Of a stretch of 64,000 bases of DNA, positions 1-64,000 are shown in pieces. Every line of letters begins with the position of its first letter. The stretch's first letter is position 1. This stretch comes from Desulfobacteraceae bacterium 4572_130. Its GTDB lineage: Bacteria > Desulfobacterota > Desulfobacteria > Desulfobacterales > Desulfobacteraceae. The stretch is from the NCBI GenBank assembly GCA_002084425.1, contig NBLN01000011.1, positions 62,001 to 126,000 on the forward strand. Direction: 5' to 3'. Both the position numbers and the translations under genes were made by a program. Under the pieces are notes generated by a model that made no database searches, was not told the origin of the DNA, and was given only the letters and a program-made list of their open reading frames with translations.

Positions 1-285
1 TCTCATGAGGTGAATAACTTAGGGAATCATTGGAGAAAATTTACTTTTTGCGGACACATTTTAGTTAGTACTTTGGTTTTAATTGCTTTTTGGAAGATAC
101 GTTTTAGGGATTCTCTTCTTACAGAAAACTATAAACTAAATCAAAAAGTTAAGATTAAAGAAGAGGAAAATTTTTATATTATCGTAGGTGCCTCTGTAGA
201 GAAAGACGGAATGATTTTACAATTAAAACAAGAAAATGGTGAAAAAATTCGAATTGAACAAATTACAAATATTTTAAGCATTTAA
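1..285 (+). CDS. Hypothetical small membrane protein, possibly 5'-partial
   Basis: The reading frame is open to the left window edge. The first internal start is a GTG at 10, so the gene may begin outside the window. From that GTG it would be 91 aa. A hydrophobic stretch at about residues 12-29 looks like one membrane segment; the rest is a charged, lysine/glutamate-rich tail. I do not recognise a family. It ends just before a structured, GC-richer intergenic block and a chain of toxin-antitoxin modules, so it may belong to the same accessory stretch. Confidence 0.4.
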   Translation, partial: SHEVNNLGNHWRKFTFCGHILVSTLVLIAFWKIRFRDSLLTENYKLNQKVKIKEEENFYIIVGASVEKDGMILQLKQENGEKIRIEQITNILSI

Positions 286-307
286 ATTTATGCTTCAAAA
301 CTAAAAT

Positions 308-540
308 AGCTAACAAGCCAGTTGAGACATATTTCATGAACCGTCGTTCCTTCGTCACTCTGGTCCATGAAAACGCTCATTTCAATGTTACAGCCGCCGC
401 AGGCGGCTGTAACGCCGAGTTAAGCTGTTGCTTCACATTTTGTTATTCCAGCAAGCGGCTATAACAAAATGTTAGAATAGAAATGCTTTCCGCTTTCCAG
501 ACCCGCTATTTGAAGCTCTAAACATTCAGCTCAACTCGGC
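308..540. repeat. Structured intergenic block with nested perfect hairpins
   Basis: This stretch is GC-richer than its surroundings and holds three nested structures. A 12-bp perfect stem (387-398 with 402-413) encloses a 3-nt GCA loop. A second 12-bp perfect stem (435-446 with 461-472) has a 14-nt loop. A 14-bp inverted repeat with one mismatch (414-427 with 527-540) encloses the second hairpin. AGCTAAC at 308-314 and GTTAAGC at 419-425 lie 118 bp apart, vaguely like integron attC core sites, but AGCTAAC does not fit the RYYYAAC consensus. No gene is visible between 286 and 625. Confidence 0.6.
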
Positions 541-559
541 TCTTCTTTTAATCTTATGG

Positions 560-598
560 TTGTATCATACATCAGTATATGCTTATAATGGATGTATG
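560..598 (+). promoter_or_regulatory. Promoter and operator of the vapBC module
   Basis: A -35 box TTGTAT (560-565) and a consensus -10 box TATAAT (584-589) are separated by 18 bp. A perfect 8-bp inverted repeat, CATACATC (566-573) and GATGTATG (591-598), brackets the -10 box. This suits autoregulation by the VapB-VapC complex, which in known systems binds such inverted repeats. vapB starts 27 bp further on. Confidence 0.65.
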
Positions 599-625
599 TA
601 ATTAAAATCAAAATAGGAGTAAACC

Positions 626-823
626 ATGAGAACCACATTAAATATCCAAGATGAGCTGATTAGTAAAGCCTCTAAACTAACTGGAATCAAAGAAAAAACA
701 TCTTTAGTTAGACTTGGTTTAGAAGCGCTAATTGCAAAAGAAAGCAGCAAGCGTCTGGCAAAACTTGGGGGAACTGAAAACAATGTAAAATCTATACCTC
801 GGAGGAAATCTGTCAATGTCTGA
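626..823 (+). CDS. vapB: VapB-type antitoxin
   Basis: This is a 65-aa antitoxin. The first ~45 residues have the ribbon-helix-helix pattern of the VapB (DUF2191-like) family: a short beta strand (MRTTLNIQDEL) and two helices with a conserved LVRLGLEALI stretch. The lysine/arginine-rich tail would wrap the toxin. The start follows the ribosome binding site AGGAG by about 6 nt. The stop codon overlaps the next gene by 8 nt, the usual coupling of antitoxin and toxin. The operator-like repeat upstream (566-598) is the likely autoregulatory site. Confidence 0.8.
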   Translation: MRTTLNIQDELISKASKLTGIKEKTSLVRLGLEALIAKESSKRLAKLGGTENNVKSIPRRKSVNV

Positions 824-1199
824 ACTGGTATTAGCAGATACTTGTGTTTGGGTTAAGCATTTTAGAAAAGGTCAGAAACATCTTATTCAGTTACTTGAGC
901 AAGGTTTTGTAGTGTGCCATCCATTCATCATAGGAGAACTAGCATGTGGCGGTCTAAAAAATCGGAGTGAAATCATTCAATTACTTGAAGCATTGCCTAA
1001 GGTTGATGTGCTTGAACATGCAGAAATAATGGAGTTTATTGAAACTCGCAAGTTAATGAGCATTGGCATTGGGTATGTTGACATTCACTTGCTTGGTTCA
1101 TCACTTTTATCAAGTACTCCTTTATGGACATTTGACAAATCATTAGCAAAAGCTGCAAATTTGCAAAACATTGATTATAATATCAAGTTAAAAAAATAA
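816..1199 (+). CDS. vapC: VapC-type PIN-domain ribonuclease toxin
   Basis: This 127-aa protein is one PIN domain. The acidic residues expected for Mg2+-dependent RNA cleavage are visible: Asp in LADTCVW near residue 8, Glu in IGELACGG near residue 41, Asp in GYVDIHLL near residue 90, and Asp in TFDKSLAKAA near residue 107. The start is preceded by GGAGG and lies inside the end of vapB. VapC toxins cleave tRNA or rRNA when free of VapB; the target here is unknown. Length is normal and no damage is visible, so the module is probably functional. The 195 bp after it hold no recognisable feature. Confidence 0.85.
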   Translation: MSELVLADTCVWVKHFRKGQKHLIQLLEQGFVVCHPFIIGELACGGLKNRSEIIQLLEALPKVDVLEHAEIMEFIETRKLMSIGIGYVDIHLLGSSLLSSTPLWTFDKSLAKAANLQNIDYNIKLKK

Positions 1200-1394
1200 C
1201 AAATGTTTGCAAGCAGCTGAAATGCAGCATTAATCCGACTTTTTACATACTCATCAAACTTAAAAATTTAAAATTAACCGCATAAAAGCAATTTTAAATA
1301 TTACAATATACTGGTGATTTTGCTTTCGAGTCTATTGTGCCATTTTGATACTATGGATAGATAGAATTTACAACCGAAAAATAGGACAAAAAAG

Positions 1395-1423
1395 TTGACG
1401 ATGTATATCTTTTGTCATACTAT
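1395..1423 (+). promoter_or_regulatory. Promoter of the brnTA module, close to the start codon
   Basis: The -35 box is TTGACG (1395-1400), the spacer is 17 bp and the -10 box is TACTAT (1418-1423). The toxin start codon at 1430 lies only 7 nt past the -10 box, so transcription would begin at or beside the ATG, giving an almost leaderless mRNA. No Shine-Dalgarno sequence precedes the ATG, which fits. Confidence 0.5.
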
Positions 1424-1429
1424 AGTGCT

Positions 1430-1711
1430 ATGAAACTATTTAAATGGAATTCAGAAAAAAATGAAATTCTTGCTATAAGCAGGGGAATTACATTTGAAGA
1501 AATCGTACAAAGGATTGAGTCAGGAACAAAAGTAATTGAAACTGACCATCCTAATAAAAAAAAGTATCCAAATCAAAAAATATTGATAGTTGATGTAGAA
1601 GGTTATGCTTATTTAGTTCCTTATGTAATAGATAATAACGAGTATTTTCTTAAAACGATTATTCCGAGTAGAAAGGCAACAAAAAAATATATTAAAGGTT
1701 ATGGAGGTTAA
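1430..1711 (+). CDS. brnT: BrnT-family ribonuclease toxin
   Basis: This 93-aa protein resembles BrnT toxins (RelE-like fold). It opens with the typical F-x-W-N-x-x-K-N pattern (KLFKWNSEKN), continues with a GITFEEIV helix, and ends with a beta-rich half closing in IIPSRKATKKY. An upstream TTG at 1412 lies inside the promoter, so ATG 1430 was chosen. In characterised pairs the toxin gene precedes the antitoxin, BrnT cleaves mRNA, and the BrnTA complex represses its own promoter. Here too the antitoxin follows after 2 bp. Confidence 0.8.
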   Translation: MKLFKWNSEKNEILAISRGITFEEIVQRIESGTKVIETDHPNKKKYPNQKILIVDVEGYAYLVPYVIDNNEYFLKTIIPSRKATKKYIKGYGG

Positions 1712-1713
1712 GC

Positions 1714-1992
1714 ATGGGAAAAAAGCAAAATAAAATAATATTTGATGATTATGAAAATGAAATATTAGAAGCATATGAAAGCGGCAAGCTTAAACCATTG
1801 CATTCAAAAACAGATTTCCAGACCATAGCCAAGAATAGTATGAGGAAAAACCGAAAGATCAATATAAGAATAACAGATAATGATCTGTCAGCATTACAAA
1901 GAAGGGCAGCTCGTGAAGGCATTCCTTATCAAAAATTAATTGGCAGTATTCTTCATAAATATGCTAGTGGATTTTTAAAAGATTCTATTTAG
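1714..1992 (+). CDS. BrnA/CopG-like antitoxin
   Basis: This 92-aa partner of the preceding BrnT has an acidic N-terminal half (FDDYENEILEAYESG) and a C-terminal ribbon-helix-helix-like segment. That segment reads INIRITDNDLSALQRRA followed by EGIPYQKLIGSILHKY, a pattern common to CopG-like antitoxins. GGAGG about 10 nt upstream of ATG 1714 supports the start. It should neutralise BrnT and bind the operon promoter. The stop lies about 15 bp before the first long direct repeat. Confidence 0.75.
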   Translation: MGKKQNKIIFDDYENEILEAYESGKLKPLHSKTDFQTIAKNSMRKNRKINIRITDNDLSALQRRAAREGIPYQKLIGSILHKYASGFLKDSI

Positions 1993-2006
1993 TAACTTGG
2001 CTGGTA

Positions 2007-2673
2007 TAACCCATATGACCAAGCTCTTATCAATACCCAATAAAATTAGACAATAATTTTTTTTTTACATTTTTATATAAAATAAAATTTCCTGACTTTA
2101 ATTCAAAAATAAATAGTTGTTAAAACCTGTTGCAAACACATCTTAATAGTTTTTTACTCAGCATTGTGTGCTCATTGGTTTACCAAATGATCCAATAATA
2201 TTACCAAAAGTAAACACCATAGAATAAATTTTGTGGTCTCTTATGCTGTTCTTTTCAAAATACTTGCCTAAATCAATCCATCTTTTCAAACAAAAAAAAA
2301 ATAAATCTTATAATTACAAGTACTTAGCATTTTAAAACCTTTGCTATGGCACTACATTATTTATCCAAGCTTATGATTTGATTTTGAAATTTTATTGATG
2401 TAGTGTGCATTTTAACAAGGCTTCTATGTTTATTTTTTTGTTTTAATTACAAATAATGTATATTAGATATAGGCGCTCTTATGAATTTGTTTATATATTT
2501 CAAATAATTATAATATTAAAATGTACAAAAATTAAGTCAGAAAGTTAAGCAATATCATTTATATTTCATGTTTTTGTACAATATTTATTAATATCAAATA
2601 ATGCCAGGCATTTTTTGATATGCCTGCTGTAATATGAATGATATTATTTATTTATGTGCAATGATAATTGTTA
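2007..2673. repeat. Long direct repeat, copy A (about 667 bp)
   Basis: Copy A of a long AT-rich direct repeat, with copy B at 3423-4035. Both begin at TAACCCATATGA and end at a TGCAATRATAATTRTTA-type motif. Long stretches match by eye, for example CCTGACTTTAATTC, CAAGCTTATGATTTG and TTTGTTTATATATTTC, with scattered differences. Copy A carries a 63-bp insert (2590-2652) missing from B. No convincing ORF lies inside. GTTAGGC at 2670-2676 closes the copy, 7 nt before the next ORF. The module follows each TA unit and may mark cassette-like units. Confidence 0.8.
2590..2652. mobile_element. 63-bp insert with competing hairpins in copy A
   Basis: This segment is present in copy A of the long repeat but absent at the matching site of copy B. 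It holds two overlapping inverted repeats, ATATCAAA (2591-2598) with TTTGATAT (2614-2621), and AGGCAT (2606-2611) with ATGCCT (2620-2625). They cannot both form at once. A tiny non-autonomous inserted element is one reading; a deletion in copy B is the other. Confidence 0.4.
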
Positions 2674-2683
2674 GGCATATGTG

Positions 2684-2863
2684 ATGGCAACAATAAATGT
2701 GGCTTGCCCATATTGCGGGAAGCAGACATGGGTAACCGCTCCTACTTGGACAGATGATAATGGCAGATTAAGAGAAAAAAGTATTTATCGTGTTGTACAA
2801 AACCCAAGTTACAAAAAAATATTTAAAACAACAATTCATGTAGCCCTGCCCAAACGGACATAG
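2684..2863 (+). CDS. Small CxxC zinc-ribbon-like protein, unknown function
   Basis: This is a predicted 59-aa protein with one CPYCG motif near residue 8, reminiscent of a half zinc ribbon, and a basic C-terminal half. No second CxxC pair is present, so metal binding would need a dimer or is absent. A GTG at 2681 is an alternative start. No Shine-Dalgarno is obvious. It sits directly behind the end of the long repeat and ahead of an antitoxin gene. It may be a genuine small gene of the cassette or a chance ORF; I do not recognise a family. Confidence 0.4.
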   Translation: MATINVACPYCGKQTWVTAPTWTDDNGRLREKSIYRVVQNPSYKKIFKTTIHVALPKRT

Positions 2864-2904
2864 ATTTGGGGTGCTGTTTAGTTAAATTTTATGAGGTGAC
2901 AAAA

Positions 2905-3147
2905 ATGAAATCAATAATTAATACAACTTTGCAGTCAATTGGAACGCCTGAAGCTTTTTATCGTCTGTTTCGTTCCCTGGCACAAAATGAAAGGTTTACA
3001 GCCGCTCGTTATATTTTAGAAGATGAAGAAATACGGCATCATTTGAAAATTCCTAATGAAATAACATTAGAAGCTCTTTCGGAAGATAAAAATAATATGC
3101 CAATTTTTAACACAATTGATGAGTTGCGAGAGGATTTGTTGAAGTGA
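2905..3147 (+). CDS. RelB/DinJ-like antitoxin of a YafQ-type pair
   Basis: This is an 80-aa protein. The C-terminal segment MPIFNTIDELREDLLK resembles the toxin-binding tail of RelB/DinJ-class antitoxins, and the N-terminal half is helical. ATG 2905 is preceded by GAGGTG about 5 nt upstream and was preferred to a TTG at 2866. The stop codon overlaps the GTG start of the toxin reading frame (GTGA), the usual translational coupling. The antitoxin is intact although the toxin frame behind it carries a stop codon, so it may now be an orphan or cross-acting antitoxin. Confidence 0.65.
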   Translation: MKSIINTTLQSIGTPEAFYRLFRSLAQNERFTAARYILEDEEIRHHLKIPNEITLEALSEDKNNMPIFNTIDELREDLLK

Positions 3148-3416
3148 AATATCCTATTCGTAGAACAAGGCAATTTCAAAAAGATATAAAGCGATTGAAA
3201 CGAAGTGGCAAAACTATCGAAAAGTTGCTTTTCGTAATCAATAAACTTGCTGAAGGAGAAAAACTTTCTCGAAATTAACGTGACCATTCACTCAAAGGTG
3301 CACTTAAAGGTAAACGGGATTGTCATATCGAAGACGATTGGATTTTACTTTATTCTATTGAAGATAAAGAGCTTATTCTCTATCGTACTGGGAGTCATTC
3401 GCAATTGTTTCGATAA
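3144..3416 (+). pseudogene. YafQ-type mRNA interferase toxin with in-frame stop
   Basis: From GTG 3144 the frame encodes a YafQ/RelE-superfamily toxin: an N-terminal RTRQFQKDIKRLKRSGK helix, then KLLFVINKLAEGEKL. After a TAA at 3276-3278 comes RDHSLKGALKGKRDCHIEDDW, and it ends with the hallmark LYRTGSHSQLF, stopping at 3416. The family usually has a residue such as Tyr at the position of the stop, so one base change explains it. Residues on both sides remain well conserved, indicating recent inactivation or recoding. The downstream half contains the family's catalytic His/Asp residues, so the truncated product should be inactive. Confidence 0.8.
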
Positions 3417-3422
3417 ATTGCC

Positions 3423-4035
3423 TAACCCATATGAGCCCCGGTCTTGTCAATAGGCAATAAAAATTTATTAGGGAAAAATACATTTTCCCTTTTTAAAAGT
3501 GTTAACAAAGTAAAATGTCCTGACTTTAATTCAAAAATAAATACTCATTAAAACCTGCTGCAAACACATCTTAATACTCTCTTACTCAGCATTATGTGCT
3601 TCATGGTTTACCCAATGATCCAATGATATTATCAAAGGTAAATGCCATAAAATAAATTTGCTGTTCTTATGCTGCTCTTTTCAAAATACTTGCCTAAATT
3701 AATCTATTCTTTTCGATCAAAAAATAAATCTCATAATTACAAGTACTTAACATCTCAAAACCTTTGCTATAGTACTTTAGGTTGTTTATCCAAGCTTATG
3801 ATTTGATTTTGAGATTCTATTGATATAGTGTGCATTTTAACAAGGCTGCTATGTTTATTTTTTTGTTTTAATTACAAATAATGTATATTAGATATAAACG
3901 GTCTTGTGAATTTGTTTATATATTTCAAATAATTATAATATTATAATGTGCAAAAATTAAGTTAGAAAGTTGAGTAATATCATTTATATTTCATGTTTTT
4001 GTACAATATTTATTTATGTGCAATAATAATTATTA
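3423..4035. repeat. Long direct repeat, copy B (about 613 bp)
   Basis: Copy B of the repeat at 2007-2673. GCCTAAC at 3420-3426 marks its left end, inverted relative to the GTTAGGC that closes copy A at 2670-2676. The pair therefore brackets the small-ORF/antitoxin/YafQ unit. Compared with A it lacks the 63-bp hairpin insert and has point and small indel differences throughout. No ORF or RNA gene is recognisable inside. Confidence 0.8.
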
Positions 4036-4057
4036 TGTAAAAAAATAGGGAGATCAA

Positions 4058-4408
4058 ATGATTGATAAGATTTTCCAAATTTCAAATCATGTTCGCTATG
4101 TCGCCATTTACCAAGATGGGAAATTACAAACTCAAGCCAAAGACGGTACAAAAGGTGCGAGTAGTTCTGAGTCTGATAAATATGAAGAACTGATAGCAAA
4201 CCCAGTAATGCTAAAAGCAGCGTCTCAGCGAGGTAACATCGACTGCGGTGGTTTGGATTTTCTCTTGATCAGATACGGAAATTTTTTCCAATTCATACTT
4301 CCAGTTTCATGGGGGCATGTTTCAGTGTGTATTGATAAAGATGCTGAGCCAATTGTTATTGGAAATAAAGTCAAAGAATTCTTTGTAAATGAGCTGAAAT
4401 TTGCATAA
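4058..4408 (+). CDS. Conserved hypothetical protein, possibly roadblock-like
   Basis: This 116-aa protein has a good GGGAG ribosome binding site. The pattern VRYVAIYQDGKL, then SSSESDKYEELI, then GGLDFLLIRYGNFFQ and GHVSVCIDKDAEP alternates strands and helices, compatible with a roadblock/LC7-like alpha-beta fold. The family looks familiar as a conserved hypothetical of mobile or cassette regions, but I cannot name a function. It is the last accessory gene before the chromosome resumes inside a yqeB remnant, and it follows copy B of the long repeat directly. Confidence 0.65.
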   Translation: MIDKIFQISNHVRYVAIYQDGKLQTQAKDGTKGASSSESDKYEELIANPVMLKAASQRGNIDCGGLDFLLIRYGNFFQFILPVSWGHVSVCIDKDAEPIVIGNKVKEFFVNELKFA

Positions 4409-4417
4409 CTCACTTGT

Positions 4418-4817
4418 AGTGTAATAGAAACTAATAGAGGCCATAATCTTGGAAAAATTATTTTAAAAGGGTGTGTGTGCCTAGCCTAATACAGGTATTC
4501 CAGCCAATATGAATGGACACACAAAGCAAAGGGTTTTACGCTCTCCTTGTTCAGGCTTATTTAGGTCTGATTTAACAATAGGCACAATTATTAAAAAAAA
4601 TGATATAATAGGATATGTTGATAATAGGCCTGTTATTGCTCAAATAGACGGCATCTTAAAAGGGCAGATAAGAAATAATACAAAAGTAACATATAACCTT
4701 AAAATTGGAGATATTGATCCAAGAGGAAATATTAATTATTGTACAACTATATCAGAAAAAGCACGAACCATTGGCAAAAGTGTGCTTAAAGCTATTTTAA
4801 GAAAATACAATCAATAA
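4418..4817 (+). pseudogene. yqeB: yqeB (EF2563) remnant: truncated and frameshifted
   Basis: The C-terminal third of a selenium-dependent molybdenum hydroxylase accessory protein (YqeB/EF2563 family). Homology starts at about 4418 in one frame as VIETNRGHNLGKI, runs into a stop after a GT-repeat, and resumes in another frame from about 4485 as PNTGIP. It then reads RVLRSPCSG, GQIRNNTKVTYNLKIGDIDPRG and SEKARTIGKSVLKAI. Everything upstream is missing and is replaced by the toxin-antitoxin region, so the break marks the edge of an insertion or deletion. The 102-aa ORF from ATG 4509 may still be translated. The intact molybdopterin-binding gene follows after 29 bp. Confidence 0.8.
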
Positions 4818-4846
4818 AAGTTAATTAATCACTATCAGGATAACAA

Positions 4847-5866
4847 ATGAAAAAAATTAAAGTTGAAAATGCCATTGGAACAGTTTTAAGCCATGATATA
4901 ACGCGGATTGTTAGAGGAAAATTTAAAGGAGTTGCATTTAAAAAAGGACATATTGTTAAAAAACAAGATATTCCTGAATTTTTAAAAATCGGGAAACAAT
5001 ATTTGTATGTTCTTGATCTTGGAAAAGATTTGCTCCATGAAAATGATGCTGCAAAAAGAATTGCAAAGGCAATTTCCCATGAAAATCTTGAATTTACAGA
5101 ACCAAAAGAAGGCAAAGTCAGTATTAAAACAAAACATGCAGGATTATTAAAAATTAATGTTAATGCTTTGCTTGAGATTAATAAAATAAACAGCATTATA
5201 GTTGCTTCATTAAAAAATAATTTTCCTTGTAAAAAAGGAGAGATTATTGCTGCTACAAGAATTATTCCTTTAACTATTCCTAATAAAAATATTGAGAATT
5301 TAGAATTACTTACAAAAAAAACAGATACTATTTTTCAGGTTAAACCTTATAAAGCTCTAAAAATCGGTGCTGTTGTAACAGGTTCTGAAGTTTATAAAGG
5401 ATTAATCACTGATGACTTTGGTCCTTCTGTAGGTAAAAAAATAACTGATGCAGGATGTACACTTATTAAAAAAATTGTTGTACCTGATGAAGTTACAGCT
5501 ATCTCTAATGCAATTCTTAAACTAAAAAAATTTGAATGTGATTTAATTATTACAACTGGAGGACTTTCTGTTGATCCTGATGATGTTACAAAAAACGGAG
5601 TTATAAAAGCAGGTGCAAGTGTTACATTTTATGGAAGCCCTGTTCTTCCAGGTTCTATGTTAATGGTTTCCATGCTTAATAATATTCCTGTAATTAGTCT
5701 GCCTGCTTGTGTGTTTTATTATAAACAAACTGTGTTTGATTTGATTTTTCCAAGAATTCTTGCAGGCGAGCAAATTAATGAAAATGATATTGCAGCTATG
5801 GGACATGGAGGACTTTGCATGAATTGTGAAGTGTGCCATTATCCTGTTTGTTCTTTTGGCAGGTAA
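4847..5866 (+). CDS. Molybdopterin-binding (MoCF) protein of a molybdenum hydroxylase system
   Basis: This 339-aa protein has an N-terminal domain starting VENAIGTVLSHDITRI, as in MoeA-like proteins. A MoCF/MogA-type domain covers about residues 175-310, with GAVVTGSEVYKG, ITTGGLSVDPDDVT and LPGSMLMV, the molybdopterin-binding signature regions. It ends in a cysteine cluster (CMNCEVCHYPVC). Such proteins are usually encoded beside molybdenum hydroxylase maturation genes and are thought to handle the cofactor for xanthine-dehydrogenase-type enzymes. The yqeB remnant directly upstream fits that role. The hydroxylase itself is not in the window. AGGA upstream supports ATG 4847. Confidence 0.8.
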   Translation: MKKIKVENAIGTVLSHDITRIVRGKFKGVAFKKGHIVKKQDIPEFLKIGKQYLYVLDLGKDLLHENDAAKRIAKAISHENLEFTEPKEGKVSIKTKHAGLLKINVNALLEINKINSIIVASLKNNFPCKKGEIIAATRIIPLTIPNKNIENLELLTKKTDTIFQVKPYKALKIGAVVTGSEVYKGLITDDFGPSVGKKITDAGCTLIKKIVVPDEVTAISNAILKLKKFECDLIITTGGLSVDPDDVTKNGVIKAGASVTFYGSPVLPGSMLMVSMLNNIPVISLPACVFYYKQTVFDLIFPRILAGEQINENDIAAMGHGGLCMNCEVCHYPVCSFGR

Positions 5867-5948
5867 AAAAAAAGATTAGTGCGAATTTTAGCAAAGGATT
5901 TTTTGTGGTTAATTTATAACAAATAAGAGTTTTTTATCTAGCTTATTC

Positions 5949-5975
5949 AATTCAGCAGACATCTTCTGCTGAATT
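5949..5975. other. Hairpin with 11-bp perfect stem
   Basis: AATTCAGCAGA (5949-5959) pairs perfectly with TCTGCTGAATT (5965-5975) around a 5-nt loop. It stands in the 270-bp gap between the molybdopterin-binding gene and the thiolase. A clear T-tract is missing on the plus strand, so it may be a weak terminator or an mRNA end stabiliser. Nothing else is seen in this gap. Confidence 0.45.
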
Positions 5976-6135
5976 AAAAACATTGCATTTTCAACTTTCA
6001 TGGTCACACTATCTTAAATTAATGCGTATTTAAAACCCTGATAAATTGATTTTTAAATTATAATAATTTACAAATAAAAATTTTATAGTTTTTAACTATT
6101 TTATAGTTTTTAAAAAAGTTTCGGAGGATTTAAAA

Positions 6136-7326
6136 ATGTTAACAAAGGCATTTATACCATATAAGGGATATTATTCATCTCCTTTTGCAAGATGGCAGGG
6201 AAGTTTTGCAAATCATCATTCCATTATTTTAGGTTCTGAAACAGCTAAAAACTGGCTTAAAACAAAAAAAATAAGCTCTGATATTTTTGATTATTTAATT
6301 CTTGGTGCAACTATAGGGCAACCTCATATGTTTTATGGTGGTCCCTGGGCATCAGCTTTAATTGGGGCAGAAAATATTTCAGGGTGTCTTATAAGTCAAG
6401 CATGTTCAACATCAACTAGTGTTATATTTCAAGCAGCACTTGGCATTGAAACAGGATTTTATGAAAATGTTTTTACTCTTATGACTGATAGATGTTCTAA
6501 TGGGCCTCATACTATTTGGCCTAATCCCAATGGTCCTGGGGGACAGGTAATTTCTGAAAATTGGGTTATGGATCAGTTTAATAATGATCCATGGGCAAAA
6601 AATCCTATGATTCAAACAGCTGAAAATGTTGTTAAGGAAACTGGTATAACAAAGGAGCAATGTGATGAAGTTGCTTTACAGCGTTATGAACAATATATGA
6701 AAAGTCTTGAAAACAATGAAAAATTTCAAAAAAAATATATGTTTCCTGTAACCATTAAATTATCCAGAAAAAAAACAATTCAAATAGAAAAAGATGAAGG
6801 CATTATGCCGACAACTAAACAAGGTCTTGAAAAATTAAAACCTGTATTATTAAATGGCGCCCATACTTTTGGCTCTCAAACCCATCCAGCTGATGGCAAT
6901 TGTGGTTTAATTGTTACAACAAAAGAAAAAGCAGAAAAATTAAGTTTTGACAAATCAAAAAATACACAAATTATTTCTTATGGATTTTCAAGAGCAAAAA
7001 AAGGATTTATGGCAATGGCAGTTGTACCTGCTGCACAAATGGCTTTAGATAAAGCAAAAATTTCCATTAATGATGTAAAAGTCATTAAGACTCATAATCC
7101 CTTTGCTGCTAATGATATTTATTTTGCAGATCAAATGAATATTAATGTAAATTCATTTAATAATTTTGGCTCTTCTCTTATATTTGGACATCCACAAGCT
7201 CCAACAGCAGGCAGACTTATTATTGAAGGTATTGAAGAACTTGCAGATAAAGGTGGCGGCGGATATATGCTGTTTACAGGGTGTGCAGCAGGAGATACAG
7301 GAGCAGCACTTGTACTTAAAATGTAA
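6136..7326 (+). CDS. Thiolase-family acyl-CoA acyltransferase
   Basis: This 396-aa protein has thiolase length and motif order. A nucleophilic Cys near residue 90 lies in SQACSTSTS. GHPQAPTAGR near residue 350 replaces the usual GHPxGxxGxR, and FTGCAAGDTGAA near residue 383 carries the second active-site Cys. Thiolases condense or cleave beta-ketoacyl-CoA. The motif departures suggest a divergent subfamily, so the substrate is uncertain. A strong GGAGG site precedes ATG 6136. The genes behind it encode a saccharopine-dehydrogenase-like protein and a class III aminotransferase, suggesting amino-acid or keto-acid breakdown, with an AAA-ATPase gene in between. Confidence 0.8.
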   Translation: MLTKAFIPYKGYYSSPFARWQGSFANHHSIILGSETAKNWLKTKKISSDIFDYLILGATIGQPHMFYGGPWASALIGAENISGCLISQACSTSTSVIFQAALGIETGFYENVFTLMTDRCSNGPHTIWPNPNGPGGQVISENWVMDQFNNDPWAKNPMIQTAENVVKETGITKEQCDEVALQRYEQYMKSLENNEKFQKKYMFPVTIKLSRKKTIQIEKDEGIMPTTKQGLEKLKPVLLNGAHTFGSQTHPADGNCGLIVTTKEKAEKLSFDKSKNTQIISYGFSRAKKGFMAMAVVPAAQMALDKAKISINDVKVIKTHNPFAANDIYFADQMNINVNSFNNFGSSLIFGHPQAPTAGRLIIEGIEELADKGGGGYMLFTGCAAGDTGAALVLKM

Positions 7327-7349
7327 AAAAAGTAAAAACACTAAATATT

Positions 7350-8933
7350 ATGAAATATTTTAATACAGAAGGACCAATAAATAATAAAAAACATTATTAT
7401 TTAGACCCATTAAAAAGACTTGATTTGTTTGAAATTGAAACTTTAATAGATCGTGAGAAATATTTTGTGCTTCATGCTCCCCGCCAGACAGGTAAAACAA
7501 CCTCTATGCTTGCTTTAATGAAATACTTAAATAAACAAAATAAATATAAATGTCTGTATTTTAATGTTGAATCAGCACAAGCATTAAGAGAAAATATAGA
7601 GTTAGGAATAAAAACTATTATAGAAAGGCTTGCAAGATTTGAACAAATTTATCTTAAAGAAAACTTTTTTGAAAAAGAGCTTTTAAAGATAAATTCTGGT
7701 TATGGTGCAGCTTTGGCAAATTTATTAAGTAAATGGGCAGAGCAAAGCAAAAAACCAATTGTTTTAATTTTTGATGAAATAGATTCCCTTGTTGGAGATA
7801 CCCTTATTTCTGTTTTGCGTCAACTTAGATCTGGTTATGCTGATAGACCTGAATATTTCCCCCAATCTGTTATTCTTTGTGGAGTAAGAGATATTAGAGA
7901 TTATCGCATTCATTCTTCTATAGAAAAACAAATCATTACAGGCGGCAGTTGTTTTAATATTAAAGCAGAATCTTTAAGACTTGGAGATTTTAGTAAAATT
8001 GATGTTTTTAATTTAATTAATGAGCATGAAAAAGAAACAGCACAAAAATTTACACAAAATGCAAAAGAAAAAGTTTATTATTATTCAAATGGCCAGCCTT
8101 GGCTTGTTAATGCTATTTGCTATGAAGTTTGTTTTAAAATGAAACCAGCAAAATATAGAAATATAACAATAACTTGTGAAATGATAGATGATGCAAAGGA
8201 AAATTTAATTTTAAGAAAAGACACACATCTTGATCAGCTTACAGATAAGTTAAGAGAAGAAAGAGTAAGAAGTGTTATAGAACCTTTGCTTGTAAGTTCT
8301 TCTAAATTACAAGTTATAAATGAAGATGATTTGCAATATGTTGTGGATATTGGGCTTATAAAAAGAAAACCAAATGTATCTATTTCAAATCCAATTTATC
8401 AGGAAATAATTCCAAGAGCTTTAATTGCTGCAACTCAAGATATGATGCTGCAAAATACTTTTTGGTATCAAAATAAAGACGGCAGTTTAAATATGGATAA
8501 ATTATTAACTGCATTTCAAGATTTTTTTGCTGAACAGTCCCAAAGCTGGCTTGAAAGATTTGATTATAAAGAAGCAGGGCCCCAGCTTTTAATGCAAGCA
8601 TTTTTGCAAAGAATTATAAACAGTGGCGGCAGAGTAGAAAGAGAATATGGACTTGGTACAATGCGGACAGATTTATTAGTTATCTGGTTTTATGGAAATA
8701 AAAAAAATAAGGAAAAACAAAAAATAATAATAGAATTAAAACTTTTATATAAAAGCTTTAAAGCAACTTTAGAACAGGGTTTAAAGCAAACTTTTGAATA
8801 TATGGATAAATGCCTTACAAATGAAGGGCATCTTATAATTTTTGATAAAGATCCCCAAAAAACATGGAAAGAAAAAATCTTTAAACTTAAAAAAGAATAT
8901 AATGGAAAAAAAATTATGGTTTGGGGAGCGTAA
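7350..8933 (+). CDS. AAA-ATPase-like protein with C-terminal PD-(D/E)XK-like domain
   Basis: This is a 527-aa protein. A Walker A motif (RQTGKTTSM) lies near residue 47 and a Walker B (IVLIFDEIDSL) near residue 140, followed by SVLRQLRSGY and a sensor-like LCGVRDIRDYR. The C-terminal ~120 residues hold TDLLV and IIIELKLL, matching the D...ExK signature of PD-(D/E)XK nuclease folds. Proteins of this layout are numerous in repeat-rich sulfate reducers and cyanobacteria; their role is unknown, and defence or mobile-element functions are often suggested. It lies 24 bp behind the thiolase with no good ribosome binding site, and its function does not match its neighbours, so it probably inserted into a metabolic cluster. 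Confidence 0.75.
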   Translation: MKYFNTEGPINNKKHYYLDPLKRLDLFEIETLIDREKYFVLHAPRQTGKTTSMLALMKYLNKQNKYKCLYFNVESAQALRENIELGIKTIIERLARFEQIYLKENFFEKELLKINSGYGAALANLLSKWAEQSKKPIVLIFDEIDSLVGDTLISVLRQLRSGYADRPEYFPQSVILCGVRDIRDYRIHSSIEKQIITGGSCFNIKAESLRLGDFSKIDVFNLINEHEKETAQKFTQNAKEKVYYYSNGQPWLVNAICYEVCFKMKPAKYRNITITCEMIDDAKENLILRKDTHLDQLTDKLREERVRSVIEPLLVSSSKLQVINEDDLQYVVDIGLIKRKPNVSISNPIYQEIIPRALIAATQDMMLQNTFWYQNKDGSLNMDKLLTAFQDFFAEQSQSWLERFDYKEAGPQLLMQAFLQRIINSGGRVEREYGLGTMRTDLLVIWFYGNKKNKEKQKIIIELKLLYKSFKATLEQGLKQTFEYMDKCLTNEGHLIIFDKDPQKTWKEKIFKLKKEYNGKKIMVWGA

Positions 8934-9017
8934 ATGCTCTTTGAGAAGCTGGAAAAATGGATTAATATGAAAAAAATAAGGTTTAGTTAAATTAAGAAAC
9001 TTACAGGAGATAAAAAC

Positions 9018-10160
9018 ATGCGTGCATTAATAATAGGTGGTGTTGGTGGTATGGGCCAGGGAGTTGCAAGAGATCTGATAAAACAAAAACAGGTTACAGA
9101 TGTTATTTTGGCTGACCTTTATCCTGATCCTGAAAGATTATCAAAAAAATTACGTGAAAGCGAAAAATCAAGTTTAATGAAAATGGATGTTAATGACCAT
9201 CAAACTATGGTTAATGCATTTAAAAAAGTTAATGTTGTTATTAACACTGCAGGCCCCTTTTATAAAACTGCTGTACCAGTTGCAATGGCAGCTGTTGAAG
9301 CTAAAGTAAATTATATTGATATTTGTGATGATTATGAAGGCACTGAAATTCTTTTTAATTCTAATATTGACAAAATGGCAAAAGATGCAGGTATTACTGT
9401 TCTTACAGGCATGGGATCAGATCCTGGAACTAACAATATTTTGGTTAAATGGTATGCAGATAAATTAGATAAAGTTGATGACATTTATCTTTATTGGGTT
9501 GTAAGTATTGCTGAACTTGCAGGTGCTGCCTGGGATCACAGTCTTCATATGACTCTTGGAAAAATTCCCCAATATATTGATGGAAAACTTGTTTATGTAG
9601 AAGGTGGAACAGGAAAAGTTGCAGAACAATTTCTTGAACCCCTTGGAATTTGCCATGTCCGTTATGTAGGTCATCCCCAGCCTTTAACTCTTCCAAAATA
9701 TATTAAAGGAGTTAAAAATGTAATTATTAAGGGTGCTCTTATTCCATTATGGGTGGATGAACTAATACATGAACAAAAAAATACAGGTCTTTTAAATACA
9801 GAACCAATTGATATAAAAGGAACAAAAGTAAAACCCTATGACATAGCACTTAAACTTTGGGAAAATATTCCTAAAAAAAGAGATAATGGCCCGCAATCTT
9901 CAGGTCTTAAAGTTATTGTTAAGGGACAAAGAAATGGCAAAAAAGTTACTTATACAGCTGATATGGTAGGCAGGATGGCACCTGGAACAGGACTTCCTGC
10001 ATCTATAGCATCTCTTATGATGAATGCAGGTGATGTAACAGTAAAAGGTGTTATAGCTCCTGAAGGCTGTATTGATCCTGTTAAATTTCTTAACGCATTT
10101 TTAAAAAGAGGAGCAAGAATTCATCAAACAGAAACAATTTCATCTATGTTTGAAGTTTAA
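9018..10160 (+). CDS. Saccharopine dehydrogenase-like NAD(P)-binding protein
   Basis: This is a 380-aa protein. An N-terminal Rossmann fold opens with a glycine-rich IIGGVGGMGQGVARDL loop, continues with VILADLYP, and includes NVVINTAGPFYKTAVPVAMAA, typical of the saccharopine dehydrogenase NADP-binding family. After it come GMGSDPGTNNIL and a catalytic-domain-like C-terminal half. Family members include lysine 6-dehydrogenase and carboxynorspermidine dehydrogenase, so an amino-acid or polyamine substrate is likely but cannot be chosen here. It has an AGGAG site and lies 17 bp upstream of the aminotransferase, almost certainly one transcript. Confidence 0.75.
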   Translation: MRALIIGGVGGMGQGVARDLIKQKQVTDVILADLYPDPERLSKKLRESEKSSLMKMDVNDHQTMVNAFKKVNVVINTAGPFYKTAVPVAMAAVEAKVNYIDICDDYEGTEILFNSNIDKMAKDAGITVLTGMGSDPGTNNILVKWYADKLDKVDDIYLYWVVSIAELAGAAWDHSLHMTLGKIPQYIDGKLVYVEGGTGKVAEQFLEPLGICHVRYVGHPQPLTLPKYIKGVKNVIIKGALIPLWVDELIHEQKNTGLLNTEPIDIKGTKVKPYDIALKLWENIPKKRDNGPQSSGLKVIVKGQRNGKKVTYTADMVGRMAPGTGLPASIASLMMNAGDVTVKGVIAPEGCIDPVKFLNAFLKRGARIHQTETISSMFEV

Positions 10161-10177
10161 AGCCCAGGAGATTTTTT

Positions 10178-11431
10178 ATGAAAGAAACAAAAAAACTTAA
10201 TATTACAAAAAGTCAAAAATTATATAAAGATGCACTATCTCTTGTTCCAGGAGGAGTGTTAGGTGCTAGAAAACCAACTGATTTTATTAATGGTGAATAT
10301 CCTATTTTCCTTGATAAAGGTAAAGGATGTCGTTTAATTGATGTTGATGGCAATGAATTTATTGATTTTCTTTGTGGGTACGGTCCTATTATTCTTGGTT
10401 ATCGTGAAAAAGAAGTAGATGACGCAGTTTATAAACAAATAAATGAAAAAGGATTTTGTTTTACTCTTACACAAAAATATCAAAATATTTTAGCAAAAAA
10501 ATTAACTGAAATAGTACCTTCTTCTGAAATGAGTATTTTTTTAAAAACAGGTTCTGATGCCACAACAGCAAGTATTCGCATTGCAAGAGCCCATACCAAT
10601 AAATTAAAGGTTATGCGCTGTGGTTATCATGGCTGGCATGACTGGTGTGTTGAAATGAAAGGTGGTATTCCATCAAAATTTTATGAAGATGTTTTTGAAT
10701 TTCAATATAATAATTTTGAGCAATTACAAGACCTTATGGCAGTTCATGGAAATGAAACTGCTGCTATAATCATGACACCTTTTGGCCATCCCAATCATAA
10801 AAACATGCAGATACCTGTGTCTGGATTTCTTAAAGGAGTAAGAAAAATTGCAGATAAATATGGTGCAGTTCTTATTTATGATGAAATTCGTACTGGGTTT
10901 AGACTTTCAATGGGTGGTGCTCAAAAATTTTATGGAGTTACCCCTGATTTAACAGTTTTAGGCAAAGCTATGGCAAATGGATATCCTATTTCTGTTGTAA
11001 CAGGCAAAAAAGATATTATGATGGCAGCTGAACATAAACTTTTTATATCTTCTACTTTTTTTCCAAATAGTGAAGCTTTTATTGCAGCACTTAAAACAAT
11101 AGAAATTCTTGAGCGGGAAAATGTGCTTAAAAATATCTGGGAAAAAGGTGAAAAGTTCATGAAAAGCATTCAAAAAATGATTGATAAACATAATGTTGGT
11201 GCTGAGCTTACAGGAGTTGGGCCCATGTTTTACATTACCTTTAAAAAAGATGAAACAGGCACATACAAAAACAAACGAAAAGATTTTTACACCCAGCTTA
11301 TTCGCAAAGGATTCTTTTTTACTCCATTTCACCATGCTTATATCAGCTACAGACATACTCAAAAAGATTTAGATGCTGCTTTAAATGCTATTAATGAATC
11401 CTTTGCTTTTATTAAAAATAAATATATCTAA
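10178..11431 (+). CDS. Class III PLP-dependent aminotransferase (GSA aminomutase-like)
   Basis: This 417-aa fold-type I PLP enzyme has the layout of the glutamate-1-semialdehyde aminomutase/omega-aminotransferase group. It shows FIDFLCGYGPIILGY near residue 65, a GSDAT phosphate-binding loop, the YHGWHD motif, LIYDEIRTGFR with the cofactor Asp, and LGKAMANGYP with the PLP Schiff-base lysine near residue 263. It shares an operon with the saccharopine-dehydrogenase-like gene (17 bp gap, AGGAG site). It is more likely an amino-acid catabolic or biosynthetic aminotransferase than hemL, because no other haem genes are near; the substrate is inferred only. Confidence 0.8.
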   Translation: MKETKKLNITKSQKLYKDALSLVPGGVLGARKPTDFINGEYPIFLDKGKGCRLIDVDGNEFIDFLCGYGPIILGYREKEVDDAVYKQINEKGFCFTLTQKYQNILAKKLTEIVPSSEMSIFLKTGSDATTASIRIARAHTNKLKVMRCGYHGWHDWCVEMKGGIPSKFYEDVFEFQYNNFEQLQDLMAVHGNETAAIIMTPFGHPNHKNMQIPVSGFLKGVRKIADKYGAVLIYDEIRTGFRLSMGGAQKFYGVTPDLTVLGKAMANGYPISVVTGKKDIMMAAEHKLFISSTFFPNSEAFIAALKTIEILERENVLKNIWEKGEKFMKSIQKMIDKHNVGAELTGVGPMFYITFKKDETGTYKNKRKDFYTQLIRKGFFFTPFHHAYISYRHTQKDLDAALNAINESFAFIKNKYI

Positions 11432-11524
11432 TTAATTTTTATGAAATAAATGTCATCATGCCAAGTGCTAAGTCTTATATACAATACATAGGTTTTATTG
11501 CTAAAGAGTTTTTACCACACTATC

Positions 11525-11809
11525 TTAAATAAGATTTGCAAAAAAATCTGAAGCTGATTGTATGCAAATTCCATGTTTGTCCATAAAATCAATGTTTTTT
11601 TCAGTATAATTTATGTTGAAAAATTTTTGGAAATTGTTTTCTAAAATATTTTAAGGGCAAAGACGCAGCTTTTTTTGTAATTTTTTATATTCTATAAAAT
11701 GAATTAAAACTTTATTTTTAATAATAACAAAATATACCTCTCTTTTATCTGTATCTCTAAAATATCTAAGTTCAATATCTAATCCCTTTGTATCTTCAAA
11801 ATAATGACA
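11525..11809 (-). pseudogene. Remnant of a DUF4143/AAA_14-type ATPase
   Basis: Reading the minus strand, CHYFEDTKGLDIELRYFRD followed by REVYFVIIKNK matches the C-terminal region of DUF4143 ATPases. There the usual text is of the ELRYFRDxxGREVDFV type; here the Asp is replaced by Tyr. A stop follows (11651-11653) and, in another frame, FMDKHGICIQSASDFFANLI with a stop at 11525-11527 resembles the end of the same family. The N-terminal ATPase part is gone. It is a dead fragment of a mobile, toxin-like ATPase family. The remaining 300 bp up to cinA show nothing recognisable. Confidence 0.6.
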
Positions 11810-12113
11810 CTACTTAATTAAGATGGCATACTGTTAAATTTTTAAATCTAGGTTCAGGATTTTTATAATACTCTAATCATAATTAATAATAGTATTTTGT
11901 CGATTTTTTTTATTTTAATCTTAAAAAAAAACAATGTTTTGTTTGATTTAAGATAAAAATATTCATGTTTTTTAAATAGAGTTGAAGAATTTTGCGTTTT
12001 AAATTTAAAAAAGTAATATTTGATAAACCTATTGATAGGCTTAAAGACTTTGTTTTTAAACAAGTCGATGCTACATAGTATTTGAATTTTTATATAAGAT
12101 TAAAAGGATATTT

Positions 12114-13400
12114 ATGAAAATAGAAATTTTATCAATAGGAGATGAAATACTTTTGGGAGGTGTTAAAGATACAAATTTTTCATGGCTTGCAGCAAAACTT
12201 CTAGATAATGGAATTACAATAACAAGACAAACATGTATAGGGGATAATCTTAAAAATATTATATCTTTTATTCAAAAAACATCAAAAAGAGCTGATATTG
12301 TTATTGTTACAGGAGGGCTTGGACCTACCAGTGATGATATAACTTCAAAAGCAGTAGCACTGGCTACAAAAGATAAACTTGTTTTAAATAAAAAAGCTTT
12401 GTTATCTATAGAAAATTATTTTAAACAAAAGGGCTTGGATATGCCTGAAACAAATAAAAAACAGGCTGAATTTCCTTTAAAGGCTTTAATTATTGAAAAT
12501 AGTTATGGTACAGCTCCAGGATTTTATCTTAAAATTAGAAAACCTTATTTCTTTTTTATGCCTGGAGTTCCCTTTGAAATGAAAAAAATGTTTAAAGCAG
12601 ATGTTCTTCCCATAATTAAAAAAAAAATTAATCAAAAAACTCAGATTTTTCTAAAGAAATTTACAGTTTTTGGTTTGGCAGAAGCAGAAATAAATTCCAG
12701 ACTTAAAGATTTTAGTAAAAATTTCCCTAAAATAAAACTTGGGTTTAGAGCAAATTTTCCATTAATAGAAGTTAAGTTTTCCTATGATTATAACAATAAA
12801 TATACAGATGCAGCTCAAAGTACAAATAATGTTGTTAAACAAGCAGGGAATTGGATAGCATCAAAACTTGGCAATAAAATAATATCTTTTCAAGGGCTTT
12901 CAATGGAACAGGAAGTTATCAGACTTTTAATTAAAAATAATTTAAAGATTGCTGTGGCGGAAAGTTGTACAGGAGGGCTTATTTCCCATATGCTTACTAA
13001 TGTTTCCGGAAGTTCTGAATGCTTTATTTTTTCTGGAATAACTTATTTTAATGATGCAAAGATAAATATTTTAAATGTAAATAAAAATACAATTATTAAA
13101 TATGGTGCTGTTCATGGAGAAACTGCAAAAGAAATGGCAGAAGGAGTAAAAAATATTACAAAAGCAGATTATGGAATATCTACATCAGGAATTGCAGGTC
13201 CAAAAGGCGGGACTGATGAAAAACCAGTTGGAACGGTTTGTATAGGTATTGCAGGTTATTCTATTTCTATGAAGAAAAATTTTTCATGGGGGAAAAAATA
13301 TAATTTTCCATTTAAAGAAAGATTTATGAATAAAAAAATATTTGCTGTTACAGCTTTAGAGCTTTTAAGAAGAGAGATTTTAAAAAGAAAAATATGTTAA
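12114..13400 (+). CDS. cinA: CinA family protein (MoCF domain plus nicotinamide-nucleotide amidase)
   Basis: This 428-aa protein has the full two-domain CinA layout. The N-terminal MoCF-like domain shows ILSIGDEILLGGVKDTN and VTGGLGPTSDDIT and acts on ADP-ribose-type substrates in characterised homologues. The C-terminal amidase domain shows AESCTGGLISHMLTNVSGSS near residue 283 and STSGIAGPKGGTDEKPVGTV, which in PncC-type enzymes deamidates nicotinamide mononucleotide. Together they serve NAD salvage and repair. AAGGA precedes the start. The end overlaps the convergent hydrolase gene by 4 bp, so both stop within each other. Confidence 0.92.
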   Translation: MKIEILSIGDEILLGGVKDTNFSWLAAKLLDNGITITRQTCIGDNLKNIISFIQKTSKRADIVIVTGGLGPTSDDITSKAVALATKDKLVLNKKALLSIENYFKQKGLDMPETNKKQAEFPLKALIIENSYGTAPGFYLKIRKPYFFFMPGVPFEMKKMFKADVLPIIKKKINQKTQIFLKKFTVFGLAEAEINSRLKDFSKNFPKIKLGFRANFPLIEVKFSYDYNNKYTDAAQSTNNVVKQAGNWIASKLGNKIISFQGLSMEQEVIRLLIKNNLKIAVAESCTGGLISHMLTNVSGSSECFIFSGITYFNDAKINILNVNKNTIIKYGAVHGETAKEMAEGVKNITKADYGISTSGIAGPKGGTDEKPVGTVCIGIAGYSISMKKNFSWGKKYNFPFKERFMNKKIFAVTALELLRREILKRKIC

Positions 13401-14140
13401 AAAAGACATTTTTTAAACCATAAAACAGCTTGTTCATTAAATTGTTGTTGGCTTTTTAAAGAATTCATTTTATGAATTTCATTTTTATGGATAATGATTT
13501 TTTTGGGTTTCTGGGCATTATTATAAATATCATAGGCATTTTTAACAGAAACTATTTCATCCTTATCTCCATGAAATATTAGAATATTTTTAAGGGGAGA
13601 TATTTTATGAGTAACATCAAAATAAAGATTTTGTAGAAAAAAAACTGATGAAAATAAAATATTATTTTTATTTTCTTTTAAACATAGTTTTTTAATTGTA
13701 CTGCTTTTTATTGGTGCGGCACCTAGAACAATTCCTTGGGGTTTTATTTTTTTTAAAATAAGTTTTTGCCATGCTTGAATGCACACAGTACCGCCAAAAC
13801 TATTTCCAAAAAGGGCAATTTTATTGTTTGTTAGATTAAGAGATAAAATATGATCAATACAATTTATTAGATCATTAACTCTTATATTAAGAGATGTATG
13901 TGTCTCAAAATCACCATCACTTTCTCCACATCCTGTATGGTCAAATCGGAAAAAGGCAATATTGGATTTGGGAAGCAGATTTGCCAGAGTAATTTGTTTG
14001 GCTGAATTTTTTGAGCCTTCAAGTCCATGAGAACCAATTACAAGAGGTGGATTTTTTGTTTGAGGAAGGTGAAGAACTCCTTTAATGATTTTGTTTTTTG
14101 ATATAAATTCAATTTTTTTGATATAGGTTTTCATTTTCAT
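13397..14140 (-). CDS. Alpha/beta hydrolase (serine aminopeptidase S33-like)
   Basis: This protein of about 247 aa shows an alpha/beta-hydrolase core: IGSHGLEGSKNS (oxyanion region), FFRFDHTGCGESDGDF, the nucleophile elbow GNSFGG near residue 120, FHGDKDEIVSVKNA with the acid residue, and HKNEIHKM with the probable catalytic His. A small serine esterase or peptidase acting in the cytoplasm is likely; the substrate is unknown. I chose ATG 14140 over a TTG at 14170, because the longer N-terminus is hydrophobic and non-conserved. ATG 14134 is also possible. It is convergent with cinA. Confidence 0.78.
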   Translation of the reverse strand: MKMKTYIKKIEFISKNKIIKGVLHLPQTKNPPLVIGSHGLEGSKNSAKQITLANLLPKSNIAFFRFDHTGCGESDGDFETHTSLNIRVNDLINCIDHILSLNLTNNKIALFGNSFGGTVCIQAWQKLILKKIKPQGIVLGAAPIKSSTIKKLCLKENKNNILFSSVFFLQNLYFDVTHKISPLKNILIFHGDKDEIVSVKNAYDIYNNAQKPKKIIIHKNEIHKMNSLKSQQQFNEQAVLWFKKCLF

Positions 14141-14254
14141 TTTTATTACATAAATAATAAGTGTAATCAAGAACTTGTAAGGTGGTTACACAACAATTAA
14201 TTTTAAATTATTTTTTTATAAAAATTTAATTATTCAAAGGTGTAACAGAATATT

Positions 14255-15643
14255 ATGATTATAAAAAAAAGAAAACTTGTTGAATTGGAAATAATTGATC
14301 TGGCATACGGAGGAATGGGTCTTGCTAAACCTGATGGATTCCCTGTTTTTGTTGACAAAGTTTTTCCCGGGGATAAATGTGTTGTAAAAATTACTAGAAA
14401 AAAAAAGAATTATGCTAAGGGAGTACTAGTAAATTTAATTGAACCTTCCAGTTTAAGAAATCATAGCCCATGTAAATATTCAAATTATTGTGGAGGATGT
14501 AAATGGCAATCTATTTTATATAAAACCCAGCTGGAATATAAAAAAAAACATGTTATAGAATGTTTGGACCATATTGCTGATTTACAAGATATTATTGTAA
14601 AGGATATTATTCCTTGTGAAAATATTCATGGTTTTAGAAATAAAATGGAATTTTCGTGTACTAATAGACGTTGGCTTTTGTCTGAAGAACTTGAAAACTC
14701 AGATATAAAAAAGGATTTTGGGCTGGGATTACATGTACCTGGAGCGTTTGATAAAATTATTGATATTGAAAAATGTTATATTCAACCTGAATTAGGAAAT
14801 AAAATTCTTTGTGATGCAAAAGAATATATAAAACAATCTGGACTTTTGGCATATTGTTTTAAAACTCATAAAGGTTTTTGGCGTTTTTTAGTATTAAAAA
14901 ATTCCTTGGCATTTAATACATGGATGGTTAATATTGTTACAAAAAATGAGAATAATGAACTTCTTATTCCTATGGCAGAAATGCTTATAAAAAAATATAA
15001 AAATATTATATCAGTTGTAAATAATGTTAGTGCAGGAAAGTCTGGGGTTGCAATTGGTGAATATGAAATACTTTTGTCAGGAAATAGTTTTATTAAGGAA
15101 AAACTTGGAAAATATATATTTGAAATTTCAGCAAATTCTTTTTTTCAAACAAATACCAGGCAAGCTGAAAAACTCTATTCTCTGGTTTCCCATTATGCAG
15201 CTCTAACAGGGATAGAAAATGTAATAGATCTTTATTCAGGTACAGGCACTATTTCTATATGGCTTTCACAAAAAGCAAAAAAGGTAATTGGCATTGAGCT
15301 TATAGAAAGTGCAGTACAAGATGCTAAAAGAAATGCTGATATAAATAATATTAAAAACTGTTGTTTTTATTCAGGAGATATAAAACATGTTTTGCCTGGT
15401 CTTAAAAAAAAATGTGATGTTATGATAATTGATCCTCCAAGGGCAGGAATGCATAAAGATGTACTAAGCCAGATAATGAGTTTCAGCCCTCAGAAAATTG
15501 TATATGTATCATGTAATCCTGCAACACTTGCAAGAGATATTAAAGTATTAAAATCAAAATATAAAATACTTGAGATACAGCCCATTGATATGTTTCCACA
15601 TACTTTTCATATAGAATCTGTGGCAAACTTAGAAATATTTTAA
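14255..15643 (+). CDS. rlmD: 23S rRNA (uracil-C5)-methyltransferase, RlmD/TrmA family
   Basis: This is a 462-aa protein. An N-terminal TRAM-like RNA-binding domain (EIIDLAYGGMGLAK) is followed by the iron-sulfur cysteines (CKYSNYCGGCKW plus a downstream Cys). The SAM-binding motif is IDLYSGTGTISIWL near residue 325, then IDPPRAGMHKD and VSCNPATLARD, where the Cys is the uracil-attacking nucleophile. It methylates C5 of uridine in 23S rRNA or tRNA. RlmD and RlmCD/TrmA types cannot be told apart from sequence alone, so the symbol is tentative. The Nudix gene follows after 23 bp. Confidence 0.88.
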   Translation: MIIKKRKLVELEIIDLAYGGMGLAKPDGFPVFVDKVFPGDKCVVKITRKKKNYAKGVLVNLIEPSSLRNHSPCKYSNYCGGCKWQSILYKTQLEYKKKHVIECLDHIADLQDIIVKDIIPCENIHGFRNKMEFSCTNRRWLLSEELENSDIKKDFGLGLHVPGAFDKIIDIEKCYIQPELGNKILCDAKEYIKQSGLLAYCFKTHKGFWRFLVLKNSLAFNTWMVNIVTKNENNELLIPMAEMLIKKYKNIISVVNNVSAGKSGVAIGEYEILLSGNSFIKEKLGKYIFEISANSFFQTNTRQAEKLYSLVSHYAALTGIENVIDLYSGTGTISIWLSQKAKKVIGIELIESAVQDAKRNADINNIKNCCFYSGDIKHVLPGLKKKCDVMIIDPPRAGMHKDVLSQIMSFSPQKIVYVSCNPATLARDIKVLKSKYKILEIQPIDMFPHTFHIESVANLEIF

Positions 15644-15666
15644 AAATTATTTTAAAGGTAAATTTT

Positions 15667-16242
15667 ATGGATATACTTAAAATAGAAAAAAAGACTGATT
15701 TTAAACACTTAAATCTTTTTTCAGTAAAATATAAAGACAAAAAAAATAATGAAAAATTTTGGATTTTTGCTTCAAGGTCTAAAAAACAAGTTACACTGAA
15801 AAATAAAGTTCCTTGTTCTGATGCTGTTGTTGTGATTCCTTGGCATAGGGAAGAGAATAAACTTGTGATTATAAAAGAATTCAGGGTTCCTATTTGCGGA
15901 TATCAATATGGATTTCCTGCAGGACTTATTGATAAAGGCGAAACTGCTGAACAAGCAGGGAAAAGAGAATTAAAGGAAGAAACAGGGCTTGATTTTGTTA
16001 AAGTTATAAAGAAAAGTCCTTCACTATATTCATCTTCTGGAATTACAGATGAAACTGTGTCCCTTATTTATGTAGAATGTAAAGGAAATCCTACAACAAA
16101 ATTAAATGAAGATTCTGAAGATATTGAGGTGATTTTTCTTTCTTGTGATGATGCAGTTAAATTGCTTAAAACTCGTGATATAAAATTTGATGTAAAAACT
16201 TGGATTGTCCTTTCAAATTTTATTCACTATGGAAAGATTTAA
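15667..16242 (+). CDS. Nudix hydrolase, ADP-ribose pyrophosphatase-like
   Basis: This 191-aa protein has a complete Nudix box (GLIDKGETAEQAGKRELKEE followed by TGL) near residues 96-118, with the RELKEE metal-binding glutamates. Preceding residues VIIKEFRVPICGYQYGFPAGLI resemble ADP-ribose/ADP-sugar pyrophosphatases of the NudF group. It probably hydrolyses a nucleoside diphosphate derivative to a monophosphate in the cytoplasm. AAGG lies ahead of ATG 15667, and the gene is close behind rlmD, so co-transcription is likely. Confidence 0.85.
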   Translation: MDILKIEKKTDFKHLNLFSVKYKDKKNNEKFWIFASRSKKQVTLKNKVPCSDAVVVIPWHREENKLVIIKEFRVPICGYQYGFPAGLIDKGETAEQAGKRELKEETGLDFVKVIKKSPSLYSSSGITDETVSLIYVECKGNPTTKLNEDSEDIEVIFLSCDDAVKLLKTRDIKFDVKTWIVLSNFIHYGKI

Positions 16243-16259
16243 ATTTTAGTGAAAAGTTT

Positions 16260-16907
16260 TTATGATGTTGTCAATAATTGAGAGTTAAGAATATCCATGG
16301 AATCATCTTTCATTGCTATTGCAAAAATATTATTATTTGTTAAATATTTAACAGCATCTTCTGGTATATATAAAGATGCAAAAATAGGAATCAGTTTTTT
16401 ATTTTTAGATTCTGGAAACCATGTTTCTAAATCTGGAATAAGTTCTATAAATTTTTGAATATATTCAGTTCTTGGGCTGGCTTTAGTTTCAACAATAAAA
16501 AATAATTTATCAGTTGTTGCTATAACATCAAATTCGCGTATGCTGGATTTATTAAAATTCTTTGTTTTAAGTCGAATGGCAAAAAAATCAAATACATCTA
16601 CTTGAAAATGTTTACGAGCAATTCCCCCAATTGCAGGTGCAACAATATCTTCAACAATAGTTCCCATTTTATTAGCAAGTTCACCCCATTTTTTATTCAT
16701 ACTTTTTCTTTCTTTTTCTGAATTTCTTTTAAAAACATTCATTTCATCTTTAAAGTCCTGCATTTCATTTTTAAAATTCTGCATTTCATTTGAAAGAGTT
16801 GCTATGTTTTGTTCAAGGCGATTAAGACCTGTATTTGTTGAAACAATAAATTGGCCAAGAACAGACTCAAGATATCCAATTTTTTCTTCAACCATAGCTT
16901 CCATCAT
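16260..16907 (-). CDS. Coiled-coil protein with PD-(D/E)XK-like domain (DUF3782-like)
   Basis: This is a 215-aa protein. Residues 1-75 form a long amphipathic coiled coil (repeated NEMQNFKNEMQDFKDEM heptads). The C-terminal half has REFDVIATTDKLFFIVETKAS, matching the D...ExK core of restriction-endonuclease-like folds. Many copies of this design exist in AT-rich, repeat-rich bacteria; the function is unknown. The AAAGGA site upstream supports the start near 16907, where two consecutive ATG codons occur. It is transcribed against the flanking genes, and the insertion-rich gap behind its start carries a dispersed repeat copy. Confidence 0.75.
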   Translation of the reverse strand: MMEAMVEEKIGYLESVLGQFIVSTNTGLNRLEQNIATLSNEMQNFKNEMQDFKDEMNVFKRNSEKERKSMNKKWGELANKMGTIVEDIVAPAIGGIARKHFQVDVFDFFAIRLKTKNFNKSSIREFDVIATTDKLFFIVETKASPRTEYIQKFIELIPDLETWFPESKNKKLIPIFASLYIPEDAVKYLTNNNIFAIAMKDDSMDILNSQLLTTS

Positions 16908-16918
16908 TCTTTCCTTTG

Positions 16919-16999
16919 TTTATATGAAAAAATTTATAACTACTTAATATTTTTTTATGTTTTATTGTGAGACAAACCCAAAAACTTTCTGCCTTATAT
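16919..16999 (+). repeat. Dispersed ~90-bp repeat family, copy 1 (degenerate)
   Basis: It shares ATATGAAA, ATTTATAACTACTTAATAT, TTTTTATGTTTTATTGTGAG and ACAAACCC with copies at 24860, 30051, 30142 and 57219 (inverted). The terminal CTGCCTTA is kept, but the GGCAG half of the end hairpin is lost. The rest of the 300-bp gap up to the dcw promoter (17000-17211) is AT-rich with no gene. Confidence 0.65.
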
Positions 17000-17211
17000 T
17001 AATAATTGCATTAGTTAAACCAATATTCTTATTATCTATAAAAGTCAAATAAAACCAAACTAGTATAGAAATTAATTATATTTTTATAGTTTTAATTTTT
17101 TTTCGATTTAATTAAATTTTATAGTTAATTTTTATAATCACTCCACAAAATTCCCTATCATATTCTTTCTTATTAAATAAGAATATCATTTTAATAAACA
17201 AAATATTTTTC

Positions 17212-17239
17212 TTGACTTAAATAGGAATCCTCGTAATAT
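17212..17239 (+). promoter_or_regulatory. Probable promoter of the dcw cluster
   Basis: A -35 box TTGACT (17212-17217), a 16-bp spacer and a -10 box TAATAT (17234-17239) lie 52 bp upstream of the mraZ start. Tandem TGGG boxes, which MraZ binds in E. coli, are not visible here, so autorepression by that motif is not supported. Confidence 0.6.
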
Positions 17240-17290
17240 TGTGTTTAATTTTGGAGTAAAGTAGATTAATTGCAAATTAGATATAATATT

Positions 17291-17665
17291 ATGTTTAAAT
17301 CAAGTTCATTTCATACAATTGATCCAAAGAGTCGAGTAATAATTCCATCAAGATTTCGAGCTCATATTAAGGCTTTTGGTAATGGGGTTATGATTTCAAA
17401 TATGGATGGTTGTCTCTATGCTTATGTACTTGATGAGTGGATGAAGATAGAAAAAAAAATACTATCAGCGAAAAGCAGATATATGCGTCAATTTAAAAGA
17501 TTTTTTCTTGGAAATGCTTGTGAATGTATGTGTGACAAACAAGATCGTATACTTATTCCTCAAAGTTTGAAATCCTATGCAGGGCTTGAAAAAAAAATTG
17601 TTCTTGTAGGTGTTCTAGATCATTTTGAAATATGGTCTCGAGAAAGATGGGATAATGAAAAGTAA
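17291..17665 (+). CDS. mraZ: MraZ transcriptional regulator of the dcw cluster
   Basis: This 124-aa protein contains two SpoVT-AbrB-like half-repeats: SSFHTIDPKSRVIIPSRFR near the N-terminus, and GNACECMCDKQDRILIPQSLK with GLEKKIVLVGVLDHFEIW in the second half. ATG 17291 was chosen because family members begin M-F-x-x-S-x-x-x-x-x-D-x-K; a TTG at 17270 would add seven residues. The nearest GGAG (17252) is far upstream, so initiation may be weak. MraZ is a DNA-binding ring that controls the division cluster, and it is the first gene here as usual. Confidence 0.92.
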   Translation: MFKSSSFHTIDPKSRVIIPSRFRAHIKAFGNGVMISNMDGCLYAYVLDEWMKIEKKILSAKSRYMRQFKRFFLGNACECMCDKQDRILIPQSLKSYAGLEKKIVLVGVLDHFEIWSRERWDNEK

Positions 17666-17709
17666 ACTGAAGTAGATTAGAAATTTTTAATAGGCCATGC
17701 TAGGTATTT

Positions 17710-18648
17710 ATGACATTTAAACATACTCCAGTTATGCTAGAGCAGACACAGGAATATTTAAATTTAAAACCAGGGGATATTTGTGTTGATTGTACTCTGG
17801 GTGGTTCAAGCCATGCAGCAGCAATTATTCAAAAAATACTACCCAAGGGTAAATTTATTGGCATTGACCAGGATATTGATGCTGTGAAAAACGCAAAAAA
17901 AGTTCTAGCACACTTTCCATTAGATGTTTTGATTTTTCATGATAATTTTTCTGCTCTGCCTTCTATATTAGAATCTTTAAAAATTACTGGGGTTAATGGG
18001 ATTTTTCTTGATTTAGGATTATCTCTTCACCAGTTAAAAAAAAGCAAAAGAGGGTTTAGTTTTCAAAAAAATGAACCTTTGGATATGCGTATGAATACAA
18101 ATTCTAGCATAACTGCACTAGATATTATAAATAATTATAGTGAAAATGAATTGGCAAATATTTTTTTTAAATATGGTGAAGAATCTATGTCTAGAAAAAT
18201 TGCTAGAAATATTATAAGAGCAAGAAAAAAAAATTTTATTAAAACCACAAAAAACTTTGTAGATATTGTTCAAAAAACAATACCTATTAAAATAGCTGTA
18301 AAACAAAAGATACATCCCGCAACAAGAGTGTTTCAAGCTTTAAGAATTGCTGTTAATAAAGAACTTTATCATCTTAGGAAATTTATGAAAAATGTGCCTG
18401 ATTTTCTTAATAAAGGTGGAAGATTATGTGTTATTTCATTTCATTCTCTGGAAGACAGAATTGTTAAACAAAGTATAAAATCCTTTGAACAAGGATGTAC
18501 ATGCCCTAGTGATTTTCCAAAATGTGTGTGCAAATTTCAGCCCAAGTTAAAATCAATTTTTAAAAAACCTTTAATACCTTTAAAAAAAGAAATTCAATTA
18601 AATCCAATGGCAAGAAGTGCAAAATTTAGAGTTGCCCAGCGAATTTAA
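17710..18648 (+). CDS. rsmH: 16S rRNA (cytosine-N4)-methyltransferase RsmH
   Basis: This 312-aa protein (also called MraW) begins TFKHTPVMLEQTQEYLNL. It contains the SAM-binding CVDCTLGGSSHAAAI, GIFLDLGLSLHQLKKSKRGFSF, HPATRVFQALRIAVN and SFHSLEDRIVK, all family hallmarks. It methylates N4 of C1402 in the 16S rRNA decoding centre. It is the second gene of the dcw cluster, 44 bp after mraZ and 17 bp before ftsL. Confidence 0.95.
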   Translation: MTFKHTPVMLEQTQEYLNLKPGDICVDCTLGGSSHAAAIIQKILPKGKFIGIDQDIDAVKNAKKVLAHFPLDVLIFHDNFSALPSILESLKITGVNGIFLDLGLSLHQLKKSKRGFSFQKNEPLDMRMNTNSSITALDIINNYSENELANIFFKYGEESMSRKIARNIIRARKKNFIKTTKNFVDIVQKTIPIKIAVKQKIHPATRVFQALRIAVNKELYHLRKFMKNVPDFLNKGGRLCVISFHSLEDRIVKQSIKSFEQGCTCPSDFPKCVCKFQPKLKSIFKKPLIPLKKEIQLNPMARSAKFRVAQRI

Positions 18649-18665
18649 CCCAAAAATGTAAACAG

Positions 18666-18977
18666 ATGGTTATGGGAAATAATAATAAAAAGAGAATTAA
18701 AAAAAAATCTAAGAAAAAAAATACTATAAAAATTTTTATTTTATTTTTTATTTTTATGGGTGAATTTTTTGTTTATGCAGGTATCAGGGTTGAATGTATG
18801 CATATAAAATATAAAATTTCAAAGGCAAAACAAATTCAAAAAAAGCTTGAGTCATATAAAAAAACATTGATTCTTGAAAAAGAAAGACTTGGTTCTCCTG
18901 AAAGAATACATAAAATAGCCACTACAAGACTTAACTTGTCTGTACCTAAACATAATCAGATAATTTATATGTATTAA
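18666..18977 (+). CDS. ftsL: Cell division protein FtsL
   Basis: This small protein of 103 aa has a very basic cytoplasmic N-terminus (KKRIKKKSKKKN), one membrane segment at about residues 22-42, and a periplasmic coiled coil ending with SPERIHKIATTRLNLSVP, which resembles the FtsL C-terminal helix. FtsL forms a trimer with FtsB and FtsQ that recruits FtsW and FtsI. Assignment rests on topology and its fixed place between rsmH and ftsI, since FtsL sequences diverge strongly. ATG 18672 is an alternative start. Confidence 0.82.
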   Translation: MVMGNNNKKRIKKKSKKKNTIKIFILFFIFMGEFFVYAGIRVECMHIKYKISKAKQIQKKLESYKKTLILEKERLGSPERIHKIATTRLNLSVPKHNQIIYMY

Positions 18978-18988
18978 AAAGAGGAATA

Positions 18989-20716
18989 ATGGCAGATAAA
19001 AAGAAAAAATCAATACAGGTTAGAATAATAATTGTTCAATTTTTTCTTTTTCTTTTTCTTTTTATACTTGGTGCAAGAGCTTTTCAAATTCAAATATTAA
19101 AAGCAGATTATCTTACAAAGATAGCAGAAACTGAATATACAGGACATATTGATATACAAGGAAAAAGAGGAGAGATATTTGACAGGAACATGAACCAGCT
19201 GGGTGTAACAATTGATACACTTTCTCTTGCAGCATCACCTGGAAAAATAATTGATTCTTTAAAAAATTTAAACAAAGTTTCAAAAATATTAAATATTAAT
19301 CAAAAAGATCTTGAACAAAAAATTAAAACTAAAAAAAAATTTGTATGGATTAAAAGAAGAGTTTCTCCTTATGAAGCTGATCAAATAAGACAACTTAAAA
19401 TAAAAGGTTTGTTTTTTAAAAATGATGTTATTCGTTTTTATCCTAATAGAAACCTTGCAGCTCAGATAATGGGATTTACAGGTATTGATAATACAGGGCT
19501 TGAAGGTCTTGAGTATCAGTACAATTCTCTCCTAGAGGGAGAAAGAAAAAAAATTAAAATAACAAAGGATGCAAAAGGAAGGCATCTTAACAGTGAAAAA
19601 ATATTAACCCAGCGTTATGCTGGTAATTCTTTAATTTTAACCATTGATAGAACAATTCAATATATTTCTGAAACTGCTTTAAAACAGGGAGTTGAAGATA
19701 ACAAAGCAACCTCTGGGATGGCTCTTGTTATGAAACCAGATACTGGTGAAATCATGGCAATTGCTCATTATCCTGAATTTAATCCTAATTCATTTTCTAA
19801 GTTTAACAAAGAAAGTTGGAGAAATAGAGCTGTAACAGATCCATTTGAACCAGGTTCTATTATGAAGGTTTTTGTTATAGCTAGTGCCTTGGAAAAACAA
19901 TACTGTACAAAAAATTCCATTTTTTTTTGTGAGAATGGAAAATACAAAGTTGGAAGATTTACAATTCATGATACCCATTCATATGGCTGGCTTGACCTAG
20001 GTGATATCGTAAAATTTTCTAGTAATATTGGTATTGTAAAAATAGCTGAAGTTACTGGAAAAAAAGTCATGCATAATTATTTATCTTTGTTTGGGTTTGG
20101 TGAACAGACAAATTTGGGCTGTCCTGCGGAAAGCTCTGGAATTCTTATGCCTTATAGTAATTGGTCAGATATTGACACAGGCTCCATTGCTTTTGGTCAA
20201 GGTATATCTGTCTCTGCAATACAACTTATTTCTGGAATATCTGCTATTGCAAATCAAGGAATTTTAATGAAACCATTGGTTATTAAAAAAATAATTTCAA
20301 GCCAGGGGCAAGTTAAAAAAACATTTAAGTCCAGGGCTGTAAGAAGAGTTGTATCAGCAAATACAGCAAAAAATATCAAGCAAATGATGCGTTTAGTTGT
20401 TGAAGATCAAGGCACAGGTATAAATGCTGCTATACAAGGATATTCTGTATGTGGAAAAACAGGAACAGCACAAAAAGTCAATAAATCTGGTAATGGATAT
20501 TCTCAAAAAGATTATCTTGCATTGTTTGTAGGGTTTGCACCTGAATCAAAACCAGAACTTGTAATTCTTGTTGTTATAGATGAACCACGAAAAAATCATT
20601 TTGGAGGAGTTGTTGCAGCTCCAGTCTTTAAAAAAATTATGACAGAATCATTTAATTATCTTAAGATCTCACCTGACATGAATCAGGACATAATTTTAGC
20701 TAAAATATCAGATTAA
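18989..20716 (+). CDS. ftsI: Penicillin-binding protein FtsI (septal transpeptidase)
   Basis: This 575-aa class B PBP has an N-terminal membrane anchor at about residues 12-28 and a dimerisation domain (GKRGEIFDRNMNQLGVT). The transpeptidase domain has all three motifs: SxxK as SIMK with Ser near residue 290, SSN near residue 344, and KTGT near residue 490. It crosslinks septal peptidoglycan with FtsW. The AGAGG site is 6 nt before ATG 18989. No PASTA repeats follow, which separates it from SpoVD/Pbp2x types. Confidence 0.94.
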   Translation: MADKKKKSIQVRIIIVQFFLFLFLFILGARAFQIQILKADYLTKIAETEYTGHIDIQGKRGEIFDRNMNQLGVTIDTLSLAASPGKIIDSLKNLNKVSKILNINQKDLEQKIKTKKKFVWIKRRVSPYEADQIRQLKIKGLFFKNDVIRFYPNRNLAAQIMGFTGIDNTGLEGLEYQYNSLLEGERKKIKITKDAKGRHLNSEKILTQRYAGNSLILTIDRTIQYISETALKQGVEDNKATSGMALVMKPDTGEIMAIAHYPEFNPNSFSKFNKESWRNRAVTDPFEPGSIMKVFVIASALEKQYCTKNSIFFCENGKYKVGRFTIHDTHSYGWLDLGDIVKFSSNIGIVKIAEVTGKKVMHNYLSLFGFGEQTNLGCPAESSGILMPYSNWSDIDTGSIAFGQGISVSAIQLISGISAIANQGILMKPLVIKKIISSQGQVKKTFKSRAVRRVVSANTAKNIKQMMRLVVEDQGTGINAAIQGYSVCGKTGTAQKVNKSGNGYSQKDYLALFVGFAPESKPELVILVVIDEPRKNHFGGVVAAPVFKKIMTESFNYLKISPDMNQDIILAKISD

Positions 20717-20728
20717 GGAATATAAAGT

Positions 20729-22285
20729 TTGAAATTTTCATATCTTTTAAAAGAATGTACGCCTTTGTGGGAAAGAACTTTTATTTCTGCTTCTGATTCT
20801 GAAAAAGATCCTGAAATATCTTCCATTCATTTTAGAGCGCAACAAGTAAAACCAGGTGGGCTTTTTATCGCTGTTAAGGGTTTTAAATCTGATGGTCATG
20901 ACTATATTGATGAAGCTCTTAAAAAAGGTGCTGTTGCAATTGTTGCAGAAAAAAGACTTGAGTTTCCCGAAATAAGAACAGTTCAAGTAAAAAATACTAG
21001 AAAAGCAATGGCATGTATTTCTTCTGTATTTTATCATAATCCCAGTGAGAAAATGATTTTAATTGGTGTAACAGGAACAAATGGAAAAACAACAATAACT
21101 TGGATTTTGGAAAGTATTCTTAATGCGGCAGGATATGTGCCAGGAGTGATTGGCACTATTAATTGGAGATATAAAGATCATATATTTGATAATTTAAATA
21201 CAACTCCAGAGTCTATGGAGTTACAAAAAATATTATTTCAGATGAAACAGGCTGGAGTAACTCATGTTATTTTAGAGGTTTCATCACATGGCATTGATCT
21301 TGGCAGAATAAATAATATTTCATTTGATATAGGGATTTTTACTAATTTAAGTCAGGATCATCTTGATTATCATAAAAATATGAAACAATATTTTCTATGT
21401 AAAAAAAGATTTTTTACAAAATACTTGGTAAAAGGCACAAAAAAATCATTTGCACGGGCTATAATTAATATAGATGATCAAAAAGGAAAACTTCTTCTAG
21501 GATCTGTTTTATCAAAAACTATAACAACCAGCACAAAAAATAATACAGCTGATATTAAAAGTTATGATGTTCAAGATGATATCCTGGGATTATCCGGAAG
21601 GATAAGAATTAAGGAAAAAAATTTTTCTTTTCAATCAGAACTTACAGGAAAGTTTAATCTTGAAAATATTCTTTCAGCAACAGGTGCTTGTCATGTACTT
21701 GGGATTTCCATTGAAAATATTAAAAAAGGAATAAAGAGATGCAAATCTATTCCCGGAAGGCTTGAACGAATAAAAAATATAAGTAATAAATTTATATTTG
21801 TAGATTATGCCCATACTCCAAATGCTTTGGAAGCAGTGTTAAAAACTTTAAAAAAAAGAGCTTTAGCAAGAATTATATTAATTTTTGGCTGCGGTGGAGA
21901 TAGAGATAGAGCTAAACGTTCAATAATGGGAAAAATTGCTTTTAAATATAGTGATATTGCAATTATTACCTCTGACAATCCAAGAACAGAAGATCCTAAT
22001 GTAATTATTAATGATATTTTAAAAGATTTAAAAGACTCACTAGCAAAATATAGAATTAAAAATTTTAAAAATGAATTTATAAAAAAAGGAATTTTTATTG
22101 AACCTGACAGGAAAAAAGCACTTAAAACTGCAATAAAAATTTCTTTGCCCAATGATATAGTTATAGCAGCAGGCAAGGGGCATGAAACTGAACAAATATT
22201 AAAAAATAATACAATTTATTTTGATGATAGAAAAGTACTTGAAAATGCTGTGGTTAATTATGAATTAGATACAGGAATAAAATAA
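20729..22285 (+). CDS. murE: UDP-MurNAc-tripeptide synthetase MurE
   Basis: This 518-aa Mur ligase has the ATP-binding loop GVTGTNGKTTITW near residue 112, then LEVSSHGIDLGRI, IDYAH-type VDYAHTPNA, GCGGDRDRAKR, and near the end SDNPRTEDP. The DNPR motif is the signature of meso-diaminopimelate-adding enzymes, so the peptidoglycan is probably DAP type. Translation starts at TTG 20729, with AAGGA 9-10 nt upstream. The stop codon overlaps the murF start in TAATG. Confidence 0.95.
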   Translation: MKFSYLLKECTPLWERTFISASDSEKDPEISSIHFRAQQVKPGGLFIAVKGFKSDGHDYIDEALKKGAVAIVAEKRLEFPEIRTVQVKNTRKAMACISSVFYHNPSEKMILIGVTGTNGKTTITWILESILNAAGYVPGVIGTINWRYKDHIFDNLNTTPESMELQKILFQMKQAGVTHVILEVSSHGIDLGRINNISFDIGIFTNLSQDHLDYHKNMKQYFLCKKRFFTKYLVKGTKKSFARAIINIDDQKGKLLLGSVLSKTITTSTKNNTADIKSYDVQDDILGLSGRIRIKEKNFSFQSELTGKFNLENILSATGACHVLGISIENIKKGIKRCKSIPGRLERIKNISNKFIFVDYAHTPNALEAVLKTLKKRALARIILIFGCGGDRDRAKRSIMGKIAFKYSDIAIITSDNPRTEDPNVIINDILKDLKDSLAKYRIKNFKNEFIKKGIFIEPDRKKALKTAIKISLPNDIVIAAGKGHETEQILKNNTIYFDDRKVLENAVVNYELDTGIK

Positions 22286-23748
22286 TGAATGAATTAATAC
22301 CTATTCCTTGGAAAATTATTGATATTACTAGGGCTTTAAATATTAAAACTTTCCCTGGCAAAATTAACTATAATTTTGTTTTTTCAGGGATTTCAATTGA
22401 TTCACGTTTTATTAAATCAAATGAGCTTTTTGTAGCATTAAAAGGAGAGATATTTGATGGTCATTCATTTGTTTATAATCTTGTTAAAAAAGGAATAAAA
22501 GGTTTTGTCCTAGAAAAAAAATTTTTAAAAAGTTTAACAAAAGATCAAAATATTTTTTTTAAAACAAATAATTGTATTTTGTTTTTTGTTGAAAATACTC
22601 TTAAAGCACTTGGCAGGCTTGCTAAATTTCAACGTATTCGTTCCAAAGTAAAAGTGGTTGCAATTACAGGTTCTAATGGAAAAACTTCTACCAAAGAAAT
22701 GGTGGGAAGAATCTTTGAAACCAAATTTAATACATTAGTTACAAAAGGAAATTTTAATAATGAAATTGGTTTGCCTCTTACACTTTTAAAACTTTCTAAT
22801 GAACATGAATGGGCAGTTGTTGAAATGGGTATGAATCATTTTGGAGAAATTGCAAGACTTTCTGATATTTCCATGCCTGACATTGGAATTATTACAAATA
22901 TTTGTAATGCTCACCTTAAAGGTCTTGGAAGTATTTTTGATGTTGCAAATGCAAAGGCAGAACTTGTTGAATTTATCCAGAACCAGGGCTCACTAATACT
23001 TAATTATTCTGATTCTCAAAAAAAAATTTTTATTAAAAAAGCAGAGAAAAACAAAAATATTAAAGATTTAATTTTTTTTGGTGTATCAGAAAATGCTCAT
23101 ATAAAAGCAAAAACTGTAAAAATTTATCAGGAGAAAATATATTTTAAACTTTTTATAGGAAAAAACAAATCAACTAAAAATAAACTAATTGATGTTTGTA
23201 TTAATACTCCAGGTTTATTTATGGTGGAAAATGGGCTTGCAGCAGCTGCCGCAGGTTTTCAAGCAGGAATTTCCCTTAATGATATTAAAAAAGGCTTGGA
23301 GGCATTTGTTCCTGTTCCAGGCAGAATAAATATTCTTAAAGAATTAAAATACATTAAAATTATTGATGATACATATAATGCTAACCCAGAATCTGTTGAA
23401 TCAGCTCTTAAAACTTTAAAAAATCTTTCAGGAAAAGATAATAGTATTGCTGTTTTAGGAGATATGCTTGAGCTTGGGAGTATGGCAAAATATTTTCATT
23501 ATCAAATAGGAAAAAAAGCTGGGGCTTTAGGTGTTTCAAGACTTTATGCCTATGGCGATATGGCAGAACATATAATTAATGGTGCTCTATATAAAGGACT
23601 TGATAAAGATAAGGTAATGATGGGTACTCAAAAAAAAATAGCAGATAATATTATGAAAAAAGTTAATTCTAGAACATGGGTCCTTGTTAAAGGTTCAAGG
23701 GGAATGAAAATGGAGGATATTATTTCTAGGTTAAAAGGACAGAATTAA
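22285..23748 (+). CDS. murF: UDP-MurNAc-pentapeptide synthetase MurF
   Basis: This 487-aa Mur ligase adds D-Ala-D-Ala to the UDP-MurNAc-tripeptide. It shows the ATP loop AITGSNGKTSTKEM, the substrate loop KGNFNNEIGLPLTLL, VVEMGMNHFGEI, the DDTYNANPESV signature and AVLGDMLELG. No ddl or alr gene is in the cluster, so the dipeptide is made elsewhere. It is translationally coupled to murE and mraY by TAATG overlaps. Confidence 0.95.
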   Translation: MNELIPIPWKIIDITRALNIKTFPGKINYNFVFSGISIDSRFIKSNELFVALKGEIFDGHSFVYNLVKKGIKGFVLEKKFLKSLTKDQNIFFKTNNCILFFVENTLKALGRLAKFQRIRSKVKVVAITGSNGKTSTKEMVGRIFETKFNTLVTKGNFNNEIGLPLTLLKLSNEHEWAVVEMGMNHFGEIARLSDISMPDIGIITNICNAHLKGLGSIFDVANAKAELVEFIQNQGSLILNYSDSQKKIFIKKAEKNKNIKDLIFFGVSENAHIKAKTVKIYQEKIYFKLFIGKNKSTKNKLIDVCINTPGLFMVENGLAAAAAGFQAGISLNDIKKGLEAFVPVPGRINILKELKYIKIIDDTYNANPESVESALKTLKNLSGKDNSIAVLGDMLELGSMAKYFHYQIGKKAGALGVSRLYAYGDMAEHIINGALYKGLDKDKVMMGTQKKIADNIMKKVNSRTWVLVKGSRGMKMEDIISRLKGQN

Positions 23749-24827
23749 TGCTATATCACTTACTTTATCCTTTATATACTGAGATATCATTTTTTAATAT
23801 ATTTCGTTATATTACGTTTAGAGCTATATATGCCAGTATTACAGCATTCCTTATATGTTTTATAATGGGGCCCTGGGTAATAAAAAGACTTTCAAAAATG
23901 CAGATAGGCCAATTTATCCAGGATGATGGCCCTATAACTCATCATATTAAAAAAGGAACTCCTACTATGGGAGGTATTCTTATCCTTTTTTCCTTGGTTA
24001 TTTCTATTTTTTTATGGACAGATCTTTTAAATCATTATGTATCTATCATCTTTGTTTGTATTTTATTATTTGGTTCTATTGGTTTTATTGATGATTATCT
24101 TACTCAAATAAAAAAAAATAACAAAGGTCTTAGTGCAAAAATAAAATTTTTAATTCAAATAATCGCTGGTTTGTGTATAAGCTCGCTTATATATATAGCC
24201 CCTGATTTTGATCCAGTACTTACTATTCCCTTTTTTAAAAACATAACTCTTGATCTAGGGATTGGGTATGTTCTGTTCTCAACCTTTGTTATTGTTGCTA
24301 CTTCAAATGCTGTAAACTTAACTGATGGTTTAGATGGTCTTGCTATAGGTCCTATAATAATAGCAGGAGTTGCATACATGTTTTTTGCCTATTTAGCAGG
24401 TCATATAACAATGGCTGATTATTTACAGATAAAATATATAGCCTCCTGTGGTGAAATTGCAATTGTATGTGCTGTTCTTGCAGGAGCAGGCATTGGTTTT
24501 TTATGGTTTAATGCTTATCCAGCACAAATTTTTATGGGGGATACTGGGTCTATTCCCCTAGGAGCAATTATTGGTACTATTGCAGTTATTACAAAACAGG
24601 AGATACTTTTAATTGGAGTTGGAGGTGTTTTTGTTCTAGAAACTTTATCTGTAATTATTCAGGTTGCTTATTATAAAATTACCAATGGAAAAAGAGCATT
24701 TCGCATGGCACCATTACATCATCATTTTGAACTTAAAGGATGGCATGAATCAAAGGTTATTATAAGGTTTTGGATTATTTCCATTGCTTTTGCGCTAATA
24801 TCATTAAGTACTTTAAAAATAAGATAA
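23748..24827 (+). CDS. mraY: Phospho-MurNAc-pentapeptide translocase MraY
   Basis: This 359-aa integral membrane enzyme has about ten hydrophobic segments. Hallmarks are GPITHHIKKGTPTMGGI, GFIDDYLTQIKKNNKGL, NAVNLTDGLDGLAIGP with the catalytic Asp region, and PLHHHFELKGWHE near the C-terminus. It transfers phospho-MurNAc-pentapeptide to undecaprenyl phosphate, giving lipid I at the inner membrane. A 180-bp gap holding a dispersed repeat copy separates it from murD, so the cluster may be interrupted here at transcript level. Confidence 0.95.
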   Translation: MLYHLLYPLYTEISFFNIFRYITFRAIYASITAFLICFIMGPWVIKRLSKMQIGQFIQDDGPITHHIKKGTPTMGGILILFSLVISIFLWTDLLNHYVSIIFVCILLFGSIGFIDDYLTQIKKNNKGLSAKIKFLIQIIAGLCISSLIYIAPDFDPVLTIPFFKNITLDLGIGYVLFSTFVIVATSNAVNLTDGLDGLAIGPIIIAGVAYMFFAYLAGHITMADYLQIKYIASCGEIAIVCAVLAGAGIGFLWFNAYPAQIFMGDTGSIPLGAIIGTIAVITKQEILLIGVGGVFVLETLSVIIQVAYYKITNGKRAFRMAPLHHHFELKGWHESKVIIRFWIISIAFALISLSTLKIR

Positions 24828-24859
24828 AAATAATTTTGTAATTTTTTTTTATCTAGCTA

Positions 24860-24970
24860 TTTCTATAAAAGAACTTATAATTACTTTAATATTTTTTTCA
24901 TGTTTCATTATACAAAAAATCAGGAAATAAAAATTAAACCTGCCTTTCTACTTTAAGGCAGTTATTTTTA
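24860..24970 (+). repeat. Dispersed ~90-bp repeat family, copy 2
   Basis: A diverged copy in the mraY-murD gap: ACTTATAATTACTTTAATAT, then CATGTTTCATTAT, AATCAGGAAATAAAAATTAA, and an end hairpin with CTGCC paired to GGCAG around a longer loop. The orientation is the same as copies 1, 3 and 4. Confidence 0.6.
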
Positions 24971-25006
24971 AATTGATATTTTTCAGGATTATATAAAATT
25001 AAAAAA

Positions 25007-26410
25007 ATGAAAGCTAAACAAAACAAATTTCCAAATACAGATTTAAAATCTCAAAAAAATAAATATATTCTTGTAGCAGGTCTTGGGAAATCAGGTTTTT
25101 CCATTGCTCAATTTTTAAATACCAGGGGTTTTAATGTTCTAGTAACAGATATTGATTCATCAAAAAAAAAAAAAGCACAACAACTTGAAAAACAAGGCAT
25201 TAAAACTGAAATTGGTTTTCATAAACTTGAGACATTTGAAAATGCTGAAAAAATAGTAACAAGTCCTGGAATACCATTAAATTTTAAATATTTTAAAAGA
25301 GCATTGGAAAAAAAAGTTCCAATAATTGGAGAGCTTGATTTAGTTGCTGAATATATAAAACAACCAATTATTGCAATAACTGGAACTAATGGGAAAACTA
25401 CTGTTACATGTATGATAACTGAAATGCTTAAAGCTTCAGGATTTAAGGTTTTTACAGGGGGGAATATTGGAATACCTCTTTTAGAATATTTTAATGAAAA
25501 AGAAAAAAAAGATATTATTGTTGCAGAAGTAAGCAGTTTTCAATTGGACACTGTTTTTAAATTTGCTCCTAAGGTAGCTTTACTTTTAAACATAACCAGG
25601 GATCATTTAGATAGATATACTGATTTAAAGGCATATGCAGGTTCAAAATGGAGTATATTTAAAAATCAAACTCATAAAGACACAGCCATTATTAATAATG
25701 ATATATATATGTGTGAAAAGGAAATCAGCAAATTAAAATCAAAATGTGTTTTTTTTGGTAAAAAAACAAAAAAAAATGGTTTTAAAGGCTGTATAATTGA
25801 ATCTGACAAAATTAGAATATATGACAAAACTTTTAATCAAGATAAAGAGGAAATTTTAGATATTTCCAATTTTCATCTTAAAGGAATGCATAACAGGGAA
25901 AATATTGCTGCATCATGCCTGGCTGTTCTTGCTGTGGGCGGGACTATAAAAGGAATAAAAAAAGGTTTAGAAAATTTTTCTGGGTTATCCCATAGAATAG
26001 AATATGTAAAAACAATTAATGGTGTTGAATATTATAATGATTCCAAGGCAACTAATCCAGATGCTGTATTAAGAGCATTGGAATCTTTTAAAGATAACAT
26101 CATTCTTATTATGGGAGGAAAAGAAAAAAATACAGATTTTTCTTATATTAGAGATATTGTTAAAAAAAAAGTTAAAAAAATAATTGTTATTGGAGAAGCA
26201 AAGCAAAAAATTGCAAAAAGCCTTTCCTTGGTCTGTGAAATATTCTTTGCAGATTCCATGAAACACGCAGTTAATAAGGCGTTTCAATTGGGAATTAAAA
26301 AAGACATAGTATTGCTGTCACCTGCTTGTGCAAGTTTTGATATGTATGAAAACTATGCACAAAGAGGGCACGATTTTGTTAAACATATCAAAGCTCTTAA
26401 GAGAAAATAG
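25007..26410 (+). CDS. murD: UDP-MurNAc-alanine--D-glutamate ligase MurD
   Basis: This 467-aa Mur ligase shows an N-terminal Rossmann loop (VAGLGKSGFSIAQFL), the ATP loop ITGTNGKTTVTCMI near residue 126, EVSSFQLDTV, NDSKATNPDAV and ILIMGGKEKNTDF. It adds D-glutamate to UDP-MurNAc-L-Ala in the cytoplasm. No clear ribosome binding site precedes ATG 25007. It follows a repeat-bearing gap and is nearly joined to ftsW. Confidence 0.94.
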   Translation: MKAKQNKFPNTDLKSQKNKYILVAGLGKSGFSIAQFLNTRGFNVLVTDIDSSKKKKAQQLEKQGIKTEIGFHKLETFENAEKIVTSPGIPLNFKYFKRALEKKVPIIGELDLVAEYIKQPIIAITGTNGKTTVTCMITEMLKASGFKVFTGGNIGIPLLEYFNEKEKKDIIVAEVSSFQLDTVFKFAPKVALLLNITRDHLDRYTDLKAYAGSKWSIFKNQTHKDTAIINNDIYMCEKEISKLKSKCVFFGKKTKKNGFKGCIIESDKIRIYDKTFNQDKEEILDISNFHLKGMHNRENIAASCLAVLAVGGTIKGIKKGLENFSGLSHRIEYVKTINGVEYYNDSKATNPDAVLRALESFKDNIILIMGGKEKNTDFSYIRDIVKKKVKKIIVIGEAKQKIAKSLSLVCEIFFADSMKHAVNKAFQLGIKKDIVLLSPACASFDMYENYAQRGHDFVKHIKALKRK

Positions 26411-26411
26411 T

Positions 26412-27560
26412 ATGAAAAAAGACAAAATATATCCATTTTTTAATGAAGCAGCAATACTGTTTCCAGTTCTTTTACTATCAAGTATTGGTGTTATAATGGT
26501 TTATAGTGCAAGCTCTGCCATAAGCATAACAAAGTTTGGGAATAATATTTTTTATTTGCAAAAGCAGTCTTTATTTTTTTTAATTAGTCTTTTATCAATG
26601 CTTTTAATTTCTTTTTTTCCTTATAGATATTTTAAGTTTTTATCTTATTTTTTCGTTTTTCTTTCCATTATTCTTCTTATAATTGTTCAAATTCCATCAA
26701 TTGGAGTTAAAGCAGGTGGTGCATATAGATGGTTACGGTTTGGTATTTTTACATTTCAGCCTTCTGAGTTTACAAAATTTGCCTTTATAATATTTCTTGC
26801 ATATTCCCTTGATAAAAAACAAAATATGATTAGAGATTTTTCTGTTGGATTTATTCCCCATGTAATAATTTTTATTATACTTGCAATACTTATAATGATG
26901 CAGCCTGATTTTGGAAGTGTTGTAATACTTGGTTTGATTACATGGGGCATGATGTTTATAGCAGGAGTTCCCATAATTCATTTACTTATTCCCCTTCCTT
27001 GTTTAATACCTTTTTGTTATTTCTTTTTATTTAAAGTTGGTTACCGCATGGAGCGTATTTTTGCCTTTTTAAATCCCTGGGCAGATCCTCTTAATACAGG
27101 ATATCAAATAACTCATTCACTTAAAGCCTTTGGCTCAGGAGGAATATTTGGTAAGGGCATTGGGCTTAGTATGCAAAAACTTTATTATCTTCCAGAGCCT
27201 CATACAGATTTTATATTTTCTGTAATAGGTGAAGAACTGGGGCTTGTAGGTGTTTTTTTGATTTTAATGCTTTATTCCATAATATTATGGAGAGGAATAA
27301 AAATAGCTAGTAATTCTAGAAGTTTTTTTGCAACTCTTCTAGCCTTTGGATTAACCTTAAATCTTGGAATACAAGTAATTATTAATATAGGAGTAACTCT
27401 TGGTGTATTGCCAACAAAGGGACTTACACTTCCTTTTTTAAGCTATGGCGGGACTTCTCTTTTTATAAATATGATGGCAATGGGAATTTTAATGAATATT
27501 GGGACATCTGCCAAAAATATGGTGCATAAAACAGAAAATAAAAAATTAGATTTAAAATGA
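26412..27560 (+). CDS. ftsW: Septal lipid II polymerase FtsW
   Basis: This SEDS-family membrane protein of 382 aa has about ten membrane segments. It shows PSEFTKFAFIIFLAY, MQPDFGSVVIL, YQITHSLKAFGSGGIFGKGIG, LPEPHTDFIFSVIGEELG and LPFLSYGGTSL, the standard motifs around the catalytic Asp and the GGTS loop. It polymerises glycan strands together with FtsI. ATG 26412 starts 1 bp after the murD stop; a longer in-frame extension inside murD was rejected. The stop overlaps murG by 4 bp (ATGA). Confidence 0.94.
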   Translation: MKKDKIYPFFNEAAILFPVLLLSSIGVIMVYSASSAISITKFGNNIFYLQKQSLFFLISLLSMLLISFFPYRYFKFLSYFFVFLSIILLIIVQIPSIGVKAGGAYRWLRFGIFTFQPSEFTKFAFIIFLAYSLDKKQNMIRDFSVGFIPHVIIFIILAILIMMQPDFGSVVILGLITWGMMFIAGVPIIHLLIPLPCLIPFCYFFLFKVGYRMERIFAFLNPWADPLNTGYQITHSLKAFGSGGIFGKGIGLSMQKLYYLPEPHTDFIFSVIGEELGLVGVFLILMLYSIILWRGIKIASNSRSFFATLLAFGLTLNLGIQVIINIGVTLGVLPTKGLTLPFLSYGGTSLFINMMAMGILMNIGTSAKNMVHKTENKKLDLK

Positions 27561-28651
27561 TAAATCAAAAAAAAATAATAATTTGCGGGGGCAAAACTGG
27601 GGGTCATATTTTTCCTGGTATTGCCATTGCTCAGGCTTTAATAAAAAAAGATAAAAATATTAAAATTCTTTTTGTTGGAACAGGAGAATTATTTGAAACA
27701 AAAATATTTAACAAATATGGTTTTAATCATAAAAAAATTTCTGCAAAAGGTATTAAAGGAAAAAGTTTTAAGAAAAAATTTAAATCCATATTAAATATTC
27801 CTATTTCGATTTTTCAAGCAATTAAAATTATTAAACATTTTAAATCTGATTTTGTAATTGGCGTTGGTGGGTATTCATCAGGAAGTGTTGTTCTAGCTGC
27901 TAAACTTCTAGGAATTACTACTGCAATTCAAGAACAAAATAGTATTCCAGGATTAACAAACAAAATACTTGCAAGGTTTGTTAATGTTATATTTACATCA
28001 TTTAAAGACACAAGGGGATTTTCTAAAAAGAAAAATCAGATCTTTACAGGCAATCCCCTACGGAAAAGTACAAATACTGATATTACAGATTTTAAATTAA
28101 ATCCTGAAAATTTTACAATTCTTATTATTGGCGGCAGTCAAGGTGCTGAAAGTATTAATAAAGCTTTTTTAAATGCAATAAAATTAATTGATAAACCTGA
28201 ACAATATAATGTTATTCATCAAACAGGAAAACTAGATGAAAAAATCGTTATTTCAAAATATAAAAAAACAAAAATAAATTGGCATGCAAAAGCTTTTTTT
28301 TATAATATGCCGACCTTACAAAATATGGCAGACCTTATTATTTCAAGAGCTGGAGCATTAACTATTTCAGAAATAACATTAAGAGGAAAGCCTTGTATTC
28401 TTATTCCCTATCCCTATGCAGCAGATGATCATCAAAAATTTAATGCAAATGCTTTAGTTAAAAAAGGTGGTGCATGGATGATTCTTGATAAAGAACTTTC
28501 AGGTGAAGTTTTAAAAGAAAAAATTGAATTTGGAAAAAATAATCCAGATAAGCTTTTAAATATGGGAAAAGCTGCAAAAAATCTAAGTATGGATAATGCT
28601 GATGAAAAAATAGCAGATACAATTTTGAAAATGATTAAAAAGGCAAACTAA
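27557..28651 (+). CDS. murG: UDP-GlcNAc:lipid I transferase MurG
   Basis: This 364-aa GT-B glycosyltransferase makes lipid II from lipid I. It shows the N-terminal glycine loop CGGKTGGHIFPGIAIA, VIGVGGYSSGSVV, EQNSIPGLTN, IIGGSQGAESINKAF and the donor-binding ISRAGALTISEI with LIPYPYAADDHQ. It works on the inner face of the membrane. It is coupled to ftsW by an ATGA overlap and lies 3 bp before murC. Confidence 0.95.
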   Translation: MINQKKIIICGGKTGGHIFPGIAIAQALIKKDKNIKILFVGTGELFETKIFNKYGFNHKKISAKGIKGKSFKKKFKSILNIPISIFQAIKIIKHFKSDFVIGVGGYSSGSVVLAAKLLGITTAIQEQNSIPGLTNKILARFVNVIFTSFKDTRGFSKKKNQIFTGNPLRKSTNTDITDFKLNPENFTILIIGGSQGAESINKAFLNAIKLIDKPEQYNVIHQTGKLDEKIVISKYKKTKINWHAKAFFYNMPTLQNMADLIISRAGALTISEITLRGKPCILIPYPYAADDHQKFNANALVKKGGAWMILDKELSGEVLKEKIEFGKNNPDKLLNMGKAAKNLSMDNADEKIADTILKMIKKAN

Positions 28652-28654
28652 TTA

Positions 28655-30025
28655 ATGTATCAAAAAGATTATCATATACATTTTGTTGGAATTGGTGGAA
28701 TTGGAATGAGTGGTATAGCTGAACTTTTATTAAATTATGGATATAAAGTTTCAGGCTCTGATATAGCACTTTCTTCCATAACTAAAAGACTTGAAAAATT
28801 GTTTGGTGCTGTAATTTATCAGGGACATAAAGGAATACATATTGGAAATGCTGATGTGGTTGTAATATCCAGTGCAGTCTCAAACAATAACCCAGAAGTT
28901 ATTTTTGCAAAAAATAAATCTATTCCAGTTATTCAAAGGGCAGAAATGCTGGGAGAAATTATGCGTAGAAAATATTCCATTGCTGTTTCAGGAGCTCATG
29001 GAAAAACATCTACAACATCTATAATATCTCAAATTTTAAATTCTGCTAATCTTGATCCTACAGTTATAATTGGAGGAATTTTAAAGAATTATAATACAAA
29101 CGCCATTTATGGTAAAGGTGATTACATTCTAGTAGAAGCAGATGAGAGTGATGGTTCATTTCTTAAATATTCACCTTGCATTGCAGTGATTACAAATATT
29201 GATATGGAGCATTTAAATTTTTATAAAGATATTAAAGATATAAAAGAAAATTTTATAAAATTTATTAATTCTGTTCCATTTTATGGCATGGCTATAATTC
29301 CCTTTGATAATGAATATATGCAAGATATTCTTTTAAATATAAAAGTGCCGTATATAACTTTTGGAGAAAATATTGGTGCAGATGTTCAAGCTCAGGAAAT
29401 ATTGTTTCAAGGAACAAAAACAATTTTTAAAGTATTTTATAAAGGGCAATATTTAGATGAAATAAAACTTAATCTTTTAGGAAGGCATAATATTTCCAAT
29501 GCTTTAGCTGGTATTGCTCTGGCTCTTAAACTTAATATTTCTTTTAAAATAATAAAAAAGACTTTTAAAAACATTAATGGGGTAAAACGCCGCATGGAAT
29601 TTAAAGGAGAAAAACATGATGTTGTGGTTATAGATGATTATGGTCATCATCCAACAGAAATAAAAACAACCCTTGAAGCTCTTTGTATGAGTTTTCCTGA
29701 AAAAAGGCTTGTTGTAGTTTTTCAACCTCATAGATATTCAAGAACGAAAGCTTTATTTAATGAATTTTTAACTTGTTTTGATAATTCTGATATTTTAATA
29801 ATTCTTCCTATTTATGCAGCAAGTGAGGAAAAAATCAAAGGGATTAATAGTGAAAATTTATGTGAAGCAATAAAGAATAATGGTTATAAAAAAGTTTTTT
29901 TTACAAGTGGGTTTGATAATTGCCTAGAATCGCTTTTAAATAAGCTTCAAAAAGGAGATATTCTTCTTACTCTTGGTGCAGGTGATGTGTATTCATTAGG
30001 GGAAAAAATTTTAATGGAATCATAA
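28655..30025 (+). CDS. murC: UDP-MurNAc--L-alanine ligase MurC
   Basis: This 456-aa Mur ligase shows the N-terminal loop VGIGGIGMSGIAELL, AVSGAHGKTSTTSIIS near residue 110, VEADESDGSFLKYSP, VIDDYGHHPTEI and FQPHRYSRTKAL. It adds L-alanine to UDP-MurNAc, the first step of stem-peptide assembly. After it come 537 bp of repeat-rich DNA before murB, so murB-ftsQ-ftsA-ftsZ probably use a separate promoter. Confidence 0.95.
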   Translation: MYQKDYHIHFVGIGGIGMSGIAELLLNYGYKVSGSDIALSSITKRLEKLFGAVIYQGHKGIHIGNADVVVISSAVSNNNPEVIFAKNKSIPVIQRAEMLGEIMRRKYSIAVSGAHGKTSTTSIISQILNSANLDPTVIIGGILKNYNTNAIYGKGDYILVEADESDGSFLKYSPCIAVITNIDMEHLNFYKDIKDIKENFIKFINSVPFYGMAIIPFDNEYMQDILLNIKVPYITFGENIGADVQAQEILFQGTKTIFKVFYKGQYLDEIKLNLLGRHNISNALAGIALALKLNISFKIIKKTFKNINGVKRRMEFKGEKHDVVVIDDYGHHPTEIKTTLEALCMSFPEKRLVVVFQPHRYSRTKALFNEFLTCFDNSDILIILPIYAASEEKIKGINSENLCEAIKNNGYKKVFFTSGFDNCLESLLNKLQKGDILLTLGAGDVYSLGEKILMES

Positions 30026-30050
30026 AAATTCTTTACTTATATGTATGTTT

Positions 30051-30143
30051 TTATATGAAATAACTTATAACTAGATAATATTCTTTTATGTTTTGTTATG
30101 AGACAAACCAGGAATTAAAAATCAGATCTGCCTTATGGCAGTT
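30051..30143 (+). repeat. Dispersed ~90-bp repeat family, copy 3 (complete)
   Basis: The clearest copy. It starts TTATATGAAATAACTTATAA, continues through ATGTTTTGTTATGAGAC and AAACCAGGAATTAAAAATC, and ends with a small hairpin (CTGCC, loop TTAT, GGCAG). It is followed directly by a tandem partial copy, so the element has duplicated in place. Confidence 0.75.
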
Positions 30144-30270
30144 TATATGAAATAACTTATAACTACATAATATTTTTTTATGTTTTGTAACTTATAACTA
30201 CATAATATTTTTTTATGTTTTGTTATGAGACAAACCAGAAATTAAAAATCAGATCTGCCTTATGGCAGTT
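30142..30270 (+). repeat. Dispersed repeat family, copy 4 (tandem, with internal duplication)
   Basis: It starts at the end of copy 3. The first 46 bp (to about 30188) repeat the left half, which then restarts at TAACTTATAACTACATAAT and runs through to the CTGCC-TTAT-GGCAG end. The left half is thus present twice, as expected from replication slippage or unequal exchange. The following 290 bp up to murB are AT-rich without an ORF. Confidence 0.75.
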
Positions 30271-30562
30271 ATTCTTGAGAAAATAAATAAAAATTTTCTA
30301 AAAATGTTTATAAATGCCTATAAATAAAGCTTGCTATCTTTTATCCAAATTTTAGGTTTAAAGTATTATAATAAAATTTGAACAAAATAGAACAATTGGG
30401 CAAAGCTCTATACATAGTTATCCAAATTTTAACATATATACAATATATGGTATGTTTTTGTCAAGTGGTATCTATATATTGTATTAAAAATATTTCAACT
30501 ATTTCTATAGACATTAATTTTAAAATACAGATTAGAAGTTAGGAAATTATATTATTTTAAAA

Positions 30563-31495
30563 ATGAAAACAAATTATAAAAAATTTAATCGCCAATTTTA
30601 TTTAAAAAAAAATGAGTCCATGAAAAATCATACTTCATTTAAAATTGGGGGTTCTGCTGATCTTTTTGCCCTGCCTAAATCTGTGGATGAGCTGACAAAT
30701 CTAATAATAACAGCAGAAAAATATAATATTCCTGTTACAATTATTGGAAGTGGAACAAATCTTCTAGTTAAAGATAAAGGAATAAGAGGTCTTATTATTT
30801 GTGTTACAAAAATAAACACTGGAATAACAATTAAACAAATAGATTCAAAAAACATTTTTATAGAAGCATTTGCAGGAACACTTTTGGCATCTGTTTGTAA
30901 GTTTGCAATGGAAAATGGACTTAAGGGATTTGAGTTTGCAACGGGAATTCCAGGTACCTTGGGAGGTGCTGTTATGATGAATGCAGGAACAAATCTTGGA
31001 AGTATTTCTGATGTTTTATTATGTATGGATATTATTGAAAAAAATGGAAAAATCACAAAAATTAAAAAAAATGAAATTATTTTTTCAGAAAAAGCATTTA
31101 GTTTTAATTCATGTTTGGATTTAAAGAATATTATCCCTGTAATTCTTAAAGCATCATTTGTTTTAAAAAAAGGAAATAAAGAACATATAAGACTTAAAAT
31201 TAATAAACTTTTAAATAAAAGGAATTTAACCCAGCCTATTCTAGCATTAAGTGCTGGATGTTTTTTTAAAAACCCTGTTTCAGGAGAAAAAGCAGGGAAA
31301 TTAATTGAAAAAGCTGGATTAAAAGGAAAAAGAATTGGAAATGCCATGGTATCTGAAAAACATGCTAATTTTATTGTTAATTTAGGAAATTCAACTGCAA
31401 AAGATATTCTAGAACTTAAAGCATATATTCAAAAAAAAGTGTTTCAATTGTTCTCTATTAATCTTGAAACTGAGGTAAAAATTAAAGGTGAATAA
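30563..31495 (+). CDS. murB: UDP-N-acetylenolpyruvoylglucosamine reductase MurB
   Basis: This 310-aa FAD enzyme of the short (type II) class begins NHTSFKIGGSADLFALP. It has IGSGTNLLVKDKGIRGL for FAD binding, FATGIPGTLGGAVMMNAG, SAGCFFKNP with the active-site Ser-Cys region, and SEKHANFIVN. It reduces UDP-enolpyruvyl-GlcNAc to UDP-MurNAc. The start has no strong Shine-Dalgarno. The end overlaps ftsQ by 8 bp. A 239-aa antisense ORF across it is a shadow. Confidence 0.94.
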   Translation: MKTNYKKFNRQFYLKKNESMKNHTSFKIGGSADLFALPKSVDELTNLIITAEKYNIPVTIIGSGTNLLVKDKGIRGLIICVTKINTGITIKQIDSKNIFIEAFAGTLLASVCKFAMENGLKGFEFATGIPGTLGGAVMMNAGTNLGSISDVLLCMDIIEKNGKITKIKKNEIIFSEKAFSFNSCLDLKNIIPVILKASFVLKKGNKEHIRLKINKLLNKRNLTQPILALSAGCFFKNPVSGEKAGKLIEKAGLKGKRIGNAMVSEKHANFIVNLGNSTAKDILELKAYIQKKVFQLFSINLETEVKIKGE

Positions 31496-32336
31496 AAAAA
31501 ACAAACAAAATAAATTGTCTAGTGATATTGGTAAATCAACTTCATCTAATGCTGATTTTATGCAAAATTTTAGTTTATCCATTAAAATTATTATGGTTAT
31601 TGTTTTTATCAGTTTTGCCAGTTTGTTTTTCATATTTGCCTATGATGTCATAACTCAGTCAGATTATTTCCCCATTAAAAAAATATTAATTTCAGGGAAT
31701 AATCAACTATCAAAACAAGAAATTCTTAATCAAATTAATATATCTAAAGGAGATAATATTTTTTCTATTAATTTATTTGAAAAAAGAAAAAAATTAATTT
31801 CACATGCATGGATTAAAGATGCTCTAATAAAAAGAGACTTACCTGGTAAAATAGTAATAATAGTTAAAGAAATAAATCCTGTTGGTCTAGTTAAAATAGG
31901 AAATATAAATAGTTTTCTAATAGATAAACATGGAAATCCCTTTGTGGAATATAATTATAATATAAATAATAGAAATCTTAATCTGCCTGTTATTTCTGGT
32001 CTTAAACTTATAAAAAAAGATAATCAATATTCTTTTGAAAATAATATTAGTAATTTTGTTATTAATCTTTTGGAAATAAAAAATAATTGGGGAAAAAAAT
32101 ATATAAGTGTTGATGTTGATAATGGGATTGATATGGAAGCCTCTATTGTTTTTATGAATAATTATGTTAGCAAACCTTTAAGGTTAAAACTTGGGTTTAA
32201 TAATTTTCAACCTAAATTAAAAAAAGCTGAGCAGATTTTTAATTATATGAAAAGGGAAAAAACTGGAGATATAGTAACTTGTATTGATTTATTTGATCTT
32301 AAAAATGTAACTGTAAAATTCAATCAAATATTATAG
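31488..32336 (+). CDS. ftsQ: Cell division protein FtsQ
   Basis: This 282-aa bitopic protein has a short cytoplasmic tail, one membrane segment near residues 30-52, and a POTRA domain (FPIKKILISGNNQLSKQEIL). This is followed by the beta domain with SHAWIKDALIKRDLPGKIVIIVKE, diagnostic of FtsQ/DivIB. It scaffolds FtsB and FtsL at the septum. Translation begins at GTG 31488 inside the end of murB; the murB coding text AAAGG serves as a weak binding site. Confidence 0.9.
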   Translation: MNKKNKQNKLSSDIGKSTSSNADFMQNFSLSIKIIMVIVFISFASLFFIFAYDVITQSDYFPIKKILISGNNQLSKQEILNQINISKGDNIFSINLFEKRKKLISHAWIKDALIKRDLPGKIVIIVKEINPVGLVKIGNINSFLIDKHGNPFVEYNYNINNRNLNLPVISGLKLIKKDNQYSFENNISNFVINLLEIKNNWGKKYISVDVDNGIDMEASIVFMNNYVSKPLRLKLGFNNFQPKLKKAEQIFNYMKREKTGDIVTCIDLFDLKNVTVKFNQIL

Positions 32337-32363
32337 CTGATATTATTAAAGGAGGTGTTTAAC

Positions 32364-33590
32364 TTGAATGAAAAGGAGAAAATTATTGTTGGTCTTGATA
32401 TTGGAACAACCAAAATATGTACTGTTGTTGGTGAAATTTCAGATTTTGGAATAAACATAATTGGTGTTGGGTCTCATTCCTCTACTGGGCTGAGAAAAGG
32501 TGCTGTAATTAATATTGAATCTACAGTTCAATCTATTAAAAAAGCAGTTCAAGATGCTGAAATAATGGCTGGTTGTCAAATTTCATCTGTATATGTTGGA
32601 ATTGCTGGAGGGCATATTAAAGGGTTTAACAGTCATGGAATTATAGCCATTAAAGGAGCTGAAGTAACACAAAATGATGTGGAAAGAGTTATAGAAGCTG
32701 CAAGTGCAGTTGCTATTCCAATGGATAGAGAAGTTCTTCATGTAATACCCCAGGAATTTATTGTTGATGAGCAAGATGCTATTCAAAATCCTTTGGGTAT
32801 GTCAGGAGTAAGGCTTGAAGCAAAAATTCATATTGTTACAGGAGCAGTTTCCTCAGCACGAAATATTGTAAAATGCTGTGATAAAGCAGGGCTTAATGTG
32901 TGTGATATTGTCTTAGAATCTCTTGCATCAGGTGAAGCAGTTTTAACAGAGGAAGAAAAAGAAATGGGATGTGCTCTAGCAGATATTGGTGGAGGCACAA
33001 CAGATTTAGCACTTTTTAAAGGTAATCATATAAAACATATTTTTGAGCTTGCCCTTGGAGGATATAATATTACAAATGATATTTCCATAGGTCTTAGAAC
33101 TCCCTTAGCTGCTGCTGAAGAGATAAAGCTTACACATGGGACATGCCTTAAAAATAATAATAATCAGGAGTTAATTAAAGTTCCAAGTGTGGGTGAAAAA
33201 AAAATAAAAAAACTTTCCAAAGATATTTTATCTGAAATTATAGAACCTAGAATCGAAGAAATGTTTTCTATTCTTAAAAATGAAATTTATATTAATGGAC
33301 TTGAAAATTCTTTTCCATCCGGAATTGTACTTACAGGTGGAAGTGCGCTTTTAGATGGGATATCAGATGTAGTTGAATCTGTGTTTCTAGCTCCTGTGCG
33401 CTTAGGAGAACCAAGAAATATAGGTGGACTTAAAGATGTTGTTAAAACACCAGCCTTTGCAACTGGAGTTGGACTTGTAATTTTTGGCAGTAAAAATATT
33501 AATACTAAAGAGCAAATTGATAGTAATGAAAATGGACTTTTTTCAAGATTACTTAAAAGAATGAAACAATGGTTCAAAGATGTGATTTAA
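32364..33590 (+). CDS. ftsA: Cell division protein FtsA
   Basis: This 408-aa actin-fold ATPase tethers FtsZ to the membrane. It shows phosphate loop 1 VGLDIGTTKICTVVGE, the 1C-domain region, ADIGGGTTDLALF (phosphate 2) and IVLTGGSALLDGI (adenosine motif). The C-terminal amphipathic membrane helix is FSRLLKRMKQWFKDVI. A perfect AAAGGAGG (32348-32355) lies 8 nt before TTG 32364, so that TTG is the start. The GTG at 32355 overlaps the binding site itself. Confidence 0.93.
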   Translation: MNEKEKIIVGLDIGTTKICTVVGEISDFGINIIGVGSHSSTGLRKGAVINIESTVQSIKKAVQDAEIMAGCQISSVYVGIAGGHIKGFNSHGIIAIKGAEVTQNDVERVIEAASAVAIPMDREVLHVIPQEFIVDEQDAIQNPLGMSGVRLEAKIHIVTGAVSSARNIVKCCDKAGLNVCDIVLESLASGEAVLTEEEKEMGCALADIGGGTTDLALFKGNHIKHIFELALGGYNITNDISIGLRTPLAAAEEIKLTHGTCLKNNNNQELIKVPSVGEKKIKKLSKDILSEIIEPRIEEMFSILKNEIYINGLENSFPSGIVLTGGSALLDGISDVVESVFLAPVRLGEPRNIGGLKDVVKTPAFATGVGLVIFGSKNINTKEQIDSNENGLFSRLLKRMKQWFKDVI

Positions 33591-33722
33591 ATAAAAAAAG
33601 ATAATATTTTTTGTCATACTTCTTTAAAATATGATGATACCTGTTGATAGTTGTTATTACTATATTAAAAGCTGTCACCAGCAAATTTAAAATATAAATT
33701 AATTATTATAAAGGATAAGATT

Positions 33723-34991
33723 ATGAGTTTTTCATATATTGAAAATGAAAAAATTGCAAAAATCAAAGTAATTGGAGTTGGTGGAGCTGGTGGAAATGCT
33801 GTTAATAATATGATTGATGCAAATCTACAGGGTGTTAAATTTATTGTTGCTAATACTGATGCCCAGGCTCTTGATATTTCCAGGGCAGAGCATAAAATTC
33901 AGTTGGGAAGTCATTTAACTCAAGGTCTTGGTGCTGGGGCTAATCCAGAAGTAGGAAAAGATGCAGCTTATGAAAATATAGAAGAAATAAGAACAGCTAT
34001 AAGTGGCAGCCATATGGTATTTATTACAGCAGGGTTTGGCGGTGGAACAGGAACAGGTGCTGCTCCTGTAATTGCAGAAGTATGCAGAGAGCTTGGAATA
34101 CTTACAGTTGCTGTTGTATCAAAACCATTTTCTTTTGAAGGCAGAAAAAGATTTCAACAGGCAGAAGCTGGTATTGATGATCTTAGAAGTATTACAGATA
34201 CAGTTATTACAATTCCCAATGATAGATTAAGAAGCATAGCAAGTAAAGATGCAAGAATGATTGATATGTTTATAAAAGCTGATGAAATATTACATCATTC
34301 AGTAAAGGGAATAACAGATCTTATAATGGTTCCAGGGCTTGTAAACCTTGATTTTGCAGATGTTCGTACAGTAATGTCAAAGGCTGGAATGGCACTTATG
34401 GGTATTGGTATTGCTTCTGGAGATAATAGAGCAACAGAAGCTGCTGAAAGGGCAATTTCCCATCCTTTACTAGAAGATATTCCCATTTCAGGCGCTAGAG
34501 GTGTTTTGATAAATATTACATCAAGCAGTGCGCTTACTTTAGATGAAATGGCTGAAGCTTCAGATCGTATTCACCAAGAGGCAGGAGATGATGCTGAAAT
34601 TATCTGGGGACAGTCAATTGATGAAAATCTTGGTGAGGAAATGAGAGTAACTGTTATTGCTACAGGTATTGGACAACAAGAAAATATTCAACAGGAAAAT
34701 ATCCATCGTTTTAATACAATAAAATCAAAGCTAAAATCAAAAAATAAAAATTTTAATACAGTAAATTCAAATCAGAAATATAATACTCCAGTTGAAACTA
34801 AAGATATCACAAGGGGCAGAATAAGAGATGCAAGTAATGAAGATATTGAAAAATTTGAAGAAGCCAAAGAAGAATTTGATATATTAACACACAAACAAAT
34901 TGTTGGGCAGGATGCTAGAAATAGTTATAGAGGAACAATAGATAATGAAAATTTAGATATACCTACATTTTTAAGACGAAAAGCAGATTAA
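33723..34991 (+). CDS. ftsZ: Cell division GTPase FtsZ
   Basis: This 422-aa tubulin homologue forms the Z ring. It shows IKVIGVGGAGGNAVNNMI, the tubulin signature FGGGTGTGAAP near residue 104, PFSFEGRKR, NDRL and the T7-loop NLDFADVRTVMS. The C-terminal ~100 residues are an unstructured linker rich in Asn, Lys and Glu, ending in the conserved peptide LDIPTFLRRKAD that binds FtsA. AAAGGA lies before the ATG. It closes the dcw cluster and is separated from ftsA by 132 bp. Confidence 0.96.
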   Translation: MSFSYIENEKIAKIKVIGVGGAGGNAVNNMIDANLQGVKFIVANTDAQALDISRAEHKIQLGSHLTQGLGAGANPEVGKDAAYENIEEIRTAISGSHMVFITAGFGGGTGTGAAPVIAEVCRELGILTVAVVSKPFSFEGRKRFQQAEAGIDDLRSITDTVITIPNDRLRSIASKDARMIDMFIKADEILHHSVKGITDLIMVPGLVNLDFADVRTVMSKAGMALMGIGIASGDNRATEAAERAISHPLLEDIPISGARGVLINITSSSALTLDEMAEASDRIHQEAGDDAEIIWGQSIDENLGEEMRVTVIATGIGQQENIQQENIHRFNTIKSKLKSKNKNFNTVNSNQKYNTPVETKDITRGRIRDASNEDIEKFEEAKEEFDILTHKQIVGQDARNSYRGTIDNENLDIPTFLRRKAD

Positions 34992-35091
34992 TAAAATAAA
35001 ATTTTTGATTTTTGAATGAATTATGCTTAATTATTTACTTATTAAATTTTTTCATGGTTATAATACTTAATTATATTGAATAAGTTCATAT

Positions 35092-35344
35092 TTGTCTCAT
35101 TGCCATGCTCCAGCGTGGCAATGTTATAATATTCCAGCATTAATTAATAATATTTCTCTTATTGCCATAATTAATAATATTTCTCTGATTGCCATAATTA
35201 ATAATATTTCTCTGATTGCCATGCTCCAGCGTGGCAATATTATAATAGAAGCTCAAGCGTCATCATTTGCCTATGTTAGGTTTTATATAGATATTTTTAT
35301 TAATTCTTTTTTTATATGTGTTGTTCCCTGAGCTTGTCAAAGGG
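35092..35344. repeat. Composite repeat block: hairpin elements, 27-bp tandem repeats, dispersed motif
   Basis: Two copies of a hairpin (ATTGCCATGC, loop TCCA, GCGTGGCAAT) start near 35096 and 35213. Between them stand three tandem 27-bp units (35143-35223), each holding ATTAATAATATTTCTCT and ATTGCCAT. The right copy continues with a second hairpin and TATGTTAGGTTTTATATAGA, as at 49030 and 50115. A TTCCCTGAGCTTGTCAAAGG motif (35324-35343), also seen near the CRISPR arrays, follows. The 79-aa ORF across this block is a product of the repeats. No other gene lies between ftsZ and 35383. Confidence 0.75.
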
Positions 35345-35382
35345 CGGCACTCAGTACATCTTTATGAACAATAGTCTAGTAT

Positions 35383-37137
35383 ATGAATATAAAAAAACAA
35401 TCATTTAAAAGACATAAAACTTTTTTTAAAGAAGAACAATATAATCAATTACAATTTAAACAAGGTCAAACAGCAAAAAAAAATAAAGAATTAATTAAAA
35501 TAGCGCTTGCATATCCCAATACCTATGAAACAGGAATGTCAAATCTGGGATTTCAAAAAATATATAGTCTTATTAATGAACTTGACAATGTTTTGTGTGA
35601 GCGTGTTTTTCTTCCCACCCCCGAAGTTAAATCTGATAAAACCAAATCCAATAAAATAATAACCTATGAAACAGGCACTAATATTGCTAAATTTGATATT
35701 ATTGCCTTTTCAATCTCATTTGAAAATGATTATCTAAATTTAGCTTTAATGCTTAAAAATGCAGGCATTCCTTTAAAATCATTTAATCGTAATAAATTCC
35801 ATCCTTTAATAATTGCAGGGGGAGTTGCGTGTTTTCTTAATCCAGAACCCATTGCCTGTTTTATAGATTGTTTTTTGCTTGGAGAGGCAGAATTTTTAAT
35901 TAAGGAATTTTTTGATATTTATGATTTAAAAATTTCCAAGCATGAAAATAAAAAAAAACTTACCAGGAAAATTAAAAGTATTTATGTTCCATGTTTTTAT
36001 AAATCAAAATATACAGAAAAAGGAAGATTTGCAGGAACTTTTCCCATAAAAAAATATGCTCCAAAAAAAATTGTAAAAACACATGTTAAAGATTTATCAA
36101 AAATAAAAACTATAACAAAAATTTTTACATTAAAAACAGTATTTAAAAATACATTTTTAATTGAAATTGGAAGAGGTTGTCCTCATGGATGCAGATTTTG
36201 CAGTGCAGGATTTATTTATAGACCTGTGCGTTTTTATTCCAAAGATATTATAATTTCCGCAATTAATGATTCAGAAGAATTTACAAAAAAAATAGGGCTT
36301 GTAAGTGCTGCTGTATCTGACCATCCTAAAATTAATGAAATATGTAATTATGCAATTAAAAACAATTGTACAATTTCCTTTAGTTCCCTTCGTTTAGATG
36401 GCCTTACAAAGGATTTATTAAAAACAATTAAAAATTCAGGTTCTAAAAGTGTTGCAATTGCTCCAGAAGCAGGTTCCAAAAGAATGTGGAAAATCATTAA
36501 TAAAAAAATAACAGAAAAACAAATACTTGATGCAGTTGAAAACCTTGTAAATTCTGGAATAATAAATATTAAATTATATTTTATGATTGGACTTCCTTTT
36601 GAAACTAATGATGATGTAAGAGAAATTGTTTTATTAACGGAAAAAATCAAGCAGGTTTTTCTTAAACAAAGTAGAAATAATAAAAAAATAGGCAGAATTA
36701 CTCTAAGCATTAATCCTTTTATTCCCAAACCATTTACTCCATTTCAATATGCTTGTATGGCAACAGTTTCTATATTAAAGAAAAAATTAAATATAATTAA
36801 AAATGGTTTAAAGAAAAATCCAGATATTAAAATTAAATGTGAATCATTTAAAATGGCAAAAATAAATGCCTTATTATCAAGGGGAGATAGAAGAACTTCT
36901 GATATAATAGAACTTGCTTTGGAAAAAGGCTTAAGTTTTGCAATAAAGCAAAATCAAAATTATTGTGATTTTAAGCTTTATTCTGAGAGAAATCCTGATG
37001 ACCCTTTGCCTTGGGATATTATTAATATGGGAATTAAAAAAGATTTTTTTCTAAAACAATATAATCTTGCAAAAAATGAAAAACAAAGCCCTGACTGCCC
37101 CATGATTAATTGCAAAAATTGCAGGATTTGCAGGTGA
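35383..37137 (+). CDS. B12-binding-type radical SAM protein (TIGR03960-like)
   Basis: This is a 584-aa protein. The N-terminal ~200 residues resemble a cobalamin-binding-like domain (LAYPNTYETGMSNLGFQKIY, FLLGEAEFL). A radical SAM core follows, with GRGCPHGCRFCSAGF giving the CxxxCxxC iron-sulfur motif from about residue 266, then LSFSSLRLDGL, IAPEAGSKRMWK and IGLPFETNDDV. The C-terminus holds another cysteine cluster (CPMINCKNCRIC). It matches the TIGR03960-type family, whose substrate is unknown. The usual neighbour (a DUF2344 protein) is not here. It has no good ribosome binding site. Confidence 0.85.
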   Translation: MNIKKQSFKRHKTFFKEEQYNQLQFKQGQTAKKNKELIKIALAYPNTYETGMSNLGFQKIYSLINELDNVLCERVFLPTPEVKSDKTKSNKIITYETGTNIAKFDIIAFSISFENDYLNLALMLKNAGIPLKSFNRNKFHPLIIAGGVACFLNPEPIACFIDCFLLGEAEFLIKEFFDIYDLKISKHENKKKLTRKIKSIYVPCFYKSKYTEKGRFAGTFPIKKYAPKKIVKTHVKDLSKIKTITKIFTLKTVFKNTFLIEIGRGCPHGCRFCSAGFIYRPVRFYSKDIIISAINDSEEFTKKIGLVSAAVSDHPKINEICNYAIKNNCTISFSSLRLDGLTKDLLKTIKNSGSKSVAIAPEAGSKRMWKIINKKITEKQILDAVENLVNSGIINIKLYFMIGLPFETNDDVREIVLLTEKIKQVFLKQSRNNKKIGRITLSINPFIPKPFTPFQYACMATVSILKKKLNIIKNGLKKNPDIKIKCESFKMAKINALLSRGDRRTSDIIELALEKGLSFAIKQNQNYCDFKLYSERNPDDPLPWDIINMGIKKDFFLKQYNLAKNEKQSPDCPMINCKNCRICR

Positions 37138-37496
37138 GATAGACAGGTTTTTTTTGAAAATAGATTATATAAACAATTTAATTAAATACCCGCCTCAAAT
37201 ATCTACTTCCAGATATTATTTTCAATATTTATAAAGTTTTGCATTAGTATCAATCCATCCGAGAATTATAGTCTTTTTTGACCTAAAGATTATCCCATAA
37301 AAGTCTGTGAGTTTCATTTTTAACAGTACTTATTTTTCCTTTAATTCTTTGATTCATTTCATTAAGTAATTTTTGATATTATTTTTAATATTATTTATTA
37401 AAAAAGTTGATTTTTTAATATTTAAATCAGGTATTATTAATAGACAAATTTATTTATTGTTAAAAATTCAATATTTTTTTATATGGGAGGAATAAA
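37138..37496. other. AT-rich intergenic region, no gene seen
   Basis: This 359-bp AT-rich gap carries runs of T and A. Neither strand shows a convincing ORF, RNA gene or repeat shared with other parts of the window. A ribosome binding site (GGGAGGAA) for the next small gene lies at its right end. Confidence 0.5.
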
Positions 37497-37718
37497 ATGA
37501 TAACTGATAGCAAAGAAGCAAAAGAGATATTAGAGGAAATAGATTCCTCTAATTTTACTGTAAAGATATCTAAAAAAATAGAAAACAAGCAGACTGGAGT
37601 GATAAGAGACCAGTCAATAGAAATTATTAGTAAGCCGCCTAATCAACTGGATAGATTAATACGAAAAATTTTTAATAAATTTACAAATTTTTTATTAAAA
37701 GGAAGGTTTTTTGATTAG
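37497..37718 (+). CDS. Small hypothetical protein
   Basis: This 73-aa charged protein has an excellent ribosome binding site (GGGAGG, 7 nt before the ATG), which is the main reason to accept it. It begins with an acidic helix (SKEAKEILEEID), followed by a strand pair and a basic C-terminal helix (LDRLIRKIFNKFTNFLLKG) that could touch membrane or nucleic acid. I do not recognise a family. It stands alone, just upstream of a 117-bp inverted-repeat element. Confidence 0.55.
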   Translation: MITDSKEAKEILEEIDSSNFTVKISKKIENKQTGVIRDQSIEIISKPPNQLDRLIRKIFNKFTNFLLKGRFFD

Positions 37719-37746
37719 ATCATTAAAAATCTATATTAGATATATT

Positions 37747-37863
37747 TCAAGTTTTCGTACCCTTAGCAAGTATTTGTTAAGATAGAACTAAATTTGAAAA
37801 AAATTAAAGTTTAGTTTATGTACATAAATATTTAAATGAACTGTTTATGGGTACGAAACTTGA
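37747..37863. repeat. 117-bp element bounded by a 16-bp inverted repeat
   Basis: The left arm TCAAGTTTTCGTACCC (37747-37762) matches the right arm GGGTACGAAACTTGA (37849-37863) in inverted orientation with one missing base. The interior is AT-rich. It lies between the small hypothetical gene and the end of larB and could act as a two-way terminator or be a small MITE-like insertion. Confidence 0.55.
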
Positions 37864-37867
37864 GTAT

Positions 37868-38623
37868 TCAAATATTATTCTGATTAATAGTTGATGCCAT
37901 ATAACCTGCACCAAACCCATTATCAATATTTACTACTGCAATATTAGGGCTGCATGAATTAAGCATACCAAGAAGGGCAGTAACTCCTTTAAAGCTTGCA
38001 CCATACCCAATGCTTGTGGGAACTGCAATTACAGGAGCTTTAACAAGACCTGCAACAACACTTGGAAGCGCACCTTCCATTCCAGCAGCAACAACAATAA
38101 CTGAGGCTTTTTCAATAAGATCCTTATGAGCAAAAAGCCTGTGAATTCCTGCAACACCAACATCAAATAAAGATTTTACCTTATTTCCCATAACTTGTGC
38201 AGTTATATATGCTTCTTTTGCCACAGGAATATCTGAAGTTCCTGCTGAAATTATAAGGATTTCTCCTTTTGCCAGGATTTTAGGAGGGGATTTTTTTAAA
38301 ACAAGAACTTTTGCATCTTTATGATATTTTATATTTTTTATACTTTTTTGTATTTCCAAGGCTTTTTCAGGATTAACTCTGGTTGTTAAAATAATATTTT
38401 CATATTTTTCTATAGATTTTATAATATTAATTATTTGAAATGCTGTTTTGCCTTGTCCATAGATAACTTCAGGAAAGCCTTTCCTAATAGAGCGATGATG
38501 ATCTATGTGAGCATAATTTATATCTTCAAAAAAAATATGTTTTAAACTTTTTTTTGCATGATTTGCAGATATTAATCCTTTTTCTACTTGTTCAAGAATC
38601 TTTGAAAGATTTTTTAAGTTCAT
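37868..38623 (-). CDS. larB: LarB, nickel-pincer cofactor biosynthesis carboxylase/hydrolase
   Basis: This is a 251-aa protein. An N-terminal helical domain precedes the RKGFPEVIYGQGKTA motif. The PurE-like C-terminal core has SAGTSDIPVAKEA, VGVAGIHRLF, VVAAGMEGALPSVVAGL and PTSIGYGASFKG, then VVNIDNGFGAGYMA, all typical of LarB. It carboxylates and hydrolyses nicotinic acid adenine dinucleotide to start making the nickel-pincer nucleotide of lactate racemase-type enzymes. larC, larE and larA are not in the window. In its direction of transcription it lies downstream of the actin-like gene. Confidence 0.88.
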   Translation of the reverse strand: MNLKNLSKILEQVEKGLISANHAKKSLKHIFFEDINYAHIDHHRSIRKGFPEVIYGQGKTAFQIINIIKSIEKYENIILTTRVNPEKALEIQKSIKNIKYHKDAKVLVLKKSPPKILAKGEILIISAGTSDIPVAKEAYITAQVMGNKVKSLFDVGVAGIHRLFAHKDLIEKASVIVVAAGMEGALPSVVAGLVKAPVIAVPTSIGYGASFKGVTALLGMLNSCSPNIAVVNIDNGFGAGYMASTINQNNI

Positions 38624-38756
38624 TTGCTTTAAGATTTCCTAGTTTGAAATATTTATATATTTTAAATCATGAGAAGTACAAAAAAAGACTTATTGCAAAA
38701 ACATTGAAAACTTATAATCAAATGTTAAGTATTTTATTAAACCATAAAAAGTAAGA

Positions 38757-38792
38757 AAGACACGAAAAGTATTTTATGTTTTTTCGTGTCTT
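38757..38792. terminator. Hairpin terminator, 12-bp stem
   Basis: AAGACACGAAAA (38757-38768) pairs perfectly with TTTTCGTGTCTT (38781-38792) around a 12-nt loop, between the end of the actin-like gene and the start of larB, both on the minus strand. Pyrimidine-rich DNA follows on that strand. A related CACGAAA-type hairpin stands at 51062-51119, so this is also a dispersed motif. Confidence 0.6.
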
Positions 38793-38841
38793 CTAGTGTT
38801 TTTTTACGATTATAAGTTTTTATAATTTAAATTTTTTCCCT

Positions 38842-39861
38842 TTACTTTTTTCCCTTTACTTTTTTATCAGTCTCATTAATTTCTGAAAATTCTGGTGATG
38901 GTGAATATCCCCATTTATATCTGCCAAATTTTAAATATCCTTGAACATTATTAAATCTAATATCTGAAGTTTCTGATATTGGAATAATATTTCCTTCTAT
39001 TAAGGGTTGAAGATATTTTGCTAATTCAGAACTTCCTCCGCCAGATAGAATTATTGAATCAAGATCCCAATCATTTTCCCATAATCTATTTAAATCTGCT
39101 GCTATGCCGGATGCTACATGGGTATAAACTCTTTTTTTCAGATTGGAAATATTATATTCCTTGCCCTTAATTTTAATTTTACCTGATTTAATAAATTTAA
39201 ACATACGATAAAGTTCAATATTAACACCACTTTCCTGTTTCAGCTTATTGGCAATAACTGAAAAACATTTTGATATTCCTGTGTCCATAGTTGTTGAGCT
39301 TCTTTCCACATATTGAAGACGATCAAATATACTATAATCAGTTGTTTTAAATCCAATGTCTATAACCCCAATTTTTTGTCTGGAAAGCTCCATATCAGAT
39401 ATTTTGCCATTATCATCCATTATTAAGTTAAATATACTTCCAATGGGTTGGGGAATCATATGTACTTTATTTATATATAATTTTTTCTTAATATCTTTTC
39501 CATCAAGATTATCTCTTTTAAAAAATTCTACTGGCAGTCCTGAAACAACATTAAAAGAAGTATTATTTTTGCAGCATAATCCAGCAGCAGTAACAGCAAG
39601 AATTTTAACAAAATCGCTAAGTAGTTTTTCTTGGTTTAAAGTAAATTTTCTTATATTAGATTGCAGCTCTGCAAAATTTCCTATGAAATAAGCTTTATCA
39701 TCTATAGTTATATGAAGATTTGATGCTGATGTATCTTCACCAATTAAGGATTTAAATTGGATATTTGTAAAATCTCCTATAAGAGACATAAAACTAACGG
39801 AATTAGTACCATTATAGGCTTTAGTAAATCCAAATCCTACATCTATTCCTAAAATCTCCAT
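38842..39861 (-). CDS. ParM/StbA-family actin-like ATPase
   Basis: This 339-aa protein has an actin fold. It shows phosphate-1 motif LGIDVGFGFTKAYNG, VVSGLPVEFF, phosphate-2 motif IGVIDIGFKTTDYSIF and adenosine motif SIILSGGGSSELAKYL. This pattern is typical of the ParM/StbA/Alp group that segregates plasmids, rather than MreB or MamK. No ParR-like partner or centromere-type iterons are visible beside it. The start ATG 39861 has AAGGGGAG upstream; a longer TTG-type start was rejected. It is divergent from the CorA-Cmr operon, so it may be a plasmid remnant or part of the accessory island. Confidence 0.8.
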   Translation of the reverse strand: MEILGIDVGFGFTKAYNGTNSVSFMSLIGDFTNIQFKSLIGEDTSASNLHITIDDKAYFIGNFAELQSNIRKFTLNQEKLLSDFVKILAVTAAGLCCKNNTSFNVVSGLPVEFFKRDNLDGKDIKKKLYINKVHMIPQPIGSIFNLIMDDNGKISDMELSRQKIGVIDIGFKTTDYSIFDRLQYVERSSTTMDTGISKCFSVIANKLKQESGVNIELYRMFKFIKSGKIKIKGKEYNISNLKKRVYTHVASGIAADLNRLWENDWDLDSIILSGGGSSELAKYLQPLIEGNIIPISETSDIRFNNVQGYLKFGRYKWGYSPSPEFSEINETDKKVKGKK

Positions 39862-40049
39862 GACAGCTCCCCTTTTATTATAAAACACTAGGCTTTTTTT
39901 AAGCTTGTAAGTCTTTGATTAATATAAAAAATTTAATACCATTATGTATTATATATAGTCAAGAATATCAATATTCATCAGCCTTTTTTTACTAAATTAT
40001 CAATATTAAAAAATTTTGCAGAATTGGAATAAACCCAAAGACCAGAATT

Positions 40050-40129
40050 AAACTGCTTGCTATGCTATTAGTAACCTTTTAAATTAAGGACACAATATCA
40101 GTTGACAAGCAGTTTTTAAAAAGTTTAAT
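40050..40129 (+). promoter_or_regulatory. Promoter of the corA-cmr operon with overlapping inverted repeat
   Basis: A consensus -35 box TTGACA (40102-40107), a 16-bp spacer and a -10 box TTTAAT (40124-40129) stand 116 bp upstream of the operon. AAACTGCTTG (40050-40059) is a perfect inverted repeat of CAAGCAGTTT (40106-40115), which overlaps the -35 box, so a regulator or a DNA/RNA loop could act there. The other 200 bp of this gap are AT-rich without a gene. Confidence 0.5.
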
Positions 40130-40244
40130 GTCATGCCGCCATAAAAATCAAAAAAAACGCTATTTTTTATGATATAAATTTCAAAAATTCTTAATTTTAT
40201 ATTAAATTTATTATGTCATTTTTTTTAAAAAAAAGGAGTAGATC

Positions 40245-41849
40245 GTGACAGAACAACTCTACAGTTATCATGCTTTTTTATTTCCATTTACATGGGAAAT
40301 AAATCAAAAAATTAATATAAAAAAAATTAAAGAGTATCTTAAAAAATCAGGGTGGGAATATCCTCCCTTTACCATTGAAAATGAAAAAGATTACAATCAA
40401 TTCATATATTTTTATGAATATGCAAGAGATGCAATTTATAATACTGATAAAAACTTTAAAAACAATCAAACAACTTATAATTTTGAATACAATATTTGTA
40501 ATGGAAAATATAAAATAAAGATTAAAAATAAAGAAAATCCCTATGAACTTAATATTGAATCAATATCATTAAAGATTTATGAAACAGGTGTGGCAATTCT
40601 TTGTTTTAACATGGAAAACAAAAAATACGCATGTAAAGAAGATATTAAAATAATTAATGATTTTGGCAGAAGAATTTATCCACAGTTTTTGCCTCTTGAA
40701 AAAGTTAAAGAAAGTTTTTTATCTGAGTATATTGAAATTACAGGTGATAATTTAAAATCTAAAAATTTAAAGGAAGATTTTAAGTCTTATGAAAATATAA
40801 ATTTTGATATTTCCAAAAACCAAAGCCCAGTAAAATTACCAGAATTTATTAAAAAGCTCTTTGGAGAAAATTTTTCAACCCAAAAAGAAAAAAACAAAGT
40901 ATTTGTTAACCCGATTATTGATGATAGAATGTTCACAATTTGCTGGTATGGGAATAATCGTCTATCTCACAGACTTACACAATTTGAAAATAAACATAAT
41001 CAATATACCTATGCACAGGATCCTTTCTGGCATGAATTTGTTTTTATTGATGGAAAAGATGCAACCTGTAAATCCAAAACTATGCTACCAGAACTTTTAA
41101 AAAAGCATACCTATAACAGATGGGCAGATTATGGAACTATTTATGGTATAACAAGATATTCTTTTATGCTGCTTACTACTGAAGGAAAGTTCTCTGAAGA
41201 TGTATTATTAAAACATCTCAAAACCATGTATCATCAAATAGCAGTTTTAACCCTTGCCCAAAGAGCTTCTATTTTAAATTTTTCCAAAAGAATTACTGAT
41301 ATTTTAAATGGTAATTATAATATGCCTGATATGTCTGATGAAATATCAACGCTGCATAAAGATTATATTGGATTTATTAATAAAATGTATTTTAATGAAA
41401 TTACAGCTCAGGAACAAGGAATTGAGATTTACGATATAATGCTTAATCACATGAGAATAAAGGAAAATATAAAAAATCTTAATACACAAATAAGAGAATT
41501 ACATGATTTTGTAGAATTAGAGACAAAAAAAATATCTAATAAAAAACTTACTTTTTTATCAATACTCGGAGCGGTTTTATTATTACCAACATTTATAACT
41601 GGATTTTTGGGCATGAATGTTTTTTATCTTGATAATAAAAAAGGTGAGAATTTTTCATCTGTTCAACAAATAGTCATGTTTATAAAAGAGCATGAAGGTA
41701 TGACTGCCTTAGTTTTAGGTTTTATAATCATTTGTATGTTTTTATATTTAGATTTTCTAGGTTCATGTACTAAAATCAAGAGGTGCTGCAAGTATGTAAG
41801 GAGCAAAACCAAGGATATCTGTAAAAGTTTATGTAAAAAAATTAGTTAA
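40245..41849 (+). CDS. corA: CRISPR-associated CorA-family membrane protein (type III effector)
   Basis: This is a 534-aa protein. A large soluble N-terminal part (about residues 1-430) ends in a long helix. Two membrane segments follow: about 435-455, ending in the CorA signature Gly-Met-Asn (FLGMNVF, near 456-458), and about 485-507. A short basic Cys-rich tail (GSCTKIKRCCKYVRSKTK) ends the protein. CorA proteins are pentameric Mg2+ channels. Homologues next to Bacteroides cmr genes are effectors gated by the SAM-AMP messenger made by Cas10. Start is GTG 40245 behind AAGGAG. cmr1 follows within 29 bp, so this gene heads the operon. Confidence 0.82.
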   Translation: MTEQLYSYHAFLFPFTWEINQKINIKKIKEYLKKSGWEYPPFTIENEKDYNQFIYFYEYARDAIYNTDKNFKNNQTTYNFEYNICNGKYKIKIKNKENPYELNIESISLKIYETGVAILCFNMENKKYACKEDIKIINDFGRRIYPQFLPLEKVKESFLSEYIEITGDNLKSKNLKEDFKSYENINFDISKNQSPVKLPEFIKKLFGENFSTQKEKNKVFVNPIIDDRMFTICWYGNNRLSHRLTQFENKHNQYTYAQDPFWHEFVFIDGKDATCKSKTMLPELLKKHTYNRWADYGTIYGITRYSFMLLTTEGKFSEDVLLKHLKTMYHQIAVLTLAQRASILNFSKRITDILNGNYNMPDMSDEISTLHKDYIGFINKMYFNEITAQEQGIEIYDIMLNHMRIKENIKNLNTQIRELHDFVELETKKISNKKLTFLSILGAVLLLPTFITGFLGMNVFYLDNKKGENFSSVQQIVMFIKEHEGMTALVLGFIIICMFLYLDFLGSCTKIKRCCKYVRSKTKDICKSLCKKIS

Positions 41850-41878
41850 AAAAATTTTTTATGCAGGGAGAAAAGCTG

Positions 41879-43090
41879 ATGCAAGAAAAAAAAGAGGCTG
41901 GGGCAGAATCAAAGTTTAAATTTGAAATAAAACTTAAACAACACACCCCAATGATACATTTTCAACATGCTCAAACAGGTGCTAGTCTAAGAGCTACAGA
42001 GCTTAAGCCAAAGCTTGATAAGTTTTTAAAAAAGAAATGTCCTTATTTGCCTTTTGGAGAAAAAGGAAATTTGGATTATAAGGTAAAAATTATTACAAGC
42101 AATATAGAGTTTAAGGATATAACACCTCCTAAACAAGATGAAAATGGTAATATAAAAACAAATTCAAAAGGAGAAATACAACGAGAAGCATATCCTAATT
42201 TTTTTGGAAATATTGGAAGTAATAATGGAAATTATAAAAAAACATCATTTACGAGAAGTATAATTAATTTAGAATTTTTTTCTTTTGAAAAAGAAATAAA
42301 AAAAGCTATTAAGGAAAATTTTACAGAATTTATATTAAAAACAAATTTTGGAACAAGGCAATCAAAGGGATTTGGCTCCTTTTATATTCATCCTGATGAA
42401 GAAAACTACAAAAAGCCAAATTTAAAGTATAAATTTACTGTTGACTCAACAAAGATAAAAGAACTTTTTTATAAAATTGAGCTTTTTTATAAAACTTTAA
42501 GAAGTGGAATAAATAGAGTTAATTTTAAGTCTAAAACAACCATTTTTTATTTTAAATCAATGATGTTTCTTTATGCTAAACATATAGGAATTCAATGGGA
42601 TAAAAAAAGTATAAAAGAGGCATATTTCACTAAGGGTTTAACTGCCCAAAATGTAAAACACAAAAAACCTGAAAAAAATAAAAAATTAATGAAAGATTTA
42701 CTTGGTCTTTCAGCAACTGAATCATGGAAAAGTTATAACGAGACTATAAAAAAAGAACATAAAAACAAGGAAATTGATAGATTCAAATCTCCTATCATTT
42801 TTAAGCCATTATTGAATAAAAATAATGGTTTTGATGTTTATTTTTATGCAAAAAAAATAAATCCTGATTTTCTTGGTCAATGTTTCGTTATCAAGAACAA
42901 CAGTCGTAATGATTTAAAACTTCAAGTTCCTGAAAAATTTGATTTTGATGAGTTTCTTGCTTTTGCATTAAAGGTTGACCTTTATAGTCATGTTGAAAAT
43001 GTTGACACTAATTTTCATAGCACCAAAGAATTTAAATCAATAAAAGTTATATATGATGATATAAATAAAAATTTACGAGGTGCAAAATGA
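41879..43090 (+). CDS. cmr1: Type III-B RAMP protein Cmr1-like
   Basis: This is a 403-aa RAMP protein. It begins with FEIKLKQHTPMIHFQHAQTGASLRATELKPKLDKF, the opening of the Cmr1-like protein found in Bacteroides-type III-B loci, and has the glycine-rich RAMP loop FGTRQSKGFGSFYI near residue 168. Cmr1 caps the Cmr complex near the 3' end of the crRNA and target RNA. ATG 41879 follows AGGGAG by 9 nt and is preferred to ATG 41861. The stop overlaps the cas10 start in ATGA. Confidence 0.8.
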   Translation: MQEKKEAGAESKFKFEIKLKQHTPMIHFQHAQTGASLRATELKPKLDKFLKKKCPYLPFGEKGNLDYKVKIITSNIEFKDITPPKQDENGNIKTNSKGEIQREAYPNFFGNIGSNNGNYKKTSFTRSIINLEFFSFEKEIKKAIKENFTEFILKTNFGTRQSKGFGSFYIHPDEENYKKPNLKYKFTVDSTKIKELFYKIELFYKTLRSGINRVNFKSKTTIFYFKSMMFLYAKHIGIQWDKKSIKEAYFTKGLTAQNVKHKKPEKNKKLMKDLLGLSATESWKSYNETIKKEHKNKEIDRFKSPIIFKPLLNKNNGFDVYFYAKKINPDFLGQCFVIKNNSRNDLKLQVPEKFDFDEFLAFALKVDLYSHVENVDTNFHSTKEFKSIKVIYDDINKNLRGAK

Positions 43091-44631
43091 CAAATAAATA
43101 TATTGGACTCACAATTGGACCTATTTATAAAACACTCACCAGTGTCAAGGCAACAAGAGAGATTTGGGGTGCAAGTTATATATTTTCTTATATTATGAAA
43201 AAAATTATTAAAAAGCTTAAAAAGAGTGGAAAAGAATTTATAATTCCATACACAGATGATTCTAATGATTCTAAAATGTTTGAACATGGTCAAGAAGTAG
43301 GACTTTTCCATGACAGGTTTATTTTTAAAGCAGAATCAGATGATTCTGAAGGTGATCTTGAAGAAGTTGAAAAGATAAAGAATAAAGTTTTAGAAGAAAT
43401 TGCAGAAGAAATGACAAATGTAGTTAGAGAAAAAGAACAAAATAAAATTTATGAGTTTCTTAAAAAATACTTTCAGATTTATTTTTGTGAAAAAGAAATA
43501 AAGGGAGATTATAAGGAAGTAAATAAAGAAATAAATAATCATCTTGATGTCTTGGAACTTCAGTCAAAATTTATTCCGCAAATATCAATGAACTATCTTT
43601 TTGATTTTTTTGATAAAATCAATTCATCTTTTCTTATTAAGGACGCTTTTGGTAAGACAAAATCTCATTCATTTCCTTCAATTCCAGAAATTGCAGCATT
43701 AAAGGGAAGAGATGATCTTCTTTGGAAAGATGCCAATGGAGATGAAATAAAATTACCACGAAAGGTAAAAAAGAAAAATGGGAAAGAAATTGAAACCTAT
43801 GATACCGATGACACAACCATTTATGGAGATCTAAAAGCAGCCAACAAAGATAAATTTAAACAATATCATAAATATATAGCAATTGTTCAAGCAGATGGTG
43901 ATAATCTTGGCAAGACAATTAAAGCATTAGAAAAAAATCAAGATTTTACTGATCTTTCCAAGGCATTATTTGATTTTTCAAAAAATGCTCATAAAAAAAT
44001 TAAAGAATTTGGCGGTGTAACCATTTATGCAGGTGGAGATGATCTTCTTTTTTTTGCTCCTATTGTTTCAGATAATAAATCTGTTTTTGAGCTTGTGTAT
44101 GATCTTGGAAAACTGTTTAAAGATAAATTTAAAGAGTTTGATAAAAAGCCTACACTTTCAGCAGGTATTTCCATAACTTATTATAAATATCCTATGGGCG
44201 AAGCTCTTGAAAATGCAACAAATCTTCTTTTTAAAGCAAAGAATTTTAAAGATAAAAATGCTGTGGCATTTGAAGTTCAAAAGCATAGTGGTCAAAGTTT
44301 TTCTGGAGTTTTTAACAAAGATACAAATGAATACTTAAAATTCAAACAATTAATTCAATGTAATACTGAAGATAAAATGCTTACCTCCCTTATTCACAAA
44401 TTAAATTTTCACAATGCAATTATAAAAGAGATTGGAACCGATGCAACAAAGCTCAATAATTATTTTGCAAACTTTTTTAATGAGCAGGAGCATAAAGAGT
44501 TTAAAGATTTAATTGATTTAACAGCACAGCTTATAAACAGGATTTATTGTACCTGCCGAAATGAACAGGAAAAAACAGAGCTTATCTATGCAAGCTTACG
44601 CCTTAAAAAATTTATTGGGGGTGAAAGATGA
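43087..44631 (+). CDS. cmr2: Cas10/Cmr2, nucleotidyl cyclase subunit of the type III-B complex
   Basis: This 514-aa protein is short for Cas10. No N-terminal HD nuclease motif is present; the protein opens directly with a palm-like segment (YIGLTIGPIYKTL). The cyclase palm holds VQADGDNLGK near residue 275 and the catalytic GGDD at 316-319 (YAGGDDLLFFAP). LSAGISITYYKYPMGEAL follows, as in GGDEF-like folds. It should synthesise a cyclic oligoadenylate or SAM-AMP when target RNA binds, without cutting DNA. It overlaps cmr1 and cmr3 by 4 bp each. Confidence 0.9.
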   Translation: MTNKYIGLTIGPIYKTLTSVKATREIWGASYIFSYIMKKIIKKLKKSGKEFIIPYTDDSNDSKMFEHGQEVGLFHDRFIFKAESDDSEGDLEEVEKIKNKVLEEIAEEMTNVVREKEQNKIYEFLKKYFQIYFCEKEIKGDYKEVNKEINNHLDVLELQSKFIPQISMNYLFDFFDKINSSFLIKDAFGKTKSHSFPSIPEIAALKGRDDLLWKDANGDEIKLPRKVKKKNGKEIETYDTDDTTIYGDLKAANKDKFKQYHKYIAIVQADGDNLGKTIKALEKNQDFTDLSKALFDFSKNAHKKIKEFGGVTIYAGGDDLLFFAPIVSDNKSVFELVYDLGKLFKDKFKEFDKKPTLSAGISITYYKYPMGEALENATNLLFKAKNFKDKNAVAFEVQKHSGQSFSGVFNKDTNEYLKFKQLIQCNTEDKMLTSLIHKLNFHNAIIKEIGTDATKLNNYFANFFNEQEHKEFKDLIDLTAQLINRIYCTCRNEQEKTELIYASLRLKKFIGGER

Positions 44632-45662
44632 ATAATTATTTTATAAAATTAACGCCTCTTTCACCTTTTTTCTTTGCAGGTGAAAAGAATTTTGGGGGTG
44701 CCAAGGGCGAAGAGACAAATTATTTTGCAAAATCAAATCTTTTTCCTCAGCAAACAACAATTCTTGGAATGCTTAGAAAGGAGCTTTTAATTCAAAAGGG
44801 CATTTACAGAGAATATTGGAATTATTCTGAGGACGATAAAAATAAAATAAAAAAGCTTATTGGTAAAGGAGGTTTTAAAGTAAACAATCACAATAATAAT
44901 TTTGGCAGAATTGAAAGCATTTCTCCTGTTTTTATTAATAGAACTCTCAATAAAACCAATCAATATTTTATCTCAACGCCAAAAGATAATAAATTAAAAT
45001 TTAAAAAAGAAAAATCAGGTAGAACCAATTTAAATTTAAAAACAGCAAAGAATTTTATTCCTTTGATTGAAGATTATAATGGAAATAATTATAACGCAAA
45101 AAAAGAATTGCCAAATAGTTTTATCTCATCTGATAAACAGGAAACTGTTGAATTTGATAATATTTTTAAGGAATTTATAAAAATTGGAAATGCCAAAGAT
45201 AAATCTGAGGGAGATGAAGAAAAGTTTTTTAAACAGCTTTTTTATACAATGAAAAAAGATTTTTCCTTTGCCTTTTTTGCTGAAATTGATTTTGAGTTTC
45301 AAGATTCAAATTTCATAGTTTATATGGGTGGTGACAATTCATCATTTAAAATGGAAATTCGAAAAACTGAGAAAAATTTTCATCAAATATTTATAAATGG
45401 ACATCATCGAAATAATAAAACCACGCTTTTAAGTGATGCTCTTGTTGATGAAGATATTTATGAATTTTGCGATTTTGCCATTACTGAAACAATGGATTTT
45501 AGAACAATTAAAATAGAAAATAATAATTTTGATAAGAAAAAAAAATATACAATGTTAAAACGAGGGTCGGTTTTTTTTACAGATGACAAAAAGATTGCAA
45601 AGCTTAAAAACAAAATAAGAAATAATAATTTTCAAAAAATCGGTTATAATATTTTCAAATAA
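44628..45662 (+). CDS. cmr3: Type III-B RAMP protein Cmr3
   Basis: This 344-aa RAMP protein opens YFIKLTPLSPFFFAGEKNFGG, with the family's LxPLxPxFFxG pattern, followed by QQTTILGMLRKELLIQKG. It ends with KKYTMLKRGSVFF and the GYN-type terminus (KIGYNIFK). Cmr3 sits beside Cas10 at the foot of the complex and holds the 5' tag of the crRNA. The start overlaps the cas10 stop. Two lysine/asparagine-rich loops explain its length. Confidence 0.85.
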   Translation: MNNYFIKLTPLSPFFFAGEKNFGGAKGEETNYFAKSNLFPQQTTILGMLRKELLIQKGIYREYWNYSEDDKNKIKKLIGKGGFKVNNHNNNFGRIESISPVFINRTLNKTNQYFISTPKDNKLKFKKEKSGRTNLNLKTAKNFIPLIEDYNGNNYNAKKELPNSFISSDKQETVEFDNIFKEFIKIGNAKDKSEGDEEKFFKQLFYTMKKDFSFAFFAEIDFEFQDSNFIVYMGGDNSSFKMEIRKTEKNFHQIFINGHHRNNKTTLLSDALVDEDIYEFCDFAITETMDFRTIKIENNNFDKKKKYTMLKRGSVFFTDDKKIAKLKNKIRNNNFQKIGYNIFK

Positions 45663-45694
45663 CTGCCATGATTAAACAAAGAAAGGACACAGCT

Positions 45695-46579
45695 ATGAAA
45701 TATAAAGCATTTTCAATTAGAAATATTACAAATATGCATGTTGGCACAGGAGATACCACCTTTGGCGTTGTGGACAAACTTGTTCAAAGGGACCCAATCA
45801 CAGAATATCCCATAATTTACTCATCAAGTTTAAAAGGAGCTTTAAGAGAATATTATGAAAAACAAGAATTCAAAGATAAGGAATTAAAAGATAAAGAATT
45901 ATTCAAAGATAAAGATGAAAGAAAATATGAAAAATTTGTACAATATGTTTTTGGTGGAAAAGAAAATGACAAAGGATCAACCAGTCCCGGAAACTATCGT
46001 TTTTTTGCTGCAAATCTTCTTGCAATACCTGTTAGAAGTAATAAAAAACCATATTTTATGGCAACAACACCAAATCTTTTAAAAGATTTTTTAAATACTC
46101 TTAAAAATTTAAAAATTATAAATAAAGATAATGAAAATAATAATGTTGATTTACAAAAAATTAAAAAATTATCAGAGATTTCTCCTGATAAAACAAAGGT
46201 TTTAATTAAAGAAAATATTGAAACAAAAATTGAAGAATGGGATTCAAAAGAAAATCAAGATATACCTGAAAAAATTGAATTTCTTGGATCAAATATCGCA
46301 CTTTTTTCACAAGATAATTTTAAAGAATTTATAAAATCTCTGCCTGTTATTGCAAGAAACAATCTTGAAAATGGTAAAAGCACAAACCTTTGGTATGAAG
46401 AAATTGTTCCAAGAGAATCAAGATTTTATTTTATAGTTGGGTTTGGTCAAAAATATGAAGATGAATTTAAAAAGAAATTAGAAGCAGGAAATGTTCAAAT
46501 TGGCGGGAATGCCTCCATTGGATATGGATTTACAAAAATTGAAGAAATTAATACTGCAAATGGAGGCAATAATGGATAG
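45695..46579 (+). CDS. cmr4: Type III-B RAMP protein Cmr4 (target RNA slicer)
   Basis: This 294-aa RAMP protein shows NMHVGTGDTTFGVVDKLVQRDP followed by IIYSSSLKGALREYY. The Asp of GVVD (residue 27) lies where Cmr4 carries its RNA-cleaving aspartate. The glycine-rich GGNASIGYGFTKI loop is at the C-terminus. Several copies form the backbone and cut target RNA at 6-nt steps in studied systems. ATG 45695 with AAAGGA was chosen over ATG 45668. It overlaps cmr5 by 8 bp. Confidence 0.88.
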   Translation: MKYKAFSIRNITNMHVGTGDTTFGVVDKLVQRDPITEYPIIYSSSLKGALREYYEKQEFKDKELKDKELFKDKDERKYEKFVQYVFGGKENDKGSTSPGNYRFFAANLLAIPVRSNKKPYFMATTPNLLKDFLNTLKNLKIINKDNENNNVDLQKIKKLSEISPDKTKVLIKENIETKIEEWDSKENQDIPEKIEFLGSNIALFSQDNFKEFIKSLPVIARNNLENGKSTNLWYEEIVPRESRFYFIVGFGQKYEDEFKKKLEAGNVQIGGNASIGYGFTKIEEINTANGGNNG

Positions 46580-46937
46580 AAGAGTTGATAAATTAATTCC
46601 AAAAGCAATCAAAGCTGCCAAAACTCATATTGCAGATAATAAAAAAATTTTTAAAGAATATAATGGTTATATTTCTTCATTTGGTGCTAGTATTCTTCAG
46701 TCTGGATTAAAGCCTGCTGTTGCGTTTAATGAAAGTGCAAGTTCTAGTTCTGCAAAAAATAAAATCCCTTTAATGCAGGCAATTTTAGAGCTTATTACAG
46801 AACAAGAACCAGAAAAAGATGCAAAGCTTCTTAATTATATTCTTGAGCATCCTAAAAAAGAATCTAAAATAAAACATAAGATTATTGATGCAGCAATAGC
46901 TTTAAAGCTTGCTATTAGAACCTTTGAACTAAAATAA
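46572..46937 (+). CDS. cmr5: Type III-B small subunit Cmr5
   Basis: This 121-aa, all-helical protein contains KLIPKAIKAAKTHI, YISSFGASILQSGLKPAVAF and a C-terminal KIIDAAIALKLAIRTF. The SFGASIxxxGLxxALAF-like pattern is characteristic of Cmr5/Csm2-type small subunits, which line the groove facing Cmr4. GGAGG lies 6 nt ahead of ATG 46572, inside the end of cmr4. A longer in-frame ORF from 46491 was rejected. Confidence 0.87.
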   Translation: MDRRVDKLIPKAIKAAKTHIADNKKIFKEYNGYISSFGASILQSGLKPAVAFNESASSSSAKNKIPLMQAILELITEQEPEKDAKLLNYILEHPKKESKIKHKIIDAAIALKLAIRTFELK

Positions 46938-46990
46938 GTGAATAAAATATGAATGTTTTTGTTTTATAAAGGTTATAAGAGGATAAAGAT

Positions 46991-48193
46991 ATGAATGGTA
47001 ATGCAGGATTTTTATTTTATAATGAATTTTATGATAAATATCAAAATAAAGATTGGAAAGAAATAATAACTAAAAAGAAATCTTCAGATATAGAGTTATT
47101 TGAAAAAACCCAAAACCATATAAAAGAAATCAATAATAAAATTTTAAAAATTAAAATAATTGAAGAAATTGAAAAAAAAGAGAAAAAAAAATTTCTTCTA
47201 TTTAAAACAGAATCTATTAAACTTAAAACAACATATCCAGGACTTGTTCTTGGCACTGGTTATCATCATGAAACAGGTGTAGAAGGAGAATTTAAAATTG
47301 GTTTTTATTTTGATTATACAACAGGTCTTCCTGTAATTCCTGGTTCATCTGTTAAGGGGCTGATAAGAAGTGCATTTCCAGGAAGAGGTAAATTGTATAA
47401 AAAAGAAAGAAAAGAGTATATAAAAGAAATACTTAAAGAATCTACTAGGAAAATTTTGGATAATTATATAATAGATGATCTGGAAGATGATAAAAAAGCG
47501 TTACAAATTATAGCAGATTTAGAAGATGAAATTTTTGAAGGAATTAAAGATAAAAATGCCACAAAGATAAAGGACAAATATCTGCCCCTTTATAAGCGGG
47601 ATATTTTCTATGATGCTTTTCCCATTGCTGTTGACAAAGATGGGCTTTTTAAGGATGATTTTTTAGCACCTCATGGCGATAATCCATTAAAAAATCCAAT
47701 TCCTTTAAAGTTTTTAAAGGTAGCTCCTGAAGTTACCTTTCAATTTAACTTTGATTTAAAGGACAGTGAAATCTTAATAAAAGATAAAAAAATATTCACA
47801 AAAGATATAAAGCGTGAACTTTTTTCTGCTATTCTTCTCGATTTTGGTATTGGAGCAAAAACAAATGTTGGGTATGGGAAGTTTGACAGATTTGAATTTG
47901 AAAAAGCAGAAAACATAAAAAGAAAAAAACAAGAACTTGAAAAAAAAGAAAAAAAACTTGCTAATATGAGTGAAGTGGATAGAGAAATCTTTACAATAAA
48001 AAAGGATGGTTCCAATGAAAATGATGTATCAAGATTTTATAATAAAATAGATAATTTTAAAGGAAAAGATCAGAAAAAAGCAGCTTTATTTATAAAAGAA
48101 TGCTTTGAAAATAAGAATAAATGGAAAAAACCTAAAAAAAAACAGAGTGAAAGAGTAAAAAAAATCAAAAGGATTCTAGAAGAAAATATGTAA
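46991..48193 (+). CDS. cmr6: Type III-B RAMP protein Cmr6
   Basis: This is a 400-aa RAMP protein. After a charged helical N-terminus come TYPGLVLGTGYHHETGVEGEF and LPVIPGSSVKGLIRSAFPG, the classic Cmr6 core. FGIGAKTNVGYGKFDRFEF is the glycine-rich loop near residue 300, and a lysine-rich coiled tail follows. Cmr6 caps the backbone next to Cmr1 at the 3' end of the crRNA. It ends the operon; the first CRISPR leader begins about 4 bp after its stop. AGAGGA precedes the ATG. Confidence 0.88.
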   Translation: MNGNAGFLFYNEFYDKYQNKDWKEIITKKKSSDIELFEKTQNHIKEINNKILKIKIIEEIEKKEKKKFLLFKTESIKLKTTYPGLVLGTGYHHETGVEGEFKIGFYFDYTTGLPVIPGSSVKGLIRSAFPGRGKLYKKERKEYIKEILKESTRKILDNYIIDDLEDDKKALQIIADLEDEIFEGIKDKNATKIKDKYLPLYKRDIFYDAFPIAVDKDGLFKDDFLAPHGDNPLKNPIPLKFLKVAPEVTFQFNFDLKDSEILIKDKKIFTKDIKRELFSAILLDFGIGAKTNVGYGKFDRFEFEKAENIKRKKQELEKKEKKLANMSEVDREIFTIKKDGSNENDVSRFYNKIDNFKGKDQKKAALFIKECFENKNKWKKPKKKQSERVKKIKRILEENM

Positions 48194-48196
48194 ATA

Positions 48197-48251
48197 AAAA
48201 AACATGAGTTTAATATATTGGTTTTTATGAACTTTTTTCCAAGGGCTTGCA
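48197..48251 (+). promoter_or_regulatory. CRISPR leader 1
   Basis: These 55 bp directly upstream of array 1 are nearly identical to leader 2 at 49502-49556. Shared text includes ATATTGGTTTT, AACTTTTTTC and AAGGGCTTGCA just ahead of the first repeat. It starts right behind the cmr6 stop. Confidence 0.75.
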
Positions 48252-48360
48252 GTTTAATTGATGCACCGTTTATGTAGGTGATTAAGACTCACTCCGCAAT
48301 TACATCCAGGTAGATTTTCTTGGGTTTGATTGATGCACCGTTTATGTAGGTGATTAAGAT
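48252..48360 (+). CRISPR. CRISPR array 1 (2 repeats, 1 spacer)
   Basis: Two 37-bp repeats (48252-48288 and 48324-48360) flank one 35-bp spacer. The repeat starts GTTTGATTGATGCACC and ends GGTGATTAAGAC. The first copy has A for G at position 5; the second ends in T rather than C. The predicted 8-nt crRNA 5' tag is AUUAAGAC, fitting a type III system. Leader on the left gives the same direction as cmr. The array ends directly in the 20-bp palindrome. Confidence 0.9.
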
Positions 48361-48380
48361 GGAACAAAAATTTTTGTTCC
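48361..48380. repeat. 20-bp perfect palindrome, copy 1
   Basis: GGAACAAAAATTTTTGTTCC abuts the last base of array 1. Identical copies mark the ends of array 2 (50090-50109) and of the decayed array 3 (51013-51032). It could be a transcription stop, a recombination site or the scar of an insertion. Confidence 0.85.
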
Positions 48381-48439
48381 TAGTATTTATTTTTGCAGTT
48401 ATTTTCAGTATGATATAATGTAATACTGGAGGTGAAATT

Positions 48440-48682
48440 ATGGCTAGAGCAAAAATTGCAATTACAATGGATGAGAATTTATTACATGGTTTAGATTTTT
48501 TAGTTAAATCAAAAAAGTTTGCAAATCGCAGTAAGGCAATTCAAGAAGCAGTTGCAGAAAAATTAAAAAGAATGGAAAAAAAAAGATTAGCACAGGAATG
48601 TGCAAAATTAGATCCAGAATTTGAAGAAAAAATGGCTGAAGAAAGTTTTGCAGGGGAGATAGATAAATGGCCCCAATATTAA
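48440..48682 (+). CDS. Ribbon-helix-helix (CopG/MazE-like) antitoxin
   Basis: This 80-aa protein has KIAITMDENLLHGLDFLVKSKK, then FANRSKAIQEAVAEKLKRM, the strand-helix-helix pattern of CopG/RHH DNA-binding antitoxins. An acidic C-terminal tail (CAKLDPEFEEKMAEESF) should bind the toxin. GGAGG lies 7 nt before the ATG. It overlaps the MazF-like gene by 16 bp. The pair lies between CRISPR array 1 and leader 2. Confidence 0.8.
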   Translation: MARAKIAITMDENLLHGLDFLVKSKKFANRSKAIQEAVAEKLKRMEKKRLAQECAKLDPEFEEKMAEESFAGEIDKWPQY

Positions 48683-48972
48683 CCAGAATATTAAGAGGAG
48701 ATATTTTCTGGGCTGATCTAAATGCAACCATTGGGCATGAGCAAGCAGGTAAAAGGCCTGTTTTGATTTTAAGTCATGAAGTTTTTAATAAACGCTCTAA
48801 AACAGTAATTGCCTTAGCAATTACAAGTCAGGCTCAAAAAGCTTTGTTTCCTCTTAGTCTTGAGCTTGAAGAATCAAATCTTCCTAAACGCTCTTGGGTT
48901 AAAATCAGTCAAATTCGTACATTATCAATAAAGCGTCTTATAAAAAAAATTGGTGAAGCTAAACCAGAATAA
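48667..48972 (+). CDS. MazF/PemK-type endoribonuclease toxin, slightly short
   Basis: This 101-aa protein has the MazF opening RGDIFWADLNATIGHEQAGKRPVLILS, then TVIALAITSQ and SWVKISQIRTLSIKRL. These are the family's RNA-binding and catalytic regions: Arg in GKRP, and Thr/Ser near the IT motif. It ends at KKIGEAKPE, somewhat earlier than the usual C-terminal helix, so a small truncation is possible. The partner antitoxin overlaps it upstream. Confidence 0.8.
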   Translation: MAPILTRILRGDIFWADLNATIGHEQAGKRPVLILSHEVFNKRSKTVIALAITSQAQKALFPLSLELEESNLPKRSWVKISQIRTLSIKRLIKKIGEAKPE

Positions 48973-49029
48973 ATAAATATGATAATACAAGGGTTAAATG
49001 AAATAATAAGTAGTTAATATAGGAAAGTA

Positions 49030-49132
49030 TTCTTGTCTGATTGCCATGCTCCAGCGTGGCAATATTATAATAGACGCTCCAGCGTCATTATCTGCCTATG
49101 TTGGATTTTATATAGATGTTTTTATTTTTTAT
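49030..49132 (+). repeat. 103-bp double-hairpin repeat, copy near array 2
   Basis: It contains a stem ATTGCCATGC-TCCA-GCGTGGCAAT (one G-T pair), then GACGC-TCCA-GCGTC, then a conserved AT-rich tail ending TTTTTATTTTTTAT. It is almost identical to 50115-50217 and related to 35213-35305. The same TCCA loop recurs in both hairpins. Confidence 0.8.
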
Positions 49133-49231
49133 ATGTGTTGATTCTGAATTTCCTGCTTTTTTGTGGTTTATCTAAATTTATAGAAAAATAATAAAAATGT
49201 TAATTTATTAGTTAGTATTTTGATATTTCGA

Positions 49232-49310
49232 CATTTCGACAAGCTTAATGACCGTGTTTGTTCCCTGAACTTGTCGGAGGTGTTCCATGTTCCCTGATCT
49301 TGTCAAAGGG
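49232..49310. repeat. Cluster of dispersed TTGTCGAA-type motifs
   Basis: CATTTCGACAAGCTTAATGA (starting 49232) is the inverted, near-identical counterpart of a 22-bp motif at 50960-50981. Two direct motifs follow, TTCCCTGAACTTGTCGGAGG (49261-49280) and TTCCCTGATCTTGTCAAAGG (49290-49309). The same motif stands at 35324. Such sequences occur as short dispersed repeats in many bacterial genomes. Confidence 0.65.
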
Positions 49311-49422
49311 AATAAGTAACCTAATTTTTGAAGGGTTTGAAAAAAGTTTAAAAAATGGCATTTTTTTTAAATTTTTAAAGTAACAAAAATGAGTATAATT
49401 TTGATTATTATCAAGGAGTTAG

Positions 49423-49518
49423 ATGGTTAAAGCAATGATTATGCCAAAAACTCATTTTTCTAGCAAAAAAAACCTAACTTGTTTTTTGGAAAATCAGGCT
49501 AAAAAAACATGGGTTTAA
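49423..49518 (+). CDS. Possible 31-aa ORF ending inside CRISPR leader 2
   Basis: ATG 49423 stands 5 nt behind a strong AAGGAG. The frame encodes 31 residues, basic with one Cys (MVKAMIMPKTHFSSKKN at the start), and stops at 49516-49518 within the leader. I know no family. It could be a leader peptide, an antitoxin remnant or chance. The ribosome binding site is the only support. Confidence 0.3.
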   Translation: MVKAMIMPKTHFSSKKNLTCFLENQAKKTWV

Positions 49519-49556
49519 CATATTGGTTTTACTAAACTTTTTTCTAAGGGCTTGCA
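49502..49556 (+). promoter_or_regulatory. CRISPR leader 2
   Basis: A near-copy of leader 1 (48197-48251) with a few substitutions, directly ahead of array 2. Two similar leaders imply that the arrays arose by duplication of leader plus repeat, or by splitting of a larger locus. Both would be served by the same repeat-recognising machinery. Confidence 0.75.
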
Positions 49557-50082
49557 GTTTGATTGATGCACCGTTTATGTAGGTGATTAAGACAATTCTG
49601 GAATATTTATTTCAACAAAATTTCCTGTTTGATTGATGCACCGTTTATGTAGGTGATTAAGACCATCTTTATGATCTGTTTGGAGTCGAATGATGAAGGT
49701 TTGATTGATGCACCGTTTATGTAGGTGATTAAGACGCAAGCTGGCAATGACACTTTTAAAAAATATAAGTTTGATTGATGCACCGTTTATGTAGGTGATT
49801 AAGACACTACAATACAACCTGTATAGCCATAAGAGAAAATGTTTGATTGATGCACCGTTTATGTAGGTGATTAAGACTCTTGGTTGTAAACAGTTCTGAT
49901 ATTTTTTAAGGTTTGATTGATGCACCGTTTATGTAGGTGATTAAGACCCACCAGAGCGGCCACCAATTCTTTTGTTGTTCCGTTTGATTCATGCACCGTT
50001 TATGTAGGTGATTAAGACTCTTTGCAGCTCAACATTGGAGCAGGTGGGTAGTGTTTGATTGATGCACCGTTTATGCAGGTGA
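49557..50082 (+). CRISPR. CRISPR array 2 (8 repeats, 7 spacers)
   Basis: 37-bp repeats start at 49557, 49627, 49699, 49769, 49841, 49911 and 49982, and a degenerate one at 50053-50082. Spacers are 33-35 bp and all differ. Repeats 1-6 are identical; repeat 7 has one substitution (GATTC for GATTG), and repeat 8 has TGCAGG for TGTAGG and loses its 3' end, the usual decay at the leader-distal side. Orientation is left to right. A 112-aa antisense ORF here is an artefact of the repeats. Confidence 0.95.
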
Positions 50083-50089
50083 AAGCTAG

Positions 50090-50109
50090 GGAACAAAAAT
50101 TTTTGTTCC
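50090..50109. repeat. 20-bp perfect palindrome, copy 2
   Basis: Identical to the copies at 48361 and 51013. It follows the degenerate last repeat of array 2 after 7 bp (AAGCTAG) and precedes the 103-bp hairpin repeat. Confidence 0.85.
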
Positions 50110-50114
50110 TTACA

Positions 50115-50217
50115 TTCTTGTCTGATTGCCATGCTCCAGCGTGGCAATATTATAATAGACGCTCCAGCGTCATTATTTGCTTATGTTGGATTTTATATAG
50201 ATGTTTTTATTTTTTAT
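50115..50217 (+). repeat. 103-bp double-hairpin repeat, copy behind array 2
   Basis: Nearly identical to 49030-49132, with a couple of substitutions in the tail. Its right end touches the -35 box of the hicAB promoter, so the element borders the toxin-antitoxin module exactly. Confidence 0.8.
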
Positions 50218-50244
50218 TGACTTGGTACTAAAAATTGGTACTAT
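50217..50244 (+). promoter_or_regulatory. Promoter and direct-repeat operator of hicAB
   Basis: TTGACT (50217-50222), a 16-bp spacer and TACTAT (50239-50244) form a promoter. Two direct repeats TTGGTACT (50222-50229 and 50235-50242) lie inside it, a likely binding site for HicB or the HicAB complex. Confidence 0.55.
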
Positions 50245-50272
50245 TACATTTTGTAAAATCAAAATATAAGTT

Positions 50273-50527
50273 ATGAAACGAAAATATAAAAAAACATTGG
50301 AATTAATTTTTACGCATCTTGTTAGTGGTAATATTAAATGGGCAAATATTGAATCACTTTTTAGAGAATTAGGAGCAAAAATAAGTGAGCGAGAAGGTTC
50401 CAGAATTGGTATTGTACTTTTTGGAGAAATTCAAATATTTCACAGACCTCATCCATCACCAGACACAGATAAGGGAGCAGTTATAAGCATTAGAAAATTG
50501 CTGGAAAAAAATGGAGTAAAATCATGA
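50273..50527 (+). CDS. hicA: HicA-family mRNA interferase toxin
   Basis: This 84-aa double-stranded-RNA-binding-like toxin shows NIKWANIESLFRELGAKISEREGSRIGIVL, where HicA has its conserved Gly-Ser and nearby catalytic His segment (FHRPHPSPDTDKGAV), then ISIRKLLEKNGV. The FHRPHP motif is typical of the hicA branch paired with long HicB proteins. The stop overlaps the hicB start by 4 bp. HicA cleaves mRNA when free. It lies between CRISPR array 2 and the decayed array. Confidence 0.85.
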   Translation: MKRKYKKTLELIFTHLVSGNIKWANIESLFRELGAKISEREGSRIGIVLFGEIQIFHRPHPSPDTDKGAVISIRKLLEKNGVKS

Positions 50528-50859
50528 TGAACATTATGAAAATAGATGGTTATAATGCAATTCTTAAATATGATCCTGTGCTTGATAAATTTCGTGGTGA
50601 ATTTGTTGGTTTAAATGGAGGAGCTGATTTTTATGGAACAAATATTGATGAACTTAGAAAACAAGGCAGACTTTCCCTTAAAGTATTTCTTGATATGTGT
50701 AAACAAGAGGGCATTAATCCACAAAAAAAATATTCAGGTAAATTTAATTTAAGGGTTCCTCCAAAACTACATGCCAAAATAGCAGCAAAAGCAGCAGGTG
50801 ATGCAAAAAGTCTTAATCAATGTGTTACAGATATGCTGGGCAAGGTTGTTGAATATTAA
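50524..50859 (+). CDS. hicB: HicB-family antitoxin
   Basis: This 111-aa protein has a degenerate RNase H-like N-terminal domain (GYNAILKYDPVLDKFRGEFVGLNGGADFYG, then LRKQGRLSLKVFLDMC). Its C-terminal ribbon-helix-helix reads GKFNLRVPPKLHAKIAAKAAGDAKSLNQCVTDML. Both are hallmarks of HicB. It should bind HicA and repress the promoter at 50217. ATG 50524 overlaps the hicA stop; ATG 50527 or 50536 are alternatives. Confidence 0.87.
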   Translation: MMNIMKIDGYNAILKYDPVLDKFRGEFVGLNGGADFYGTNIDELRKQGRLSLKVFLDMCKQEGINPQKKYSGKFNLRVPPKLHAKIAAKAAGDAKSLNQCVTDMLGKVVEY

Positions 50860-50906
50860 TGGGGTTGTTAATCTTGTATAGATTCAAATTTTTATTATCC
50901 AATAAA

Positions 50907-51007
50907 AATAAATTAATGCACCGTTTATAGAGCTGAACAAGACCAGTCATTAGAAGATCGGTCATTGAGCCTGTCGAAATGGATTGATGCACCGTTTATG
51001 CAGGTGA
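50907..51007 (+). CRISPR. Decayed CRISPR array 3 (two degenerate repeats)
   Basis: Two diverged repeat copies (about 50907-50943 and 50978-51007) keep the core ATGCACCGTTTAT but differ elsewhere: AGAGCTGAACAAGAC in the first, TGCAGGTGAA in the second. The second resembles the degenerate last repeat of array 2. The interval between them contains the dispersed GGTCATTGAGCCTGTCGAAA motif (50960-50979), not a typical spacer. No leader is seen. This looks like a leaderless relic. Confidence 0.75.
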
Positions 51008-51012
51008 AGTAG

Positions 51013-51032
51013 GGAACAAAAATTTTTGTTCC
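51013..51032. repeat. 20-bp perfect palindrome, copy 3
   Basis: Identical to the copies at 48361 and 50090, a few bases behind the last decayed repeat of array 3 and upstream of cas6. Confidence 0.85.
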
Positions 51033-51061
51033 TTACCACTTAATTTTATATTTTAAGCACA

Positions 51062-51119
51062 AAAAGCACGCAATTATACAAAAACAGAGTTGTATTTTTT
51101 TGTGTTTTTTCGTGCTTTT
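51062..51119. other. Long hairpin upstream of cas6
   Basis: AAAAGCACG (51062-51070) pairs with CGTGCTTTT (51111-51119); ATACAA and TTGTAT form an inner pair. It resembles the CACGAAA-type hairpin at 38757 and is followed by a T-rich run, so it could end CRISPR transcription before cas6. Confidence 0.4.
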
Positions 51120-51160
51120 CGTGGTTATAGTTTTTTTTAGAAAAAAAGAAATAAAACATA

Positions 51161-52300
51161 ATGAAAAACATTAAACCGAACAAAGATTTATATGATGCAA
51201 ATCCGCTTTTTAAGCTTGAAATAGCAAAATACAGATTATCATTTTCCACAAAAGTACCTATTAGCATTAAAGGACTTGCACCTGTTTTAAGAAGCAGGTT
51301 TGGATTTATTCTTAAAAAAAGGTTTTGTCCTTTTCAAAATTATGAAAAAATTTCATGTAAAGCTTGCAAAAATGCTTTAACCTGCCTTTATATTATTCTT
51401 TTTTCTCCTAGCAAAGAATCAATTAAACCTGAATTTAAAGGGCAGGGCAGGTGTCATTTAAATCCTCCAAGACCTTATTGTTTAAATGTTATTTTTAAGA
51501 ATAACACTAATAAAATAATGCCCCCCAAAACTGTGCCCCAAGAAAATGAACCCCAAAAAACTAAACCAAAAGAAAATGCACAAATTGAACTTACTTTGTT
51601 TGGAAAAAAAGCAATTCAATATCAAAGACCTATGCTTGAATCTATTATTCATGCTTTAACATCAATTCATGTTTCAAAATTAAATCTTGTTGCAGACAAT
51701 AATATTGCACATAATAATATTAATGTTTTTTATCCTTTAACTCCATTTTTCTGGGAAACTATTGTGCCGGAAAAAAAAGATGATAAAATGCAGATAATTG
51801 TTAAAAATGATAAATATATTACAGATAATGTTTTATATAATACACTTGAACAATGGATTAATGCACTTCCTAAACCTGAAATTACTTATGACAATAATGG
51901 GGTTTCAATGCTTGAAATAGTATTTAAAACACCATTTCAACTTGCAAGAGCTGCTAGTAAATTTACATTTACTGCATTTATGCAGTCTATTATTTCAAGA
52001 ATTAGGGATTTAAAACGGATTTATCATATTGATAATGATATGGGAGATTTTTCTAAAAATTTTTATTCAAAAATAGAAAATATAACTATTTTTAAAAATT
52101 TAAAAAATATTGAGTTGATTAGATATTCCTATTCCCAGAAAAAAAATATTAAAATGGGAGGTCTTAAAGGAACCCTGATTTTAAAGGGAGATATTAAACC
52201 ATTTTTACCTTTAATAAAGGCGGGATTTCTTACAGGTGTTGGCAAAAAAACAGTGTATGGGCTTGGTCATTTTGATTTATATAATAAGCCTTTTGAATAA
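51161..52300 (+). CDS. cas6: Cas6 pre-crRNA endoribonuclease
   Basis: This is a 379-aa RAMP protein. N-terminal ferredoxin-like part: KLEIAKYRLSFSTKVPISIKGLAPVLRSRFGF, followed by the cysteine cluster FCPF, CKACKNALTC seen in this Cas6 subfamily. FQLARAASKFTFTAFMQSIISRI lies near residue 255, and the C-terminal glycine-rich loop is GFLTGVGKKTVYGLGHFDLY. A proline/lysine-rich insert (about 120-145) looks disordered. It would cut the repeat 8 nt from its 3' end to give the crRNA tag. It lies downstream of the arrays, apart from the cmr operon. Confidence 0.9.
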   Translation: MKNIKPNKDLYDANPLFKLEIAKYRLSFSTKVPISIKGLAPVLRSRFGFILKKRFCPFQNYEKISCKACKNALTCLYIILFSPSKESIKPEFKGQGRCHLNPPRPYCLNVIFKNNTNKIMPPKTVPQENEPQKTKPKENAQIELTLFGKKAIQYQRPMLESIIHALTSIHVSKLNLVADNNIAHNNINVFYPLTPFFWETIVPEKKDDKMQIIVKNDKYITDNVLYNTLEQWINALPKPEITYDNNGVSMLEIVFKTPFQLARAASKFTFTAFMQSIISRIRDLKRIYHIDNDMGDFSKNFYSKIENITIFKNLKNIELIRYSYSQKKNIKMGGLKGTLILKGDIKPFLPLIKAGFLTGVGKKTVYGLGHFDLYNKPFE

Positions 52301-52555
52301 TTGATGGTTTTATTTTTTCAGTTTTTCAATTTTTCAGTTTTTTAGGATGTTAGGATTATCTTTTTTTCATAAAACAAGCATAAAATATATGTAAATACTG
52401 ATTTTTTCTTTTGTTTAAATTTCAGGTTCAAAATATTACAATATATCTTCACTATAAAGTTTAAATAAAATCAAGCTTTGTGAAAAAGTCTTTATCTATA
52501 TTTGAAATTTTGTTTTTTATAAGTTTATCCAGTATATTAGATATATATTTAATTT
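52301..52555. other. AT-rich intergenic region, no gene seen
   Basis: This gap between cas6 and the tRNA terminator has short TTTTTCAGTTTTT-type direct repeats (about 52315-52342) and otherwise plain AT-rich DNA. A stretch near 52425 (TTCAGGTTCAAAATATTACA) loosely resembles DNA near 30355. No ORF is convincing. Confidence 0.4.
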
Positions 52556-52597
52556 AAAAAGCTGTAAAAGTCTATAAAGACTAGAACAGCTTTTTTT
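52556..52597 (-). terminator. Terminator of the tRNA-Thr gene
   Basis: A two-part stem: AAAAAGCTGT (52556-52565) pairs with ACAGCTTTTT (52586-52595), and AGTCT with AGACT inside. On the minus strand a T-run ends the hairpin. It lies 20 bp downstream of the tRNA. Confidence 0.8.
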
Positions 52598-52617
52598 ATA
52601 ATAATGCATGGTATTTG

Positions 52618-52693
52618 TGGAGCCGAAGAGCGGAATTGAACCGCTGGCTTGGTGATTACGAATCAGTTGCTCTACCAACTGAGTTACTTCGGC
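52618..52693 (-). tRNA. tRNA-Thr (anticodon CGU)
   Basis: The minus strand folds as a 76-nt tRNA: acceptor GCCGAAG/CTTCGGC, D arm around AGTTGGTA, anticodon loop TTCGTAA with anticodon CGT, T arm AGCGG-TTCAATT-CCGCT, discriminator T and encoded CCA. Departures are visible: the two upper pairs of the anticodon stem (27-43, 28-42) and one D-stem pair are mismatched. CGU reads ACG, a rare codon in this AT-rich genome, which may relax selection. Confidence 0.88.
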
Positions 52694-52755
52694 ATTTTAT
52701 AAACATTTTTATTATATTTATTTATAATAACATCCTTTAAAATCAAGAAAAAAAA

Positions 52756-55700
52756 ATGATTAAAAACCTTTGTAAGATTGTTAAGACACGAGATAAAAAT
52801 ATAAATATTACAGGAGTTTATGGTTCTGAAAAAGCATATGTTGCAGCAAAATTATTTTCTGAAATTAATTGTTCTCTTGTTATTGCTGTTGCAAGTTCAA
52901 AACATGCTTTAAAATTTAAACAAGAACTTGATTTTTTTTTATCAGAAAAAAATTCTTCAGTAATATATTTTCCAGGATACAATATCCTTCCATTTAAGTC
53001 TTTATCATATAATAGTGAAACTGCATCAAGAAGAATTTCTGCTTTATATAAAATAGCTTGTACTACTAAAAAATACATTATTATTACTTATATAGATACT
53101 TTATTACAAAAAATAATTCCAAAGCAAAAACTTGTTGATTCTGTTGAAGTTATAGTTAATGGAGATGAAATTGATAGAGACCTTTTAATATCAAAGCTTG
53201 ATTCACAAGGCTATAATAGAGTTTCTATTGTTGAAGAAACAGGAGATTATTCTGTTCGTGGTGGAATTTTAGATATATTTTCTCCTGAAAATAAAAATCC
53301 TGTTAGAATAGAAATGTTTGGAGATTTAATTGAATCTTTACGCTATTTTTCCCCTGTAACTCAAAGAGGTATTTCTGAAATTGAACAAACAGTTGTTATT
53401 CCAGCTAATGAAGTTGTTATTGAAAAAAAGAATCTTCCCAGTATTTTAACAAGGCTTAGACTTGCAGGGTCTGATTCTGAGCTTAATTCTGAAAAAATTC
53501 AGGAATATATTGAAAAAATTAAGGAACATGGCAGATTTGAAGGTATGGAAAGCATGTTGTCCATTGTATATCCTAAACTTGATTCTTTTTTTGATTATGC
53601 TTTAAAAGCTTTATTAATTATTGATGAACCTGGGGAACTTCAATTAAAAGCACAGGAATTTAAAAAAAGTGTTTTGGAAAATTATAAAAATGCAAAAAGT
53701 AAAAATAAACTTTGCGTGGATCCAGATTCAATATATCTTGACTGGAAAAATATAAAAGAATTTATAGATAAAACAAATCCTGTATTATTCAGGCATTTAA
53801 ATGTTCATAAAAAGAAAAAACATTGTAAATATATTGAATTAAATTCTGCTTTTAAAAGTAATGCAACTCTTTTAGCAGCCTTAAAAAATAAGGTAAGGGA
53901 ACAAAATTTTTTAAAGCCTTTTGCTGATTTTGTTTTTAAAAAACAAGAAGCAGATATGGCAGTAGTTATTGTATGCAATAGCGATGTTCAAGGTCAAAGG
54001 CTTATTTCTCTTCTTCGTCCCTATGGTATTGAACCTGAATATATTGAAACATTTAAGGAAATAACAAAAACCAGAGCTAAAGCTAGAATATTTTATACAA
54101 TGGGAAATCTTGTATCAGGTTTTTCTTTACCAGAAGAATTTTTTGTCATTGTAACTTATCAAGATATTTTTGGTATAAGAAAACAGAGTACAAGAAGAAG
54201 AAAAAGAGCAAAAACAAAGTTTATTACCCCGGAAGAGCTTAAAAAAAATGATATTGTTGTTCATTATGAACATGGTCTTGGAAAATATAAAGGTCTTTTT
54301 ACTATAACTGTTAATAGAATTTCAGGGGATTTTATTCTTATTTTATATAAAGATAATGATAAACTCTATCTTCCAGTTGACCGCATGGAGATGTTGGAAA
54401 AATATATAGGAATTGATGGTTATTCTCCTTTGCTTGATAAAATTGGTGGAAAGGTTTGGATAAAATCAAAAGCTAAAGCTAAAAAAGAAGCTGAAAAAAT
54501 TGCAGGGGAACTTTTAAATTTATATGCTGAAAGAAAAGTAAAAAATGGTTTTGCATTTAGTTGCTCTGATAGTTTTTTTAATGATTTTGAAATGTCATTT
54601 CCCTATGAAGAAACTCCTGATCAATTAAAAGCAATTGATGATGTTTTATTTGATATGGAAGATAAAACTCCAATGGACAGGCTTGTTTGTGGAGATGTTG
54701 GATATGGAAAAACAGAAGTTGCTATACGAGCTGCATTTAAATCTTTTAATGATGGAAAACAAACAGCAATTGTTGTACCCACAACTATTCTTGCAGAGCA
54801 GCATTTAAAAACATTTAAGGAAAGATTTAAGTCTTATTCAACAAAAATTGAAGCTATTTCACGGTTTAAAACAAAAAAAGAACAAACAGCAATATTAAAA
54901 AATCTTGTTCTAGGTAAAATTGATATTATTATTGGCACTCATAGATTACTTCAAAAAGATATAAATTTTAAATCCCTTGGACTTCTTGTGATTGATGAAG
55001 AACAACGCTTTGGTGTAAAAGACAAAGAAGCTTTAAGAAAAAAAAGAAGTATGATTGATGTTCTTTCCCTTACAGCAACTCCCATACCGCGAAGTCTGCA
55101 TATGTCACTTATTGGAATAAGAGATATAAGTATAATTTCTACACCACCAAAGGATCGTCAGGCAATTATTTCCTATGTTTCAGAATATGATGATTTAATT
55201 GCAGCAGAGGCAATTAGAAAAGAACTTGCAAGGGGAGGGCAGATATTTTTTGTTCATAATAATATTAAAACTATTTTTAAAATAGCAGAAAATCTTCAAA
55301 AACTTGTTCCTGAAATAAGACTGGGAGTTGCTCATGGCAGGCTGTCGCCTGCAAATCTTGAAAAAATAATGTTTCAGTTTATCAATAAAGACATTGATCT
55401 TTTGGTATGTACTACAATTGTAGAAGCAGGTCTTGATATTCCATCTGTTAATACAATGATAATAAACAGGGTAGACAGGCTTGGGCTTTCCCAGATATAC
55501 CAGTTAAGAGGCAGGATTGGCAGAGGTGATGAACAAGCTTATGCCTATCTTTTTGTTCCAGAGGAAGTAAAACTTACTAGAAATGCTAAAAAACGCCTTG
55601 CAGCACTTATGGAGCATAAAGATTTGGGATCTGGATTTCAAATTGCCATGAAAGATCTTCAAATTAGAGGTGCAGGCTCTGCCCTTGGAGTGTCTCAGTC

Positions 55701-56247
55701 CGGTCATATTGCAACTGTAGGTTATGATATGTTTTTAAAACTTTTGGATGAAGCTGTATCTGACTTTAAGGGCAAACCATGTGTCAAGTCCCTTGAACCT
55801 GAAATAAATGTAGCAATGTCATCTTATATTTCAGATGATTATATTCAATCAATTGAACAACGACTTACTATATATCGCAGACTTTCTCAAATGATAGAAC
55901 TTTCTCAGGTTACAGCAATGCAAAAAGAACTTATTGACAGGTTTGGAAAACTTCCTGGTGAAGCAGGTAATATGCTTTTAAAAATTATGTTTAGAATATT
56001 ATCTGTTAAAGCTGGGATTAAAAAACTTGATCTTTCAGATAATTCTTTAAGTCTGGTGTTTTCACCTGTTCATCAAAAACGTTTTTTTTGTTTTGATAAA
56101 AGTTTTCCTGTTCCTTTAAAAAATTATGAGTTTACAGCAGAAAATATTATTAAATTCTTTTTTAAAGAAAAAACAAAAAATATTTCCCAATCCCTTGTAA
56201 ATACTAAAAAAATATTGAAACATATAGCCTGTTATGTTAATCCATAA
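52756..56247 (+). CDS. mfd: Transcription-repair coupling factor Mfd
   Basis: This 1163-aa protein has the full Mfd layout: a UvrB-homology region at the N-terminus (YGSEKAYVAAKL, PGYNILPFKSLSYNSE, GDYSVRGGILDIFS) and an RNA-polymerase-interacting domain (DIVVHYEHGLGKYKGLF, LYLPVDRMEML). The RecG-like translocase follows, with GDVGYGKTEVAIRA (Walker A, about residue 650), VIDEEQRFGVKDKE, TATPIPRSLHMSL and GRIGRGDEQAYAYL. The C-terminal D7-like domain closes it. Mfd displaces stalled RNA polymerase and recruits UvrA. Length matches the family. Confidence 0.96.
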   Translation: MIKNLCKIVKTRDKNINITGVYGSEKAYVAAKLFSEINCSLVIAVASSKHALKFKQELDFFLSEKNSSVIYFPGYNILPFKSLSYNSETASRRISALYKIACTTKKYIIITYIDTLLQKIIPKQKLVDSVEVIVNGDEIDRDLLISKLDSQGYNRVSIVEETGDYSVRGGILDIFSPENKNPVRIEMFGDLIESLRYFSPVTQRGISEIEQTVVIPANEVVIEKKNLPSILTRLRLAGSDSELNSEKIQEYIEKIKEHGRFEGMESMLSIVYPKLDSFFDYALKALLIIDEPGELQLKAQEFKKSVLENYKNAKSKNKLCVDPDSIYLDWKNIKEFIDKTNPVLFRHLNVHKKKKHCKYIELNSAFKSNATLLAALKNKVREQNFLKPFADFVFKKQEADMAVVIVCNSDVQGQRLISLLRPYGIEPEYIETFKEITKTRAKARIFYTMGNLVSGFSLPEEFFVIVTYQDIFGIRKQSTRRRKRAKTKFITPEELKKNDIVVHYEHGLGKYKGLFTITVNRISGDFILILYKDNDKLYLPVDRMEMLEKYIGIDGYSPLLDKIGGKVWIKSKAKAKKEAEKIAGELLNLYAERKVKNGFAFSCSDSFFNDFEMSFPYEETPDQLKAIDDVLFDMEDKTPMDRLVCGDVGYGKTEVAIRAAFKSFNDGKQTAIVVPTTILAEQHLKTFKERFKSYSTKIEAISRFKTKKEQTAILKNLVLGKIDIIIGTHRLLQKDINFKSLGLLVIDEEQRFGVKDKEALRKKRSMIDVLSLTATPIPRSLHMSLIGIRDISIISTPPKDRQAIISYVSEYDDLIAAEAIRKELARGGQIFFVHNNIKTIFKIAENLQKLVPEIRLGVAHGRLSPANLEKIMFQFINKDIDLLVCTTIVEAGLDIPSVNTMIINRVDRLGLSQIYQLRGRIGRGDEQAYAYLFVPEEVKLTRNAKKRLAALMEHKDLGSGFQIAMKDLQIRGAGSALGVSQSGHIATVGYDMFLKLLDEAVSDFKGKPCVKSLEPEINVAMSSYISDDYIQSIEQRLTIYRRLSQMIELSQVTAMQKELIDRFGKLPGEAGNMLLKIMFRILSVKAGIKKLDLSDNSLSLVFSPVHQKRFFCFDKSFPVPLKNYEFTAENIIKFFFKEKTKNISQSLVNTKKILKHIACYVNP

Positions 56248-56290
56248 AGGTTAATATATCTTTAGTTATCTAGAAATTTTATAAGAAATA

Positions 56291-56480
56291 ATGTATATAA
56301 AAAATATTAAATTTACTGAGTATTTTGAAAAAGAAATTTTAAGAAAAAGGTCATATATTAAAAAAAATACTGTGTACTAGTTTTATTAGAACCACTTAAA
56401 TTTGAAAAACAAGAAAATAATCAATATCAATTTTAAGGAAAAATAAAAGAATATCAAAATAAATCCATGTATATAACTTT
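56291..56480 (+). pseudogene. Decayed small ORF of a DUF4258-like or related toxin-like family
   Basis: From ATG 56291 the text reads FTEYFEKEILRKRSYIKKN, then a stop. After a shift of frame it continues as LLEPLKFEKQENNQYQF, a TAA where Trp is expected, then GKIKEYQNK. The pattern resembles small proteins I recall from repeat-rich genomes (YFExEVLRKRPYxKxEWC, NPLKxExQxxxxxxFWGKI). The frameshift and nonsense indicate a dead gene. The 3' end fades into the next gene's upstream region. The family name is uncertain. Confidence 0.45.
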
Positions 56481-56525
56481 TTTATTTTGTTTTATAATAA
56501 CCCCATTATTTTTTACAGGTGCAAT

Positions 56526-57227
56526 TTGAAATTTTTCTATAAAACAACTCTAATAGCAATTATTTTTGTATTTATAATATTTGCATATTTATTTTTTTCA
56601 GAGATAAGAGAATCTAGGGAAAACATTGATATTCCTAGGGAATATCTGCTTAAATCTGGAAATGTAATAATAACAGTTGATGAATTTGAGAAAGCACTTG
56701 AACTTAAAAAATCTGCTTATCATTCTACTTTAAAAGACAATCCAAATGAATATAATATGTTTGTTATAGAACTTGTAAATCAATTATCTGAAGAACTGTC
56801 CCTAAGAAATTATGCTGATAAAAAATCTATTTTAATATCTAAAAAAGATTTTCAGGAAGCTGAAATAAATTTTAAAAAAGATTATCCTGAAGATTCATTT
56901 AAAAAAATGCTCATTAAAAATGGAATTACATATTCATTCTGGAAAAAACAATTTATTATAAAACTTCTTATTAATCGTTTAATAAAAGAAGAGATCCAAA
57001 AAAAAATCCAGATAACTCCCCATGAAATAACTATATATTATGATCAATATAAAAATGAAAAAAAAGGGAGAAAGAAAGAAAAGATAAATGAAAAGGAGCT
57101 TATAGCACATCTTCGTAGAGAAAAAACTGAAAAAAAATATTTGTTATGGATTAAAGATATTATAGAAAACAATCCTGTTAAGATTAATCAAAATAAACTT
57201 TTAAATTTTTTTATAAAACTGCCTTAA
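56526..57227 (+). CDS. SurA N-domain-like periplasmic chaperone (no PPIase domain)
   Basis: This protein of about 233 aa has an N-terminal membrane anchor or signal sequence (TTLIAIIFVFIIFAYLFF). It continues with VIITVDEFEKALELKK, LVNQLSEELSLRNYADKK and ITYSFWKKQFIIKLLINRLIKEEI, the helical pattern of SurA/PrsA N-terminal chaperone domains. No parvulin domain follows. It directly precedes a SurA-type isomerase gene, suggesting a shared role in outer-membrane protein folding. TTG 56526 with AGGTG upstream was chosen. The last codons and the stop lie in a dispersed repeat copy. Confidence 0.65.
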   Translation: MKFFYKTTLIAIIFVFIIFAYLFFSEIRESRENIDIPREYLLKSGNVIITVDEFEKALELKKSAYHSTLKDNPNEYNMFVIELVNQLSEELSLRNYADKKSILISKKDFQEAEINFKKDYPEDSFKKMLIKNGITYSFWKKQFIIKLLINRLIKEEIQKKIQITPHEITIYYDQYKNEKKGRKKEKINEKELIAHLRREKTEKKYLLWIKDIIENNPVKINQNKLLNFFIKLP

Positions 57228-57320
57228 GGCAAAATGCAGATATCTGGTTTTTAATTCCTGGTTTGCCTTACAATAAAACATAAAAGAATATAATATTAAG
57301 TAGTTATTCTTTCATATAAA
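57219..57320 (-). repeat. Dispersed ~90-bp repeat family, copy 5 (inverted)
   Basis: The reverse orientation of the family seen in the dcw cluster: CTGCCTTAAGGCA end hairpin, GGTTTTTAATTCCTGGTTTG, AATAAAACATAAAAGAATAT, and TTCATATAAA at the far end. Its first bases supply the final Leu-Pro-stop of the upstream gene. Confidence 0.7.
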
Positions 57321-57363
57321 TAATCAGGTAAAAACTTAAATTATAGAGAAAAAGGAATAATAA

Positions 57364-58341
57364 GTGAGTATTATGAAAAGCAAAACAATTTTAATAGTAT
57401 TTCTAGTTTTTTGTTTTGTCCCTCAAATTTCATATGGCGAAGTTGTGGATAGAATTATAGCTATTGTAAATAATGATGTTATAACTTCTATAGAGCTTAA
57501 CAAAGTTATTGTTCCATATATAAAAAAAATTAATTCTTTAGGATATTCTGGTGAAAAAAAAGAACAAGCTCTTCTTAAAATAAAAAAAGATATGCTTAAT
57601 AGATTAATTGATAGAAAACTTACTGATCAAGAAATTGCAAGGTTGTCTTTAAAAATTTCAGATGAAGAACTTAATAATGCCATTGAAAGATTGAAAAAAT
57701 CCAAGTTTATGTCCCAGGAAGATATAGAAAAAATATTAAAAAAAGAAGGTATAAGTTTTAAAGACTATCGTGAAAGAATTCGAAAAAATCTTTTAAGACC
57801 CAAACTAGTAAATTTTAGTGTGAAATCTAGAGTGGTAATAACTGATAAAGACATAGAAAAATATTATAATAATCATAAAGAAGAATTTGCCGGTATAAAT
57901 GAATATCATGTTTTTAATATATTTTTTGCTGTGCCTCCTTATGCTTCAGATGCATTAAAAGCAGAAAAATTAAATAAGATTAACCAGATAATAAAAATGC
58001 TGGAAAATGGTGAAGATTTTAAAATACTAGCACAGAATTTTTCAGAATCTAAAAATGCATTTGAGGGCGGAAATCTAGGGATTTTAAGATTAGAAACTCT
58101 TGATATAAATGTTAGAAAAGCAATATCACAACTTAATAAAGGTGAATATACTGGTGCAATAATGACAGATCAAGGATATCAGATTTTCTATCTTGAGAAT
58201 ATTCATAAAATAAAAGGGAAAAGCCTTGAGCAGGTTTCAGAGGAAATATCAAAAAAACTCTATAATGAAATACTGGAAGAAAAATTCGATTCATGGCTAG
58301 ATTTACTGCGAAAAAAATCATATATTAAAATTATGCTTTAA
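57364..58341 (+). CDS. surA: SurA-like periplasmic peptidyl-prolyl isomerase
   Basis: This is a 325-aa protein. A signal peptide (about residues 5-27, ending SYG-EVVD) is followed by the SurA opening VVDRIIAIVNNDVITSIEL. A helical chaperone domain and one parvulin domain from about residue 175 follow (YHVFNIFFAVPP, NGEDFKILAQNFSES, GGNLGILRLETLD, GYQIFYLENI). SurA escorts outer-membrane proteins through the periplasm. One parvulin domain instead of two matches many deltaproteobacterial homologues. GTG 57364 has AAAGGA upstream; ATG 57373 is possible. Confidence 0.85.
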   Translation: MSIMKSKTILIVFLVFCFVPQISYGEVVDRIIAIVNNDVITSIELNKVIVPYIKKINSLGYSGEKKEQALLKIKKDMLNRLIDRKLTDQEIARLSLKISDEELNNAIERLKKSKFMSQEDIEKILKKEGISFKDYRERIRKNLLRPKLVNFSVKSRVVITDKDIEKYYNNHKEEFAGINEYHVFNIFFAVPPYASDALKAEKLNKINQIIKMLENGEDFKILAQNFSESKNAFEGGNLGILRLETLDINVRKAISQLNKGEYTGAIMTDQGYQIFYLENIHKIKGKSLEQVSEEISKKLYNEILEEKFDSWLDLLRKKSYIKIML

Positions 58342-58380
58342 TTATGTTATAAAAACAAATTTGTTAAAAAAGGAAGTTTA

Positions 58381-59745
58381 ATGCACAAGGATCGTACTGA
58401 AGTACTTGTTGAAAGTATTAAAAGATTTCTAAGACGCGGAGCAAATAAATATTTGCAAAATATTGTTAAAAAAGCTCATGCAGCTGATTTATCAATTGTA
58501 TTTCGTGAGATTTCTTTAGATAACAGATGCAAACTTTTTAATTTAATTGATGATTTAGAAAAAAAAGTTGTTCTTTTTTCAGAGCTTGATGAAACTACAT
58601 TTATTGAATTTATTAAATTACTTGAATTAAAAGATGTTGTTGAAGTTTTTGGTAAAATGCCTGCTGATGATGCAGCAGAACTTCTTAATTGTCTTGATGA
58701 AGATTATTCTACTCAGATTTTAGAAAATATGAAAAAAGAAGACTCACAAGAAGTTGAGCATCTTATGAGTTATATTGAAGATACTGCAGGAAGTATTATG
58801 GTACCTGATTTTATTGCTCTAAAAGAAGATATGCAGGCACAACAGGTTATTGAAGCTCTTCAAAATGAATACCTTGATGTGGAAATGCCATTTTATATAT
58901 ATGTAATTAATGAATATGGAAAACTTGTTGGGGTAATATCATTAAGGCAGCTTGTTGTTGTGCAGTCAAAAATGCCATTAAAAGAGTTTATGGCAACAGA
59001 TATAATATCAGTAAATACATATACTGATCAGGAAAATGTTGCAAAACTTGTTTCAAGATATGATTATCTTGCTATTCCTGTGGTAGATGATGACAATTGT
59101 ATTGTGGGTATTGTTACTGTAGATGATGTAATAGATATTATTAGTGATGTTGCAACGGAAGATATGTTAAAAATGGCAGGTGTGGGAGAAGATTATATTG
59201 AAACTCAAACAGTTTTGCGTGGAACCAAAATACGCCTTCCATGGCTTTTTACAAGTTTTCTTGGAGGAGTTGCAGCTTTTTTTATAATAGGCGGGTTTCA
59301 GGAAAGTCTTGCAAAATTTACATGTTTAGCAGCATTTATACCTGTTATTATGGGTATGGGAGGAAACATTGGTATTCAGTCTTCCACAATTGTTGTACGC
59401 GGTATTGCCACAGGCAAAATAAATATAAGAGATCTCTGGTCCGTTGTTTTTAAAGAGCTTTTAATTGGTATGATACTTGGGGTTATATATGGAGTTTTTA
59501 TTGGTATTGTTGCTAAATTAAGATTTTTTTCTGAACCATTTTCCCTGGCACTTTCATTTTCTGTTGGACTTGCAGTAATATCTTCCATGTCTGTTGCAGC
59601 ACTGGTAGGAGCACTTACTCCCATGCTTTTTAAAAAAATGAATATTGATCCTGCTGTTGCAACAGGTCCATTTGTTACCACATCTGTAGATATTGTAAGT
59701 GTTTACTGCTATTTTTTAATAGCAAAACTTCTTATTGGGCTTTAA
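58381..59745 (+). CDS. mgtE: Magnesium transporter MgtE
   Basis: This 454-aa protein has the MgtE layout: an N-terminal superhelical domain (MPADDAAELLNCLDEDYSTQIL), a pair of CBS domains (about residues 135-260, ending DDVIDIISDVATEDMLKM), a connecting helix and five membrane segments. PVIMGMGGNIGIQSSTIVVRGIATG lies in the channel, and the DPAVATGPFVTTSVDIVSV motif carries the Mg2+-site Asp. CBS and N domains close the channel when internal Mg2+ is high. AAGGAAG precedes the ATG. Confidence 0.95.
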   Translation: MHKDRTEVLVESIKRFLRRGANKYLQNIVKKAHAADLSIVFREISLDNRCKLFNLIDDLEKKVVLFSELDETTFIEFIKLLELKDVVEVFGKMPADDAAELLNCLDEDYSTQILENMKKEDSQEVEHLMSYIEDTAGSIMVPDFIALKEDMQAQQVIEALQNEYLDVEMPFYIYVINEYGKLVGVISLRQLVVVQSKMPLKEFMATDIISVNTYTDQENVAKLVSRYDYLAIPVVDDDNCIVGIVTVDDVIDIISDVATEDMLKMAGVGEDYIETQTVLRGTKIRLPWLFTSFLGGVAAFFIIGGFQESLAKFTCLAAFIPVIMGMGGNIGIQSSTIVVRGIATGKINIRDLWSVVFKELLIGMILGVIYGVFIGIVAKLRFFSEPFSLALSFSVGLAVISSMSVAALVGALTPMLFKKMNIDPAVATGPFVTTSVDIVSVYCYFLIAKLLIGL

Positions 59746-59877
59746 TTTTATACACACACACCCTGCAATTTATTTTTTCAAAGCTTTAAAATTCAACAAT
59801 TTTTAGTTCTGCTTTAAATTTTAGATTGTGTTCTAATAAAGCCTTGAAATCTAAGTTCCTTTGTTAAGGTAAAATAA

Positions 59878-60645
59878 ATGTTTAATTTTTCAACTGATGG
59901 TATTTTATTAAGAAAAATAGAATATGGTGATTATGATTTTATAATCACTTATTTTACACGCTCTATGGGTAAAATTATTGTTATTGCAAAAAACGCAAAA
60001 AAAAGTGTAAAGCGTTTTGCAGGTTCCCTTGATTTGTTTTCTGTTATGAATATTCAGTGTGTTATACCAAAAAGAAAAAATTCTTTTCCAGTTCTTTTTA
60101 ATGTTGACCTTGATAATTCTTTTACAAAAATAAGAACTAATACTATTAAAACAGGGTATGCAAGTTATTGGGTTGAACTTATTAATTCATGGATGAAACA
60201 GGGCAAAAAACAAATAGATGTTTATAATCTTCTTTTGTATGTTCTTGATGCACTTAATTCAGGCATAATTAAAAAAGAGGTTTTAAGTCTTTTATTTCAA
60301 ATTAAATTTATGAGTATTTCAGGATTTACTCCTAATATTATTTGTTGTGGTAAATGTTTAACTCCCCTTGATAAAATAATGCAGCAAAACATATTATTTG
60401 ATTTGATTGAAGGAAAACTTGTTTGTGATAAATGCAAAAAAAATAAAAAAAATGGAATAATTGTTTCTAAGGGAACACTAAAGCAGCTTTTTTGGATTAA
60501 TAATAAAAATATTAAAAAATCTGAAATAATAAAGTTTCCAGATTTTGCTATTAAAGAAGGTGAAAAACTTCTTGAATCATTTATTCCATGTCATCTAGAA
60601 AAAGAGATTAAAAGTCTTATTTTTTTAAAAAGGATAAGAAAATAA
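59878..60645 (+). CDS. recO: DNA repair protein RecO
   Basis: This is a 255-aa protein. An N-terminal OB fold (DGILLRKIEYGDYDFIITYFTRSMGKIIVIAKNAKK) leads to a helical middle part (VLSLLFQIKFMSISGFTPNIICCGKC). A four-cysteine zinc site, CCGKC and CDKCKKN, is followed by SKGTLKQLFW. RecO loads RecA with RecR on SSB-coated DNA. The length and the LFQIKFMSxxGFxP pattern match the family. AAGG precedes the ATG. Confidence 0.9.
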   Translation: MFNFSTDGILLRKIEYGDYDFIITYFTRSMGKIIVIAKNAKKSVKRFAGSLDLFSVMNIQCVIPKRKNSFPVLFNVDLDNSFTKIRTNTIKTGYASYWVELINSWMKQGKKQIDVYNLLLYVLDALNSGIIKKEVLSLLFQIKFMSISGFTPNIICCGKCLTPLDKIMQQNILFDLIEGKLVCDKCKKNKKNGIIVSKGTLKQLFWINNKNIKKSEIIKFPDFAIKEGEKLLESFIPCHLEKEIKSLIFLKRIRK

Positions 60646-60688
60646 TTAAAATAAATATATTAATATAATTTAATAAGGAGATTTTTTT

Positions 60689-62143
60689 ATGTCAGTGCCA
60701 ATTATGAAAAATTATATCAATGATGAATGGGTTCAATCTAATTCTAAAGTTTTTGGTGATGTTTTTAATCCAGCAAAAGGTGAAAAAATTGCTGAGGTTG
60801 CTTTTGGAACTAACCAAGATGTAAATACAGCAGTTCAAGCAGCAAAGGCTGCCTTTCCAGAATGGCGGGAAACTCCAGCACTTACCAGAGCAAGATATTT
60901 ATTTCGTTTAAAGGAAGCTTTTGAGGAAAATTTTGAAGATATTGCACGCACCTTAACAAGTGAACAAGGCAAAATTATAGATGAAGCAAGGGGTGAAGTA
61001 AGACGCATGATTGAAAATGTGGAACATGCAACTGGTATAACAACCCTGGGGTGTGGTTATAGTTTTGAAGATATTGCAACAAAAATTGATTGTGTTGGAT
61101 ATCGTCAGCCCATAGGTGTTTTTGCAGCAATAGTTCCCTTTAATTTTCCTGCTATGGTGCCATGGTGGTTCCTGCCCTATGCTCTAGTTACTGGTAATAC
61201 CTATGTTGTAAAACCTTCTGAACAAGTTCCTATGACTCAAACTAAAATATTTGAAATTATTGAAGAAGTTGGTTTTCCAAAAGGTGTTATTAATATGGTT
61301 CATGGGTCAAGAGATGTTGTTAATGCTTTATTGGATCATAAAGATATTGAGGGCATATCTTTTGTTGGAGCAACTCCAACTGCAAAATATATTTATGAGC
61401 GGTGTGGTGCAACTGGTAAAAGATGTCAAGCTTTAGGTGGAGCTAAAAATGTTGTAGGAGTTATGCCGGATGCTTTTTTATCTGAAACTATTTCTAATGC
61501 TGTTGCTTCATTTTATGGTTGTTCAGGACAGCGTTGTCTGGCTGGATCAATTCTTGCCCCTGTTGGTGATATAGCAGATGAAGTTGTTAAACAATTTCTT
61601 AATGCTGCAAAAAAGATAAAAGTTGGTAATGGACTAGATGAAAATACAGGAATGGGACCTGTTGCAGGAAAAGTACATCAGGAAAGAATTCTTGATTATA
61701 TAGAAAAGGGTATTGCTGAAGGTGCAAAACTTATTCTTGATGGAAGAAATTGTAAAGTAGAAGGTTATCCAGATGGCTATTATGTAGGACCAACTATTTT
61801 TGATAATGTTACTCCAGATATGGCTATTGCAACAGATGAAATATTTGGGCCTGTAGTAAGTATTATTCGTTGTAAAGATCTAGATGAAGTCATTAATCTG
61901 ATTAATACCAGAGACTTTGCTAATGCAACTTCAATTTATACACAAAATGGATCAGTTGTAAGGGAGTTTAAATATAGAGTTAAACCAAGTATGGTTGGTA
62001 TTAATATTGGAATTGCAGCTCCAATGAGCTTTTTTCCCTTTGGTGGTTCAGGCAATTCCTTTTTTGGAGATATTAAGGGACATGGTCAGGAAATTTTTCA
62101 TTTCTTTACTGATACTAAAGTTGTTATTGAACGCTGGTTCTAG
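60689..62143 (+). CDS. mmsA: Methylmalonate-semialdehyde dehydrogenase-type ALDH (CoA-acylating)
   Basis: This 484-aa aldehyde dehydrogenase shows KNYINDEWVQS at the start, PFNFPAMVPWWFLPYALVTGNTYVVKPSEQVP for cofactor binding, SFVGATPTAKYIYERC, and catalytic Cys near residue 283 in GCSGQRCLAG. VGINIGIAAPMSFFPFGGSGNSFFGD is a hallmark of the methylmalonate-semialdehyde dehydrogenase branch, which makes propionyl- or acetyl-CoA from (methyl)malonate semialdehyde. A class III aminotransferase stands downstream, fitting beta-alanine or 3-aminoisobutyrate breakdown. Strong AAGGAG site. Confidence 0.88.
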   Translation: MSVPIMKNYINDEWVQSNSKVFGDVFNPAKGEKIAEVAFGTNQDVNTAVQAAKAAFPEWRETPALTRARYLFRLKEAFEENFEDIARTLTSEQGKIIDEARGEVRRMIENVEHATGITTLGCGYSFEDIATKIDCVGYRQPIGVFAAIVPFNFPAMVPWWFLPYALVTGNTYVVKPSEQVPMTQTKIFEIIEEVGFPKGVINMVHGSRDVVNALLDHKDIEGISFVGATPTAKYIYERCGATGKRCQALGGAKNVVGVMPDAFLSETISNAVASFYGCSGQRCLAGSILAPVGDIADEVVKQFLNAAKKIKVGNGLDENTGMGPVAGKVHQERILDYIEKGIAEGAKLILDGRNCKVEGYPDGYYVGPTIFDNVTPDMAIATDEIFGPVVSIIRCKDLDEVINLINTRDFANATSIYTQNGSVVREFKYRVKPSMVGINIGIAAPMSFFPFGGSGNSFFGDIKGHGQEIFHFFTDTKVVIERWF

Positions 62144-62160
62144 TTCTAAATAATGGCATT

Positions 62161-62317
62161 GTAAAAATTCTCCATCTACTTTGTTCTAGTATTTTTTTAA
62201 GATTTTAAAATACTATCAGCCTTAATAAAGCAAGAACATAAGAAAAATATAGAATATAAAAAGCAGAAAAATGTTTTTATACTTGAAAAAATATTAAGCT
62301 TTGTAGATGGAGTTTAC
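62161..62317. repeat. 157-bp element bounded by inverted repeat
   Basis: CTCCATCTAC (62170-62179) is a perfect inverted repeat of GTAGATGGAG (62303-62312). The pairing extends outwards by GTAAA/TTTAC after a 4-nt bulge. A related left-arm sequence (ATCTACCTTGTTCTAATTT) recurs at about 63414, behind the second small gene, hinting at a dispersed element. Confidence 0.55.
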
Positions 62318-62387
62318 CACGATATCATATATATTTTCTCACAAAAATTCATTTCCTATTATCTAATAAAAACATAAAAAGTCATAT

Positions 62388-62957
62388 ATGAATTTCAAAG
62401 ACAAAGAAGAAAAATTAGGAACAAGAATGGAAATGTATGTGGAACAATTCAAGCAATCCTATGAAATGATTCGTCATCAACAGATGGTCAGAGATAATAT
62501 TTTCAAATGGTATTGTACAATGTTAATAGCAGTTTATGGATATATGGGATTCATATGCTTTGATCCAAAAATTGAAATAAAATCTATAATTATTTTAATT
62601 ATATCCTTGGTAATAGTTTGCATTGGATTTACTGTTTGTGAATTTTTTGGAAGACTTTATAAAATCAGAAATAATTATCATAAAATAAATTGCAAATTGC
62701 GTTTAGAATTAATAAAAAATCAAAAATTATGGGAATTTATTCAAAAGTATGACTATCCTGAACTTAATAAAGAATGTGAAGACGAAAATGGTAAAGGATA
62801 TAAGGACAAAAATGATAAAGAAGATGAGGATAAAAATTCTTATAAGAAAAAATCCACTACTAATACTTATAAAATATTGGTTTCAATAACAATTTTTATA
62901 AATATATGCATTGGTATTGTTTCAATGATTTTTTGCTGGATAAAATTAGCCATGTAA
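62388..62957 (+). CDS. Hypothetical membrane protein, three hydrophobic segments
   Basis: This is a 189-aa protein. An N-terminal amphipathic helix (MEMYVEQFKQSYEMIRHQQMVRDN) precedes two close membrane segments (about 44-60 and 67-88), a cytoplasmic helix, a very acidic/lysine-rich linker (DENGKGYKDKNDKEDEDK), and a third segment near the C-terminus (165-185). The helix-TM-TM layout recalls SLATT-type membrane effectors, but no motif confirms it. No clear ribosome binding site precedes it. It lies 37 bp upstream of the next small gene and may be co-transcribed. Confidence 0.55.
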   Translation: MNFKDKEEKLGTRMEMYVEQFKQSYEMIRHQQMVRDNIFKWYCTMLIAVYGYMGFICFDPKIEIKSIIILIISLVIVCIGFTVCEFFGRLYKIRNNYHKINCKLRLELIKNQKLWEFIQKYDYPELNKECEDENGKGYKDKNDKEDEDKNSYKKKSTTNTYKILVSITIFINICIGIVSMIFCWIKLAM

Positions 62958-62994
62958 TATGCTAAAATTCTTAAAAAAAAAGGAGGAAAAACAT

Positions 62995-63411
62995 ATGGCA
63001 TTAACCAATTTTGGAAGTATTCTTAAATTTGCCGAAGAAATGGAAATTCATGATAATGAATTTTATAAAACTCAGGCACTGGATTCAAAATATAGTCAAT
63101 ATAAGGAAATATTTGAAGATTGTGCCAAAGTATGTGAAAAAAATAAAAAATTGATTTTGCGTATTAGAAGGGAAAATATTACAGAAATGATTTTAGAGCC
63201 TGTAAATGGTTTAAATTCTTCTGAATTTGAACTTAAGCTTAAAACAGGTGATAATGTAGTTATTGAAAATGCACTTAAAATAGAAAACAGAGCTAAAAAT
63301 TATTATTTAAAAGCTGCTGAAAAAATTAAGGCTCAACTTGAAGTTTCCCGTGGTTTAAAACAGGCTGCTAAGAAGCGTTCAAAATCCATTAAAAAACTAA
63401 TGGCTGCGTAA
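62995..63411 (+). CDS. Ferritin/rubrerythrin-like helical protein, unknown function
   Basis: This is a 138-aa all-helical protein. Two long helix pairs, FGSILKFAEEMEIHDNEFYKTQA and VIENALKIENRAKNYYLKAAEKI, with E and E-x-x-H/N-x-x-Y patterns, suggest a rubrerythrin-like four-helix fold. The metal ligands are incomplete: the second pair has Asn where His is expected. A basic tail (AAKKRSKSIKKLMAA) follows. ATG 62995 has a perfect AAGGAGG. It precedes the aminotransferase by 90 bp. Confidence 0.6.
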   Translation: MALTNFGSILKFAEEMEIHDNEFYKTQALDSKYSQYKEIFEDCAKVCEKNKKLILRIRRENITEMILEPVNGLNSSEFELKLKTGDNVVIENALKIENRAKNYYLKAAEKIKAQLEVSRGLKQAAKKRSKSIKKLMAA

Positions 63412-63501
63412 AAATCTACCTTGTTCTAATTTTTTTATGTTCTTAATTAAAAATACACATGCGTGTTCATTATATTATGTCATTATAAGGAGTAATTATA
63501 A

Positions 63502-64000
63502 ATGAGTAAAATAGAGAATAGAATTAAAGAATTAACTGATCATACCTTTGGAACATGGGCAAGGCAAAAAGCTTGGTCACTTCCCAAGATGATTGTTGAT
63601 GCCCAGGGCGTTTATATGTATGATGACCAAGGTAAATCCTACCTTGATTTTACTTCCCAACTTATGTGCTCTAATCTGGGGCATAAAAATAAAGCTGTTA
63701 TTGAAGCAATTATAAAACAAGCTGAAAAAATGCCTTATATTGCTCCAGGTTTTGTTACTGAAACCTCAATACAGGCTGTTAAAGCTTTACAAACAGTTAT
63801 GCCAAAGGGTTTATCTAAATTTTTCTTTTCCAGCAGTGGAGCTGCTGCTAATGAAGCTGCTCTAAAATTTATCAGACAATCCATGGCTCCAGCCTATAAA
63901 ATAGTTTCCCGTTATCATTCCTATCATGGGGCAACTGTGGGTGCAATGTCTTTTACTGGTGATCCAAGGCGTTGGCCTTCAGAGCAGGCAAGATGTACAG
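63502..64000 (+). CDS. Class III aminotransferase (omega-amino acid type), cut by window end
   Basis: The first 166 codons of a PLP enzyme, starting at ATG 63502 behind AAGGAG. It shows GTWARQKAWSLPKMIVDAQGVYMYD, YLDFTSQLMCSNLGHKN, FSSSGAAANEAALKFIRQ (PLP phosphate loop) and RYHSYHGATVGAMSFTGD, the class III aminotransferase pattern. The Schiff-base lysine lies beyond the window. Together with the MmsA-type dehydrogenase upstream it may convert beta-alanine, taurine-like or 3-aminoisobutyrate substrates to semialdehydes. No damage is seen. Confidence 0.85.
   Translation, partial: MSKIENRIKELTDHTFGTWARQKAWSLPKMIVDAQGVYMYDDQGKSYLDFTSQLMCSNLGHKNKAVIEAIIKQAEKMPYIAPGFVTETSIQAVKALQTVMPKGLSKFFFSSSGAAANEAALKFIRQSMAPAYKIVSRYHSYHGATVGAMSFTGDPRRWPSEQARCT

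Follow-up and report, generated by a model that had tools for sequence, protein, structure and literature searches.

Introduction

YqeB proteins are described by the profile TIGR03309 (matur_yqeB, selenium-dependent molybdenum hydroxylase maturation), which a passage in Haft and Self ties to genomes with selD (PMC2276186). In C. difficile, deletion of yqeB is reported to eliminate the gain in growth from uric acid and to reduce that from xanthine severely (PMC11448449); loss of yqeB without a backup copy would therefore be expected to matter. In relatives of the Desulfobacula and Desulfotignum type, yqeB belongs to an operon, whose full form reads xdhL_a, FAD subunit, xdhS, xdhL_b, moeA-like, yqeB, thiolase, saccharopine-dehydrogenase-like gene and aminotransferase. 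In several relatives xdhL_a is separated from the FAD subunit gene by extra genes, and the loci L084, L085, L089 and L093 have two extra genes between the moeA-like gene and yqeB. We fetched 20 relative loci, of which 16 have both a moeA-like gene and yqeB (two of these 16 come from one genome, G036). In 15 of the 16 the order is moeA then yqeB on one strand, with thiolase next in 12; in the exception, G055, the moeA-like gene is merely 46% identical. A set of 23 named loci encoding a MoeA-like relative (by title, 6 Desulfobacula, 2 Desulfotignum, 5 Desulfobacterales/Desulfobacteraceae, 4 Deltaproteobacteria, 1 Proteobacteria and 5 others) gave the same order in all 16 loci having both genes, many of them on the same contigs as the 16 above. 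By eye, the second moeA-yqeB module of relative G036 (L085, G036:C16) adjoins an apparent IS91-type transposase. Nine papers mention yqeB together with selenium and molybdenum hydroxylase, and a literature search found none that combines any two of the following topics: Desulfobacula, selenium-dependent molybdenum, a truncated yqeB and a yqeB pseudogene.

Here, we describe a broken yqeB in a 64,000-nt stretch (hereafter the window), which is C3:62001-126000 of a 1.94-Mb Desulfobacula-like genome in 24 contigs (80% complete), C3 being a 192-kb contig. At this locus the order is xdhL_b (ending at C3:57265), ~9.1 kb of accessory genes, a yqeB remnant, the moeA-like gene and thiolase. With high probability, the feature is a pseudogene that consists of the 3´ half of the operon yqeB; it lies at the accessory island and is redundant beside a second yqeB.

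Results

The C-terminal half of YqeB is encoded in two frames

YqeB-like sequence begins at position 4421 of the window, 12 bp after the stop of the last accessory ORF (4058-4408), close to the start at about 4418 given by a first-pass annotation that had been made from the sequence alone. The first piece, VIETNRGHNLGKIILKGC (4421-4474, + strand), corresponds to TIGR03309 positions 130-148 (E 2.6e-5) and matches residues 146-163 of the intact YqeB of the same genome at 78%; it sits inside a 23-residue stretch that aligns to the same profile positions with 23.8 bits. It is followed by a 10-nt GT run (4475-4484, +) that ends in TAG, whereas all 20 genes compared, from 19 relatives, have 6 nt at this place; the last three nt of this lesion are the TAG in the second frame. 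The second piece (4485-4817, +) runs in that frame from PNTGIP at 4485 to the natural stop at 4815-4817, and matches the operon YqeB of relatives G053 and G035 at 66-69%. Within it, the ORF at 4509-4814 aligns to TIGR03309 positions 159-255 (E 2.1e-32, 112.6 bits). The shift of frame near the GT run that had been proposed is thus borne out by profile matches on both sides. A genome-wide profile search joined the two pieces (positions 139-255, E 1.5e-37, 129.3 bits, with one TAG and one TAA), a match far beyond chance.

Compared with the YqeB described by TIGR03309, the remnant is recognisable over positions ~130-255 in two pieces; it has no N-terminal half, its frame is broken and a TAG lies inside, and no single open frame spans the profile (1-256). 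The joint score of 129.3 bits is below the curated cutoff of 220. Similarity sets in at residue 146 of the 275 of the intact protein, or approximately position 130 of the 256 in the profile. The gene has therefore lost about one half (~145 codons), less than the N-terminal two thirds estimated earlier. A search for the missing part to the left of the window had been advised. Only two TIGR03309 matches were found at E 0.001 in this genome (80% complete), and 28 YqeB N-terminal halves (of 33 rows, the other five having no motif that could be used for cutting) searched over 100 kb of C3 gave a best E of only 0.063. The 5´ part was therefore found neither in these 100 kb nor in the genome, and because the genome is 80% complete, it could lie on a missing piece.

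On the side of decay, six of the 58 columns invariant in 20 relatives' yqeB genes are altered in the remnant, compared to 0-3 for each relative left out in turn; the intact copy of the same genome, on contig C12, also deviates at 7 of these 58, though it is a member of another clade. Against strong decay, an open frame of 110 codons persists in the second piece, most conserved residues are retained, and the branch leading to the remnant in the tree described below (0.27, against an end-branch median of 0.21) has a length ordinary for intact genes. Given these three observations, either recent decay or some residual role of the remnant is conceivable.

The remnant derives from the operon copy of yqeB

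The remnant is 67-76% identical, over 127-128 columns, to 13 relatives' genes that share its tree clade; over its 128 columns the full set of 32 relatives' genes in the tree gives 48-76%, and identity to the C12 copy is 58%. In the tree, a 29-row clade (support 92/82) contains the remnant and leaves the C12 copy outside, and the remnant's own 14-row clade, drawn open in the tree, has support of 85/91. Eleven of the 13 clade genes adjoin the moeA-like ortholog, while G037 and G045 do not show such a neighbour. On account of the identity pattern, the tree placement and these neighbours, we assign the remnant to the operon copy; judged from the tree, the C12 copy is another lineage of yqeB. The remnant is thus nearest to the yqeB of the syntenic operon and has kept the operon neighbours, as looked for in a yqeB pseudogene. 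C12 stretches correlate with the window at 0.98 in tetranucleotide composition, compared to 0.61-0.87 for three relative loci, and C12 is therefore very likely part of this genome.

The Desulfobacula- and Desulfotignum-type operon genes are the closest sequence relatives of the remnant and share its neighbours; unlike in those operons, the remnant stands before moeA, not after it, and accessory genes separate it from xdhL. The MoeA-like molybdopterin-binding gene that follows (4847-5866, +; PF00994, E 2.4e-21) is intact, as had been stated; it is open to one terminal stop and shares 74-81% identity with the full-length orthologs from 16 relatives' operons. Next is the thiolase-type gene (6136-7326, +; 75-85% in 12 relative loci), which in relatives follows yqeB. 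Further accessory insertions in the operon are a GmrSD-type gene with an N6/N4 DNA methylase gene, between the FAD subunit gene and xdhS (L003:5761-8428, which is C3:51761-54428), and a gene for an AAA-type ATPase, which separates thiolase from the dehydrogenase.

A local moeA-yqeB duplication, with losses afterwards, would probably explain why remnant and moeA stand in swapped order. Such a model might have left yqeB debris between moeA and thiolase. In these 269 bp only a single 18-residue match was found, with E 8, which counts against it. In the family set searched this genome is the only one of its genus, which is why no intermediate state was seen.

The accessory island ends at the remnant

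The window opens with the right part of the accessory region (1-4408, +), which as a whole extends from C3:57266 to 66408 (~9.1 kb) and carries several toxin-antitoxin-type genes. Its last ORF (4058-4408, +) encodes 116 aa, has an 81% paralog at C5:17004-17345 and gave no match in Pfam, NCBIfam or PHROGs; matches to it were found in 6 of 389 order genomes, its own included. At the DNA level, the similarity between the window and C5 covers 4007-4412 (82%) and stops there, while C5 continues with 45 bp resembling the start of a repeat at window 3417-3461 (84%). The island unit therefore ends at about 4412, and with yqeB similarity starting at 4421 the junction falls in 4409-4420 (+). This supports the earlier view that the accessory region has its right-hand limit at a truncated, frameshifted yqeB. 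The repeat, noncoding and ~600 bp long, is present twice in this part, with a first copy at 2004-2674 (+, limits by eye; aligned blocks 2062 to 2673) and a second, 86% to the first, at 3425-4035 (+, limits by eye; aligned 3447-4027), ahead of the last ORF. A frame at 3144-3416 resembles, by eye, a RelE/YafQ-type toxin and is broken by an in-frame TAA at 3276-3278. On C5 (L105:6518-7986), a 75-aa ORF that by eye looks like a truncated tyrosine recombinase, the paralog of the 116-aa ORF and a tRNA-Arg are close together. On C2 (L106:7300-11700), two ABC-permease genes, of the spermidine/putrescine type by eye, flank a second accessory island made up of toxin-antitoxin-like and other small genes (also named by eye).

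A 97-nt element with a covarying hairpin recurs in these regions. Of its five strong copies in the genome, one is in the window (2580-2676, +; C3:64580) and the others are at C3:57265-57361, C5:16885-16980, C2:28460-28556 and C2:31091-31187. By eye, every strong copy directly precedes an accessory ORF, and the C3:57265 copy starts at the final base of the xdhL_b stop, i.e., at the left edge of the island. Using a model built from the same five copies, we found one further weak match in the genome (E 0.7) and none in 85 family relatives at E 0.01, the latter under stricter filters that lose weak matches. Both sides change at three of the seven hairpin pairs and 34 of 35 cells are paired; values as high also came up in 17 to 41 of 500 shuffles, the set being limited to five sequences. 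Because single-strand folding singles out one of the five copies as clearly better than its own shuffles (z -2.16, compared to values from -1.27 to 0.13 for the rest), the case for a structure rests on the pair changes. Rfam at gathering threshold detected only one tRNA, on C5, in the loci L003, L105 and L106.

Conceivably, the island is part of a lineage-specific cassette system without an integrase, marked by the 97-nt folding element and inserting gene cassettes at operon joints, as in the C3 and C2 islands, and its growth here reordered moeA and yqeB and halved yqeB; we offer this as a tentative and rather unlikely proposal. An integron cassette array was considered as well. No integron integrase scored above the cutoff in this genome, which is 80% complete (TIGR02249, best 92 bits, cutoff 265). 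The attC R' motif is GTTRRRY, and the 80 nt ahead of the start contain it for 4 of 16 accessory ORFs compared to 2 of 42 control ORFs, a small difference.

An intact second yqeB and other selenium maturation genes are present in the genome

The first-pass annotation had gone on to suggest that selenium-dependent molybdenum hydroxylase maturation is damaged, and had advised a check for another intact yqeB and for selD and xdh genes, all of which were found. The intact yqeB lies at C12:113608-114369 (341 bits, cutoff 220). Also above their cutoffs are yqeC (155 bits, cutoff 73), an XdhC-type maturation gene (368 bits, cutoff 350), a Se-dependent xanthine dehydrogenase gene (890 bits, cutoff 830) and selD (355 bits, cutoff 125), the last with one in-frame TGA, as is usual for a selenocysteine-containing SelD; a YgfJ/MocA-like gene is slightly under its cutoff (178.6 versus 186.5). 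As judged by gene presence, what was sought for the selenium cofactor trait is there: intact yqeB, yqeC, selD and a Se-dependent hydroxylase gene. Maturation could still be truly impaired if the intact C12 copy does not serve the C3 enzymes, the broken copy being orthologous to the one that goes with the xdh genes of C3. Both hydroxylase large subunits encoded on C3, however, score low, with 419 and 308 bits, well under the Se-dependent xanthine dehydrogenase cutoff of 830, which makes their need for selenium only putative. With the maturation genes above all present in the same genome, impairment appears improbable, and judging from gene content the trait looks backed up, not lost, at the genome level.

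The break is not readily explained by sequencing or assembly error

An indel error could account for the frameshift and a chimera for the junction, the lesion being at a dinucleotide run and the genome a draft in 24 contigs. However, six neighbouring genes of the window (moeA-like, thiolase, AAA-type, dehydrogenase, aminotransferase and cinA) all have frames that are uninterrupted up to a single terminal stop, which makes an indel error unlikely, and the length change at the run is accompanied by the TAG. The loss of ~145 codons and the swapped order, moreover, lie well inside the 192-kb contig. We therefore give such an artefact only a slim chance, slightly below that of impaired maturation.

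Partial YqeB sequences in other genomes

According to the first-pass annotation, an intact YqeB-like family of this short size in relatives would have refuted the reading as a truncated yqeB. Over-cutoff yqeB was present in 40 of 86 family genomes and in 89 of 389 order genomes (a set that includes the family genomes, with six candidates scored per order genome), and no short stand-alone YqeB was found in either set. In the order genomes, 23 weak TIGR03309 matches (20-26 bits) start at profile position 144 or later; all five that were inspected (G066, G064, G062, G072 and G004) are biotin-carrier-like, with an EAMKM motif that we take to be biotin-attachment-like. Partial matches in G139 and G018 were rejected as short genes, since they run to within three bases of contig ends. 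Three genomes resemble this one in having partial yqeB beside full copies: G052:C6 (positions 63-142; in a second search of L100:8271-8531, positions 66-142 with 98 bits), G247:C75 (L159; positions 192-255, several frames) and G190:C15 (L158; positions 163-209 and 209-254, several frames). With broken pieces beside full copies in all three, decay of yqeB recurs. Their breakpoints differ from that of the remnant, and the G052:C6 fragment, unlike the remnant, has a transposase-like ORF nearby (by eye). In G034, two overlapping C-terminal pieces lie on one contig.

That the C-terminal half is a separate small protein (102 aa from the ATG at 4509), the carrier-like half of YqeB serving as a binding domain, is the least credible of the alternatives: its open frame, retained residues and ordinary branch length, the carrier-like weak matches, and the 29.3% identity of C. 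difficile YqeB to biotin carboxyl carrier protein, for which Johnstone and Self suggest a binding role (PMC11448449), are compatible with it, but a stand-alone C-terminal YqeB was found in none of the 86 family and 389 order genomes (six candidates scored per order genome), the C-terminal fragments of G247 and G190 are split over several frames beside full copies, those of G034 overlap on one contig, and six conserved columns have changed in the remnant.

Discussion

The case is best read as an ordinary one, in which an operon yqeB was truncated at an accessory island and would no longer be a working gene. Growth of the island or a rearrangement would have removed the 5´ half. The remnant is probably no longer maintained, since the second yqeB would cover its function.

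The locus holds a warning that a broken maturation gene in one window does not amount to loss of the trait, as a second copy on another contig alters the conclusion. With its breakpoint now mapped and a candidate element in hand, it also lends itself to the study of how accessory islands grow within the metabolic operons of this group of bacteria.
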